Under the pieces are notes generated by a model that was not told the origin of the DNA, did not search any database, and was given only the letters and a program-made list of their open reading frames with translations. The position numbers and the translations under genes are program-made. Source: Primula veris (taxonomy: Eukaryota; Streptophyta; Magnoliopsida; Ericales; Primulaceae). From it: a stretch of DNA of 64,000 bases. Shown one piece after another: positions 1-64,000 of this stretch; the first letter of the stretch is position 1, and each line of letters begins with the position of its first letter. The stretch is taken from assembly GCA_963682055.1 (NCBI GenBank), contig OY821747.1, forward strand, positions 27,898,126 through 27,962,125, read 5' to 3'.

Positions 1-245
1 ATACGATTCACAACCAATGAACCCCAATTAACACATATACCTTACTATTTGTAACGCACTTATAGTATTACCATATCTATAATACCGTACGATATTACCA
101 TATATATGGTATGAGTGGTTGGTTGGTGGTGGACTGTATAACCATTACAAAATAATGTTTAATTTATTGAGAGTTAAAATCTATCACAAGTCTGTCACTA
201 ATTTAAAAAGTTGTTAGAAATCTGTCGCAAATTGACTAATTTGTC
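1..245. repeat. Partial copy of duplicated block B
   Basis: The first 130 or so bases match, by eye, stretches starting near 12,815, 22,737 and 26,930 that share the phrase ATACGATTCACAACCAATGA. The rest, up to the retrotransposon, is unassigned AT-rich DNA. No gene is visible. Confidence 0.7.
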
Positions 246-1924
246 TGTAACATCCCGTATTTTTATAAGTGGTTTTATTTGTGATTTAATTTATCCAAAA
301 ACGTTTTATACAAATTTTACCAAAAACCGGTCACTCGACTAATTTTTAGCCAAAAACCGAAACTCTTCCGAAAAACTTTATTTTAAAAACCGTTACTGAT
401 TTTAGTAATAAAAAGGACCCAATAGATTTCTTTCTAAAAATTTGTTATTTTTGAGTAGTAAAACAATATTTTTTGCATTAAAAGTTAACTTTTAGAACTT
501 TGAAGACCAAATAGTTCGCTTCCACAAACTTTCTCAAAACAGTTTTTACATCTTCAAATCAACCCACTTTTTCAAAGCAGTAAACCTAAAACAAGAGAGA
601 AAAGAGATAAACCAAAACTTAGGAAGAAGAAGAAGAAAACACGTTAGCGGATTCTTACTGGAAGCATCTCCTCTACGCACTAAGGTAACGGTGGTTATCC
701 ATTGCGACTAGACGAGAGTGTATGTTAGGATTAGGTTTTGTGTTTATTATAAATTAGGGGTTTTTGCCTTTTATATTAATTATGTTCTTAAATTGTTAAT
801 TGGGGTTTATTTGTTGTACTTTTAATTCCATTATTTGAATTGTAAAAGTTGAGACTTGAGACATATTAATTTCGAATTAATGAGATTATGGATGGGTTTG
901 CATGTTTTATGAGTTGATTATGTGATTATATAGTTGTTGATGAAATTGGGTAAATTTATGTTGAATATGGATGAATTGTAGTTTACGCATGCAAGGTGTT
1001 TATTAAAATGGCTTAATGAGATTTTATGATTGTTGGAGTTGTTTGGCTAGTTGTGAATCTAGCACCTATGCTTATGGATTACGTTTAATTACGTTAAAGT
1101 GACATATGAGAATGTGATAATTGAATGGTTTTATATTATTGGCCGAGCCCTTGTGATTTAGATTAGTGGCAATGATCTATGTCTCTCCCTAATTCCGGGG
1201 ACATAAGACGGCCGAAGGGATAGGGAATGACTCGTCTTACGGACTGAGATGAGTGGCGTGAGAGGTCCAAGTGCGCACTTTAAATCTACTTTTATTGTTA
1301 GCATTGGTCTACGTCTCTCTCTAATTCCGGGGACATAAGACGGCCGAAGGAATAGGGAATGACCTACCTTACGGACTGGGGTAGGTGGCGTGAGAGGTCT
1401 ATGTTTGTTGTAGATGTGTGTTGGAGTTATTTGATTTATTACGTTGTACGATGTTATTATATTTCTTTTTATACGTTGATTATCGTAGTGGTTGTTTGTG
1501 AGTTCTTGCATTTATGGGATGGAGTGACGGTATTTTGTGGTGCCGTCCCGTCTATGTATGTGCGTGGGACTCACCGTTACAGTTTTGTCTTTCAGGTACA
1601 ACTTAGGTTGAGACGTTTGGATAAGAGCTATTGCAATGCGTCATGTGGGTTTCGGGGCTTTCACTTTCTTTTCACTTAGATTATATTTTGAGGTTGTAGC
1701 CTACGGGCAATTTACATTCGTTTATTTTCTTTTATAAATTTGTCAAAACTATCTCGTCTTGTAGCCGCTTTTGGCAAACACTTTTATATTTAATTGATTA
1801 ATTGCTCCTTTAGCTCGCTAGTGTTTTTCTTTTAAAACTTAAATTTTTACCAACAGGTTCCTTTTCCTTTTATTTAAAAAGTTCATGCATTGATGTCCGT
1901 GTCTTACGGATTTTGGGCGTGACA
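246..1924 (+). repeat. 5' LTR of the gypsy element
   Basis: It starts TGTAACATCCCG and ends GGGCGTGACA, just before the primer-binding site. The start recurs at 8,157 (direct) and as the reverse complement at 9,671-9,681. The length is about 1.68 kb. It contains a near-100-bp internal duplication (about 1,173-1,275 and 1,297-1,400), each copy carrying GGGGACATAAGACGGCCGAA. Confidence 0.9.
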
Positions 1925-1927
1925 AGT

Positions 1928-1940
1928 TGGTATCAGAGCT
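1928..1940 (+). promoter_or_regulatory. Primer-binding site, tRNA-iMet type
   Basis: TGGTATCAGAGCT lies a few bases after the LTR end. It is the usual plant gypsy primer site, complementary to the 3' end of initiator tRNA-Met. Confidence 0.9.
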
Positions 1941-2555
1941 AACTAGGTTCTTGTATACTTTAGGACGACGGGAAGATGGGTAACCATTGGGCCATGATCC
2001 ATCGTATCATTTTCACAAAACTTTTTCTAAAACGGGGGGTTGCATTTAGCCTTAGACATATAACTAGAATTTAGTAGTAGTTGATGAAAGAAAAGTCCAC
2101 ATGTGAGGCTAGCTGGGGACAATGAGGACGCTTGTTGATCCCGGCTCGCCAAACTAGTGGGTGGACCTCTCGTCGGTATGTGTTAAGGAATACCTTAGCG
2201 ATGTGGAGTTCTAGAGTATGCGAGGACGCTCGGGTGCTTTAGGATTACGTATCGTGATGGATTATCCCTCGCACTTTTGTGTTGTTGTATGCGTGTGTAG
2301 ATTGATATAGTGTGTATGAGGTATAAGTTTGCATTTCAAGTAGTAGCGAAGTATTAGAGTGCGAGAATTGTGTAGTTGATGGTTTTATGTTGTATGTTTT
2401 CAAATTATTAAATTGTGTAGTAATGAATATTTTATGCGAATAGATGTTGATGTGTTGTGGACTAAAATGATGTAGTTGTGTGATATGTTCCATGTAAGGA
2501 ATTTACAAATATTGAGGTATTTTACGTTCTTGTATCGATAATTTTCTGCAGTTTA

Positions 2556-2776
2556 ATGATCGGTCGTCTGTCAAAACGATCGGTCGAATTTCTTCAGACC
2601 CTTCTGGACAGATTTTGACAAAAAACAATCGGTCGTATGTCAAAACGATTGGTCGAATTTTTCAGACCTCCCTGGACCCAAAAAATGACCGGTCGTATCT
2701 TTCTGACCTCTCAGGTAATATTTGGACCAAAACGATTGGTCGTTATGTCCAAAACGATCGGTCGTTCTGGCAATTT
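2556..2776 (+). repeat. Leader minisatellite with CGATCGGTCG core
   Basis: Between the primer site and gag, AACGATCGGTCG and close variants (AACAATCGGTCG, AACGATTGGTCG, TGACCGGTCG) occur about eight times at irregular spacing, with CAGACC/TGGACC phrases between them. The core is near-palindromic. Confidence 0.8.
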
Positions 2777-2981
2777 AGCGGTTTTCTCGTTATACTTCAA
2801 ACATTTATAACTCCTTCGTTTTTACTCCGAATTTGATTCCTCTTGAACTGTTGGCTTCGTATTTCAGTACTCTATGATTATTAACCTTAGAAAGCCTAAT
2901 AAAGTGATTAATAAGTAAAACGAGCTTTGAGTAGTAGTGTCGAGTGAGACAACTAAATTGTCGGTTTTAAATGTTGTAGTC

Positions 2982-4778
2982 ATGGCTATTACCACAAGGA
3001 CTAGTGGAATGGGACTAGCTACATGCGGGGGCGCACCACCATCAAGCGGTGCAGCTACCCGAGGTGGGGAAAATGGAAGAGGAAGAAGAGCTCCAAGGGG
3101 GCGGGGAGCAACTCGAGGAAGAAGGGCTGCAAGAGGTCGTGGAGGGAAAGGTAACGCTAATGCCCCACCACCTGAGCAACCCGAGGAGGAGGTAGAGGTT
3201 GAGAATGTGTATGAGGAGGTGAATGAGGGAGAATAAGAGACCTTCATACCAGAACCAGAATCGGTAAACGCTAACCAAGTGATGACCGACCTTCAGAAGG
3301 TGGTGCAAATGATGGTGCAGAATGCACAAGCTGGGAGTTCAAATAATAATGGATTGCTTAATTTCACCTGATTGGGGGCTCCAACTTTCAATGGGATAGG
3401 TGAATCATCCATAGCTGAGGGATGGGTGGACAAAATGGAGAAATGCCTATCAGCAGCAGGGATAGTAGATGGGGAACAGCATGTGAATATGGCTCAGTTT
3501 CACCTAAAGGGTGAAGCACGGAAGTGGTGGTTAGGGATCGTGGATACTTACGACTTAACCAACATCGACTGGAATGAATTCATAGAATTGTTCAATCGAC
3601 AGTTTCTTCCCGATTCTTATAAGGATGAAATGAGGAGGCGGTTCGATGAACTATATCAAGGGGGTATGACCGTTCAAGCATACAAGCTAAATTTTACCTC
3701 ACTCTCGAGGTATGCCCTAGACTCGGTTCTAGGGGGTGCGGAAAGATGTAGGAGATTCATGAAGGGGCTGAACCCGACCATCTCATTGCAATTGGCATCG
3801 GCCCACCATGTCAACTATAATGAGTTGGTAAAATCGGCTCAAGCTATAGAAGGAGCTCTACTCCATAGCAAGAGAATCTCAAAAAAGTCGAAAACCGGAA
3901 ATGCTCCGAGGGAAGAGAAGAAGCGGACTTGGGATATGGCGAATAATTCGCGTTTTCCACAACAGGACAGAGGAGAGAGGGGTTTTAATCCACTACCGAC
4001 AAACGTCGTAATGAGGGGAGCGTGTTTCCACTGTGGAGATGTGAATCATCGACAGTTCGAATGCCCTAGAGTCCAATGTAGGACATGCAACCGATTTGGA
4101 CATACAACAAGGATTTGTCCCGGGGGACAAGGAAGAATCAACACCAATCAGCCCTTTAACCAACCTAGGTTGCCACCACCACCACCAAGAAGACTAGAAT
4201 TCGTGCCACAATACCAACTACCTGGGAACCAAGGGGGAGGGTTCCGAGGTAACCACCAAGGAGGGGGAAACCGTGGGAACAACCGAGGAGGCCATCAAGG
4301 CCTCGGGAACCGAGGAAATTATGGGGGAAATCGAGGACCGCAAGGAAACCCCCCAGCTCAAGCTCGTCTATATGCCTTGCCACAGTTGCCAAACCAAGGA
4401 GACCCGGCAAATGTACAAGTTATGGTTCTTATGTGCTCATCTTGGGCACATGTTCTTTTCGATACGGGAGCTTCGCATTCTTTTATATCTAGAAGTCTAG
4501 TTGAGTCTTTGTCGTTAGAAATTGGGGTTCTAGAGAACCCGATTATTGTAGAGACTCCTGTTGGGGGTCGAGTTGTGTTGGACCGAATGTGTCAGTCTTG
4601 TGAGATGGTGGTCGCGGACCACATGTTTATGTTTTATTTAGTTTTTATAGGGATGTCGGGATTCGACGTGATACTTGGAATGGACTGGTTGGTTCATTTC
4701 AACTCTTTCATCGATTGTGTTCGACGAAAAGTTTTCCTTACAACTTCATCCGGAGATGAGGTGTTCTTTCATGGGTAA
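2982..4778 (+). pseudogene. gag-protease region of the gypsy element, broken
   Basis: The chosen start is the ATG at 2,982, opening an Arg/Gly-rich N-terminus. The same frame is interrupted by TAA at 3,234-3,236 and TGA at 3,369-3,371, then runs open for 468 codons. The retrotransposon gag domain is recognisable around 3,372-3,870. Two zinc knuckles follow near 4,020-4,065 and 4,078-4,120 (C-x2-C-x4-H-x4-C and C-x2-C-x3-GH-x4-C). Next is a Gly/Asn/Pro-rich linker, then an aspartic protease with DTGASHSF near 4,459 and the FDVILGMDWL flap region near 4,660. Both stops are single C-to-T changes away from common codons. The frame ends at 4,778 without continuing into RT, so a frameshift or deletion separates protease from polymerase. 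Confidence 0.9.
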
Positions 4779-4789
4779 AGGGACGCTAC

Positions 4790-7700
4790 CTTTCTTCTAT
4801 TCCTTATTATTCCAAGCGGTTTGTGGGCAACCTGTCTTGTCTTTTGGCTAGCCTCTCGATAGTGGATAATGACGAGGAAGTGGAAATGTGGCCACACGTA
4901 GTGGACGATTTTAGAGATGTGTTTCCGAAGGATCTACCTAGGTTACCACTGAAAAGAGAGTTAGATTTTTCTATCGACCTAATACCGGGAACGGCACCCA
5001 TAGACATTTCTCCGTACCGTTTGGCACTGGCTGAGTTAAAAGAGTTAAGTAAGCAGTTAGAGGAACTGCTGGAGAAGGGGTTTATTAGGCAGAGTACGTC
5101 ACCGTGGGCTGCACCGGCCTTATTCATGCAAAAGAAAGATGGAACAATGAGGATGTGCATCGACTATCAAAAGCTAAATAGGGTGACTATTAAGAATAAG
5201 TACCCACTACCTCGAATTGACGATTTGTTTGACCAACTGAAGGGAGCGACGTTCTTTTCAAAAATCGACTTGCGATCAGGCTATCACCAATTGAGGGTGA
5301 AAGATGAGGATATTTCGAAAACGGCCTTTAGGACCCGGTATGGTCACTATGAGTTTGTGGTCATGCCATTTGGGTTAACTAATGCGCTAGCAGTATTTAT
5401 GGAATTAATGAACCGGATCTTTAAAAAGTATCTCGACAAGTTTGTGGTGGTCTTCGTCGACGATATCTTGATTTACTCGAGTTCAAGAGAGGAACACGAG
5501 GAGCATCTCCGTTTAGCGTTGCTCACGTTGAGAGAGCACCAACTTTACGGAAAATTTAGCAAATGTGAGTTTTGGCTAAATGAGGTGAAAATTATTGGAC
5601 ATGTGATCTCGGAAGAAGGGGTAAAGGTGGACGCGACAAAAATTGAGGCGGTTTCGAAATGGGCACAACCGAAGAATGTGTTCGAGATTCGAAGTTTCTT
5701 GGGTTTAGTGGGATACTATCGACGGTTCGTCAAGGATTTCTCAAAGTTAGCGACTCCAATGACTCAACTTACCAAGAAAGGGGTGAAGTTCGTGTGGAGT
5801 GAGACTTGCGAGGAAGCTTTCCTAGAGCTCAAGAAGCGGTTGACTAGTTCCCCCATACTAGTTATTCCCGAGCAAGAGAAGGGTTACCAAGTATATTGCG
5901 ATGCTTCGAATGAAGGTTTAGGTTGCGTTTTTATGCAAGACGGAAAGGTTATCGCATATGCGTCGCGATAACTAAAGATTCACGAAAAGAACTATCCGAC
6001 ACATGACTTAGAGCTAGCGGCAATAGTTCATGCATTGAAGATATGGAGGCATTATCTGTTCGGAGAAAAGTTCGAAGTGTTCTCGGATCACAAGAGCTTA
6101 GGGCATATTTTTACCCAACGTGATCTAAATATGCGACAACGGCGATGGATGGAATATTTGGAACAGTACGACTATGACTTGCACTATCACCTGGGAAAGG
6201 CCAATGTAGTGGCGGATGCTTTGATTCGAAAATCCCATGCGACCTTAGCGTATATGGCGATCGAGGAATGGAGGATGATGGGAAAGGTGAATGAGTTCAA
6301 CTTGGAGTTGGGACATGTTGACATGGGGACCCTGTACACAATAGTGGTACAACCGGAACTTGTGAGTAGGGTTCTGGAAGCACAAGATGGGGACGAGAAA
6401 GTGGAGAACTATGAGAAACAGATGAGTTCGAACGAATGATTAGATGGTTGGATGAAAGGAACCGATGGAGGACTACGTTTTAAGGGAATGACTTATGTGA
6501 CAAAAAACATGAGGAACGAGGTATTAAAGGAGTTTTACCGCTCCCGATTAGTCGTTCATCCCGGCAGGACGAAAATGTATCACGATGCAAAGAGACAATT
6601 TTGGTGGTCCGGAATGAAACGAGATGTAGCTTCATATGTTAGCATGTGTCTAACTTGCCAGCAATTGAAAGCGGAAAACCAAAGGCCAGCGGGTATGCTC
6701 CAACCTTTACCGGTGGCGGAATGGAAGTGGGAAAGGATAGCAATGGATTTTGTGACCAACTTACCCAAATCGGTAAGTGGGAATGACGCTGTGTGGGTTG
6801 TGGTCAACCGTTTGACCAAATCCGCACACTTCATCACAATTAAGATGACAAATTCGGTGGAAATCTTGGGACGAAAGTATATTAAGGAAATTGTTAGACT
6901 TCATGGGGTGCCGATTTCAATAGTATCCGATCGAGACACGAGGTTTGTGTCGAGGTTCTGGGACGCATTGCAAAATGCCTTAGGGACCAAGTTGACAATG
7001 AGTACGGCATTCCATCCCCAAATGGATGGACAATCGGAGCGGACTATCCAAGTACTAGAGGATATGTTGCGCGCATGTGTGAATGATTTCAGAGGAGGCT
7101 GGGAGAGCCATCTACCTTTAGTAGAGTTTGCATACAATAATAGCTTCCAAGCTAGTATTGGCATGGCACCTTTTGAGGCTTTATACGGTCGGCTGTGTAG
7201 GTCTCCGGTGTGTTGGACCAAGGTGGGAGAAGCGGAAATGTTAGGACCGCAATTGGTTCAAGAAACAACAGAAAAGATTAAGTTAATTCGACAAAGGCTT
7301 GAGACGGCTCGAAGTAGGCAAAAGAGTTATGCGGATAAGAGGAGGAGACCTTTGGAGTTCGAAAAGGGGGATCAAGTATTTTTGCGAATTTTGCCCAGGA
7401 GGGGGATTATGAGGTTTGGCTCTAAAGGGAAGTTGAGTCCGAGATTTATCGGACCATTTGAGATCGTGGACCGAGTTGGAGAAGTTGCATATCGGTTGGA
7501 CTTGCCACCAAAGTTGGCGGGGGTTCACCCGGTGTTCCATGTGTCAATGTTGAAAAAGTATCATCATGACCCTTCACATGTGGTGGACTTTGAGGACATT
7601 GAGGTTTGTGCGGATATGACCTACGAGGTGGGACCTACGAGGAGTATCGACGTGCAAGAGAAGGAACTTCGAGAAAAAACAATTAGATTGGTAAAAGTGG

Positions 7701-7882
7701 TTTGGAAACACCATGGGGCCGAGGAGGCAACTTGGGAACGTGAGGATGAGATGAAGAGGAAGTATTCTGACCTCGTGCTTTCTTTAGGTACTTTTGTTTA
7801 TATGTTTTCTAATTTCGGGACGAAATTTCTTTATCGGGGAAGGGTTGTAACGCCTAGAGTTTGGAGTCTATTTTTATTGTAA
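4790..7882 (+). pseudogene. pol region (RT, RNase H, integrase) of the gypsy element, broken
   Basis: One reading frame with two in-frame stops (TAA 5,969-5,971 and TGA 6,437-6,439). Reverse transcriptase lies at about 4,950-5,480 with the catalytic FVDDI motif at about 5,452-5,466. RNase H follows with a YCDAS start near 5,890 and a DHKSL motif near 6,080. The integrase zinc-binding region is at about 6,530-6,680; the first His of its HHCC motif is Tyr (TAC at 6,536-6,538), and the second His and both Cys remain. The integrase core keeps the acidic residues in MDF (about 6,745), SDRD (about 6,927) and SERT (about 7,035). A GPF-type SH3-like region and a chromodomain-like end follow. The enzyme set would copy and insert the element but cannot be made whole from this locus. 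Confidence 0.92.
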
Positions 7883-7890
7883 CGCTGCCT
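7812..7890 (+). other. Second, upstream copy of the 3' end signal (polypurine-like run plus LTR-like start)
   Basis: TTTCGGGACGAAATT at about 7,814 is followed by GGGGAAGGG and TGTAACGCC (7,847). This mirrors the true end, where the same phrase at about 8,125 is followed by AAGGAGGG and TGTAAC. It may be a relic of an older LTR boundary. Confidence 0.5.
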
Positions 7891-8142
7891 AGAGTTTACG
7901 GAGTTGTTGAGTTGTCTTTGATTATGTTTGATATTGCATATAGGTGTTTACCTTATTTGAGATTCTTATGTGTTGTTCATGTATTTGAGTTATGGAGTTG
8001 TTACAGGTTGTGAACCCTGCGTATTTTATTTCTTGAATTATGTCACGAATTGTACGTTTAAAATTTTTATGGCCTTGTTTATAAAAGTTTATAATTTCTG
8101 GGTATAGTTGTTTAGAGAGGAAATTTCGGGACGAAATTCTTT

Positions 8143-8153
8143 TAAGGAGGGTT
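8143..8153 (+). promoter_or_regulatory. Polypurine tract
   Basis: The purine run AAGGAGGG lies directly before the 3' LTR start at 8,157. It is the usual plus-strand primer site. Confidence 0.75.
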
Positions 8154-8156
8154 AGT

Positions 8157-8663
8157 TGTAACTTCCCGTATTTTTATAAGTGATTTTATTTGTGATTTAA
8201 TTTATCCAAAAACGTTTTATACAAATTTTACCAAAAACCGGTCACTCGACTAATTTTTAGCCAAAAACCGAAACTCTTCCGAAAAACTTTATTTTAAAAA
8301 CCGTTATTGATTTTACTAATAAAAAGGACCCAATAGATTTGTTTCTAAACATTTGTTATTTTTGAGTAGTAAAACAATATTTTTTCGATTAAGAGTTTAC
8401 TTTTAGAACTTTGGGGACCAAATAGTTTACTTCCACAAACTTTCTCAAAACAGTTTTTACATCTTCAAATCAGCCCACTTTTTCAAAGCAGTAAACCTAA
8501 AACAAGAGAGAAAAGAGAGAAAATGAGAGAAAAGAGAGAAACCAAAGCTTAGGAAGAAGAAGAAGAAACCACGTTAGCGGATTTTTACCGGAAGCATCTT
8601 CTCTACGCACTAAGGTAACGGGGGTTATCCATTGCGACTAGACGAGGGTGTATGTTAGGATTA
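8157..8663 (+). repeat. Truncated 3' LTR
   Basis: It matches the first ~500 bases of the 5' LTR (start TGTAACTTCCCG) up to GTGTATGTTAGGATTA. There the match stops and an inverted LTR sequence begins. Confidence 0.88.
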
Positions 8664-9681
8664 TCGAATTGGACCTCTCACGCCACTCGTCCCAGTCCGT
8701 AAGAGGAGTCATTCCCTATCCCATCGGCCGTCTTATGTCCCCGGAATTAGGGAGAGACAGAGACCATTGCCACTAATCTAAATCACAAGGCCTCGGCCAA
8801 TAATATAAAACCATTCAATTATCGCATTCTCATACGTCACTTTAACGTACTTCAACATAACCCATAATCATAGATGCTAGATTCACAACTAGCCAAACAA
8901 CTCCAACAACATAAAATCTCATTCAGGCATTTTAACAAACATCTTGTATGCATAAACTACAATTCATCTTTATTCAACATAAATTTACCCAATTTCATCA
9001 ACAACTATATAATCACATAATCAACTCATAAAACATGCAAACTCATCCATAATCTCATTAATTCGAAATTAATATGTCTCAAGTCTCAACTTCTACAATT
9101 CAAATAATAGAATTAAAAGTACAACAAATAAACCCCAATTAACAATTTAAGAACATAATTAATATAAAAGGCAAACTTAATCCTAACATACACCCTCGTC
9201 TAGTCGCAATGGATAACCCCCGTTACCTTAGCACGTAGAGGAGATGCTTCCGGTAAGAATCCGCTAACGTGGTTTCTTCTTCTTCTTCCTAAGCTTTGAA
9301 ATCTCTCTTTTCTCTCTTTTTCTCTCTTTTTCTCTCTTGTTTTAGGTTTACTGTTTTAAAAAGTGGGCTGAATTGAAGATGTAAAAACTGTTTTGAGAAA
9401 GTTGTGGAAGCGAACTATTTGGTCCCCAAAGTTGTAAAAGTTAACTCTTAATCCAAAAATATTGTTTTACTACTCAAAAATAACAAATCTTTAGAAACAA
9501 ATATATTGGGTCTTTTTTATTTATAAATTAGTAATAGGTTTTAAAAATAAAGTTTTTCGGAAGAGTTTCGGTTTTTGGCTAAAAATTAGTAGAGTGACCG
9601 GTTTTGATAAAATTTGTATAAAACATTTTTGGATAAATTAAATCATAAATAAAACCATTCATAAAAATACGGGATGTTACA
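8664..9681 (-). repeat. Inverted LTR fragment
   Basis: It reads as the reverse complement of the first ~1.0 kb of the LTR, ending CGGGATGTTACA at 9,681. It holds only one copy of the GGCCGTCTTATGTCCCC segment that is doubled in the 5' LTR. With 8,157-8,663 it forms a head-to-head palindrome-like arrangement. Confidence 0.88.
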
Positions 9682-9682
9682 A

Positions 9683-11161
9683 GGCGAAGTTAAAAATACA
9701 ACCATGTTCCCGTTTTTTGTGAGAGAAATGGGTGTTTGGGTGATTTTTGAAATGAAAATTCATAACTGCAGCGCCTGTGCCTATTATGGAATTTTTGAGT
9801 ATTTCAACTGGTTGGTTTTAAACTTAACCGGTTAGTTTCTAATTGGATTTCTGGGTTTGACCCACATCTGTATATTTGATATGTCTGCTTTTTAACCCGT
9901 TAAAATATAATCTAACCGATTACTTTTTCTTTATTTTCAATTTTCACTTTCGTATCTCGATAATTTGTGATGATGACTTTCCCAAACTAATAATTTTAAA
10001 TAATAATAGTATTCATAAATGGATTATTCAATCATTCACAACAATGAACAATCACACAATGCAATAAATAAACAAACATGAAATGTAGTACGATTGACAC
10101 ATAAACTTTAAAGACATTGTTTTATTAGTATCCAGAAATAGTAAAATTAAAATAACATGAAATTCAAGATAGAAATAAAATTAAAACTATTAGGTTTAGG
10201 CTTAAGGCTTTTGGGTTTTGGGTTTTGGGTTTTGGCTAGTCATCGTCTTTGTCTTAGTCTTCATCATCGGATGCACCATCTTTCCCGAAATTATCATTAA
10301 CGCTTTTCTCAGATTTGCTGTCACTTATTATAATGTTTGGGATTTCTTTTTAATAATCATTTTTCTTTCGAAGTAAACCATTTTGGCTTTGTTACGGGTT
10401 GTTGTGATTTCTTCATCATTATCATCTATTGAGCTATCGGATAGACTATGTTTAACTTTTTTGAACATATTTTTCGCACATGCAGTTCCATCTTCATTTG
10501 GCAAGTAAGTGTATTATACGCAATATGGGTAAGGTTCAACTCTTGGTCTTTTAGCAACATGGTCGGGGTGTAGCGTATTAAAGTCTTTGTCATAGGAGAC
10601 TTTGAAAGGTATGGAATTTTTCTTGAGAGGACCGATAGTATATTTTTTGCTATTTTTCGGTGGCATTTTGGCTTGAAATGTTTTTGGTTATTTTGGTGTG
10701 GGAGAGAGTGTTCTTCCTTAGGCTAGTTTAAATAGGTGTAGGATCGTAGAATTTTTTTCAAGTGTATGGTAATGAATTAACGAAATAATATAGTAAACAA
10801 AAATAGCTAATAGAATCAAATTAATTTTGTTATTATCCTTCTCTAATATTTAACCCTCATTTAGGGAAATATACTATAGTAGTATTAAATGAAAAACAAA
10901 ATTAAATTTAAATAAAGGCACAACACCTTCTTCCTCTCAAAAAAATTAAATTCAGTATGGCACTCATTCGATGTACCCAAAACTTAACAAAAATAGTATG
11001 GATGATATGATCCAAAATAACGACGTGTCTAAGTATAACAATAATGAAGATATAATTAATAACATAAATATATATCATATACATGTTGTGTATAATGTGT
11101 TGGTGCAATGCACAATAATTTATCATTTCCATACTTGTTTAGGGATAGATATAGTATATAT
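9683..11161. repeat. 1.48-kb duplicated block, copy 1
   Basis: It matches 15,441-16,930 almost base for base by eye, including the GGGTTTT-type low-complexity run near 10,210 and the orphan ORF region. It begins immediately after the inverted LTR, so the LTR rearrangement cut this copy at its left edge. Confidence 0.9.
10254..10666 (-). pseudogene. Broken copy of the 140-codon acidic orphan ORF
   Basis: It is the counterpart of 16,012-16,434. Reading from the ATG at 10,666, the protein matches the intact copy for about 50 codons, then meets a TAA where the intact copy has a Glu codon (phrase TATTATACGC versus TATTCTACGC on the plus strand). Further on there is an in-frame loss of three Asp/Ser codons. 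Near 10,350 a base change shifts the frame in the KKK-rich part, removing the acidic C-terminus. It is therefore non-functional as written. Confidence 0.8.
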
Positions 11162-11263
11162 ATATAGATAGATTAACACTGATGAGGTGTATATATATAT
11201 ATATACCTGATCTACATATATATATTTTTATATATATATATATATATACACACCTAATCTATA
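11162..11263. repeat. (TA)n-rich microsatellite tract
   Basis: Alternating TA runs broken by short non-repeat phrases. Confidence 0.85.
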
Positions 11264-11640
11264 TATATGCACACGATAGAGACTGCAAAGATATCCAGAT
11301 GAGGGAGAGAGAGAAAGACCGTCGCAATGGCCAAACTCCGGCCAAACTCCGTCACTGCAGCAAAGACTGCGACGGAGGTGGCATATAGCAGGAGCTCCGG
11401 CGATGATGGAGGTGAGTTTTTTCGGAGTAGTTTTTGGTATTTTGTAGAGAGATAAAGTGTTGGGGTTAATGATTATAAATAGAATTTGGATAACTTTTAT
11501 ATTTAGAGCAGGTGGTACCAAAACCAAATTAAAATGTTTGAAAAATGTATCTTAGGCTAATAAAAAATACAAGTGGTACTAAAACCTAATAATAATCTTT
11601 AAGTGGTACCGACTTCCAATTTGTTCAAATAGTCTCTCCT
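11264..11640. repeat. Unclassified dispersed repeat fragment
   Basis: The part from about 11,510 (GGTACCAAAACCAAATTAAA) reappears in reverse complement at about 32,600-32,690. The GC-richer first part (11,290-11,410) has no recognisable product. The element class is unknown. Confidence 0.6.
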
Positions 11641-13460
11641 TTTACTCATTATTAATTTAGGGAAATAGATATAGTAGATAAAAAAAAAATACACAACTCA
11701 TTAATGATGTAATCGATATCAATTAAATTAAATTAAATTGGTTCATAAGTAAAGTGGAGGACTGAAAAGGTTTACGAAAGGTATAGTAATCACTCTGTTC
11801 TCATTAATGGTGACATATCTTTTGGTACCAAATATTTAATTATTACTCCAATAAATGTTCGGATCAAGTTTGCGATTGTAATTGTGAAATAGTAGACTTA
11901 CTAAATATGAAAATTGAAAATATAAAACATGTGTTATTTTCATTTTGAGGATGTGCGGTCACTGCACCACATACTAGATTCGCAATTTTAATTCTCAAGT
12001 CTGCATTTGATTATACTTATCATTACTCCTCATTTAGGCTGCAAGGAAATCATAAGAATGGTCTGATCGGACTGAATCCTTCTTTTTCCATTCCGACGGG
12101 TTTGGATATGGCCATAAACATTGCGATTCAAATTTGGAAACATTTAAATGCTCTTTTCAATTAATTAGTGAAGTATTTTACATGAATCACACCCATTTAA
12201 CTATTAAATTTATTATTTTCATCCACGAAACGTGGCGCGAGACCTACTATCTGTTTGATTCTAATGCATGCCTGACGAACTCGAGGACTATATCAATAAT
12301 TGCACATACCACCGTCATTTACTGTATTAACCATTTTGCAACATTTTCTCGCACTTATAAATTCCAACTAAAAAATACTGCGAATATAGCAAAAATGTCA
12401 TCAATTAAGTTATGCTAAATTTAGCAGCAAAATGTCAATTGAGTGTTTTTTATTATGTTTTAAATATAAACACATTCACTTTAGCAGATGATATAACAAA
12501 CACTATGCTTCTTGATATTTTATTGTAGTAGAGTAGGCGGAGTTAAAAATATCACTCATGTTGCAATTTTTTGTGGTTGCATGACAAAAGGAAAATGATC
12601 TAAAAATAAACATTACACATTCCACTTCTTTCTTTTGTTTCTACCTGAGATTTTCTTTGTTCTTTTTCATTAGTTTTTCTCATTTATCAAATCAAAATGG
12701 TGATTGATTATATCTGTATTTTGGTAAATTCCTTAGCAAAGTGGAAATTACTAAAAGAAAATATTTTAGGTACTACCATATCGAATTAAATTAGTTACTT
12801 AACTTAGTACATCACATACGATTCACAACCAATGAACCGCAATTAGCGCCTATACCCTACCATTTATAACGCACTTGCAGTACTACCATATCTATGATAC
12901 CGTACGATAATACCATAGATATGCTATGAGTGGTTATTATGGTTGATTGGTCGTGAACTGTATAATAATGTGAGATACGATTATAATCCAAGCATTTAAC
13001 AAGTTTCATCATAAGTAAAATAAGTAAAGTGGATTTGTATGAGAATTTTTCAATTGGTTTAAATGTTTTAGATTAATAAAAATATATACACTCGATGGTC
13101 AATTGTTGACAAATGATTTCAAAAACTTAATACATTTAATCATGCATTTTCAATATATATTACGTAAAATTATTTGCTTATATGATTGTGTCACCCCTTA
13201 CTTAGGTCTCTGTCCATGATAATGGTATTGAGATTTCATGTCACGTTCATGTAATATTATTGCAAAAATCTTAATAGTAGTTTACCATTTTCATCCCTAA
13301 CGGAGGGTTATGAGTGTTACTACGGTTAGAGCTGAGTTATTATCAGATACCTAGAAATATATGGCTACGCATCCAGTACAGTGACCTCATTCTATATAGT
13401 CAGCTTGTATGTTTGGCAATCGAAAATAATTTTCCTCACACATTTTTTCTATCCAAAAAT
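11640..13460. repeat. Duplicated blocks A and B, copy 1
   Basis: Block A (about 11,640-12,540) recurs at 14,990-15,435, 17,637-18,243 (part), 21,870-22,310 and 24,766-25,378. Block B (about 12,540-13,460) recurs at 22,490-23,020 and 26,605-27,431. No credible coding region is present. Confidence 0.85.
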
Positions 13461-14030
13461 CAGCCCACATTACATGTCATATTCATCTCATCAAAAGTTT
13501 TGATTTTTATTAATATTAGATTTAACAATTTTTTTATTTTTAATTAATATTTAAATTTAGGGTAGATTCAACTAGTTTTCTATTATATTTTTATTTGGGT
13601 GTTTAGTGGGTTGTATTTTTAAATTGAACACTTTTTTTTTAATTATTATTTAAATTTAGGGTAAACTCAAATAGGATTCTAGTATATTTTTATTTGAGTT
13701 TTTAGTATATTGAGTTTTTATTACGTGGCGTGACTTTTACAGCCATCTTAGAATATTTTTTATTTAAACGTTAATGTCAAAATTTGACCACAAGTTTTTT
13801 AATAGGAATACAAATAAACGATATGTATAAAGGAATAACTAGAAGAATTAATATAATAATTAGTGTTGAGAATGACATGGCTCTTTTTTCTTACTAGTAG
13901 TATCATTTTTTTGACACGTGTTTAAAAAAAATGATTAGGATTGTTTCATATCTTCAGATAGACTTTTAAAATAAGATTTGTAGATTGCTATAGCATCACT
14001 CTTTGGAAATACTATGATCCTTTAGGCAAT
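13460..14030. repeat. AT-rich spacer with ATTTAAATTTAGGGTA repeat
   Basis: Two tandem diverged copies (about 13,530 and 13,640) of a phrase that also occurs near 17,260 and 24,140-24,290. No gene is seen. Confidence 0.55.
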
Positions 14031-14950
14031 ATAGATTCTTTAAATTTGGTACCTATGTACATAACGAACGGTATGAACTGCAGATGATCCATATTGCATG
14101 ACTACAAATCTTCTACTCCTATTTTCTATCACCTTCCGTGCTCCTTTACTTATTTTATTCTAAAAAAATTTCTAAAAAACTTTAAAAAAAATTGTACAAT
14201 TACTATAAGATATGTATCAATACATTCCAATAATTATTTTTAAAATAAAATCGACACGCAATTTATTTTGAAATAAATGTATAAATTAGTGTAATTAAAC
14301 ATTAAATTTTAGAAAAATTGTCTAAAATAATATTATATCCAAATATTTTAAAATTTGAATACATTATAATTTAAAAGCTTATAAATTTACAGAATAAGTT
14401 GTGAAAATTTAAAATTCGAATGAAAATAAGTAAGGGACACGAAAAAATAAAGAATATGAATAGAAGATTTGGACTCATATTCCATATCCATATAGATTAG
14501 TTTATATAAATATATAATAAAGACTAGAATAAAAAGAAAGTTGGACATTTTCATAGAGTTTGCCCAATCAACTAAAGTAAACCATAACCCAGTGGCCAGT
14601 TTGGCGGTTCCTATGTTCTGAATTGAGTGAAAATCTAAAATTCCATCCACAAAACTAAACTCAACAACACTAAATAAATAATCACCTTGTTCCTTGTCCC
14701 TATGAAAATATGTCCAATTTTAAATCACGATTTTCTTATCTACATTGTTGATGGAAAATTTTAAAAATTGCATCGTATAGTTCTAACCATTCGTTAAATT
14801 TTGAAAAAGTTCATTTTAAGACTATAGATATTGAAAATTTTGCAAGTTAAAATTGCTGGAGATGATATTATTAATGACTAATCCGTCTTTCACGCATGTT
14901 ACATTTCAGACTATAATCCATCATGTGTGGTAGAATTGAAAGAAATTAAA
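14030..14950. repeat. Duplicated block C, copy 1
   Basis: Pairs with 27,640-28,225 through phrases such as CATAACGAACGGTATGAACT (14,058 and 27,692). The small minus-strand ORFs in both copies are not conserved in frame, so I do not call a gene. Confidence 0.8.
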
Positions 14951-14989
14951 TGAAACTCGTTCTCGCATTTGATCATATTTACCATTACT

Positions 14990-15440
14990 TATCATTCCGA
15001 CGGGTTTGGATATGGCCATAAACATTGAGATTCAAGTTTGGAAACATTTAAATGCTCTTTCCAATTAATTAGTGATGTATTTTACATGAATCACAACATG
15101 TGGCTATTAAATTTATTATTTTCATTCACGAAACGTCGCGCGAGACCTAGTATCTGTTTGATTCTAATGCATGCGTGACGAACTCGGGTACTATATCAAT
15201 AATTGCACATACCACTTTAATTTAGTATATTACACATTTTGCAACATTTTCTCCCACTTACAAATACCAACTACAAAATACTGCGAAGATAGCAACAATG
15301 TCATCATTTAAGTGATCCTAAATTTAGCAGCAAAATATCAATTGAATGTGTTTTGATTATGTTTTAAATATAAAGACATTCACTTTAGCAGATGATATAA
15401 CAAACGCTATGCTTCTTGATATTTTATTGTAAGTAGAGTA
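14990..15440. repeat. Block A, partial copy
   Basis: Matches about 12,085-12,540, starting at CCGACGGGTTTGGATATGGC, and runs directly into the second 1.48-kb block. Confidence 0.85.
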
Positions 15441-16011
15441 GGCAAAGTTAAAAATACAACCATGTTCCAGTTTTTTGTGGGAAAAATGAGTGTTTGGGTG
15501 GTTTTTGAAATGAAAATTCATTACTGTAGCGCATGTGCCTATTATGGCTTTTTTGAGTTTTTCAACTGGTTGGTTTTAAACTTAACCGGATAGTTTCTAA
15601 TTGGATTTCTGGCATTTACCCGCATATGTATATTTGACATGTCTGCTTTTTAACCCGTTAAAACATAATCTAACTGATTACTTTTTCTTTATTTTCAATT
15701 TTCACTTTCGTATCTCGATAATTTGTGATGATGACTTTCCCAAACTAATAATTTTAAATAATAATTGTATTCATAAATGGATTATTCAATCAATCACAAC
15801 AACGAACAATCACACAATGCAATTAATAAACAAACATGAAATGTAGTACGATTGACACATAAACTTTAAAGACATTGTTTTATTAGTATCGAGAACTAGT
15901 AAAATTAAAATAACATGAAATTCAAGATAGAAATAAAATTAAAATTATTAGGTTTAGGCTTAAGGCTTTTGGGTTTTGGGTTTTGGGTTGTGGCTAGTCA
16001 TCGTCTTTGTC

Positions 16012-16434
16012 TTAGTCTTCATCATCGGATGCGCCATCTTTGCCGAAATTATCATCAACGCTTTCCTCATATTTGTTGTCACTTATTATAATGTTAGGGA
16101 TTTTCTTTTTAGTAATCATTTTTCTTTCGAAGTAAACCATTTTGGCTTTGTTACGGGTTGTTGTGATTTCTTCATCACTATCATCACTGTCATCTATTGA
16201 GCTATCGGATAGACTATGTTTAACCTTTTTGAACATATTTTTCGCACATGCAGTTCCATCTTCATTTGGCAAGTAAGTGTATTCTACGCAATATGAGTAA
16301 GGTTCAACTCTTGGTCTTTTAGCAACATGGTCGGGGTGTAGTGTATTAAAGTCTTTGTCATAGTAGACTTTGAAAGGTATGGAATTTTTCTTGAGAGGAG
16401 CGATAGTATATTTATTGCTATTTTTCGGTGGCAT
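16012..16434 (-). CDS. 140-residue acidic orphan protein, intact copy
   Basis: I do not recognise this gene. The product begins MPPKNSNKYTIAPLKK and has a basic N-terminal half with a possible nuclear-localisation patch (AKRPRVEP). The middle is Asp/Ser-rich (DDSDDSDEE), then a Lys-rich patch (KMITKKK), then an acidic end (SDDED). No signal peptide or membrane segment is visible. The ATG sits in AAAATGCC. A plant-like TATA box, TATTTAAA, lies on the minus strand at 16,495-16,502, about 60 bases upstream, and the short presumed leader is CT-rich, so it could be transcribed. The sister copy at 10,254-10,666 is broken. It could be an orphan nuclear protein or cargo of an unrecognised mobile element. 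Confidence 0.5.
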   Translation of the reverse strand: MPPKNSNKYTIAPLKKNSIPFKVYYDKDFNTLHPDHVAKRPRVEPYSYCVEYTYLPNEDGTACAKNMFKKVKHSLSDSSIDDSDDSDEEITTTRNKAKMVYFERKMITKKKIPNIIISDNKYEESVDDNFGKDGASDDED

Positions 16435-16494
16435 TTTGGCTTGAAATGTTTTTGGTTATTTTGGTGTGGGAGAGAGTGTTCTTCCTTAGGCTAG

Positions 16495-16502
16495 TTTAAA
16501 TA
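16495..16502 (-). promoter_or_regulatory. Putative TATA box of the orphan ORF
   Basis: TATTTAAA on the minus strand, about 61 bases from the ATG, followed by a pyrimidine-rich leader. It is also conserved in the broken copy near 10,728-10,735. Confidence 0.45.
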
Positions 16503-16904
16503 GGTGTAGGATCGTAAATTTTTTTTTAGGTATATGGTAATGAATTAACGAAATAATATAGTAAACAAAAATAGCTAATATAATCAAATTAATTTTCTTA
16601 TTATCCTTCTCTAATATTTAACCCTCATTTAGGGAAATATACTATAGTAGTATTAAATGAAAAACAAAATTAAATTTAAATAAAGGCACAACACCTTCTT
16701 CCTCTCAAAAAAATTAAATTCAGTATGGCACTCATTCGATGTACCCAAAACTTAACAAAAATAGTATGGATGATATGATCCAAAATAACGACGTGTCTAA
16801 GTATAACAATAATGAAGATATAATTAATAACGGAAATATATATCATATACATGTGGTGTATAATGTGTTGGTGCAATGCACAATAATTTATCATTTCCAT
16901 ACTT

Positions 16905-19200
16905 GTTTAGGGATAGATATAGTATATAAACTTGAAAAATGAAATAAAATAAAGACACAATTCATCATTAATCACCTTTTATCTCTCTAAATTAATTGAT
17001 AAATACTTGATCTGTCCCATTTTAATAAGAGGTCTAGGAAATTCAATTTTTAAAGAAAATTTTGTAATGTTGATTATTGATATATATACGTAATTGCCAA
17101 AATTGATCATTTATCTAGTTAAAGCTAGACTTTTAATGTGCAATAATGCTAATGAGCCAGATAAGATTAGTCAGACTCTCAACACACTATTAATCAATGT
17201 AAATTTAGAATTTCATTTTCACCATAAAATTTAAGAGTCTGCTATTCGGTCATATTTTTAATATTTTTAATTAATATTTAACATTAGGTTAGTATCAAAT
17301 AGTGTTTTATATTATTATATTTGATTTTTTATTTTGTTAAATGATCAAATAAAATATATTAAAATCATTAAATTTTTTAATAGGGTTCCGTAAGTATTAT
17401 ATTTGAGATTTTATTTTTGTTTTGGTTGAGTTATAAAAAAAAATCTAAAAATTAAATGAAGGATTGCCTGACAATTAATCTGGTTGAGCCAGTTTGGCTC
17501 TATAGAGTTACTGTTTAATGTGTGCATAAATTTCAATATAAATTAAATGTATGAAGTATAATAAGACAACTACTTTAAGAAAGTTTGACTTAATTTCAAA
17601 CATTCCAAAAAGTAAACTTAGAGTACTCATACGCAATAATCTCTCCTTTTACTCGTTATTAATTTAGGGAAATAGATATAGTAAATAAACAAAAATAAAC
17701 AAAAATAAATAAATACACAACTCATAACACACACACACACACACCCAATTAAATCTCAGTCCGACACTCCTTCGATGCACCCATGACCCATCCGTAACAC
17801 CTCCAAACTAGAATTCGATGACAGAATACTCCATCCAACCCAATAAATAAGAATGTATTGGTAAGCTGATTAATTAAGAAAGTAAGATGAATGGACTACA
17901 TATTACCCCTTTTTTTAATCAAATCAAAATATTTTACAATTGGATAAAATACAGATACTTAATAAACTTTATCAATGAGTTTCTATTTTAGTAAACAATC
18001 GTTTAAATCGAAATTCACCGAAGATGTAATCGATAATTAAATTAGTTCGAAAATAAAGTGATGGACTGAAAAGTCATAAGAAAGGTATAGTAATCACTCT
18101 GTTCTCATTAATGATGACATGTCTTTTGCTTGTTTCTTTCAATATAACCCTTATAAACCAAATACTTAATTATTACTCCAATAAATGTTCGGATCAAGTT
18201 TGCTATTGTATTTGTGAAATAGTAGACTTACTAAATATGAAAAATGAACAATTAATTGGAAACTTCCTTCCTAAATTGTACTCATAATGCACCGGTTAAT
18301 TATAAATTTAATATTTTGTATATGATTAACTAGTTCATAAATTTCAAATTAGTGCAATAAATTAAATGTGTGATGTGTAGTGTAACTATTTTAAGAAAGT
18401 TCAATTTAATTTGATACATCACAAAAATTAATAACTTGACCGAAACGGAATATATCATGTTATTAATATAAGTCAACCCAAGCATTTTGATCCTGCCAAA
18501 TTTTTTAAAAATACTCTCACTATAATATTGTAATTACTTTTAAATGTCATCACTCAATTGAAATACATAAATAACTTAAAAAAATGTTATTTTCCACACA
18601 TTTATATTCCAAACAAAATCATTGTATTACTCTTTATATACGATTGTTAATTAATTATATTTAATCATTTGATATTTAAATTTAAAAAAAATATTAAGTT
18701 TATTTGTCGGGACCATATCTATGTCACTACGTATCGCACACGCAACGTGTTGGGTTATCTTTTCTTTTACTCCTTAGAGCATCTACATCTATCTCTTTAG
18801 AATCCCTTTCTTTTAAAATTTGAAAAGTTAATCTTCAAAAAACACATCACATTACACTCAAAATCAACTCTTCATTAGTACTTGAATATTTATAGTTAGA
18901 CAGTGAAATGATTCTCTTCAAAAAATAAAAAACAATATTATGTGGACCCCAATTTAACTCATATGTTTATTTTATCTTTAAAATATAATTAAATATCAAT
19001 AGATATGAAGTTTTAGAGAGATTGAAAAAATATGTAAATTGTAAATGAATCTCTAAATACCAATAAGTCATTGTGATAAAATTATGAATAAAAAACAAAT
19101 GCATGAATAAAATAAAGAAAGATTTCATAAGTCAACACCTTCTCTCTCTCTAAAACTAAAAAGATTAAATTCCAATACGTCCGTCCTTCGATTCCAGAAA
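16905..19200. repeat. Array of decayed promoter-like block copies
   Basis: Copies start near 16,905, 17,637 and 19,085. Each carries parts of TTTAGGGAAATAGATATAGT, an A-rich run ending in 'aagacacaactcat', and 'acactccttcgatgcaccca' or variants. These match the upstream region and 5'UTR of the gene at 36,324. A block-A fragment (18,020-18,243) lies inside. No gene is seen. Confidence 0.7.
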
Positions 19201-20661
19201 GAAAATAAAATATTATTACAACTATTTTAATCAAGTTTAATTTAATTTGAAGCATCTTATAAATTAATAAATTTCTGTGGGGACAAGCAAAAATCCATCC
19301 CCAAATATATTCATTTCGGCATCAACAGTTTTGGTCATTAAAAGCATAACGGGAAAAAATAAATTCGTCCCCGAATGTATATATTTCAGGACAGTTTAAT
19401 TCCGTCGCCAAAAGCTCATATTCTTTTTCTAATTAGCTTTTGAAACAAAAAATCTGCTTTCAACAACCATTCCAGCAAGTTTGGTAACCAAACGATTAAA
19501 GAAATGAATAAACAGGAAAGCACACATTTTAAAAAAACTCAAGTTCATTAACTCAGCACTCCACTGTCAATTATGTATATCATGTTTCATAAGAAAATTA
19601 ACACAATTGCACTACAGGTTTACAAGGTATGATACAACCAATATAACTTGTTAAAAGTTCATATTTGTTCCATCAAATAACTTCGTGATCAGCTTTTGTC
19701 ATCCCCTTTTTTATTCCTGAAATCAAAACAAGCACCACTGAACTTTAAGTAAATGAATGGAGCCAAACATGTGTGTAAAAAAAGAAAAGGGTAAACCAAA
19801 ATTTGAATGTTACTAAATGACATTGTATCAGGTCTCCCAAATTAAAGTCCAAAAATGCTACTTTATAAATTATTTCCCAAGACAACTACTATCATAGTCT
19901 ATTAAAGTGTGAGATTCTATCAGTAATCTGTATACATGCTACTTTTGAACTCATTCGGTCGTTTGAAGTAGCACATGAAAGAGAAAGTGAATACTACATT
20001 TCTTTCCATTCCAATTATTTAATCGAGCAAAAACATCACTGGAAATCGATAGATTAGGCTATACACCATAACAATTATTTAATCAAACAAAAATATCACT
20101 GAAAATCGATACATTAGATCGAGACCAATAAAATTAGCTAATCAAGCAAAAATATCACACAAAAAAATGATAGTTTGGTTAGAGATCATTACAATAAACT
20201 AATCGAGGAAAATAAATCATAAAAAATGATAAACTAGATTAGAGAGCATTACAATTTCTTAATTGAACAAAATATTAAAGACAATTGATAAATTAGGGTA
20301 TATGACGTTACAATTAGCTAAGTCGGCAACGAAATTTTATAAAATACGTTTGTGTAGATAGAGAATTGAAATTTATTAACAGTAATAGTTAAATTAGGGC
20401 GAAATTAGGCGATATATAGACTTTATATGTGCAATAATTACGAAAATTTAAATTAAAGTGGGGTTTTGATCAATATGCTAGAGGGGCAAGTGAAATATTA
20501 AATTTGAGGATTTACGGGATGAGAATTTTTCAGAGAGGGGAAGTGAGAGATAATTTACCAATGTGTTGATCAATTTGGATCATGTACCTAACTATATTCC
20601 AATATTGTTTTGAGAATATTAATTAAGTTATTATATTTAAGCACCATTAACTTTACATTTA
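19200..20661. other. AT-rich intergenic DNA with CACTA-like subterminal phrases
   Basis: About 19,270-19,430 alternates GGGGACAAGCAAAAATCC, CGTCCCCGAATG and CCGTCGCCAAAAG, a pattern common in subterminal parts of plant CACTA elements. About 20,000-20,330 holds four or five diverged copies of a ~60-base phrase with 'tcaagcaaaaatatcac'. No coding region is visible. Confidence 0.45.
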
Positions 20662-21769
20662 GGCTTTGTTTGTTTTGAAAAAAAATAGAGTCTGAAAAAT
20701 ATTTTACCAGAAAATATAGTTTTATCTGTGTTTGTTTTGAGAGAAAAACTGTTTTCCAAGAAAATATTTTCCAGAATTAGAGGAAAATTAAGAAAAATAT
20801 TTTCTTATAAAATTATAAAGAAATTATTTTCTGGAACCATAGCGTGACAATAACAAAAGATAACTTATGGTTAAAAATGTTAAACAAAGTTAAATTTAAC
20901 TAATACTAACTTAAAATAATTTACAAATTAAATTTAAAAGTAATCCATAAGCTAGGAAAAAACTAACTTAAAAGAAAAAAGTAAATTATATACTTAACAC
21001 TTATAACTTAAAAAGTAACTTATGAATAAATAAAAAGTAAAAATAAGTAAAAGGGACTTTTTTGCATGTAGAAAGTTAACTTATTTTATGTAAATTTCAA
21101 ATCACAAACAATCACTTACATAAAATATTTACTTATATATATTATTTCTGAAACAATGTAGCTTAAATATCTAAATGATGTTTTATATTCGGTCTCGTTC
21201 ATCGTAATGGCAGTTAAATACCTTATGACCATTCAAAAAAATGTCTAAATAACACTTGTACATAAACATATACTTTTAATTTAAATTGTTATAAGACATT
21301 AGTTCATAATAAATAAAAGTAACTTATTGCCTATTATTTCTAATAAGTTGAAAGTAACTTATTACAGTTTGGTACTCTTGAAAAAAAAACTTAAAATTAA
21401 TAAATTAAAGAGAACTTAAAAAAGTTAACCTTGATAGTAACTTTTAAGTTGAAACCAACTTTTTTTGTGCAATAAATAAAATTATGTAAAAGTTAACTTA
21501 ATATGTAAAAATAAAAAGTAATGTGTAAAAAGTAACTTATAATGTATATACAATAAATTTGGACTAGGAAGTATTTAATATGTAAAAACAACTTTTATAA
21601 GTATTGTTAAATATTAACAATTTTTGTAGTTAAAAAGTTTTTTTAAAAAGTTTTCATGCAGCTCCCAAACAAGCAGAAAATATGAGGAAATAAAAACAAT
21701 TCCCGGATAAATATTTTCCAAGAAAATATTTTTCCACGGGAAATATTTTTTGATGAAACAAACAGAACC
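20662..21769. mobile_element. PIF/Harbinger (Tourist)-like non-autonomous element
   Basis: The left end GGCTTTGTTTGTTTTGAAAA and right end AAACAAACAGAACC are imperfect inverted repeats. They are flanked on both sides by TTA (20,659-20,661 and 21,770-21,772), the target preference of PIF/Harbinger. The subterminal regions repeat AAATATTTTCCA/AGAAAATATT motifs. The length is about 1.1 kb, with no transposase ORF. Confidence 0.55.
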
Positions 21770-21855
21770 TTAGGCACCGTTTACTTCTGTCTTTATAGAA
21801 ACCATTCCGGGACTGTTTACCATTAGTCTCTAAATAATTAGTCCCTATAGAGCCA

Positions 21856-21868
21856 TTTTCTTGTAGTG
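21856..21868 (-). mobile_element. CACTA-transposon terminus
   Basis: TTTTCTTGTAGTG is the reverse complement of CACTACAAGAAAA, the conserved end of plant CACTA (En/Spm) elements. It abuts GCACCATATACTAGATTCGC, where block A resumes. In paralogues the same point reads TCACTGCACCACATACTAG, so GCA may be the 3-bp target. The matching left end was not found. Confidence 0.6.
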
Positions 21869-21869
21869 G

Positions 21870-23020
21870 CACCATATACTAGATTCGCAATTTGTTCCCA
21901 CGGGTTTGGATATGACCGTAAACATTGCGATTCAAATTTGAAACCATTTAAACGGTCTTTTCAATTAGTGAAGTATTTGCATGAATCACAACCATGTAGC
22001 TATTTAATTTATTATTTTCATCAGCGAAATATCACGGGAGACCTAGTATCTGTTTGATTCTAATGCATGCCTGACGAACTCGGGCACTATATTATTAATT
22101 GCACATACCACTGTAATTTACTATATTAACTATTTTACAACATTTTCTCCCACTTACAAATACCAACTACAAAATACTGCGAATATAGTAACAATGTCAT
22201 CATTTAAGTGATACTAAATTTAGCAGCAAAATATCGATTGAGTGTGTTTTGATTATGTTTTAAATATAAATACATTCACTTTAGCACATAATAACAAACA
22301 CTATGCTTCTTTAGAAGATGACAAAATAAAATAAAAAACACAATAAAAATTACTATTTAATGGGTTAATATATAAGGATGTTTGTGAAATAATGTGCAAC
22401 TTTTAGCAAATGTAGATATACTGTCTTATATAATGGTTAGGACATAGTATTTGGACAGTTTTTTTTATATAAACTGTTGTGAGTGCTGTAAAGTAGGCAG
22501 AGCTCAAAATATCATTCATGTTCGAGTTTTTTTTTCATATATAGGTCCACATTCCACTTCATTCTTTTGTGATCCTGAGCTTTTCTTTTTTCTTTTTCAT
22601 TAGTTTTTTTTCATTTGTCAAATCAAAATGGTGATTAATTATATCTCTATTTTGGTAAATTCCTTAGCAAAGTGGAAATTACTAATAGAAAATATTTTAT
22701 GTACTAACATGTCGAATTAATTTAGTGTGCATCACATATGATACACAACCAATGAATCCCAATTAACACATATACCTTACCATTTGTAACGCACTTGTAG
22801 TACTACCATATCTATAATACCGTACGATATTACCATAGATATGGTATGAGTGGTTATTATGGTTGGTTGTTAGTGGACTATATAACAATGTAAGGTACGA
22901 TCATAATCCAAGTACTTAACAGGTTTCTTCATGACTAAAGTGGATTTGTGTGAGAATTTTTCAAATTGTTTAAATGTTTTAGATTAATAAAAATATATAC
23001 ACTCGATGGTCAATTGTTGA
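21870..23020. repeat. Blocks A and B, further copy
   Basis: Runs parallel to 11,975-13,100 with small deletions. It is cut at 23,020 by an LTR-like insertion. Confidence 0.85.
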
Positions 23021-23021
23021 C

Positions 23022-24116
23022 TGTTAGGACCAGATTTCTGGCCCATAAGCTATTTGTTGTCTATTGGTTTGAACTAAATAATCCTAATTGAATGTTAAGA
23101 ATTGAGACAGCTTTATGTTTTCAAGGTTGCAACCTCAGTTGCAACCACAGTTCCTACCTGCTATTTTGCAGGATTCTGTTCAGTTCTGTAATTCTGTATT
23201 ACTATTCTTTAATGATGATTATTTGTTTTAAAGTATGCAGGATATATTCTCATATGTTCTTAAAGATTTAGTTTATGTATATTGAGAATATTAAAGTGAT
23301 AAGGAAATATGTTGCCTAAACGATATAAGGAGATTAGTTCATAAAGATTTGTTTCCTTTAAATAGACAATCTAGATCTCTATTCTTATGCAAGTTTTTAT
23401 CACTTAATTCAATCTATGTTTCGTATCAAAATCAGTATGATCTATTTTAAATTGAGTGATATATGGAGTTAATGTTTCAAAATATATTCAGAAAGATTTT
23501 ATCTCTAAAAGATACTATCTTATATGTTCCTTGTTTAAGGAAAAGACTAACTCCTATTTACAAGCCAGTTATTAACAGGTATTAACTTATAAAGATTGAG
23601 GTCAATCCTACGCTGAAGTATCTCGTGCAATATGGAAAGATTGAAGTCAATCAAAAGAGTCAAAAGCAATCATAAAGATCTTGAAGAAAGAAGATTGTTT
23701 TTACTCCTTTAAATAGTTGATAACTATGCTTGTAAAAAGTGTGTGTTATAAATTATAAAGAATTCATTCTTGAGAGAATACACAGTGAGATTTTAAATGG
23801 AAAATAATGGTGAGATGTCATTGATATTTTGAGTGATAGTTATAAGTAAGAGCAATATAGAGATAGGCAGAAAAACCTATAGGGAGTCTGAGAGTTTTTC
23901 ATTAAGACTTAAATCTTATATTGTAAGCTTTTATAATATCATAATCTGGGTGAGTGTCCCGGAGATGTAGCCCAATTGGGTGAACTCCGTTGTTAAATGT
24001 GTGTGTGATTTAATTCAAGTACATTTAACTTTACCGTTCTGTTCATCATTATACTTAGGTTCCAACTGTGGTTGCAACTACACTTGAAACCTAACTGCAT
24101 AACAGCAACTAGAACA
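23022..24116. mobile_element. Probable solo LTR, copia-like
   Basis: Begins TGTTAGGACC and ends CTAGAACA. It is flanked by GTTGA (23,016-23,020 and 24,117-24,121), with one extra C at the left edge. The last ~150 bases have the usual U5 style of plant copia LTRs (GAGTGTCCCGGAGATGTAGC, then GTGAACTCCGTTGTTAAA). No internal domain or primer site follows. Paralogous block B shows the uninterrupted left-hand target near 13,108. Confidence 0.7.
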
Positions 24117-24765
24117 GTTGATAGATTAATATATTTAATATTTTAAATTAATATTTAAGTTTAGATTAGTATCAAATAGGGTTTTATAATATTATATTTG
24201 AGTTTTTATTTTGTTGAATGGTCAAATAAAATATATTAAAATCATTAATTTAAAAAAAATATATATATATTTAAGTTTAGGGTAGTCTCAAATAGAGTTC
24301 CGTAAGTATTATATTTGAAATTTTATTTTTGTTTTGGTTAAGTTGTAAAACGAATTCTAAAAATTAAATGAAGAACTGTCTGCCAATTAATCTGGTTGAG
24401 CCAGTTTGGCTCTATAGGATTACTGTTTAATGTGTGCACAAATTTCAATATAAATTAAATGTGTGAAGTATAATAAGACAACTACTTTAAGAAACATATT
24501 CCAAAAAGTAAAATTGGCGTACTCATACGCAATAATCTGAGACGATTTTTGATTGTTACATTTTGAAACTATTAATTTAAGAGTTGTTACCACTTTCAAA
24601 ATACTTATTGCAAATTAGTATCATTTGTCAATATATACATAAACCCAACACATTTGGCCCAATAAAAAAATTTGAAAAAAATGTAAAAAAATTAAAATAA
24701 AATCCACAATAAATTATAAAAACCAGAAAAATTATAAAATTATAAAATATGTAAAAAAAAATGAA
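24117..24765. repeat. Repeat mosaic, including an inverted fragment of the T-rich element
   Basis: 24,125-24,540 matches 17,250-17,645 (phrase GGTTGAGCCAGTTTGGCTCT). 24,540-24,765 is A-rich and, in reverse complement, matches the end of the T-rich region near 34,870-35,065 (phrase TTTGCAATAAGTATTTTGAA). Confidence 0.7.
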
Positions 24766-25378
24766 ATAGTAGACTTACTAAATATGAAAATTGAAAATAT
24801 AAAACATGTGTTATTTTCATTTTGAGGATGTGCGTTCACTGCACCACATACTAGATTCGCAATTTTACTTCTCAAGTCTGCATTTGATCATACTTATCAT
24901 TACTCCTCATTTAGGCTGCAAGGAAATCATAAGAATGGTCTGATCGGACTGAATCCTTCTTTTTCCATTCCGACGGGTTTGGATATGGCCATAAACATTT
25001 TGTTTCAAATTTGGAAACATTTAAATGCTCTTTTCATTTAATTAGTGAATTATTTTACATGAATCACAACCATATAGCTATTAAATTTATTATTTTCATC
25101 CACGAAACATCGCGCGAGACCTAGTATCTGTTTGATTCTAATATATATCTGACGAACTCGAGAACTATATCAATAATTGCACATACCACCGTCATTTAAT
25201 ATATTAACCATTTTGCTACATTTTCTCCCACTTACAAATTCCAACTACAAAATAATGAGAATATAGCAACAAGTTCATCAATTAAGTGGTGCTAAATTTA
25301 GCAGCAAAATATCAATTGAACGTGTTTTGATTATGTTTTAAATATAAAGACATTTACTTTAGCAGATGATATAACAAT
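24766..25378. repeat. Block A, copy split by an LTR
   Basis: Matches 11,890-12,505. It breaks at 'gatgataacaa' and resumes at 26,600 with 'acaaacactat', giving the empty-site context for the LTR between. Confidence 0.85.
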
Positions 25379-26599
25379 TGTTGGTTTTGGTACTATATCG
25401 AAAAGCAATAAAGTAAATAACAAAGAACTGCAAAGGAAATAAACAATTTTATTTCTCACAATTGGAATATAAATTACAATTCGTGACTCGTACAGAATTT
25501 AAATTACACTAATTAAAATTCCAGACATATTAATATAAATTATTAAACTGCTGGACTGAATTGTAATTGTTGGAAACTGCCAGACAGAATAGTATAAATT
25601 ACTAACTGTTGGACTGTTTTGACAATTATAGAAACTGCCAGACAGAATAGTATAATTACTAAACTACTGGACTGTTTCTGTAAATACATAAAAGTAAATT
25701 ACAGAATTGGAGATTACAGAATAGGAAAGGACTGAATAGAAATTACATAAACTAAAGGTACTGGAAAGTAAAGACAGAATCTAAACAGTACAGGAAAATA
25801 AAAAATGCAGAATGTAAAACAATACTGAAATGTAAATACTGAATTTAAAAGGACTGAAATAAAAAGGAGAGGTAACTGCTGGGCAGTTTTCCTTAAACAA
25901 TATTTCTCGAACCACCTTTAGAGGTTTCTGGTTTCGGGACTTTGTTCCCAAGGTACAACTCCTATCTCAGAGTGGCTCGTATGGAAACCGGCATCGAAAC
26001 ACAGGTCGAGCTGTTGGTGATGCGGTTCTCTCTCTCTAATGTGTATGCTATGCTGTGAGTTGTGTGTAATGAGAGGGGGAGGGCTGTCTTTTATAGCCTC
26101 TAATGAGATTAAATTGCTGGCGTTTCAGTTGCTGGAAACTTTCTTTTCAGATTTGACCCAAGACCCGAGACATTCCCCAAATCCCAAATCCCAAGCCCAA
26201 GCCCAAGCCCACGACCCGAGCGAATGCGCGTGTGTGGTACACACTAATACTCTTAGATGTATGTGGACATGTTAGTTTAACAACTAATAGGTAGGTATTG
26301 TATATATATTATAAAATTGACTCTCAATCTTCCAATATGTGATTATTCTAAATGGTTTTTCCATTAACCATTTCGTTTTCCATAATTAAGCTTTCGAGAG
26401 CCCAACTTTGAAGGCGATTTGTATTCACACCCATTCTCCGAATAGGTCATGCGATATACCATTACGAAGCTCGTCACACGGGCTACTCAAACACGTTGAG
26501 TATGGTATAAACAACCCAGCGCTGTCACATGAAAAAATGACTCGAAGTTGGTCCAGTGACCATTCAGAAACACCCATGTTTATACATGTTTTTCCAACA
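25379..26599. mobile_element. Solo LTR, copia-type (TGTTGG...CCAACA)
   Basis: It begins TGTTGGTTTTGGTAC and ends TTTTTCCAACA, the classic inverted ends of plant Ty1/copia LTRs. Near-duplicate targets flank it: ACAAT at 25,374-25,378 and ACAAA at 26,600-26,604. Block A paralogues (12,500 and 15,402) show the unoccupied site ATAACAAACACTATG or similar. The length is 1,221 bp, with no internal genes. The small ORF at 26,039 is inside the LTR and unconvincing. Confidence 0.8.
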
Positions 26600-27431
26600 A
26601 CAAACACTATTCTTCTTGATATTTTATTATAGTAGAGTAGACGGAGTTAAAAATACCACTCATGTTCCCTTTTTTGTGTTTGCGTGACAAAGGAAAGTGC
26701 TACAAAAATAAACATATATAGGTCCACATTCCACTTCTTTCTTTTGTTTCTACCTGAGCTTTTCTTTGTTCTATTTCATTAGTTTTTTTCATTTGTCAAA
26801 TCAAAATGGTGATTGATTATATCTGTATTTTAGTAAATTTCTTAGCAAAGTGATAATTACTAAAAGAAAATATTTTATGTACTACCATGTCGAATTAAAT
26901 TAGTTACTTCACTTAGTACATCACTGATACGATTCACAACCAATGAACGGCAATTAGCACATATACCGTACCATTTGTAATGTACTTGCAATACTATCAT
27001 ATCTATGCTACTATACGATATTATCATAAATATGCTATGTGTGATAATTATGGTTGGCCAGTCGACCATATAAAATGGTGAGATACGATCCAAGTTTTTA
27101 ACATATTTCATCATAACTAAAGTGAATTAGTATGAGAATTTTTCATTTGATGATTAATAAAAATATGTACAGTCGATTGTCAATTGTTGACTAAATGATG
27201 GTTCAAAAACTTAATACATTTAATCATGGATTTTCAATATTATATAAAATTATTTGGTTATATATTGTGTCACCCCTTACTTCGGTGTCACGTCCGTCCC
27301 TAGTAATGGTATTGAGATTTTACGTACCATTAATACACGGTAATGATATCAAAAAAGAAAACATTGGTAGTTTACCATTTTCATCCCTAACATAGTGTTA
27401 TGAGTGTTACTACGGTTGGAACCGAGTTATT
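26600..27431. repeat. Rest of block A and block B, copy
   Basis: Parallel to 12,505-13,345, including ATACGATTCACAACCAATGA near 26,928. Confidence 0.85.
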
Positions 27432-27561
27432 CACTAAAAAAGATGTCCAAATAGCAACAACAATTGTTACGAGTTTTTTTGTAACGAGCATACTAGAGAC
27501 GATTTTTATGACCGGTTTTGTGACAGTTTTTTACTCTCGTAAAATCAACATTAATTTAGTG
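27432..27561. mobile_element. CACTA-type MITE, 130 bp
   Basis: Starts CACTAAAAAAGATG and ends AATTTAGTG. ATT is duplicated at 27,429-27,431 and 27,562-27,564. The paralogous block at 13,343-13,352 has the sequence without the insert and with one ATT, which is direct empty-site evidence. Confidence 0.75.
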
Positions 27562-28420
27562 ATTATTAGATAAGTATATGGCTATGCATCCTGCAGTCCA
27601 TTGACTCCATTCTACGTAGCCATCAGCTTGTATGTTTGGCAATACTATGATAGTTTAGGCAATATATAGATTCTTTAAATTTGTTAAACATGTACATAAC
27701 GAACGGTATGAACTGCAGAAGATCCATATTCCATACCCATGTAGATTATATTTACATAAATAAATGAATAAGTATAAAACAAAGACTAGTGGAAGAATAA
27801 AAAGAAAGTGGGACATTCTCATTTTTCATAGAGTTTCCCAAACCAACTAAAGTAACCATAGCCCAGTTTGACGCTTCCGATGCGTGTAAATCTAAAATTC
27901 CACCCACAAAACTAAACCCAACAACAATAAATAAATAAATAGTCACCTCCTTCTTTTCCCTATAAAAATAACTCCAATTTAAAATTACGATTTTTAGGTC
28001 TAAATTGTCGAAAGAAAATTTTAGAAATTGTATAATGCAGTTCTAACCCTTCATTAAATTTTTAAAAAGCTTATTTTAAGACTAAAGATATGAAAAACTT
28101 GCAGGTCAAAATTGCGAGAATAACTTATATAAGACATTATTTATGAGTAATCCGTCTTTCACACATGTTACACTTTAGGGCGCAGTTCATCATGTGTGGC
28201 AGAATTTAAAAGAAATTGAATGAAACCCGTCAACACTTGTAACACGTTTATCATATTATATTTTCATCTCAAATAATGAGATGTGAAGCGTAAAAGTGAA
28301 ACGGAATGAAAATATCTTAAATCTGATAGATTATACTCATTCAATAGTAGATCGTCTAACACTCTTATTACCACTCATTTGACACGCCACGTCTTTACAT
28401 AGAATAAAATAATAATCCCT
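27562..28420. repeat. Block C, copy 2
   Basis: 27,640-28,225 parallels 14,030-14,950. The remainder, to 28,420, is AT-rich with no gene seen. Confidence 0.75.
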
Positions 28421-28550
28421 CCATTACAAATTAAATAGAACTTTTACAAAATCTAATGTTAATACATAATACATTTAATTTATTGACTGATATTGAAGTA
28501 TGTAAACACAAAAAATACTTAATAGCTTTTTTGACAAATATGCATGCAAT

Positions 28551-29465
28551 TAGGGGTGGGCAAAAAATCCACAAACCCGCCCCGTAACCCAATCCGTGCG
28601 GATTGGGGCGGATTGGGGCGGGTTGGGTGTCAAAAAAAGTTAAATCCGCCCCGCCCCAATCCGTAAAAAAATTCGTGGGTTGGGTTAGGGTTGGGGTTTC
28701 CAAACCGCGGGTTAATCCACCTCAACCCGTTTCAATCCGCATATATATATATATAATTTCTCAAGATCTTTTTTAATAAGAGTTTCTATATTATAATATT
28801 ATTGATTTAAGAAAAATTATATATATAGACAAAAAATCTTTGGATTGTCCAAACTTAAGCTTAATGATTCGATTGATATATTGTCTTATAAATTCAATGT
28901 ATTATCTCGTACTTACAAAAAGAAGGAATTTTTAATCTGGGTCTAGGTAGTATGAGTGGTTAATTTATTTTTAAAAACTTTATTTGTAATTGAAGTATAG
29001 CCAAATATGAAGTTATATAAAGTTATTACGAAATCTGTAGCTATTGAACTTATGGATTCAATTAGCTATTGAACTTTATTTTGATTATGTTGATGAATAA
29101 CAATTTGTTTTGTTTTGTTTTGTTTTGTTTTAGCTTTGTTACTTGTTTCGAACATTCTAAACGTATTTTGGTTGGCTTTTAGTTTATATTTCTATTTGAT
29201 TTTTTTTTTAATATTTAGGTAAATTATGCGAAATAATGAAAAATTAATGACTAAAATGAAAATTCAAGAAACAACCCGCACCCAATCCGCCCCGCTTGAT
29301 AATGGGTTGGGTTGGGTTGGGTTGAGGTTTTAGTTATAATGGGTTGGGTTGGGTTGGGTTGGGATTTGAATTCCACTATCCGCCCCAATCCGTCCCGCCA
29401 TTTATTTTACGGGGCGGGTTAGGATTGAGACCAATCCGCCCCAATCCGCCCCGTGCCCACCCCTA
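28551..29465. mobile_element. hAT-type non-autonomous element
   Basis: The terminal repeats are TAGGGGTGGGCA and TGCCCACCCCTA. A perfect 8-bp target duplication, CATGCAAT, lies at 28,543-28,550 and 29,466-29,473; this length is diagnostic of hAT. Both ends carry arrays of CCGCCCCAATCCG-type motifs, likely transposase-binding sites. The centre is AT-rich with no transposase. Confidence 0.9.
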
Positions 29466-29546
29466 CATGCAATCATCATTTTCTATACAAATCGAATTTT
29501 CCAAGCATATCGTTATAAAATGTTAACGGTGTACATAGTATATATA

Positions 29547-30428
29547 TAGGATTGGGAAAAAATCTCAAAATCCCGATCCGACACGTGTCCCGACCCGAGA
29601 ATAGTCCCGACCTAAAAATGTCAGGTTTTATCCCGACCCGACAAACTTCGGGATCGGGTAACAATTTTAATTTCGTGGGGTGTCCCGACCCGACTCGATT
29701 TTTTAATTAATTTATATTTTATATAAAAATATAAATTAATTTATATCAAATGCAAGTGATGAGAATCGAACTTTGTTCACCTAGTATACAATGTAAGCAC
29801 TCTACCATATAAGCGATAATTTTTTTATTTTATATATTAGTTATAATTATACAAGTATAATATAGATTTGTACTTTTGAATATATGAAACTATTAAAATA
29901 AAAAATATATTTAAATTAAAAAATTATATTGTTATTTTCAAGAAAGATAAATGATTATTATTTTCTGATTATAAAAATTATAATTATAACATATCTCATT
30001 ATTATGATAATTGTACCTTATGTGAATAAAACTAAATACTAAAAGAATCTGATAAAAAACGTATCAATTTTTTTTATCTATTCCATTATTTGTAGGTTCA
30101 CACTATTTTTTCTACTACATGTTAATTTTATTTTTTTCATTTATTATGAATGTTATTTTTAAACTAGCATTATGTTTCGTGTTAATAACATATTTAGACT
30201 TCTTAAATAAAAATTGTTAATAAAAAATGACGTCGTCGTAAAATAAAAAAATATATCGGGAGATTCGGGATAAACCTATCCCGACCCTACGGGATCCCGA
30301 AAATTCGTGTCCCGAAAAAGTCGGGTCCCGACTTTTGTCGGGTCGGTATCGGAATATTTTTTTTCACTTTCAAAAATAATCGGGTCGGGATACGAATTAA
30401 GCGTTTACTGGTTGAGTTTCCGACCCTA
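29547..30428. mobile_element. Second hAT-like element with CCCGACCCG arrays
   Basis: The left end TAGGATTGGGAAAA and right end GTTTCCGACCCTA are imperfect inverted repeats. Subterminal arrays of TCCCGACCCGA / TCGGGTCGGG flank an AT-rich centre. The flanks GTATATAT and GTATATAC form only an approximate 8-bp duplication, so the exact ends are uncertain. Confidence 0.55.
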
Positions 30429-30479
30429 CCCGTATATACATATGTGGTGTGAAGCGCGTTGGAGTACTATTAAACAATT

Positions 30480-30700
30480 AATCTTCTTTATTCTTTAGTC
30501 CTTATTTAGGCAAAGATATTATATATAGTAGTACGAGTAGTAAATAAAAACAAAATTAAAAATAAAATAGAGACACAGCTCATTGGATGCACCAACCCAA
30601 AACTTAAAAAGAATATTATGGATGACCTTACATTTTGATCCCAAAATGATAACGTGTCAAGTGTAACATAACTGAAAATATATCTCATGACATATATATA
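30480..30700. repeat. Decayed promoter-like block copy
   Basis: Carries 'agtccttatttaggcaaagata', an A-rich run, GAGACACAGCTCATTGGATG and CACCAACCCAAAAC. It parallels 36,050-36,280 and the duplicated 10.9-kb and 16.7-kb copies. Confidence 0.65.
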
Positions 30701-30721
30701 TATATATATGTATATAAAATT

Positions 30722-31610
30722 AAAATTTATCCACGTATTTCGTGTGAGATACGTAATGGCATAAATCTCGTAATATATTTTATTTTGAATATAATATTTA
30801 GATTTAATATCATTTATTGTAGTTATGCAGATTAAAACGAATTGTTAATTAATTTAGCATACATCATTAATTAGAAAATTATAGTGATGATAAATTGTTA
30901 ATTAATTAAATTAGATAAATTGATAATTATTAAAACAGAATGAGTGTATTTTTGAAAAAATTTAACAAAATTTGACAGTCTCAATTTTTTTTGAGTTTGT
31001 TTATATTAATAGTATGATATTATATATATATATATACTAGTAATCGTATCTCACGCGTTGCGTGGATAACATGTAGTTGCATAAATATGATGTGCCATAA
31101 ATAAATTTAACATTTTCAAAAAGTTTGCAAAAATAATGAAATAAATATCGTAAAAATATAATATTTTATTATTATAGTAATATAAAAATACATGTATGAT
31201 AATTTGTTTAGGAGATGAATTGATATGCGTGGGAAAAGAAAATATTTATTTATTTATTTAAATTGTATTAAGTTATTTGAGTAGTTAATAAATTAGAATA
31301 AGATTATTTTTAGAAAAAATAGGTAAAATTAGGCCTGGTTTTAGCCATTTTTTTCCAAAAATACCCTCACTCTATTTTAATAATTACCAATATACATAAT
31401 CTAATTAATTAACTATTTGTCCTCAATATATTTTACTAATTACGGATGTACCCTAAATTAATTAACAATTCGTTTTAACCTCCGTAACTATAATAAATTA
31501 TACAAAATCTGAATATTATGTTAAAAATAAAATATATTACGAGATTTATGTCATTACGCGTCTCACACGCAACGCGTGGGCAACTTTTACTAGTATATAT
31601 ATATATATAG
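30722..31610. repeat. Inverted-repeat element with CGCGTTGCGTG signature
   Basis: About 30,722-30,880 reappears as the reverse complement at about 31,450-31,600 (CATAAATCTCGTAATATATT versus AATATATTACGAGATTTATG). Inner sequences near 31,037 carry CTCACGCGTTGCGTGG. Related signatures occur at 18,735, 60,250 and 60,545. The class is uncertain. Confidence 0.6.
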
Positions 31611-31639
31611 TTATATATCCATATAGTGTGGAGTGTGTT

Positions 31640-32460
31640 GGTAGATTGCACAATAATTTATCTTTTTAATCCTTGTTTAGGCACAAATATAGTAAATAAA
31701 ATTAATAAATCAAATAAAATAAAGGCACAGCTCATTGGTCACACATTTTCTCTATCTCTAAATTTAGAGTAATTGATAAATATTTCACCCGTTCCATTTT
31801 AATAATAGGTTTGGAAATCCGATTTTTTAAGAAAAATTTATAAAGTTGATGGTTTTTGTATGTAATTGTCAAAATTGACTTTTAATTTAGTCAAAGTTGG
31901 ACTATTAGTGTACACAAATTTCAATATAGGGCGATAAATTAAATGTATGATGTGTATTACAACTATTTAAATAAAATTCAATATAATTAATTTAGAACTT
32001 AAATAGTATATAGGTCGGATGTGCAGTGTGTTGTACTACTCATAAACAATCATTTCTTATTTATTTGGGAGAGAGGAGTAATAAATTAAAAAACAAAAAC
32101 ACATTTCATAGTCCAGCACCTTTTCCGTTCCAAATTAAATAACAAATTTTCCAAAATTAATGTTTAATACACTATACATTTACTCTGTTACCTATGTCGA
32201 AGTCGGTGCACACACAAATCTTATCAATTTATTTAAATTTAATGGCATTTTTGATAAATATTTATGTTACCATCAAATCTTTTTATTGTAAGTTAGAAAT
32301 TCCAAGTGTCCTTATAATAAAAAGTAATCGATATCGTATATACATGTGATTACATGTGGTGTGAAATAGGAAAGTGTGTTAGTATTAGTCTACTACGCAA
32401 TTAATTTCTTTATGCCTTATTTAGAGAAATATAGTATAGTAATGGTAAATAAAAAACAAT
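31640..32460. repeat. Three decayed promoter-like block copies
   Basis: Copies begin near 31,640, 32,045 and 32,385. The first has 'aaataaaataaaggcacagctcattggtca' in pieces, then TTTTCTCTATCTCTAAATTT. Stowaway-like phrases (CCGTTCCATTTTAATAATAG near 31,787) follow. Confidence 0.6.
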
Positions 32461-32599
32461 ATCCTTATAAAATGAAAATTTCCATTATCCATATAAAAGG
32501 TTAATAATATACTACAATAAAATCTCTCTATAGTTATACCCTTATAACTCGGAAAAAATATTATTTTATTATATAGAGGTTATTAGAACAAATTGGAGG

Positions 32600-32740
32600 C
32601 CGGTAACATTAAAGATTATTATTAGGTTTTAGTACCACTTAAAAATTTTATTAGCATAAGTTACATTTTCAAACATTTTAATTTGGTACACACAGATATT
32701 ATTATATATGTATACATATATAATTATTGGTTGCCCGGTT
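32600..32740 (-). repeat. Inverted fragment of the 11.5-kb repeat
   Basis: TTAAAGATTATTATTAGGTT is the reverse complement of the end of the repeat at 11,510-11,610. Confidence 0.7.
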
Positions 32741-32838
32741 GGTTGCTTCGGCCAGATCTGGAACCGATCATGACGGCGACCCGTTCATGGAGACCCGATC
32801 ACGACGAAAACCATATCTGGATCCGATATATATATATA

Positions 32839-33033
32839 GGGGAAGTATATATCGACACATAAAAAAACACACTATGTTTACATTTTAATCCTAACCATCC
32901 ATTACATATGTTTTTAAGGGCTGTGATGGTATTTTTGTTTTAGTTAATCTTGGCCATTGAAAAAAACATAAATAGATGGTTAGGATTAAAATGTAAACAT
33001 AGTGTGTTTTTTTATGTGTCGATATATCCTTCC

Positions 33034-33035
<2 letters not shown>
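32839..33035. mobile_element. 197-bp fold-back MITE with ~60-bp terminal repeats
   Basis: The arms 32,839-32,900 and 32,975-33,035 are reverse complements with about one mismatch (GGGGAAG ... CTTCCCC ends, CATAGTGTGTTTTTTTATGT inside). It sits in a TA-repeat tract, so a TA target duplication is likely. An RNA copy would form a long perfect hairpin. Confidence 0.8.
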
Positions 33036-33069
<34 letters not shown>

Positions 33070-33249
33070 TTTTGTTTGGAAGCTTATTTGAAATCAATTT
33101 GACTGTTTAGTTGCATAAAAGATTCATATAATCAGGTTCCTACAATTCAGTTTCCGATAATTGTATCAGTGTACCATTTTTACATCGTTTTGTGACAATG
33201 TATGTACCATTCTCGTCTGAATTGAATATATATCTATAACTGTATCTAT

Positions 33250-33740
33250 ATAATTATATGTATCTTTTTCTCTATGTATCTATGAATGGCGAAAATGGTG
33301 AGAGACCGTCTCCGACGAGGTGACGGGGAGTCTTTTGCAATGATGATAGAGCGGTGATGGTGGTTTTTCATTGTGAATGTATGACTTTGGTGGATCTGTG
33401 TATCAATGGTATAGGGACCATTTCTGCAAATTTGATTAATTTTAGTAAATACCAATCTGATCCTTCAATTAAAATTTGTGTACTTCATAATTAGTTTATA
33501 TTTGGCCCTTCAATTTTGAAAATTGTCAAAACAATTGTGTTAGATTGTTAATTATTTTGTATTATATTATCAAAAATATTATTTATAGTTTTAAATGGAT
33601 TCATATTGCTTGGTTCTGCTTTTCGTATTTATTTCCGGTAATCTGCTCTATGTGGATAGATTGTTTCATATATTAGTTTTTCTGTACCTGGAATATACCT
33701 TCCCTGTAAATAATTTTTGGTTGATTTCCTACAAATCTTT
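33250..33740. other. Unassigned stretch before the minisatellite
   Basis: Holds a moderately GC-rich patch (33,285-33,400) that resembles, in type, the first part of 11,290-11,410. No open gene is visible. Confidence 0.3.
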
Positions 33741-34310
33741 CAGATAATCTTTCAAAAAAATTGTATTACAATGTCAAAAAAATTGTATTAGATTGTCAAA
33801 AAAAATATATTAGATTGTTAAAATTTTGTATTAGATTGTCAAAAAAAAATCATTAGATTGTCAAAAAAAATCATTAGATTGTCAAAAAAAATTATATTAA
33901 ATTCATTAGATTGTCAAAAAATTTATTAGATGGTCAATCATTATATTGTATCATTTTTTTGTAATAGATTGTCAAAAAAATTCATTAGATTGTCAAAAAA
34001 AAAATATATTAAATTGCCAAAAAAAAGTTATTAGATTGTTAAAAAATTGTATTATAGTGTCAAAAAATTGTATTAGATTATCACCAAAATTGTATTGTAT
34101 TTTCTATTATATTTTCAAAAATTTGTATTAGATTGTCGAGAATTTGAATTATATTTTTAAAAAAATTTGTATTAGATTGTCAAAAAATTTGTATTAAATT
34201 TTCAAAAAATTGTATTAAATTATCAAAAAATTTGTATTAGATTCTCACAAAACTTGCATTAGATTGACAAAAATAATTGTATTAGATTGTCAAAAAAAAT
34301 GAGTTTTTGG
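33740..34310. repeat. ~20-bp minisatellite, ATTAGATTGTCAAAAAAATT
   Basis: More than twenty imperfect units of 'attagattgtcaaaaaa', with variable A-run length, in head-to-tail order. There are no spacers of CRISPR type. Confidence 0.9.
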
Positions 34311-34950
34311 ATTTTTTAAGAATTTTTTATTTTTTTTTCCATTTTTTTTTCCAAATTTTATAAAATTTCTCGATTTTTTAATTTTTTCCAAAATTTTTAA
34401 TTTATTTGTTTGGTATTTTTATTTTTCTGGAATTTTTATAAATTTTGTATTATTTTGTTAAAAAATTATTTTAGTTTTTTTTATTTTTGTAAAAAAAAAA
34501 AATTGGGATTTTTTCCGAATTTTTGGGATTTTTTTCCATATTTTTAGTTTTTTTCCAAATTTTCTAATTTTTCTGGTTTTTTTCTTTTTTTTCTGATTTT
34601 TTTTGATTTTTTTGATTTTTTTCCGGAATTTTTATATTTTTTTTAGTATTTTTTATTTTTCCGGAATTTTTTATAAATTTTGTAAGAGATTGTTAAAAAA
34701 TTATTTTTTTTTTTATTTTTGTAAAAAAAATATTTTTTGTTTTTTTTATAATTTTTTAATTTTTTTTCCAATTTTTTTAATTGTTTTTCCACTTTTTCTA
34801 TTTTTTCTGGATTTTTTTTGGAAGTTTTTGGAATTTTTTCATTTTGTTTTCAATTTTTCATTTTTTTTGCATATTTTATAATTTTTCTGGATTTTTTTAT
34901 TTTTTCCGGATTTTATTTTTATTTTTTTACATTTTTTTATTTTTTTTATT
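34310..34950. repeat. Strongly T-rich, strand-asymmetric tract
   Basis: The plus strand is dominated by T-runs with CC/GG/GA interruptions. A ~235-bp segment (TTTTTATAAATTTTGTA...GTTAAAAAATTAT) is seen twice, near 34,432 and 34,668. The long Phe-rich ORFs here are composition artefacts. Confidence 0.8.
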
Positions 34951-34954
34951 GGTG

Positions 34955-35070
34955 TAAATGTGTTGCGTTTATGTATATATTGATGATGGTACTAATTTGC
35001 AATAAGTATTTTGAAAATGGTAACAACTCTTAAATTAGTAATTTCAAAAGGTACCAATCAAAAATTGACT
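34955..35070. repeat. End of the T-rich repeat element
   Basis: Matches, in reverse complement, 24,540-24,670. This shows that the T-rich tract and this tail belong to one dispersed repeat family. Confidence 0.7.
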
Positions 35071-35396
35071 CAGGTAATTACTAAGTGGAGGTTCATATAT
35101 AAAAAATTATTTAAATATATATTTAACATAATACAAGATACATGTATACATAGTTTAACTTACTAGAACAAATATTTAGGATATAAGTATATTTTTATAT
35201 TTTAACTAGTAAACTAATCACTTAGATTCTCACCAGAGATGAAAAATCACAAATACAATAAATTCATAAATTTAAGAAAGTTTAATTAAATACATACTTA
35301 TTTAAAATATCGAGTATATGTATTTAAAAAGCTAGAAATTGATCTAAATTTTATCTAATGTTTTCTTTATAAAAAATACCATCTTAAATTACATGT

Positions 35397-35400
<4 letters not shown>

Positions 35401-35469
<69 letters not shown>
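35401..35469. repeat. (TA)n microsatellite
   Basis: An uninterrupted alternating AT run of about 69 bases. Confidence 0.97.
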
Positions 35470-35474
<5 letters not shown>

Positions 35475-36029
35475 TTAATTTTACAGTTTTACGTTATTTA
35501 TTACTATATAGATGTACATTTTCTTAAGATGTTACCTAAATTTTTTATAAAATATTACAATATGTATGTTATTTCTATTTATAACTGGCATCGAGTTGAA
35601 AACGTGAATTTTTCTTCATATATAGAGTCATGGAGTATTATTGCAGGTAGATTCTAATGTATAATATATAGAGTCATAGAATATTATTGTAGGTAGATTC
35701 TAATGTATAAATGTGTGGAGTAAAATGTGTTGAATACTTGAAATAGTATTAGATTATTAATATTTCATTTGTCCTTAATAAGTGTGTATTATTTTATATT
35801 TGACTGTTCCAAAATAAATGTCCATTTTTCTAAGTTCTCAATGAAAAAATAATAAAATTACTATAATATTATCAAATATTACAATAAATACATTTTAAAA
35901 ATTTATAATAATAATAATTTAATTTAAACTATGTCTATATTTATAATTTTCAATTACAATTAATGATACATGTTAATATTTACGGAATTCAAAAAATAAC
36001 ACTTAAAAAGTGACGAATAAGTATGAGAT
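35470..36029. other. AT-rich intergenic DNA
   Basis: Holds a short direct repeat (35,620-35,665 and 35,668-35,712, phrase ATATAGAGTCATGGAGTATT) and a Stowaway-like phrase near 35,805. No gene is visible. Confidence 0.5.
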
Positions 36030-36323
36030 AATTAATCTTCTTTCATCTTTAGTCCAAATAATAAAGACACATGCTATTACACAAATAATAAAGTCATTAT
36101 TGGGAAAGATGGAATAGTAAGTAGTACTAAATAAAATTGATAAAATGAAATAAAAATAAAGCAAACAGCTCATCAGTCAGCACCTTCTCTCTATCTCTCT
36201 CTAAAAATCTCTCTTTCTCTCTCTCTAAAATTAGATTAAATTCCAGTACGGCACTCCTTCGATGCACCCACCCACCTCAAACTAGGGTTTCGATGAGAGA
36301 GAATCACTAACCAATCCCTAGAA
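36030..36323 (+). promoter_or_regulatory. Promoter/5'UTR of the NERD-like gene
   Basis: Carries a CT-rich patch (36,186-36,230, CTCTCTATCTCTCTC and similar) typical of plant 5'UTRs. It is followed by TTCCAGTACGGCACTCCTTC, GATGCACCCACC and ACTAGGGTTTCGATGAG before the ATG. The same order of phrases recurs in decayed form across 10.9-32.5 kb. A clear TATA box was not identified. Confidence 0.6.
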
Positions 36324-39300
36324 ATGGATCCCAATGCTAGCGGCGGAGCAACGGCGGCGGCGATCGATGAGGCGGAGGTGGGGCCGATGGACTGTTTAAT
36401 GGAGGCGGCGACGGCGATGATCGGAGCGGCGGGGGAAGGGAGGAAGAAGAGAGGGAGGCCAGGTAGGGCGGTGACGGTGAGGAAGGTTACGGTGGCGACG
36501 GAGGAGGAGGGAGAAGATGTTTGTTTTCTGTGTTTCGACGGTGGGAGCTTGGTGTTATGTGATCGGAGGTATGTATAGGTTTAGTTATGTATGTGTGTAT
36601 TATGTATTTCAATTTGTAGTATAAAATTGAAATTATTAGTATTAGAGAATTCTTAGATTATGTATGTATGTATGTATTTCAGTATGTAGTGGAAAATTGG
36701 AACTATTATTATTAGTTAGAATTTTAGATTATGTATGTATGCATGTATGTATGCAAATTTGGAGCTATTTTTATTTGATAAGTTTTGATTATGTATGTTT
36801 GTACGTATAGGTTGAGGGATATATGTATGTTTGTATGTATTTCAGTATTTAGTGTAAAATTGGAACTGTTATTATTAGACAATTTTAGATTATGTATGTG
36901 TGTATGTATGTAGTGGACAATTGGAATTATTTTTATTCGACAGATTTAGATTACGTATGTATGTATTTCAGTATGTAGTGGAGAATTGGAACTATTTTTA
37001 TTTGACAATTTTAGATTAGGTATGTATGTATAGGGTGAGGGATATATGTATGTATGTATGTATGTATAGGTTGATGTATGTATGTATGTATAGGTTGAGG
37101 GATATATGTATCTGTGTATATGTATATATTTTCGACAATTGGAGCTAATTTTATTGGACAATTTTAGAATCTGTATATATAGGTTGAGGGATATGTGTAT
37201 CTGTGTATATCAGTATGTAGTGGACAATTGGAACTATTTTTATTCGACAATTTTTAGATTATGTATGTATGTTTGTATGTATGTATTTCAGTGTCTAGTG
37301 GACAATTGGAAATATTTGATAAGACAGTTTTAGATTATGTTTATGCGGACGCGTGTTTATGTGTGTGTGTATGTGTGTATGTATTTACGTATGTCTTAGT
37401 TGACAGGAAGGGAAACAAAGCAAAAGCAAGAGACAAAACACGAGAAAATATCGAAAGATTCTATTATTAACACGTGGAAAAATGTGAAAACACGAAACAG
37501 GACACGTGGTTTTTGAAAGGGGAATTGAAACTGTTTTTAATTAAGACAATTTTAGATTGTGTATTTCAGTATGTAGTGGACAGTTGGAACTATTTTCATT
37601 ATTTATGTGTTTACAGTCTTTCTTCTTCCCTGTTATTGAAGGTGATCATTTTAGATTTTTGTTAGTTGTTCTCTGTATGGATGGGAGGGACGAGGAACTA
37701 GGTGTAGGCTGAAAGGGCATAAATTATAAAAAAATATTTTTTTTTTTCATGAATATCATGCCGATTATAGCATTTAGCCCTCGCATTTAGAAAATATTGA
37801 ATTCCCCCTCCCCCTATGTTTCATGGATATCATGCCGATTATGGGATTTAGCCCTCGCATTATCGGAAAAAACGTTCCACCTCAACTTTAGAGATTGGAA
37901 ATGAGTATTTGAGGGTTTATTTATTCACTTGTTGTATGTAGGTACTTTTGCAGTGTTTTTATTTATTATTAATGATTTTCTGTTCTGTGATCGGATGTGA
38001 GAATTCTAGATTATGTTCGTGTATATAGTAATTATACTTGTTGGTATGTATATGCAAGTGTCTGTGTATCAGTCTATATCGGTCGATTGGCAATAACTAT
38101 TTTTATTTAATTTCTTGTTTTCTAATGAAATTTAGGGGATGCCCTAAGGCGTATCATCCGGCTTGTGTGAAACGGGATGAGGCATTTTTCCAGTCAAAGG
38201 CGAAATGGAATTGTGGTATGTTATGGACATGTTCTAATATTAGTATTTTCCGTCGCTTCTATGTTGAATTTAAATTAATGGTCTTTGTATAGTCTGGAAA
38301 AAATTTTAGAAGTCAAAGAACTGAGAGAAGTCAATATATATGATTATTTTTAGGAAATACAAGTACTATATTGGGACATTCTAAATTAAGGTAAGGGAGG
38401 GATTAATGATATTTAATCGCATGGGAGTAGGCATAGATGCTTCATATAAAGTTATAATTGATTGGGAGATGAGGAAAATGCACTAGGGTTGTATTGGTAT
38501 TGGTAGAAATGACGTTACAGCAAAATAGATTTTTTCATTGAATGAGGTAGTCAAAATGAGTCATGTACCCATGGCATATGCCTAAGTAACTAACTACTTA
38601 CCTTAAAGAAAGACGGTCGTTTATATCACACCATGTGCGAACTGGAGTATAGTCTATGAGAGATTTTGAAACCTAACATTAATTGAAGGCTAGATGTTTT
38701 CTTAAATAACAGTCTGTTTCCTGCGGCAATTAGATTTAATATAGGTATATGTAATAAATATGGAGCATGGTCATTACGGAATCAAAATACGACGTACATC
38801 ATAATGCCTTCTTATTTAGTAAGCGTTTGTCGTAGTCCCTTATAGAGGCTGTTGACAAGAAGGCTGGAAAATGATACATAAAAGATTCAGTTTGGTGGCT
38901 GTCATGTCCGTCAACTATCTCTTTTTCTACTAGTTCCAAAATGCATCAGCTCCACCCTCTTTTAAAACAATTGTTGCTTTTGTTTCTGTTACCTCCACAT
39001 TCTTTCTTTAGCTTCATGTATGTTTATACTACTTTTAGCAAGCATCTACAATATGTTCTCTGGCTCTTTCTATGTGTTGCACCCGAGCAATCTTTAACTA
39101 TTGACCTGTTGTGAGGCTTTTAATATGGTTTTATGCATCACAGGTTGGCATATTTGTAGTATATGTCAGAAGGCTGCGCACCATATGTGCTATACGTGTA
39201 CGTATTCATTGTGCAAGACATGTACTAAAGATTCAGAATACTTATCTGTACGAGGGAACAAAGGATTTTGTGCACCTTGTATGCGAACTGTTATGTTGAT

Positions 39301-42300
39301 CGAGGACATTGCTCCAGGAATTAAAGAAACGGTATGCACAATTTACTTTGTTTTGAGACGTTAAAACAGGATACTAAATTAGTAAAATTCCCTCGTTTAA
39401 TGATAAACTTCTGTAAGCTAAATGCTCTCCTTAGTTGTAGTGTTAATTTAGTCAAAATTGTCCTTGGTCTTTATTGAAAGTCTAATTGACCTAAGAAATC
39501 TAGTGAATGGGCCATATCCTAATATTAGGAAAGATTGTAAAAGCTTGTGAGATTAATATAGTAACCTCTTCTCAAGGATTTCTATAATTAAGAACTCAAT
39601 TATAGCTTCTCATGTAGATTTGCGTATAAAATAGAAATAGTGAAAAGTTATTCTTTAGTTGATTTAGGCTTAAAGCATAACGTCACCCTTTGTGGTCATA
39701 ATACTTCTGCTATTTTTAATTACCGTACAACGTTTTTCAATAGCCTTTTTGGCATATTGCCCATTTAAATTTTATCTAATAAAGTTTAGTTCTGGAAGCT
39801 ATAATAGCACATTTGAGAAAAACAACGGAAGCCATAAAATCTTGAGTTGATCTATTAGGTAAGTGCAGTTAACATATTCCCTTACATATCCTTGGAATAA
39901 TTGTTTATGCAAGACATTCGAGATGTATTAATGGAATGGTTTCTTGCTTGATGTAGTTTTTAATATTGTTTAATCCAAGCATCTTATATGAATTTCCTTG
40001 ATGGTAGTCCTAGTGTTCACCCTATGTGTCCTTCCCCAATCTCTAAGCTCCTATGAAATTTTACAAGCCATCTCTTGTACTGGGTCTCAAGCTCTTTGTC
40101 ACGCCACTAATAGTTCCAACGGCAGCGAATTTTAGTTACTGAAATTTGGTTATCATTGTTAGTTAGGGCTGTAGGTTGTTAAATCTTGTCCGACTTCACA
40201 TTCAAAATAAGCCTATCATGGTTGAATCTATGTCCTTGGCTTAGCGAATTGAACATGATTGGGTAGGAGAACCCACCTTTTCAGGCTTTCATAGTTTTCT
40301 AAATTCTGATTTGGTCCGAGTTTCCGTGTTCACTAAGTTGGGAGATAAATTAACTTCAAATGCCTGTTTTAGCGTATTAGATGTATGTAAATGGCTTGAA
40401 GCTTAGAGTTATTCCCAACTTTGGTTTCAGTCTTTTGGTGTATGGTAGTGCTGGTGATAACTAAAGTTTCTGCTTTTAGTTTTCACAAACTGAAAAATAT
40501 CACACTGTCAGTTACGGGTTTCGATGAATCATGAAGAGTAGCTCCCATCTTTTCTTCTTTTGGAACTGGAGAATAATTTTTCCAGATTGATGTTGATTTA
40601 CTGCTTATTTAATCTCCGTTACTTGCATACCATCTTGTCTTCTACTTCATTTAAAGTTCTTTGACATTGCAACAACTCTTGACATGTAGGTTCAAGTAGA
40701 TTTTGATGACAAGACTAGTTGGGAGTACCTTTTCAAAATGTACTGGATTTACCTGAAGGGGAAACTATCTTTAACTTTAGACGAACTTACTCAAGCTAAA
40801 AAACCATGTAAAGAAGTTGTACCCACTGCTCGTAAAGGCAAACTATCTTTAACTTTAGGCGAACTTACTCAAGCGAAAAAACCATGTAAAGAAGTTGCAC
40901 CCATTGCTCGTAAGGAGCAGCGCCTGGATGTTTTTAATAGCAATAGTGATTGCAAAAGTTCAATTTCAGACGTCCCTTTGGAGTTATCAGATTCGAAAAA
41001 GAGAAAGAAAAAGGAGCAACTTATTTTACCCAGCATAGTTGATTGTCAGAAAACAGACAAGTCCAGTGGAAAAAGCTCAACTTTATCAGGGTCCAAAGAA
41101 TGGGCAACTAAAGAACTCTTGGAATTTGTGGCACATATGAGAAATGGTGACGTATCTATGGTGTTACCATTTGATGTTCAAGGTCTTTTGCTGGAATATA
41201 TAAAGAGAAACAATCTCCGGGACCCTCAGAAGAAAAGTCAAATTATATGTGATGCTAGGCTTACGAATCTTTTCTTAAAACCCCGAGTTGGTCATTTTGA
41301 AATGTTAAAACTTCTCGAGTATCACTTTCTTATAAAGGAAGAGATTCACAAAGAGGATATTTTGGATAACATTCGCGCTCCAAATCATGTAGAGGGTGGT
41401 GGGAACAATGAAAGCTTTTTGAAGACAGAAAACAAAATTAAAAAACGGAAAAAACGGAAAAAAGTTGAAGACAGAGGGCAGCAAACAAATCTTGAGGAAT
41501 TTGCAGCTATTGATGTTCATAACATCAAATTAATTTATTTACGTCGTAGTTTGATGGAAAATTTGGTAACTTCTAGTGGAAATTTTCCTGATAAAGTTCT
41601 TGGCTCGATTGTGCGAATAAGAATCTCCACTGCTGATCTGAAGCAAGATATGTATAGGCTTGTCCAAGTAGTAGGTATACATTTGATTCCTTTTTGTGTT
41701 ACCATCTTAAGTGCTCTTATTGTATAAAATATCCTGCCATCTGTAACATACCTGTACTGTTTGTTTTCAGGTACATTTAAGGCCTCTGTTCCTTATAAAA
41801 TCGGTGGGAAGACCGTGGATGTAATGCTAAAAATATTGAACTTGAATAAGAAAGAGCTTGTAGCAATTGATGCCATCTCTAATCAAGATTTTTCAGAGGT
41901 GATTGTTTAGCACTTCTCTTAATTAGCTCTTGCAGTTACATCATCATCATCAAACTAAGCCTTAAACCCCAAGAAAATGGGGTCGGCTAAAAGAAGCAAT
42001 ACATGTTTTGTTACCAGGAAGTAGATAACCTGAGATAATGAACTTGGTCTTAACATGGACTGTACTGTACTTTTGCAATCTTTATGGTGCCGACTTTATT
42101 TTTTAGATTAAGTATATGCTTTAATAATTCATTCCTTCTTCTTTCACGACCACCTATTATTTATTCCATCTTCTTTCATTCTCATCTCCAGCGGATCTGA
42201 ATATGTAGTTTGTATTTTCTGTTAGATAACATTAGTCATTGGCCTTCTTTGGTTGCAGCTTTTAAGCTTAGATTGTCTGCTTAAAAGCTAGGCAGTATTT

Positions 42301-45300
42301 CGTTGATCAGCATAAAAACTGAGCTTTTTTAGATTTTTGGCCTGAAAAGGCTGGAAGCTTGAACTGGATAAACCTAGCTTCTCTCTGAAGCTCAAAATAT
42401 CCAGCTCACTTGCTTAAGAGCTGTAACCAACAACCCCTCTGTTGATACTCATATCTCCGTTTAATCTTTCTGGATCTTTATCTAAAACTGTGATATTATT
42501 CTTCCAGGATGAATGCAGACGTTTTCGCCAAAGCATTAAATGCGGATTTCTTAAGCGGATGACTGTAGTAAGTTAGGATCTTGATTATTCATATATGCAA
42601 AATATTTGTAAATTACACTCACCTCTAATGGTGTCCATGATTTGGTATAGGGCCAGGTCCAGGAAAAGGCAAGGGCACTTCAGGAAGTTAGGCTCAACGA
42701 TGTATGTTAGTTGAGCTTTAACTAGAATAGAGTATTCATCTCTTGAAAATTTATTTCTTACTAGCTCTTTTTTTTTCTATCTTTTGTCATGCTTATACTT
42801 TATATTCTGATCCAATATTGTAGTGTCTGGAAGCTGAGATATTGCGGCTTAACCATCTCCGGGATCGAGCAAGTGAAAATGGGCGCAAGAAAGAATATCC
42901 TTTTCATCTTTACATTATATTTTAATGATTTACTTTATTATCTGCATATCATTTCCAGCCTCTTATTTATGCCAAATCGGTGACACCTCTCAGAGGTTGT
43001 TTGTAGTTATATAGTAGATATGAAAATATACAAATTCTCCAATCTATCTTTCTGTTTAAGAGTGTTTATATTGTTCAAGGGTCTGGACCCCAAACAGTTA
43101 AAAAGAGGAGTTTTTTATAATAAAAAGGACGTTATGTGGAGATATCTTTGAAAATACTTAAAAGACAATTGTGTTTGACAATGCTAATTAAGTAATATGG
43201 GTTAGTTTCATAAGAATAATGCCAAGCATCTGCTGATTTCCATCAAAGTTTCCCTTGACATAATTACGCTTAGAGAATGTGTAGAGAAGATAGACCTTCT
43301 GAAGACATCCGAGGAACGTCAACGCAGATTAAATAAAGTTCCTCAAGTACACGCAGATCCAAAAATGGATCCAAAGTGCGAGTCTGATGACGATACTGGC
43401 CAAATTCATAAACAGAAACAAGGTCATTTACTTTACTTTTTTTCTTCTTCGATTTCCCTTCAATCTGTTCTTTTTTCTTTTTTCATAATAATCTTTCTGT
43501 CAATGCAGCTGATCAAGTAAAATCGAGAAAATCTGGATTTAAGAAACTTGGAAGGGACCCAATCTCCACACAAAATAAAATTAAACAAGCGAAATTAAAT
43601 TTGGAAAAAGGACCGTCAAGCAGATTGGGAAAGAACGTCCCTGAGTTGCAGAAAAAGAAAGATGCAAATGTATCAAAATCTCCAACAGTCTATATCTCTA
43701 ACGGTAGCCCACCATCAGCATCTAATAGTGAGATAGAGAAAATATGGCATTATAGAGATCCCACTGGAAATATACAAGGACCATTTTGTATAATACAATT
43801 GCGAAAGTGGAGCACAAGTGGGTATTTTCCACCTGATATGATGGTATGGAATATTAACAGTGAAGAAGTTGAATCTCTACACTTGGCTGATGTGTTAAGT
43901 GGAAACTTTCATAAAGCTTTACCATTACGATCAAACACAGCCTTACCTATATGTGAAGATAGGCATAGCAGCACTGTTAATCCGACAATAGTAAATGACG
44001 GGAAATTAAATAATGGATCTTGGAACTGTAGTAGTGCTACTTCTAACGGAAATATTAGTTCAAATGGGAACACTATATGTGTAAATGCAGTGCATGAGAA
44101 CCAAACCGATAGTCATCATTTTTCTGCCCAGTCGTCTGTTGAAAGTTGGAGACCTTCAGCTGTAAATACTGCACCTGTTAAAAAAAAGGGGCTGGAGGAG
44201 TTACCAAGCCCTACTCCAAAGGCTAGTGGGAGAGAAGAGAAAGCTAGCTTGGATATACAAAATTCTCCAATTCTGTCGCGAATGATGATAGATACTGATG
44301 AAAAGGTTGATTCAAGCATTGGAAATTCACCAAGTTTGTTACTAAATGCGAAAGATAGGGACGAGAAAGTTCCAGCCACTGAGAGCACGCCACCTGCAAC
44401 TGCACAGAATCGTCATAGTTCTTCACCAAAGAGGGTTGATGACGATGTAAAAGGTATTTTGGGGAATCCAAATGTGCCAAGTCCTTCACCAAATCCAAGA
44501 GATAGAGATGAAAAGGCTGATACTGTTATTCAGAATCTACCAAGTCCCTCGCAGAAATCGGTTGATGATGATGTAAAAACGCATCTGCCAATTCAGAATA
44601 TGCCAAGTTCCTCGCTGGAACCAATAGATGATGATGTAAAGGGTGATTTGGGAATTCCAAATGTCCCAAGTCTCTCACCAAGTCCAATGGGTAGAGATGA
44701 AAATGCTAATATGCTTATTAAGAATCATCAAAGTCCCTCGAGAAAATCTGTTAATGATGATGTCAAAATGGATCTGCCCATTCAGAATATACCAAGTTCC
44801 TCACTGAAACCCATAGATAGCGACATGGAAGTTCTGGCCAATGAGAGCAAGCCACCTGGCATTAACTTGGCCTTAAGCTCAGCAACGCTGGAAGACAGAG
44901 ATGAGAAAGCTGGTACTAGTATTCAGAGTCTTTCAAGTCCCTCACCGAAGATTATTGACGAGGGTGGAAATGTTGGTCCGACCGCTCAGAAATTGCCTAG
45001 TTCCTCACAGGATACAAGAGATGATAATGAAAACGTTCAAACCAAAAATAGCACGCCACCTAGCCCTGACTTGAACTCTAATCCCAGCCCACCAATGCCG
45101 AGCAATGTAGATGAGAAAGCTTGTATTAGTATTAAGAAAAGTCTCTCGCCTAAGATGGTTGACAAGGAGAGAGAGATTGGTTCCACTGTTCAGAATTTAA
45201 CGAGTTTACCGGAAGAGAACGATAACCTTGGTTCTAATAAGAACACGCCAAGTAGCACTAGTTTGACCTGCAGCCCCCTCCCACCAGACCCAAATTACAG

Positions 45301-46372
45301 AGATGAGAAAGCTGTGATAGATATTCAGAATCTTTCTAGTGCCTCGCCAAATACGGCTAATGATGATGGTGAAGCTGATCCCGGTCAGAGATTACCAAAC
45401 AACCTGTCATATCCAGAAGATGGGAACGAGAAAGCTCAGTCCATCAAGAGCACGCCACCTGTCCCTGACGTAGCAGAGGTTAGTAGTAAGAGAGATGAGA
45501 AAGCTGTGATAGATATTCAGAATCTTCCTACTACCTTGCCAGAGATGGTTAATGGTGATGGGGAACCTGATCCGACGGAACAAAAGTTACCAAAAAGCCC
45601 TTCATATCCACAAGATAGGAACGAGTCCGACATAATATCCCTTTCCAGCATAGTAGAGGTTAGTAAGAGAGATGAGAAAGCTAATATAGATATTCAGAAT
45701 CTTCTAAGTCCCTCGTTTAAGATGGTCCATGAAAATGAAAAAGTTGATTTGTCGCCAAATACAAGCGATAGGTGTAAAAAAGTGGAACCGAAAGAGAAAA
45801 TGCCTTGTGAAAAAACACCTGATTTGTGCAATAGTGAAGCTGCTACCAGCTGTGACCAATTTGCATCTCCTCCTACTTCCAATCATTTTTTCAGTCCATC
45901 TAATGGGATGGCATTTGATTACGAGCCTATCGAGTTTATGACTCTGGGTGACGATTTGGTCTCAGATCTATTAGCTGAAGTTGATGCAATGGAGACTCAT
46001 GGTGACGTTGCGATGTACCCGGATGATGATTTCTTTGATTTTGTGAAAAACGATGATGTAAGTGAGCCACATGGTCCCACTGAGTTTGATATTTTCGATC
46101 ACAGCAAAAAGTCTAATGGGGAAGCCTCGACAAGCAATATAGAAAGAGTAGATACCTGGCATAAGCGTGACTCAGGCAACCGAACAGAAATTGGTCCGAA
46201 TAATCAAATAGTTTCGAATAATTTGGAGGGTAATACTTGTTCGGGTTTTGGAGGGTTAACTGAAGGAATGGCTTACATGGGTTGGGGATCTAACCCGGGT
46301 TTAACACAGGTAAATATGGATATTAATGAAAACACATCGTTTGGATTTATGGGTCATGAGAGACGGCGATGA
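36324..46372 (+). CDS. NERD / CCCH-44-like chromatin protein (AT-hook, PHD, SWIB, Plus-3, GYF)
   Basis: My exon model is 36,324-36,568; 38,136-38,215; 39,144-39,331; 40,690-41,674; 41,771-41,898; 42,508-42,567; 42,651-42,701; 42,824-42,894; 43,268-43,422; 43,509-46,372. The sum is 4,827 nt, giving 1,608 residues, and the frame is kept at every junction. Domains: an AT-hook-like KKRGRPGR (about residues 41-48); a PHD finger starting VCFLC (67-70) and running through GCPKAYHPAC and the HICSIC region to about 140; SWIB about 305-390; Plus-3 about 443-580; GYF about 733-775 (IWHYRDPTGNIQGPF). A low-complexity linker (about 890-1,405) of DRDEKA/IQNLPSPS repeats follows. The Arabidopsis relatives, NERD (CCCH-19) and CCCH-44, are PHD-GYF proteins; NERD acts in AGO2-linked RNA-directed silencing. 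The expected C-terminal CCCH finger lies behind the TGA at 46,370. Eight of the nine introns are GT-AG; intron 8 is AT-AC. The ATG is the first in frame after the 5'UTR-like region. Confidence 0.9.
36569..38135 (+). repeat. Intron 1 with TATG microsatellite and ~110-bp degenerate minisatellite
   Basis: From about 36,570 to 37,600 the phrase 'atttcagtatgtagtggaca' plus 'attggaactatttttatt' and 'gacaattttagattatg' recurs about eight times with (TATG)n runs between. Each unit carries TTTCAG, a look-alike of a 3' splice site. The small ORFs here are repeat artefacts. Confidence 0.85.
40759..40915 (+). repeat. 78-bp in-frame tandem duplication in exon 4
   Basis: GKLSLTL(D/G)ELTQAKKPCK is coded twice in a row, 26 codons apart, with only a few substitutions. 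It lies between the PHD and SWIB regions. Confidence 0.9.
41945..42010. repeat. Dispersed plant repeat with GGGGTCGGCTA in intron 5
   Basis: AAGCCTTAAACCCC followed by AAATGGGGTCGGCTAAAAGA is a phrase widespread in plant introns. I do not assign its class. Confidence 0.45.
42241..42437. mobile_element. Fold-back MITE-like repeat in intron 5
   Basis: The left end GGCCTTCTTTGGTTGCAGCT and right end AGCTGTAACCAACAACCCC are imperfect inverted repeats of the GG(G)...TTTGGTT type common in Tourist-like elements. The inner part is rich in AAGCTT/AGCTT. Target duplication is not clear. Confidence 0.5.
42895..43267 (+). other. U12-type AT-AC intron (intron 8 of the NERD-like gene)
   Basis: The donor is exactly ATATCCTTTT at 42,895. 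The branch-site-like TTTCCCTTGAC ends at 43,259, and the acceptor is ATAATTAC ending at 43,267. Splicing here joins ...RKK-E-LRECVEK in frame, matching the conserved Plus-3/helical region of the family. No GT-AG alternative restores that frame. Confidence 0.88.
44221..45760 (+). repeat. Degenerate coding repeat in exon 10
   Basis: About a dozen units of the form DRDEKA...IQNLPSPSPK(x)VDDDVK, each roughly 20-45 codons. They make an acidic, Ser/Pro-rich, probably disordered linker. Confidence 0.8.
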
Positions 46373-46486
46373 AAAGATGTTGGTAGTGGATATGGAGCGA
46401 AGTCTCAGCTCCCAAAAGCAACTGTGTTTGTAAATTGTTATGAGTATTGCAAGGAGGGTGAAACTTGCAATTGTTTGCACCCATAA
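46373..46486 (+). pseudogene. Remnant of a CCCH zinc finger beyond the stop codon
   Basis: Reading on in the same frame past the TGA gives 37 more codons ending EYCKEGETCNCLHP and TAA (46,484-46,486). The C-x5-C-x3-H part of a CCCH finger is intact. The first Cys spacing is short (C-x3-C rather than the usual x7-8). Family members end with this finger, so it is either lost or reached only by readthrough. Confidence 0.7.
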
Positions 46487-47846
46487 TTGCTCATTATATA
46501 TTCAAGGTGTTTAATTCGTACTATCAGATATTAGTGTAAGATCATTCTTTTTCTTGGATAAAAAGCTCCATACGAAATGATGGTGGTGTAATGTAACCCA
46601 GACATTATAAGTAATTAATTGCCTGTGAAAGAAGACACAGTTAAATGTTTGTCATTGCCACTTACTAACATTTGTTAATAGTTTCTGCAAGTGTTCATTA
46701 AATGGCAGTAATGAAATTACCTTGCACAGGACGGCAAACACAGCAATTACGCCCCCTACATGAGGTGGTGGAATCAAGATTCTTTCGTTTTTAAAAATTA
46801 TAAGTAAAATACACGGTTATAAAATTATGTGTTTCATCTTTGTCGGAATGGCAGGATGTTGGAAGGACGGGCGGACTTCCCCAGTTCTTTCACTGCCTTC
46901 ATTTGGCCCTTTTGCTAAGAGTTTCTGAATAAAAGTTATGGTGGTGTTATTCTTAGTTATTGCCCATTGCAAACTATTATAATCACAATTCACATGCAAA
47001 TATACTATATATATATTATTTACTGAGTTACTGCATTACTGTAGTGAAAAAGTCAAGAGGCTGTTTCCAAGGAAAAAAAACTTACGAAAAAAATATCAAC
47101 TAGACCAATCATGTCTTCAACTAAAAAAACCAAATTATTCTGGCTTGTTTTTTTTTTCGTCAATTCCTACAATAACATAAAGAAACTATATTTCCATTCA
47201 TTGAAGTTTAAACAACGAAACTTAGTTGTCGGAGATCATGAAATAACTATTGATAGTAAAAGAATGGCGAACTATTCGAGCGGTTCATTTTTCCTTGAAA
47301 CAGTAGTACATTTACGTTTCCTTTTTTCTGAGTGTGTGAGAAAAGTTGGGCTAATCCTTGAAATTTCTTGTATTTTCAGGCTAAAGAACCTGAAAAACTA
47401 TCCTTTTATGCTCGATAACCGAATAGACTTTAGACTTGAACACAAAGTAAAAAGGCAAAAAACGAAATCCAAATTTTAACAGCTACAACAGAGGGACTTT
47501 TGTTCTTCAGGCTAGTTTGCTAACTGAGTACACATTTTCACCTTTGGATTGGTCTCCCTCAAATTAACAGTGTCAGTACCTTTGAAAAATATTTTATGTC
47601 AGTGTGTAACATGAGGAGGAAAAATTACGTTCATTTGTATGTGTTGCATTGTAATAAAATTATGAGTGATAATATAAGGACAGATGTTTTGACAGAAACT
47701 CTTGCAGATACTTAATATAGATCATTCATTTACCCTCGTATACATGATCTGATGGTCCATATTGAGTTTCTGTGATAGTCTATATCGAAAAGTCTCTCCT
47801 TATATCATCACTCTAAAATTATTATTGTTTCACAATATAACAATAA
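46487..47846. other. Intergenic region / 3'UTR
   Basis: Presumed 3'UTR of the NERD-like gene at the left. An open frame of 122 codons at 47,111-47,479 has no recognisable domain, so I do not call it a gene. Nothing else is seen. Confidence 0.4.
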
Positions 47847-47919
47847 GCCCGTCTAGCTCAGTTGGTAGAGCGCAAGGCTCTTAACCTTGTGGTCGAGGGT
47901 TCGAGCCCCTCGGTGGGCG
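47847..47919 (+). tRNA. tRNA-Lys (CTT)
   Basis: The 7-bp acceptor stem GCCCGTC pairs with GGTGGGC (two G-U pairs). A-box TAGCTCAGTTGG, B-box GGTTCGAGCCC. The anticodon loop CTCTTAA is closed by CAAGG/CCTTG, with anticodon CTT at 47,880-47,882. The discriminator is G. A T-run at about 47,929 can end Pol III transcription. There is no intron. Confidence 0.97.
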
Positions 47920-47928
47920 CTTCTTCTT

Positions 47929-47935
47929 TTTTTAA
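47929..47935 (+). terminator. Pol III terminator of tRNA-Lys
   Basis: A run of seven T's ten bases after the tRNA. Confidence 0.75.
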
Positions 47936-48470
47936 AGCAATTTCTGTTGGTATCATTTTTAACTACAAAAACTTTTCCCATTTTCATTGCACGGCAACTC
48001 ACTTATCTCCCAAGGGCCGTTTGTTCATTTTGTACACATCAATAACTTCTATACAGTTTATTTAATTATTTTATTAACTTTTTAAACAAAATGTATTTAT
48101 TATAAAAGTAACCTTGTTTTACACATGCAAGGTGTTTCTAATGCTTTCCTAGATCTTATTATTCTGGGTAGAAATAGTGAATATATATGATGGTTAAAAT
48201 GCCTTTCTTCTTGAAAAAAGTTGTGCAGACATTGAGAAATGACCTGGTGGTAATTATTAAACACTTTCAGGAGGAAATGTGTGAAAACCCCTCCCTACAT
48301 TTATCATTTAACTAACCCGGAGATAATGAGTCCACTGGCAAAATGGCAAGAGTCAGATCACCTGGCCTGATTTGAAATATAAGCTTAGATGATCGCTGTT
48401 CTTATATTTTCGCTGATATGTAATATTGAAACATAGAGTTGCCATCTGTTCATTGCACCGTCTCAGGTTT
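47936..48470. other. Intergenic DNA
   Basis: No coding or repeat feature is recognised between the tRNA terminator and the synthetase fragment. Confidence 0.4.
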
Positions 48471-48473
48471 TGG

Positions 48474-48700
48474 AATGCATACACAGAGTTGAATGATCCT
48501 GTCGTGCAAAGCCAACATTTCGCTGATCGACTCAAGGTAGTTATGACTAGTGAAGGAACATCATTGGAAAATTGGAGAGATTTCATCTTTCTTTGTTTTA
48601 AATATATAGGATCGTGGATCGGCATTCGGGATGGGGATGCAATGGCTTTGGATGAAACTTTTCGCACTTCCCTTTAGTATGGTTTACCCCCAACAACTGC
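48474..48700 (+). pseudogene. Lysyl-tRNA synthetase fragment, broken
   Basis: 48,474-48,536 codes NAYTELNDPVVQSQHFADRLK-like sequence, a signature of the class II lysyl-tRNA synthetase catalytic domain. It is followed by GT and about 70 bases that look like an intron ending in TATAG (48,609). The next exon-like stretch has a frame slip, then DAMALDETF, a TAG stop where the family has Glu, and YGLPPT. The final motif-3 Arg region and C-terminus do not follow, and the N-terminal anticodon-binding domain is absent. Because the intron is kept, it arose by DNA duplication rather than retrocopying. The intact gene would charge tRNA-Lys. Confidence 0.8.
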
Positions 48701-49020
48701 TAGATGATATAATCGGCATGTCCCAGTAAGATGGACCTTCTTAGGCAGTGGTGACTCAATGGTTGAGTTCATTGCTTGATAAGATATCACAACTTCCACC
48801 TCAGCAGCCACCGCAGCAGTTTCCCAGCGACCATTTTGTTATGTTGGGATACTAACCCCCGACAGCTGGTAGATAATATAATCGGCATGTCCCAGTAGGA
48901 TGGACCTTCTTAGGCAGTGGTGACTCAATGGTTGAGTTCGTTGCTTGATAAGATATCACAACTTCCACTTCAGCAGCCACCGCAGCAGTTTCCCAGCGAC
49001 CATTTTGTTATGTTAGGATT
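48686..49020 (+). repeat. 169-bp tandem duplication
   Basis: Two copies, the second offset by 169 bases (ATCGGCATGTCCCAGTA at 48,712 and 48,881). Each has a coding-looking stretch (LLDKISQLP, then a Pro/Gln-rich PPQQFPSDHFVML) with the same in-frame stops. It begins inside the synthetase fragment. Confidence 0.85.
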
Positions 49021-49225
49021 CACAGATAAGAGGGGATTAAGACTTCAGGTAGTAGTGTGAATGGTATAGACCGATTTGTTTAGATGTTTATATTTTTAAA
49101 CAGAGTGCGAATTTTAATTATGTGCCGGACCTGTATACTATTTCTATATATTAGGTACGACTTTTATGTTTAATGGATATCTCCATGCATGTCGAATGCT
49201 TTTGATACTCATTTCCAACTTTCAG

Positions 49226-49294
49226 AAAAATTATCGACTCAATTGGGAGACCACTACATCAGTAGAATTATCGAGAAACATGCTTGTCTGGTAG
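49226..49294 (+). pseudogene. Exon-like fragment of unknown gene
   Basis: After TTTCAG, 22 codons (KNYRLNWETTTSVELSRNML...) run to a TAG. It may be a last exon of the same broken gene material. I do not recognise it. Confidence 0.25.
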
Positions 49295-49860
49295 ATATAC
49301 AGTTGAGCTGAGAGGAATATGTAATTCTGACAAGAATATTAAGTCCGTTTGTTGCTGTTATTTTTTGCAATTGAGTCCGTTTGTTTGATTATATAATTGT
49401 GTATTGAACCGCCCATGTGTCGAAATTAAGACTTCAAACACTGACTTGTGTAGTTGTGTTCCCAGCTTATGCATACATTATACAGAAACAGGTTCATACA
49501 CAGTTTTCATTGTCAGGAAAAATGGTTTACTATTGAAGCTTATTCGAGTCTTTGAGCTTTAAGGGTGGAAACACTAATTTACATTAACAAAAGCTGATAT
49601 CTACAAGTACATCCGCATCACATAGATAGCATCTACATACTTTCTAAAATCAGTAAGTTCTGGCCGTTAAATATGCGTGAGTTAAGAGAACAACAAATTC
49701 CAGGAGCTTGAATAATTACATAAATCATATGCAAAGCATGAGAGGGCAGCACACCTACACATAACATAGGAAGAACAGCTACACAGGCTTGAATGATAAA
49801 ACTCCCTTGTTAGAAGACTCGAGAACCATTCAATGATAATAACCTTTTCTTAGGCCTTTC

Positions 49861-52800
49861 TTAACTTGTTGATTCATCCTCCATTGGTAACCATTCGAAT
49901 TTGGCCATTTGTTCTTGTTTTTTCTTTTCGATGTTCTTCAAGAAGCGGTTGACGAGTATCTGGTTCGATTCAAACACCAAACGTAGTCCTCCGATCTGCA
50001 CAATCATCATTTTCTTGTGTTAGCTTCATTGCAAAAACTCAAGATGATTGTGACGCAGATTCTAAAACAGTTAACTATACAAGCAACTCCAAATATATCA
50101 ATTGTTCACAAACTTATTGTCATCTGTAAAGTACCAAATCAAAGTTTTGAAGGCAGATCATTATTCTGAAGAAGATACGTACATGTATCTCCATTAATCA
50201 TTATATATGCTGTAAGAATCTACATAAAAAAAGATAAATATAAAAACCAAAATCATCAGTCTACTTGAGATATGATGCAAGGGTGCAGTCCTTTTCCCCA
50301 TGTTACCATTAGATATAGTGTTTTGTGCACGATAACTCTAGAAACAAAAACCAACTCATTTTTTTTATAGAGTCGATTAGTTGTCTCAAGTTACTATCAA
50401 CCTTGTAATAGAGCATTACATTGTGATTAGTAAAATCTTAAAACAAATTTTATCCAGATACGCTTCACGATGAAAGAAGTCTTGAGCGGCAACACAAACG
50501 CACAAACACAGATGCTGATCTCCAAGAATAAGAAAAAGAAAACATTGGGACAAAAGTGGCCACCTCAATCAGACAGCCAGAACTAAGACTGACAAACATG
50601 CCAGTGTCAACTTCTTTGCCATTCACCAGCATTGGATTCTTTGCAAGATTTTTCAACAAGAATGACCCATCATCTTTCATCTTCAGAATAGCCTAAACAG
50701 TAAATGAGCAAACCTTTATTGTTCTAAATAGTTCGTTAGTAGGTGGATGCCTGGACATTAAAAGGATGGCTATGTAGTCTTTCGACCTTCTATGTATTAA
50801 TCCCACGTATATACATGACAGTGTCTCAATCTTCCAAAATATTCAGATCATTTACTAGTATAGATGCCGAAAGACTAAAAGGATGGCTACATAGTATTGG
50901 GTTATAAAGCTCAACTCCTTAGGCAACGCACTTTTTTCAAGATAGGACCTGCTGCTAGGAAAAATCCAATTTAATACCTTCTACTACCAAAACCACTCAA
51001 TTAAGTACCCTCCCCGTAAATTGCTTAACAGAAAGTAAATGACTTTGGTAGTTGAAGGTACTAAATTGAAAACAGTGTTTTGTACAGGTATTAAACTTTT
51101 TAAATCCTAGATTTAGCGGCGATGACGTCATTAGCACGTCACTTTCTGTTAAGCAATTGATGGACGGGGTACTAAATTGAGTGATTTTGTTAGTTGAATT
51201 ATCTAAATTGGTTTTTTCGTAGTATAAGATACTAAATTGAAACAAGCGTTATGTCCAGGGTATTAAACAGTTTGAATCCCATAGTATTTTGACATTTTCA
51301 CCTTCTATGTATTAAGTCCACATGTATATAAGCATGACAGTGTCTCGGTATTCCAAAATATTCAGCGCTGACATGCACAAATAGCCAAAAATAACTTCTT
51401 CGTAGAATGTAAAAAGTAACATAACAAATGCTTTCTCACCTGATTTCTAGATATCTTGGTATGACACCCTTCTTTTCCCAAATCAATGTCTACAACTGTA
51501 TCCTCGGTTGATCTTCCAAGAATGACCTAATATGGATGAAAATCAAGTTTCAGTTAAAATAAGTAAAGAAAACCGAAAACCGAAAACCGAGTGAGTTGAA
51601 GTAACTAAACCCTCACATTTCACACTCCTTGAAACAATCAGCAGGAGTAATAGGTATAGCTACATCAAAGACAAGGCATGTGCTGTAGCTACCACATTTT
51701 ACATTTTTTTAAACATATAGACAACGTATTTCATTTTTGTGAGTTTTGTCTTGGACAGGAAAGAACCATATTCTTATATGACGCTATCATTTAAACTATT
51801 ATGTTCAGACTAGCAATTCGGAGTAAATACCTCTGTTTTTCGAATTAAATGCCTTGAACGAGGACCATACAAAACTGCAAGGGCACCTGATGTCATGGCT
51901 CTTTGAATTGAAGCTTGAGCACTTCGTTCCAATCTTCTGATTTTCCCCTGTGGATTCTCCTGCTGATACCTTGAAACTGGACCTTCAAGATGACAAAACC
52001 AATAAATATGGAATGCTACATTTTTATTTCATGCTATTATTATGATAGAATGAAAAATTTAGAACTCTTTATATTAAATCTATAAAAAATAGGAACTAGC
52101 ACTTGACCAACCAATAGACTGAAGAGAAACTATAAGTACTGACTAAGTCGATTTTATCCATAATCCACCTCATTGGAATATACATATTTTATCTAGCCAG
52201 TTAAGTTAGGACTAGCAATCTTCTTTTCAATTATCAATGATCGTACAAAGTACATAGACAAAAGTATTTAGCAAAACTGGAAACTCCTAAGTCCCAAAAC
52301 TCTCACCAAAATCAGCCTTCAATAGTCCAATTAAATGAGAGGGTATAACCAAAAAAGAAGTTGATAGGCTAAACACGGAGAAAAGGTACCTCGTCGCGTA
52401 AAATCTAAGCCATCATTAAATGAACCCAAGTCCATGCCAAGTATCTGAAACAAAATATGGACAATTACCAGAGGCGAAATTAATCAGAAGACACAAATTG
52501 CAAGAGCTCCGTCCAGGACAGAATTTCACCAACGTTGTAGGTTTCAAACACAGTTTATCTATAAAAAAAACATACCAAGGCCTCAATCTCAGAAAAAGTA
52601 GGATCATCAATATCGCTTTCAGGCCCTTCATGGTCTGATATAGAGGGATTAACCACCGATTCTGCATAATCCATTTCAACAGGACCAGTTTCGATATTTA
52701 ATGGTAATTCCGTCAATATAGCTGGTGTCTCTCCTGCCTGTTTACAACAAACATACAAATTTAGATAGAGATTAGATCAGAGGTGAGCATGTACTTGCTG

Positions 52801-55800
52801 TTTCTGTAAGGAAAATATAATATCAAATAAAATATACCTCTGAATTAACCTTCTTAAAATCCTTATCCAATTTTGTAGCATGGACAAAGGCTAGACTTGT
52901 CTGGGCCGGTTTGTTCGTAGTTAGATTCTTACATATGTTATTTGATATATCTCTTATGGTTGGCCCACCACCTGCAGGGAGTTGATCCATCTCGGGAAAC
53001 TTTAGTGAGAGAACCAATTGTGAAGTCTGAGACAACTGTGTAAGTTCTTTGCCATTCTTCACCGAGTTTAATCCTTGTTCACTGTTTTCCTCTATAATAG
53101 ATACATGCTTTATATCACTTTTAGTGGCGATTGATATTGTAGCAGAAGAAGCACATAGTGTGTCACGGATAAGCAAAAATGTATCATCGTTACATGGGAT
53201 TTCTAGCGACGGCTTTAGCGGTTGTAAAAATTCTTCACTTTTCTTTACTAATCCTAGTCCTTGTGGATTGTTTCTTTCAATAATAGATACAGGGTTTATG
53301 TCACTTTTGGTGGCCGGTAAAATATCAAAAGAAGCACATGGTGTCTCAGGATGGGTAAGCAAGAAAATATCATCTCTACATGGGATATCTGGTAAGGGCT
53401 TAGACGATTGTAAAAGTTCTTCATTTTTCGTTACCAAGTTCACTCCTTGTAGAATGGTTCGCTTTATAATCGATAAAGGGTATATATCAGTTTTGACGAT
53501 TGATATCGTATCAGAAGCACATGGTTTCTCAGGATGAATAAGCAAAAAGGTATCATCATTACATGTTAGTTCTAGTGAAGGCTTAGACAATTGAAAAATT
53601 TCTTCCCTTTTCTTAACCGAGTTCACTACTTGTAGATTGTTTCTCTCTATAATCGATACAGGGTTTATATCAATTTCAACGACTGATACCAAATCGGAAG
53701 AAGCACATGGTGTCTCAGGATGGATAACCACAATAATATCATCATGACATGGGAGTTCTAGTGAAGGCTTGGAGGGTTGCAAATTTTCTTCACTTTTCGT
53801 GTCCGAGTTCACTACTTGTAGATTTTCTCTCTCTATAATCGATACAGGTTTTATATCAGCATCAACGACTGATACCATATCAGAAGAAGCACATGGTGTG
53901 CCAGGATGCATAGGTACAATAATATCACCATGACATGGAGGTTCTAATGAAGGCGTAGACGGTTGCAAATTTTCTTCACTTTTCGTGTCCGAGTTCACGA
54001 CTTGTAGATTGTTTCTCTCTATAATCGATACAGGTTTTATAGCAGTGTCAACAACTGAAACCATATCAGAAGAAGCACATGGTGTGCAAGGAATCATATG
54101 TACAATAATATCATCATGACATGGGGGTTCTAATGAAGGCGTAGACGGTTGTAAAAGTTCTTCCCTTTTTTTTACCGAGTTTAGTCCTTGTAGACTGTTC
54201 CTTGCTATTATAGTTTCAGGGTTCTTATCACTTTCGGCGATTGATATCGTAGCAGCAGTAGTAGATGATGGCTCAGCATGGAAAAACAAGAAAATATCAT
54301 CATTACAAGGTATTCCTGGGTCCTCGTTGTTCAACACACAGCACATTTTACACTCAATATACTCGAGAGGCTTGTTATTCAATGTAGATGTTGGTGAGCA
54401 TTGGATCAGGATAGCTTTTTCTTCAACTTTGTAAGTTTCATTTCCATCTACGTCCATTGGCAAAACAGACAGTGTATTATCAGAACAAGAGTCATCTACC
54501 AGGTTTTTCCCATCCGTAGCCATGAAAAGTGTGTCATTGTTAGGAATACCAAAAACTAAACTGGAAGGATCTAGAAGATCAACATCTGATGTAAAATCTC
54601 CATTAATTAAGCTGTCACCACTTTTCTGATCCACCCTCTTGCATGGGAGTTCTAGTGAAGGTTTCGACGGTTGCAAATTTTCTTTACTTTTCGTGACCGA
54701 GTTTACTACTTGTAGATTGTTTCTCTCTGCATCAGTTTCAAAGACTGATACCATATCAGAAGAAGCATGTGGTGTCTCAGGATGGATAAGCACAATATTA
54801 TCATCATGACATGGGAGTTCTAGTGAAGGCTTAGACGGTTGTAAAAATTCTTCACTTTTTGTTACCGAGTTTAGTCCTTGTAGATTGTTTCTCGCTAAAA
54901 TAGTTTCAGGGTTTTTATCATTTTCCGCGATTGATATCATAGCAGAAGTAGATGGTGCCTCAGCATGAATAAGCAAGAAAACATCATCATTACAAGGCAT
55001 TTCTGGGTCCTCGGTATTCAACACACAGTACATTTTACACTCAGGTATTTCTGGGTCCTCTGTATTCAACACACAGTACATTTTACACTCAATATCCTCG
55101 AAAGGCTCGTTATTCAATGAAGATGTTGGTGAGTATTGGATCAGGATAGCTTTTTCTTCAACTTTGTAAGTTTCATTGCCATCTATGTCCATTGGCAAAA
55201 CAGCCAGCGTACTATCACAAAAAGAGTCATTTATCCGTTTTTTCCCATCCATATCCATGAAAAGTCTGTCTTTGTTAGGAATACCAAAGACCGAATCGGA
55301 AGGATCTAAAAAATCACCATCTGATGTAAAATCTCCATTAATTAAGTGGTCACCCCTTTTCTGGTCCACCCTCTTGCTTATGCTAGCATCATTATCAGGA
55401 ACTAATAGTTTGCTGGTGCATGTAGAACCAGCTTGAACACCACGAGAAATAATATTATTGCATCCAAAATTGTTCGATTCAGAAGGTGGCATTCCATCAA
55501 TTCTTGCTGAACCTTGAACCGGAAAGGTGGAATTAACTGTTTCAATATCACTAAATTGGTTGTTTACAAGGGGGTTTGGGCTTTCAGGGTGACATGTCTC
55601 ACCACCAGTAGTTATGGTGGCAGTTAAATCTGTCTTGACTTGGCGGAAATTCTGTTGGAGTATATCAAAATCAGTTTTTTGTGGTATTCCCTGCTTATGA
55701 AAATCATCTCTATTTGATGTACAGCTATGTAGGTAGTTTTCAGTCGGAAACTGTAGATCTACAGAGCTGAAAAAATCGTGTCGAACTCTTTTTAGCATGG

Positions 55801-56909
55801 GAAAATACCGACTACGGAGACTTCGGCCTTTCCTTTTTCTAAGACTAGAAGTAATTCCCTTAGATTTATCTAGTTCATCACTAAACAAGTGAGCACAAGC
55901 TTTGGTCGAAATATCAGAATTGTAGAGCAAGGTGTGCCCCCTGTCACGCACTTCTTGTGACGAGAATGGGAGTGAATAATGTATTGCACGTTTAGCAAGT
56001 GCTTCCAAGGAAACTCCCTCCTGCAAAAGGTGATTTACCGAAAAATTTAACAAACAATTTACAACAATGATGTAAAGCGTCGGGAAAACAAGAAATCAGA
56101 TTAATGGAATTAGCTATATAGATCGAAAAGGTCATAAAAACTACTCCACCATCACTAGGAAATGGAAACATACAACGTCATATCTTGATTATATGCTAAG
56201 TTATGAATGCATTGTTCTATTCCTATCTTCAAAAATAGGTCATGATAACAATAAAACGCAAATGTCTAGCAACCAAGCACTTAATTAGGAGTTTAGGACC
56301 ACTGGATCCCCTATGTGCAGCATTGTTACCCTCGTTTTACGATTTTTATCATTTATTATAAGTAACATGTTCTTATTTAACAAGTGCATGCACAATTTTT
56401 CCTGTTTGGTTCTGCACAAATTTATTTTCAATTTTCCATTAACGTAACTAATACTTAAGCGATTGGCACAATGACAACAAATCGAGCATTGAATTTATAG
56501 TTAGCTGTCATCCCTCGAAAAAATCTTTCTTTTTTATTATAGTTACCTCAAATAACATTTAACAATCCGTTTTTGCCTTGGCAATCTAATTCGTGGAAAT
56601 GTGACCGCAGCAAGAAAAATAAACTATACCCTTTATCGGAACTAATCGACCAATTATCTTGTAATTTCAACAATAAATTACATAAATCGTTAAAATGAAA
56701 ATGTGATGACAACTCATTTTCACAAAACCTAAGTCGGAACACATTCCACTAAAAATATTTCAATTTTCAACTAATTGGTAGCAAAGTAAAAAAAACGAAA
56801 ACAACGAGAACCGAGCAACACATCCGAAACCTCGTACCTCGACAGCCTTTTTTGACAGAATGTCGTAATCAGGTTGCCACGTGGCAGAGCTACGAATAGA
56901 TAACTCCAT
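49861..56909 (-). CDS. Microspherule protein 1 / EMB1967-like FHA-domain protein
   Basis: My exon model on the minus strand is 56,909-56,838; 56,020-52,838; 52,737-52,576; 52,444-52,390; 51,982-51,831; 51,526-51,440; 50,692-50,564; 49,995-49,861. The sum is 3,975 nt, giving 1,324 residues, and all junctions are GT-AG and in frame. The N-terminus (WQPDYDIL...EGVSLEALAKRA...RDRGHTLLY) is the MCRS_N-type, SANT-like region of plant EMB1967 relatives. An acidic segment (YAESVVNPSISDHEGPE) and the Q-x-K-I-R-R-L-E-R-S-A-Q-A-S-I-Q-R helix precede the FHA domain. The FHA (about residues 1,205-1,300) keeps GRS, ISRNQ and the NGKEV turn; the usual His after SR is Asn/Gln, as often in this family. A Lys/Glu coiled end follows. 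Animal MCRS1 is part of INO80/NSL chromatin complexes, so a nuclear chromatin role is likely. Arabidopsis relatives are about half this length; the excess is the repeat array in exon 2. Confidence 0.9.
50985..51195. repeat. Inverted repeat (fold-back) in intron 6
   Basis: 50,988-51,037 and 51,141-51,190 are near-perfect reverse complements (ATTGCTTAACAGAAAGT versus ACTTTCTGTTAAGCAAT). Outside it a direct repeat (50,786-50,850 and 51,300-51,366, phrase CCTTCTATGTATTAA) flanks the region, suggesting an insertion with local duplication. Confidence 0.7.
52990..55385 (-). repeat. Array of ~61-codon repeats in exon 2 of the FHA gene
   Basis: About nine units follow the pattern PCxDDxxxLIHPETPCASS ... 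SIIERNNLQ ... VNSVTKSEE ... LQPSKPSLEL. A larger ~110-codon block (KRVDQKxGDxLINGDFTSD through ECKMxCVLNxEDP) occurs twice (about 55,385-55,010 and 54,645-54,310), giving a higher-order duplication of about 735 bp. Confidence 0.92.
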
Positions 56910-57599
56910 AATGCTTAAATATTACTCGTAATTATCATTTCGAAATAAAACCCATTTAGGATAATATGGAGCTGTTGAGTAACTTTACTGTTACTTAAGC
57001 AACGAATAGATAATACATACACATTTTATGTACAATATATATATATACATAATTATATGTATATATATATATAGAGAGAGAGGGGGGGGAGAGAGCTTTG
57101 TTTTTGTTTTTTCTGTCAATAAAAATGGTGTTACGAAACATTGGATTAATTACATTAATGGTACAGGAATTTGATAAAGAGAGGCGTGTGACATGCCATG
57201 CAAATGATCCGAGTGGAGACGAGTCTATCTCTATCTCTGCTCAAGCTCGCCTAGTTTAGTCACACTGTCTTACTTAGAGATGAGTTCGATCCGAACCTCT
57301 TCTCGACCTCTATCTAAACACGTTTTTAAACAAATTTAGCATATTGTTGCGCTTAAAAAGTCATTTTTTTTATAGCTAAAATCAATGTTAAAATAATGAA
57401 TAATACATTAATTCTTGTGAGTTTTCAATTTTAATTAGATTTAGTTTTAAATAATCAATTTCTTACATAAATTGAAAATTTTCATTGACCATCATCATTA
57501 CTTGATAAAACTTATGTATATAAGCAGTAATATATATGAAAATAAATACTAAAATAATTAAATGGTTTTTTAAACGAGTCCGAATAGGTTCACATAATT
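56910..57599. other. Divergent intergenic region, FHA-gene promoter side
   Basis: Upstream of the FHA gene. A TA/GA microsatellite lies at 57,040-57,095. The rest is AT-rich with no gene and no clear TATA box assigned. Confidence 0.4.
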
Positions 57600-57845
57600 A
57601 TTTTATTCACCGTTAGAGATTGATAGTTGTTATGCATGAGTAGGTTGTGATATTGTAAGTGTTGAGTCTTTATCATTATTCCTTTCAATATCAATAAATA
57701 CTGAGTGGGCGCTCCGGAGATATAGACAAGTTGATAATGTCGAACTCCATTTAAAATCGTCTCGTGTTTAATGTTTTTTATTAACTTCATTATATTCGTC
57801 AGTTGCACTGTAATTACAACTGTAGTTACAACTGAAAACGCGTAA
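57600..57845 (+). mobile_element. Copia-like LTR 3' (U5) fragment
   Basis: GGGCGCTCCGGAGATATAGA, then GTCGAACTCC and a C-poor tail ending ACTGTAGTTACAACTGAAAA. It parallels the end of the LTR at 23,940-24,090 (GAGTGTCCCGGAGATGTAGC, GGTTGCAACTACACTTGAAA). No left end is found. Confidence 0.6.
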
Positions 57846-57949
57846 CCGTATTCGGAATTTCGGACATATGTTTTTTCAATATGATGACAAATAATATGTC
57901 ACTAGAATCTCAGACGTAAGACATAACACTCTTTTTCTCCAAATATATA

Positions 57950-58388
57950 TATAGTGATTAGCGTATTAGTTGATTAGATGCGTCTTCTTAGACTTATTGT
58001 TTTGTTTACCAATTTAGAAAATAGGGTAGTTGGATCCTAAATTATTAAAAGTTGATAAATTGGGTACCAATTTAATATTTTTACCATGTTCTAAATTAAT
58101 ACTTTTACTGTCATATTTTACCACTCTCATATAATTTTAGTTCAATGTTACACTTTTAAACAAATACTCATATAATTTTAGTTCAATGTTACACTTTTAA
58201 ACAAATACACCAATTTCCATAGGAGATAGAGAGATGGAGTTTGTTAGGATAAATAATAGTAATAAGCCAACACATACGATATTCACAGTGCTGATTACAA
58301 TTTACAACGGTGATTGTAATAATATTACTACCGAAGAAAGTCGTAGCATCATATTCACCATCGGCTTTTGTACAAAACGTCATTTAAT
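57950..58388 (+). pseudogene. Glutaredoxin promoter + exon 1, tandem copy 1 (degenerate)
   Basis: ATG at about 58,234 in GAGAGATGGAGTTTGTTAGG. The start matches copies 2 and 3 (MEFVRINN). Indels then shift the frame, and the end (CCATCGGCTTTTGTACAAAACGTCATTTA) stops before the active-site part. Upstream, a 42-bp perfect tandem repeat lies at about 58,121-58,204. Confidence 0.7.
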
Positions 58389-58559
58389 ATGAGATTAAAT
58401 CAAAAATTTCAAACTAAAACAAACTTTTTACTTAATATATAAGATTATAGTTGTAAATTTTAATATAATTTAACTACCAAAAATATTATTTTTTTAAAAG
58501 TAAAAATTTAGGAAAAAAGTAAAAAATTTAGCAGCTACTAAATTACTATCATGCCCCAT

Positions 58560-58850
58560 TAGTATTATATTTGAAATGTATAATTTGCAAGTTTCTGTTT
58601 AATTTTAGTTCAACGTTACATTTTTAAACAAATACATCTATATTTGCATCGGAGAGGGAGAGATGGAGTTTGTTAGGATAAAAAATATGAAGTTAACATA
58701 TACGATATCCACAATGGTAATTATAACGGTGATGCTGATAATATTAGTCGTAACGTCCAATTCATCGACTTTTGTACAAACGCCATTTACTCCAATCGTA
58801 CGCTATTTTCTCCAAATCTTACTGTCCGTATTTATCACACAAACACACAC
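58560..58850 (+). pseudogene. Glutaredoxin promoter + exon 1, tandem copy 2 (frameshifted)
   Basis: ATG at 58,663. The signal-peptide-like stretch (LTYTISTMVIITVMLIILVV) is kept. One base is missing near 58,800 (TCGTACGCT versus TCGTATCGCT in copy 3), so the active-site segment IFSKSYCP is in another frame. A possible donor (CCGTATTT) remains. Confidence 0.8.
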
Positions 58851-59480
58851 ACACACTTACACTTTCTCTATATATACACACACTAACGAATCTGCCCACG
58901 CGATTCGTGTACGTAAAACCTTACAAATATATAAATTATAATCAACAAAACTAAGAAAAAATAATTGACTGTAAAAAAATAAAGTGTTTCATATCTTGCA
59001 AAAAAAAAAAACTACAGAGAGAAAGACAGAAAGAAAATCAAATGAAGCGGAGAGAGGGAGTAAATGAGAGATAGAATTAGAAAGTGAGAGGAAAACGTAG
59101 AGTTAATTGACAGTTAGAGAGTGATTTTTTATTTTATTTATTCTATTGTGTTTTTTTATAGGTGATATTGAGAGCCAAAAGATGAAACGTGTAAATAACT
59201 TACTTTTTCTTGGTTCACACGTATTAACACTATAGATATATATAGTGATTAGATGCTAAGTTTATTATATAGTACTTGTTTCTAGATTTAACTGTCTTGT
59301 GTAAAACCTGGTAAATTGGGTGCTAAATTAGTAAAAGATGATAAAAGTTGATATCAATTTGACATTTTTCCCATTTACTAAATTAATACATATACTATCA
59401 TATTTTACAACTCGCATCTATTTTAGTTCAACGTTACAGTATTATTAAACAAATACACCTTATTTCCATCGAAGAGATAG

Positions 59481-59481
<1 letters not shown>

Positions 59482-59521
<40 letters not shown>
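59482..59521 (+). repeat. (TA)n(GA)n microsatellite in the glutaredoxin 5'UTR
   Basis: TA repeats followed by GA repeats abutting the ATG. The two upstream paralogues have only GAGATAGAGAG or GAGAGGGAGAG there. Confidence 0.85.
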
Positions 59522-59522
<1 letters not shown>

Positions 59523-59523
<1 letters not shown>

Positions 59524-59713
59524 TGGAATTTATTAGGATAAACAATAATAAAAGGAAGTTAAAAAATACGATATTCAGAGTGGTAATTGTAACGGTGATT
59601 TTGCTAGTATTTTTACTACCGGGAAAAGCCGTGGGATCAAATTCACCGTCGGCTTTTGTACAAAACGTCATTTACTCCAATCGTATCGCTATTTTCTCCA
59701 AATCTTATTGCCC
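59523..59713 (+). CDS. First exon of a secretory CC-type glutaredoxin (GRXC3/C4-like), copy 3, open
   Basis: [13 protein letters not shown] is followed by a hydrophobic signal/anchor segment (about residues 19-37) and then [21 protein letters not shown], quoted here to its core IFSKSYC. In this family the catalytic CPYC begins exactly here. The exon ends CC|GTAATT, a phase-2 donor, leaving the YC half for exon 2. These thiol-disulfide oxidoreductases use glutathione, and the GRXC3/C4 group enters the secretory pathway. Downstream exons are not visible by 64,000, so the gene may continue outside or be broken. A (TA)n(GA)n run (59,482-59,521) directly before the ATG is absent from the two older copies. 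Confidence 0.7.
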
Positions 59714-59814
59714 GTAATTATTACTTTCTCTCCACACACACACACATATGTATATATATATATATATGATGTTATGCTGTTAGTGTTGATTTTATTTTGT
59801 TTTTCGGATTTAAG

Positions 59815-60205
59815 TTTCATATACTATCTATGTTCTTTGCAAAATTATTACCGTATTAGTGAAATGGAACATATTTTGATTAGCTCATAATTATCACCGT
59901 ATTAGTGAAATGGAACATATTCTGATTAGGTTTCATATACTATCTATGTTCTTTGCAAAATTATTACCGTATTAGTGAAATGGAACATATTTTGATTAGC
60001 TCATAATTATCACCGTATTAGTGAAATGGAACATATTCTGATTAGGTTTCATATACTATCTATGTTCTTTGCAAAATTATTACCGAATTAGTGAAATGGA
60101 ACATATTTTGATTAGCTCATAATTATCACCGTATTAGTGAAATGGAACATATTCTGATTAGGTTTCATATACTATCTATGTTCTTAGCAAAATTATCACC
60201 GTATG
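59815..60205 (+). repeat. 116-bp tandem repeat, 3.4 copies
   Basis: TTTCATATACTATCTATG starts at 59,815, 59,931, 60,047 and 60,163. The copies are nearly identical. Each unit is itself two half-units sharing ATTAGTGAAATGGAACATAT. Confidence 0.96.
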
Positions 60206-60234
60206 GTCCGTGTATATATATATATATATATACA

Positions 60235-60600
60235 CCAATAATCGTGTCCCACAGTTGCGTGTGCGGTGCGTAATGCAATAAAAATATAGAAAATATATAT
60301 AGTTATGATATAAATATGTGGATAATACAAAAAAAAACATAGTTTAAAATTTAAAAGAATGGTTGGTTGTTAAAGAGGAATAAATAGTTTTATTAGTTTT
60401 TACTTTTTTATATTTTTATTTGAGTATGATATTATTATAATTAATATAAAGGTGTAGAGATATTTTTGGAAAAAAATGCTAAATTGGGCAGTCTCATTTA
60501 ACTTGGGTTGACTTATTATAATAGAATGATTAGTATACGGTGCCCATGCGTTGCATGGTGTAACGCGTTTTTGCAATATATATGTAATTTAATTAAAAAA
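60235..60600. repeat. Repeat with GCGTTGC signature
   Basis: CCCACAGTTGCGTGTGCGGTGCG near 60,247 and GTGCCCATGCGTTGCATGG near 60,541 resemble the ends of the 30,722-31,610 element. Confidence 0.5.
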
Positions 60601-61019
60601 AGAGAGAGAGAGAAAAAGCTGTGACAATTAACTAATCAAAAACAATTGTAAAGAAAAATAATGAAATAAAAACCGAAAAAATTGAATTAAGGAATTGTAT
60701 ACTGCAGATAGAGTGTCTTGGGTCGATTTAGCTTTAAACATCCTGGGAAGGAAAGAGGGAGAGAGTTGTGGGCTTTGACAGTTTTTTATTTTATTTTTTA
60801 TTTGTATATATACGAATGAGAGAGAGAACTGAATTATTACTACGAACTTTTATTTTAAATTCTTAACCGTCCAACTGGTACAACAGGGTATTGGGTAATT
60901 AACAAAAGTTTTGGGCTTTTTTAAAATAAAAAAGTGTGGGACTTTGGCAGCCTCAAAATAACCAACTATTTCTGGGCTCCCTTATTATAATATATATATA
61001 TATATATTATATTTGTGTG
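60601..61019. other. AT-rich stretch with GA runs
   Basis: Short GA microsatellites (60,600 and 60,755) and a TA run at 60,990-61,005. No gene is visible. Confidence 0.4.
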
Positions 61020-62900
61020 TGAAATGGAAACATATTATGATTAGCTCAATTAGGCTAATTACACTGAAGACATGATTTTATTGTATTGTTCTGCTCTAGG
61101 TTTGATGTATTCATGTTCGTAGCGATTTAACATTGGCTTGTGATTATTTTGATTTGTTATTAGTGAAATGGTAAATATTATGAGTAGCTTAATTTAGGCT
61201 TCACACACTTAAGACACTTAGGCTTGATTGTGTTGTGTTGTGTTGTGCTGTTCTGCTCTTTGTTTAAATATGCATATTATTAACGAATATGTTACACTTG
61301 CATGTGATACTCTTGATTTTTTATCAGTCGAAATGAAAAAAATAATCGGATTAGCTTAATTTAGGTTTAGACACGTAGACTTGACTGAGTTCGGCTGCTC
61401 TAAGTTTATTTATGCGTATTTGTTAGCAAAATATATGGAACAGTTGCTACTGATTTTTTATCAATGAAATGGAAACAAAACCGGATTAGCTCAATTTAGG
61501 TTTAGACACTTAGATTTGACTGTGTTGCTGCTCTACGTTTATGTGTGTATATTAGTAGCAATATATATATATGTAATATTGGGTTGTAATACTTTTGTTT
61601 TTTATCAATGGAAATTGGATTTGCTGGATTTAGGCTTTAGATACTCACGCTCGATAGTGTTGTTCTGATCTAGGCTTGTTATATGCATATTGTTAACAAT
61701 GAATATATACATTGGTTTGTGATACTTTTGATTTTTATATATGGAAATGGAAACATAATCTGATTTGCTCAATTTAGGCTTTAGACACTCAAAGTTGACT
61801 GTGTTGTCTGCTCTAGATGGATATTATATGCCCGTGTCAACCAATACCTATCTAGATCTATCATGATCTTTTATAAATGACATGAAGAACATAAGCCAGA
61901 TGACGGAACGGGAAAACCTAGGATGTAGAAGATTATAACATGAGTGATTCGGCAGATTTGGATTCCTATATATCCACTCATGTGGTACTTCAGTGTACCA
62001 TATAGAGAAAATCCATCTGTATATTTGATCCATGCATAATATCATGAAAAATGGATACAAATTTTTGACTGCTACTTAGTATCGGCAATAGGTCTGAAAA
62101 AGTATCGAAAAATATCAAATTTAGATATTTGTATCCTGTGAAGGAACGCACCCACCCTTCAGGTATTTTGATTGAAATACCTATAAATGGCATTTTCCGT
62201 AGAAATAGCATTCTTGCTTCTATATTTATAGATAGATTTAACATTAGCTGGTGATTATTTTAGAACGGAAACATAATCGAAATGGCTCAATTTAAGCTTT
62301 AGACACTTCGACTGTGTTGTGCTGCTCTAGGTTTATTGTATGCATATTGTTAGCAACATCTATAATATATTTAACAGCGGCTTGTAGTTATTCTGATTTT
62401 TATCAATGGAAAACCAAAACATAATTGGATGAGATCAATTTAGGCTTCATAGTTTAGACACTTGGGCTTGATTGTGTTGTGCTGCTCCAGGTTTATTTAT
62501 GCATATTACATTGTTATTAGCGATGTGTATGTAACATTGGTTTGTGATACTTTTGTTTTTTATCAATAGAAACGGAATCATATTCCAATTGGCTCAATTT
62601 AAAGTTACAATACAAAGTTTGTGTGCAATCAGAGGAAGAACTAAGAGTAGGCTATAAAGGCTGCAGGTCCCCCCATATTATGTGAAAATACAGTATTTTA
62701 CCATTTATTTTGACGAAAAAGTACCGATTTTAGCCTTTCTATCCCTGCATAATAACAGAAAACAGTCATATGGAATGATGCCCCTCTCATACAAGGATCT
62801 CGGTTTTCTACCGCTGCTCTAGGTTAATATGCATATTCTTAGCAACATATGTAATAGTGGCTTGTTATATTTTTTAATCGAAATGAACATGATTGAATTA
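61020..62900 (+). repeat. Degenerate ~130-180-bp tandem repeat in the putative glutaredoxin intron
   Basis: About ten units share, in order, GAAATGGAAACATAAT, TTAGCTCAATTTAGG, TAGACACTTAGGCTTGA, TGTGTTGTGCTGCTCTAGGT, 'tatgcatattgttagcaa' and 'gtgatacttttgatttttat'. 61,830-62,230 and 62,620-62,810 are unrelated insertions. The shared 'gaaatggaacatat...gattagctc' phrase links it to the 116-bp array. Confidence 0.8.
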
Positions 62901-63780
62901 GCTAGCATGGCTGAGAAGCTTAAAAAAGCTCACTTTCGCACTTTTCACGCTGATGAAGCTTACACTTTTTACGCTTTTAGCGAAGTTCTTGCAAAAACGC
63001 TTTAGCTACACTTTCACCTTTCAAAAATTGGGTTCTATAAGGTGGACCCAGCTATAAAGTGAAGTGATAAGCATATGTCTTAGCTAATTGCTTTATTCCT
63101 TTTCCCTTATTCCTGGCTTGTGTAACAATACTGTCCTTTTTGGGTTCAATAAAGTACTCATTTAGCCCGTAGAATCAATAATATCTTTCAAGCATTTTTC
63201 TCAGTTTTTATTTTCTTTTTCTGTTTGGCGCTACCTGTTTTGAGTGTTTTGGTCTGTTTATGTGAGTTGTAGAGGAACAATGTCAAGGTCTAATGACTTA
63301 ACAAAAAAAAATATGAAGGTCTAATGCAACTGTTGTGCTACTATCAAATGTTATGAATAAGAAAAGTTGTCGAGCCAAAATTACACAAGTAAGAGATAAT
63401 TTAATACGTTTCTAGTGAAATTACAGTTACTGAATTCATTTCTTATACTTTTCACCCCCAACCGACTTAAGAATGTTTTGGTTGCTGAAGTTGTAAGTGG
63501 AAGCTCATCTACCCACACTGTCTATCTTTTTCCCCCCTTTACTTTGTTTTTAGTTGTGGTTTCCAAATTTCTTATAATTTTTCAATCCCAATATCTGTTG
63601 ATCCTGCCCCAGTTAGAATCTTTTTGATTGCTTAAGTTGTTACTGGATGCTCATGATTAACACCCTCATGGTATGGGCCATGTTGTATAGTATGCTTATT
63701 GTATGGTAATGTCTGGTTATCTTATACACATATTTACGGGAATGATTTTGTTCTTTTTTGTCCGCTCTCTCTCTTCTAGA
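62901..63780. other. Unassigned stretch
   Basis: A short frame at about 62,908-63,006 (MAEKLKKAHF...) sits in AAGCTT/ACGCTTTT-rich repeat-like DNA and is not a convincing gene. Nothing else is recognised. Confidence 0.3.
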
Positions 63781-63828
63781 ATTCTCTAGGTCTTCCAAAC
63801 GTATATAGACTTGCTCGTAATGAAAAGG
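63780..63828 (+). other. Possible internal exon of unknown gene
   Basis: TCTTCTAG precedes AATTCTCTAGGTCTTCCAAA..., which stays open (NSLGLPNVYRLARNEK) up to AAAAG|GTGAGAG. The acceptor and donor both look plausible. It does not match a glutaredoxin exon, and I cannot identify it. Confidence 0.3.
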
Positions 63829-64000
63829 TGAGAGAAGTTATTTAAGTTGTTGTGTGTCAATGAATGCTAAGTCAAATTTCTGTTGTCTCATGGGGATCAC
63901 GTTTATGAACATACGGGAAAGGAGGTGGTGGTAAAACATTAACAAATGCAACAGTTGGCAGGTCTATATTGTACTCCAGTTGTTGAACTTCTTTGTATTT

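What the first reader, a model, noticed from the sequence alone, without database searches (positions are those of the whole stretch)
42895..43267. U12-type AT-AC intron in a NERD/CCCH-44-like gene
Seen directly: donor ATATCCTTTT, branch-like TTCCCTTGAC with the A nine bases before the end, and acceptor ...TTAC. Only this splice joins RKK-E-LREC in frame. AT-AC introns are a small minority of the already rare minor-spliceosome class, so a chromatin/silencing gene carrying one could depend on minor-spliceosome activity.
Basis: partly seen in the sequence, partly recalled or inferred. Interest (0 to 1): 0.75.

Follow-up and report, generated by a model that had tools for sequence, protein, structure and literature searches.

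The report
Conserved AT-AC minor intron, silencing gene
A plant gene related to known DNA-silencing factors is interrupted by a rare type of intron that the cell's second, minor splicing machine is expected to remove; the intron looks real and old, since it sits at the same place in a sister gene and apparently in many other flowering plants, but it is a further example of a known kind rather than something new.

Summary
Confirmed. 42895-43267 is intron 8 of a ten-exon gene (36324-46372, +) encoding a SWIB/Plus-3/GYF protein with a PHD-like finger. It has a perfect ATATCCTT donor, a U12-type branch site (TCCCTTGAC, A at 43258) and an AC end. The other eight introns are GT-AG. Of the splices tried, only this one and a TA-CG register one base on give the family's protein (RKK-E-LREC).

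One paralogue found in the same genome has an AT-AC intron at the identical place and phase: 1106 nt, ATATCCTTTT...ATCCTTGAC...AC. The first ten bases are identical; the interiors do not align. Of 193 homologous proteins retrieved (one search biased for it), 40 carry at this junction the peptide that a (A/G)TATCC donor would encode, a sign that annotators read into the intron. The 40 fall in both paralogue clades and include a monocot. All 18 transcript-like contigs retrieved, from other plants, are spliced cleanly there.

So this is a U12-type AT-AC intron that predates the duplication into CCCH-44-like (this gene) and CCCH-19/NERD-like genes. Removal by the minor spliceosome is inferred; no RNA from this species was available. 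A regulatory link to silencing is plausible but untested. New member of a known kind.

The parts
36324..36568 (+). exon 1 (start codon; part of the PHD-like finger)
   Evidence: homology and domains
38136..38215 (+). exon 2
39144..39331 (+). exon 3
40690..41674 (+). exon 4 (SWIB and start of Plus-3)
41771..41898 (+). exon 5 (Plus-3)
42508..42567 (+). exon 6
42651..42701 (+). exon 7
42824..42894 (+). exon 8, ends ...AAGAAAGA (phase 2, first two bases of the Glu-603 codon)
42895..43267 (+). intron 8, 373 nt, AT-AC, U12-type
   Evidence: same place in the paralogue
42895..42902 (+). U12-type 5' splice site ATATCCTT
   Evidence: first 10 bases identical in the paralogue
43251..43259 (+). U12-type branch site TCCCTTGAC, branch A at 43258
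   Evidence: paralogue ATCCTTGAC
43266..43267 (+). 3' splice site AC
   Evidence: Thr (ACN) before LREC in 5 of 6 read-through homologue models, Ser in the sixth
43268..43422 (+). exon 9, begins G-CTT-AGA-GAA-TGT (E-LREC)
43509..46372 (+). exon 10 (GYF domain; ends at TGA 46370-46372)

Best explanation
The stretch 42895-43267 is a genuine U12-type AT-AC intron (phase 2) of a CCCH-44/ZMP-like chromatin gene. U11 and then U6atac would read ATATCCTT, U12 would pair with the CCTTGAC branch element, and the minor spliceosome, including its AT-AC-specific factors (DROL1/TXNL4B-CENATAC class), would join ...AAAGA|GCTTAGAG... to encode RKK-E-LREC. Failure to splice would add YPFHLYIIF and a stop after Glu-603, giving a 612-residue protein without the GYF region. 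The intron was present before the CCCH-44-like/CCCH-19(NERD)-like duplication and has been kept since, its interior free to diverge. Shown: the signals, the junction, the paralogous intron, and clean junctions in other plants' transcript-like contigs. Inferred: the snRNA pairing, use in this species, and the effect of retention.
For: Perfect donor, branch site, AC end and junction. Eight of nine introns are GT-AG; only intron 8 is not. Of the 120 homologues listed (of 732 found) by the unbiased search, 114 are ungapped over the junction, and all 6 exceptions begin their insertion with K-(E/G)-Y-P. Over two listings 152 of 186 are ungapped and 34 of 34 exceptions start that way (the second search was built to favour such insertions). 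With the third search 40 of 193 carry it, 14 in the 44-like and 26 in the 19-like clade, including Iris pallida. In 5 of 6 models that run on into an intact LREC the preceding residue is Thr, as expected of AC|G; the sixth has Ser. The paralogue at C6 has ATATCCTTTT...ATCCTTGAC...TTCAC|G at the same codon, 1106 nt. First 10 intron bases identical, interior 10-mers average 2.8 of 10. All 18 short contigs retrieved whose reading frame fills most of the contig are spliced at the junction.
Against: No RNA from this species was available. The branch site departs from TTCCTTRAY at one position, and its A lies nine bases from the end, at the short side of the range I recall for U12 introns. The peptide K-E-Y-P cannot distinguish ATATCC from GTATCC donors, so the AT ends are seen in DNA for two genes only. 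One of six read-through models has Ser, not Thr, before LREC. Whether the genome holds U12 and U6atac snRNA genes could not be tested, as the search tool did not complete (calls in Tried and rejected).
Confidence: 0.95

Rival explanations
1. The junction is really spliced by the major spliceosome at GT-AG or GC-AG sites, giving a slightly different protein; the AT-AC motif is incidental.
For: 29 in-frame, stop-free GT/GC-AG pairs exist between exons 8 and 9 in the ranges tried; the closest in length is 42872|43249, three bases shorter.
Against: None gives the family's sequence; 114 of 120 listed homologues are ungapped with the AT-AC product, 18 of 18 transcript-like contigs agree, and the paralogue keeps the same AT-AC signals.
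Confidence: 0.02
2. It is an AT-AC intron removed by the major (U2-type) spliceosome, as known for animal sodium-channel introns.
For: AT-AC ends alone do not define the spliceosome (PMC2831892, passages).
Against: U2-type AT-AC introns of sodium-channel genes carry G at +5 (same paper); here the donor is ATATCCTT with C at +5 and there is a CCTTGAC branch element, in both paralogues.
Confidence: 0.02
3. The intron is a conserved regulatory switch: slow minor splicing limits the amount of ZMP/NERD-type protein and ties silencing to minor-spliceosome activity. (This adds to the best explanation rather than replacing it.)
For: Donor peptide in both paralogue clades and in names that I place, from recall, in rosids, asterids, Caryophyllales and a monocot; retention gives an early stop.
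Against: Minor introns can persist without selection for regulation; AT-AC introns convert to U2-type less often than GT-AG U12 introns (PMC2831892, passages). No expression data were seen.
Confidence: 0.15

Closest known systems
U12-type AT-AC introns of plants (about 230 U12-intron genes in Arabidopsis, PMC5853960 abstract and passages; 26% AT-AC, PMC7367187 Table 2 passage)
   Same: ATATCCTT donor, CCTTRAC-type branch close to the end, AC terminus, non-zero phase, conserved position between paralogues
   Different: I saw no difference in the anatomy; only the host gene is noted here. I could not check whether NERD or ZMP is already in U12DB, ERISdb or the DROL1 target list, because those tables are not held.
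Conserved U12 intron of plant CBP20 genes (PMC5932401, start of abstract in search listings)
   Same: A U12 intron fixed at one position of a plant nuclear gene across land plants
   Different: Different gene; the subtype of the CBP20 intron was not looked up
ZMP and NERD (PHD/SWIB/Plus-3 proteins of RNA-directed DNA methylation; ZMP: PMC9699677, passages)
   Same: SWIB, Plus-3 and GYF domains, PHD-like finger and sequence family
   Different: This copy ends with a stop before a degenerate CCCH remnant; the rosid ZMP ancestor lost GYF (PMC9699677), this one has it

Membership tests
U12-type (minor) introns, AT-AC subtype | near-invariant 5' splice site ATATCCTT | tested here: met
   8 of 8 bases; consensus from PMC2831892, passage
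U12-type (minor) introns, AT-AC subtype | branch element (TCCTTAAC; TTCCTTRAY, the latter recalled) close to the 3' end | tested here: met
   TCCCTTGAC, one mismatch to TTCCTTRAY, A nine bases before the end; ATCCTTGAC, one mismatch, in the paralogue
U12-type (minor) introns, AT-AC subtype | AC at the 3' end | tested here: met
   paralogue
U12-type (minor) introns, AT-AC subtype | position and class conserved in homologous genes | tested here: met
   DNA in one paralogue; donor peptide in 40 of 193 homologue models, which does not show the first base
U12-type (minor) introns, AT-AC subtype | spliced reads across the junction in this species | not testable with these tools
   no RNA data for this genome; 18 of 18 transcript-like contigs of other plants agree
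U12-type (minor) introns, AT-AC subtype | removal depends on U11/U12/U4atac/U6atac | not testable with these tools
   needs mutants; searches for U12 and U6atac genes in the genome did not complete (and earlier)
ZMP/NERD-like proteins | SWIB, Plus-3 and GYF domains | tested here: met
   residues 1-864 scanned: SWIB 3.1e-13, Plus-3 3.6e-22, GYF 3.9e-13, above Pfam cut-offs
ZMP/NERD-like proteins | PHD finger | tested here: inconclusive
   three PHD-type models match at 2.1e-6 to 1.1e-3, each under its cut-off
ZMP/NERD-like proteins | C-terminal CCCH finger | tested here: not met
   in-frame TGA at 46370, degenerate remnant behind it; 22 of 61 44-like models also lack it in their last 60 residues, some of them truncated
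CCCH-44-like clade rather than CCCH-19/NERD-like | placement on a tree of the SWIB-Plus-3 region | tested here: met
   midpoint-rooted FastTree of 195 rows, dividing branch 99; three proteins named RDR2-independent DNA methylation protein (P0063, P0105, P0160) fall with the paralogue. Some names disagree: P0133, named CCCH 44, lies in the 19-like clade.

The most novel reading that the evidence does not exclude
Both angiosperm paralogues that steer small-RNA silencing (ZMP-like and NERD-like) have kept an AT-AC minor intron through selection, so that minor-spliceosome state, in particular its AT-AC-specific DROL1/CENATAC-class factors, sets the dose of these proteins and thereby the pattern of Pol IV siRNAs and DNA methylation.
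Probability: 0.12. Interest if true: 0.65.

Novelty: new member of a known kind. Interest (0 to 1): 0.4.

Why it matters
It places two related silencing genes among the likely dependants of the minor spliceosome, which makes a concrete prediction (mis-splicing of both in drol1 and u11/u12 mutants, and altered siRNAs) checkable in RNA-seq of known mutants. It also shows that database protein models of this family can be wrong at one spot: 40 of the 193 retrieved carry peptide that looks translated from the intron donor (one of the three searches was biased towards them; 6 of 120 in the unbiased one).

Tried and rejected
GT-AG and GC-AG alternatives were enumerated and rejected. Chance was rejected for the combination, though not for ATATCCTT by itself. 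The loose scan gave three further donor-branch-AC combinations on the + strand, all with the donor at 39886, and none on the - strand; I did not pursue them because that donor lies inside intron 3, away from an exon edge.

Literature: At2g16485 + U12, NERD + 'U12 intron', and At3g51120 + U12 gave 0 papers (gene codes recalled). A wider search over four codes, U12 and minor spliceosome gave 328 papers; the 25 listed held none of the codes. RNA-directed DNA methylation with U12/minor-spliceosome terms gave 179 papers, 8 listed, and with AT-AC 4 papers; I judged these by listing only and read none for that question, though two of those listed (PMC6283158, PMC8685244) hold all four terms. The DROL1 paper (Plant J. 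2022) did not come up in a search for DROL1; I know it from a citing passage in PMC11039992 and recall.

In the paralogue I did not find exon 7 or the start of exon 10, so one end each of introns 6, 7 and 9 was not seen.

Full report
Gene and observation. The window lies at contig C8 of a 436.5-Mb genome. Reading the + strand gives ten exons between 36324 and 46372 that join without an internal stop into 1608 residues. In residues 1-864 Pfam finds SWIB, Plus-3 and GYF domains above cut-off and PHD-type fingers below it. Eight of the nine introns are GT-AG. Intron 8 runs from 42895 to 43267 and is AT-AC. Its donor is ATATCCTTTT, and TCCCTTGAC lies with its A at 43258, nine bases before the end. 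The claimed coordinates are exact.

Is it more than chance? The donor octamer alone is not: four copies in the window against 5.0 expected. At a junction fixed by the protein, the joint chance of donor, AC end and branch site is about 1e-8 by a first-order simulation. Among the donor/acceptor pairs tried between 42860 and 43299, only 42894|43268 (AT-AC) and 42895|43269 (TA-CG) give the exact protein. There are 29 stop-free, in-frame GT/GC-AG alternatives, but they alter it.

What relatives say. A search with residues 455-720 found 732 homologues, of which 120 were listed. Over the 16 residues at the junction 114 of 120 align without a gap. The six others all have an insertion exactly at the Glu codon that begins K-E-Y-P or K-G-Y-P, which is how (GA or GG)|(A/G)TATCC reads when translated. 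At four neighbouring GT-AG junctions gaps within eight residues occur in 3, 0, 0 and 0 of 120 homologues, against 6 of 120 here (the junction after exon 9 was not tested). A second search was deliberately built to favour such insertions (120 of 483 listed); over both listings 34 of 186 are interrupted and all 34 begin that way. A third search with the intron-retention reading gave 8 hits, of which four run into the intron and stop, among them one from the monocot Iris pallida. In all, 40 of 193 proteins carry the donor peptide. Six models read on into an intact LREC; five have Thr just before it, as AC|G predicts, and one has Ser. The likely cause is that gene finders which expect GT-AG miss this intron; that cause is my inference. 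The peptide cannot tell an A from a G as first intron base.

Splicing evidence. Eighteen of the retrieved proteins come from contigs of 3.3 to 6.0 kb in which the open frame takes up most of the contig. I take these to be assembled transcripts; the tool does not explain the source label. All 18 are joined cleanly at this codon (17; P0015). I saw none that could be this species: the best match of any source in the first listing is 71% identical.

Paralogue at DNA level. The search of the own genome scored 11 candidates and found one further place, on contig C6 (such counts are lower bounds). At the same codon and phase it has exon ...AGAAAAGA, then ATATCCTTTTTTAA...GATCCTTGACTAGCATTCAC, then GCTTAGAG: an AT-AC intron of 1106 nt with its branch A eleven bases before the end. 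Read by eye, introns 1-5 there have GT-AG ends; of 6 and 9 I saw only a GT, of 7 only an AG. The two introns 8 share their first ten bases and the CCTTGAC element; no other match between them reaches E below 1. Flanking exon bases agree at 45 of 66 and 77 of 100.

History. A FastTree of 195 rows, midpoint-rooted, splits into a 44-like group (62 rows, with the window gene, 14 carriers of the donor peptide) and a 19-like group (133 rows, with the paralogue, 26 carriers), the branch between them supported at 99. Three proteins named 'RDR2-independent DNA methylation protein' (P0063, P0105, P0160) fall in the second group; database names are not wholly consistent with the split (P0133). So the intron is older than the duplication. 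The root is uncertain, so how much older is not settled. That NERD is CCCH-19 and ZMP is CCCH-44 of Arabidopsis is recalled.

Mechanism. By the established minor-splicing pathway (recalled), U11 and then U6atac read the donor and U12 the branch site; AT-AC introns additionally need CENATAC in humans and DROL1 in Arabidopsis (PMC11039992, passage). C at +5 argues against a U2-type AT-AC intron, which has G there in sodium-channel genes (PMC2831892, passages). Retention would add nine residues and a stop; loss of the message by decay would follow but is inferred. I could not test for snRNA genes.

Known or new. AT-AC makes up 0.06% of plant splice-site pairs (PMC6310983, abstract) but 26% of Arabidopsis U12 introns (PMC7367187, Table 2 passage). 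About 230 Arabidopsis genes have U12 introns, and mutants in U11/U12-31K, U11-48K and U11/U12-65K mis-splice most of them (PMC5853960, abstract and passages). My searches listed no paper that I could recognise as naming this intron (partial lists for 58 and 79), but the gene lists sit in tables that I could not open, so it may well be catalogued. ZMP interacts with Pol IV and directs or bars it at particular loci (PMC9699677, abstract and passages). The link from minor splicing to silencing is therefore a good test, not a result.

Verdict. The novelty is modest: a well-conserved member of a known kind in an interesting gene pair.

Noticed in passing
46370-46490: The gene's frame stops at an in-frame TGA (46370-46372), and the same frame behind it reads a degenerate CCCH finger (...FVNCYEYCKEGETCNCLHP, then a stop): this copy seems to have lost its C-terminal zinc finger. 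39 of 61 44-like homologues still end with one.
   Followed up: partly
193 homologous proteins (P0001-P0193), at the residue matching Glu-603: 40 of 193 database models contain peptide that looks translated from the intron donor (K-E/G-Y-P...), so public annotations of this family can be wrong at this junction.
   Followed up: yes
47847-47920: A tRNA-Lys (CTT) gene lies about 1.5 kb downstream of the gene's stop codon.
   Followed up: no
44181-45760: Exon 10 encodes what looks like a degenerate repeat array (...DEKA..IQNLPSPSP... units) between the GYF domain and the C terminus; seen by eye only.
   Followed up: no
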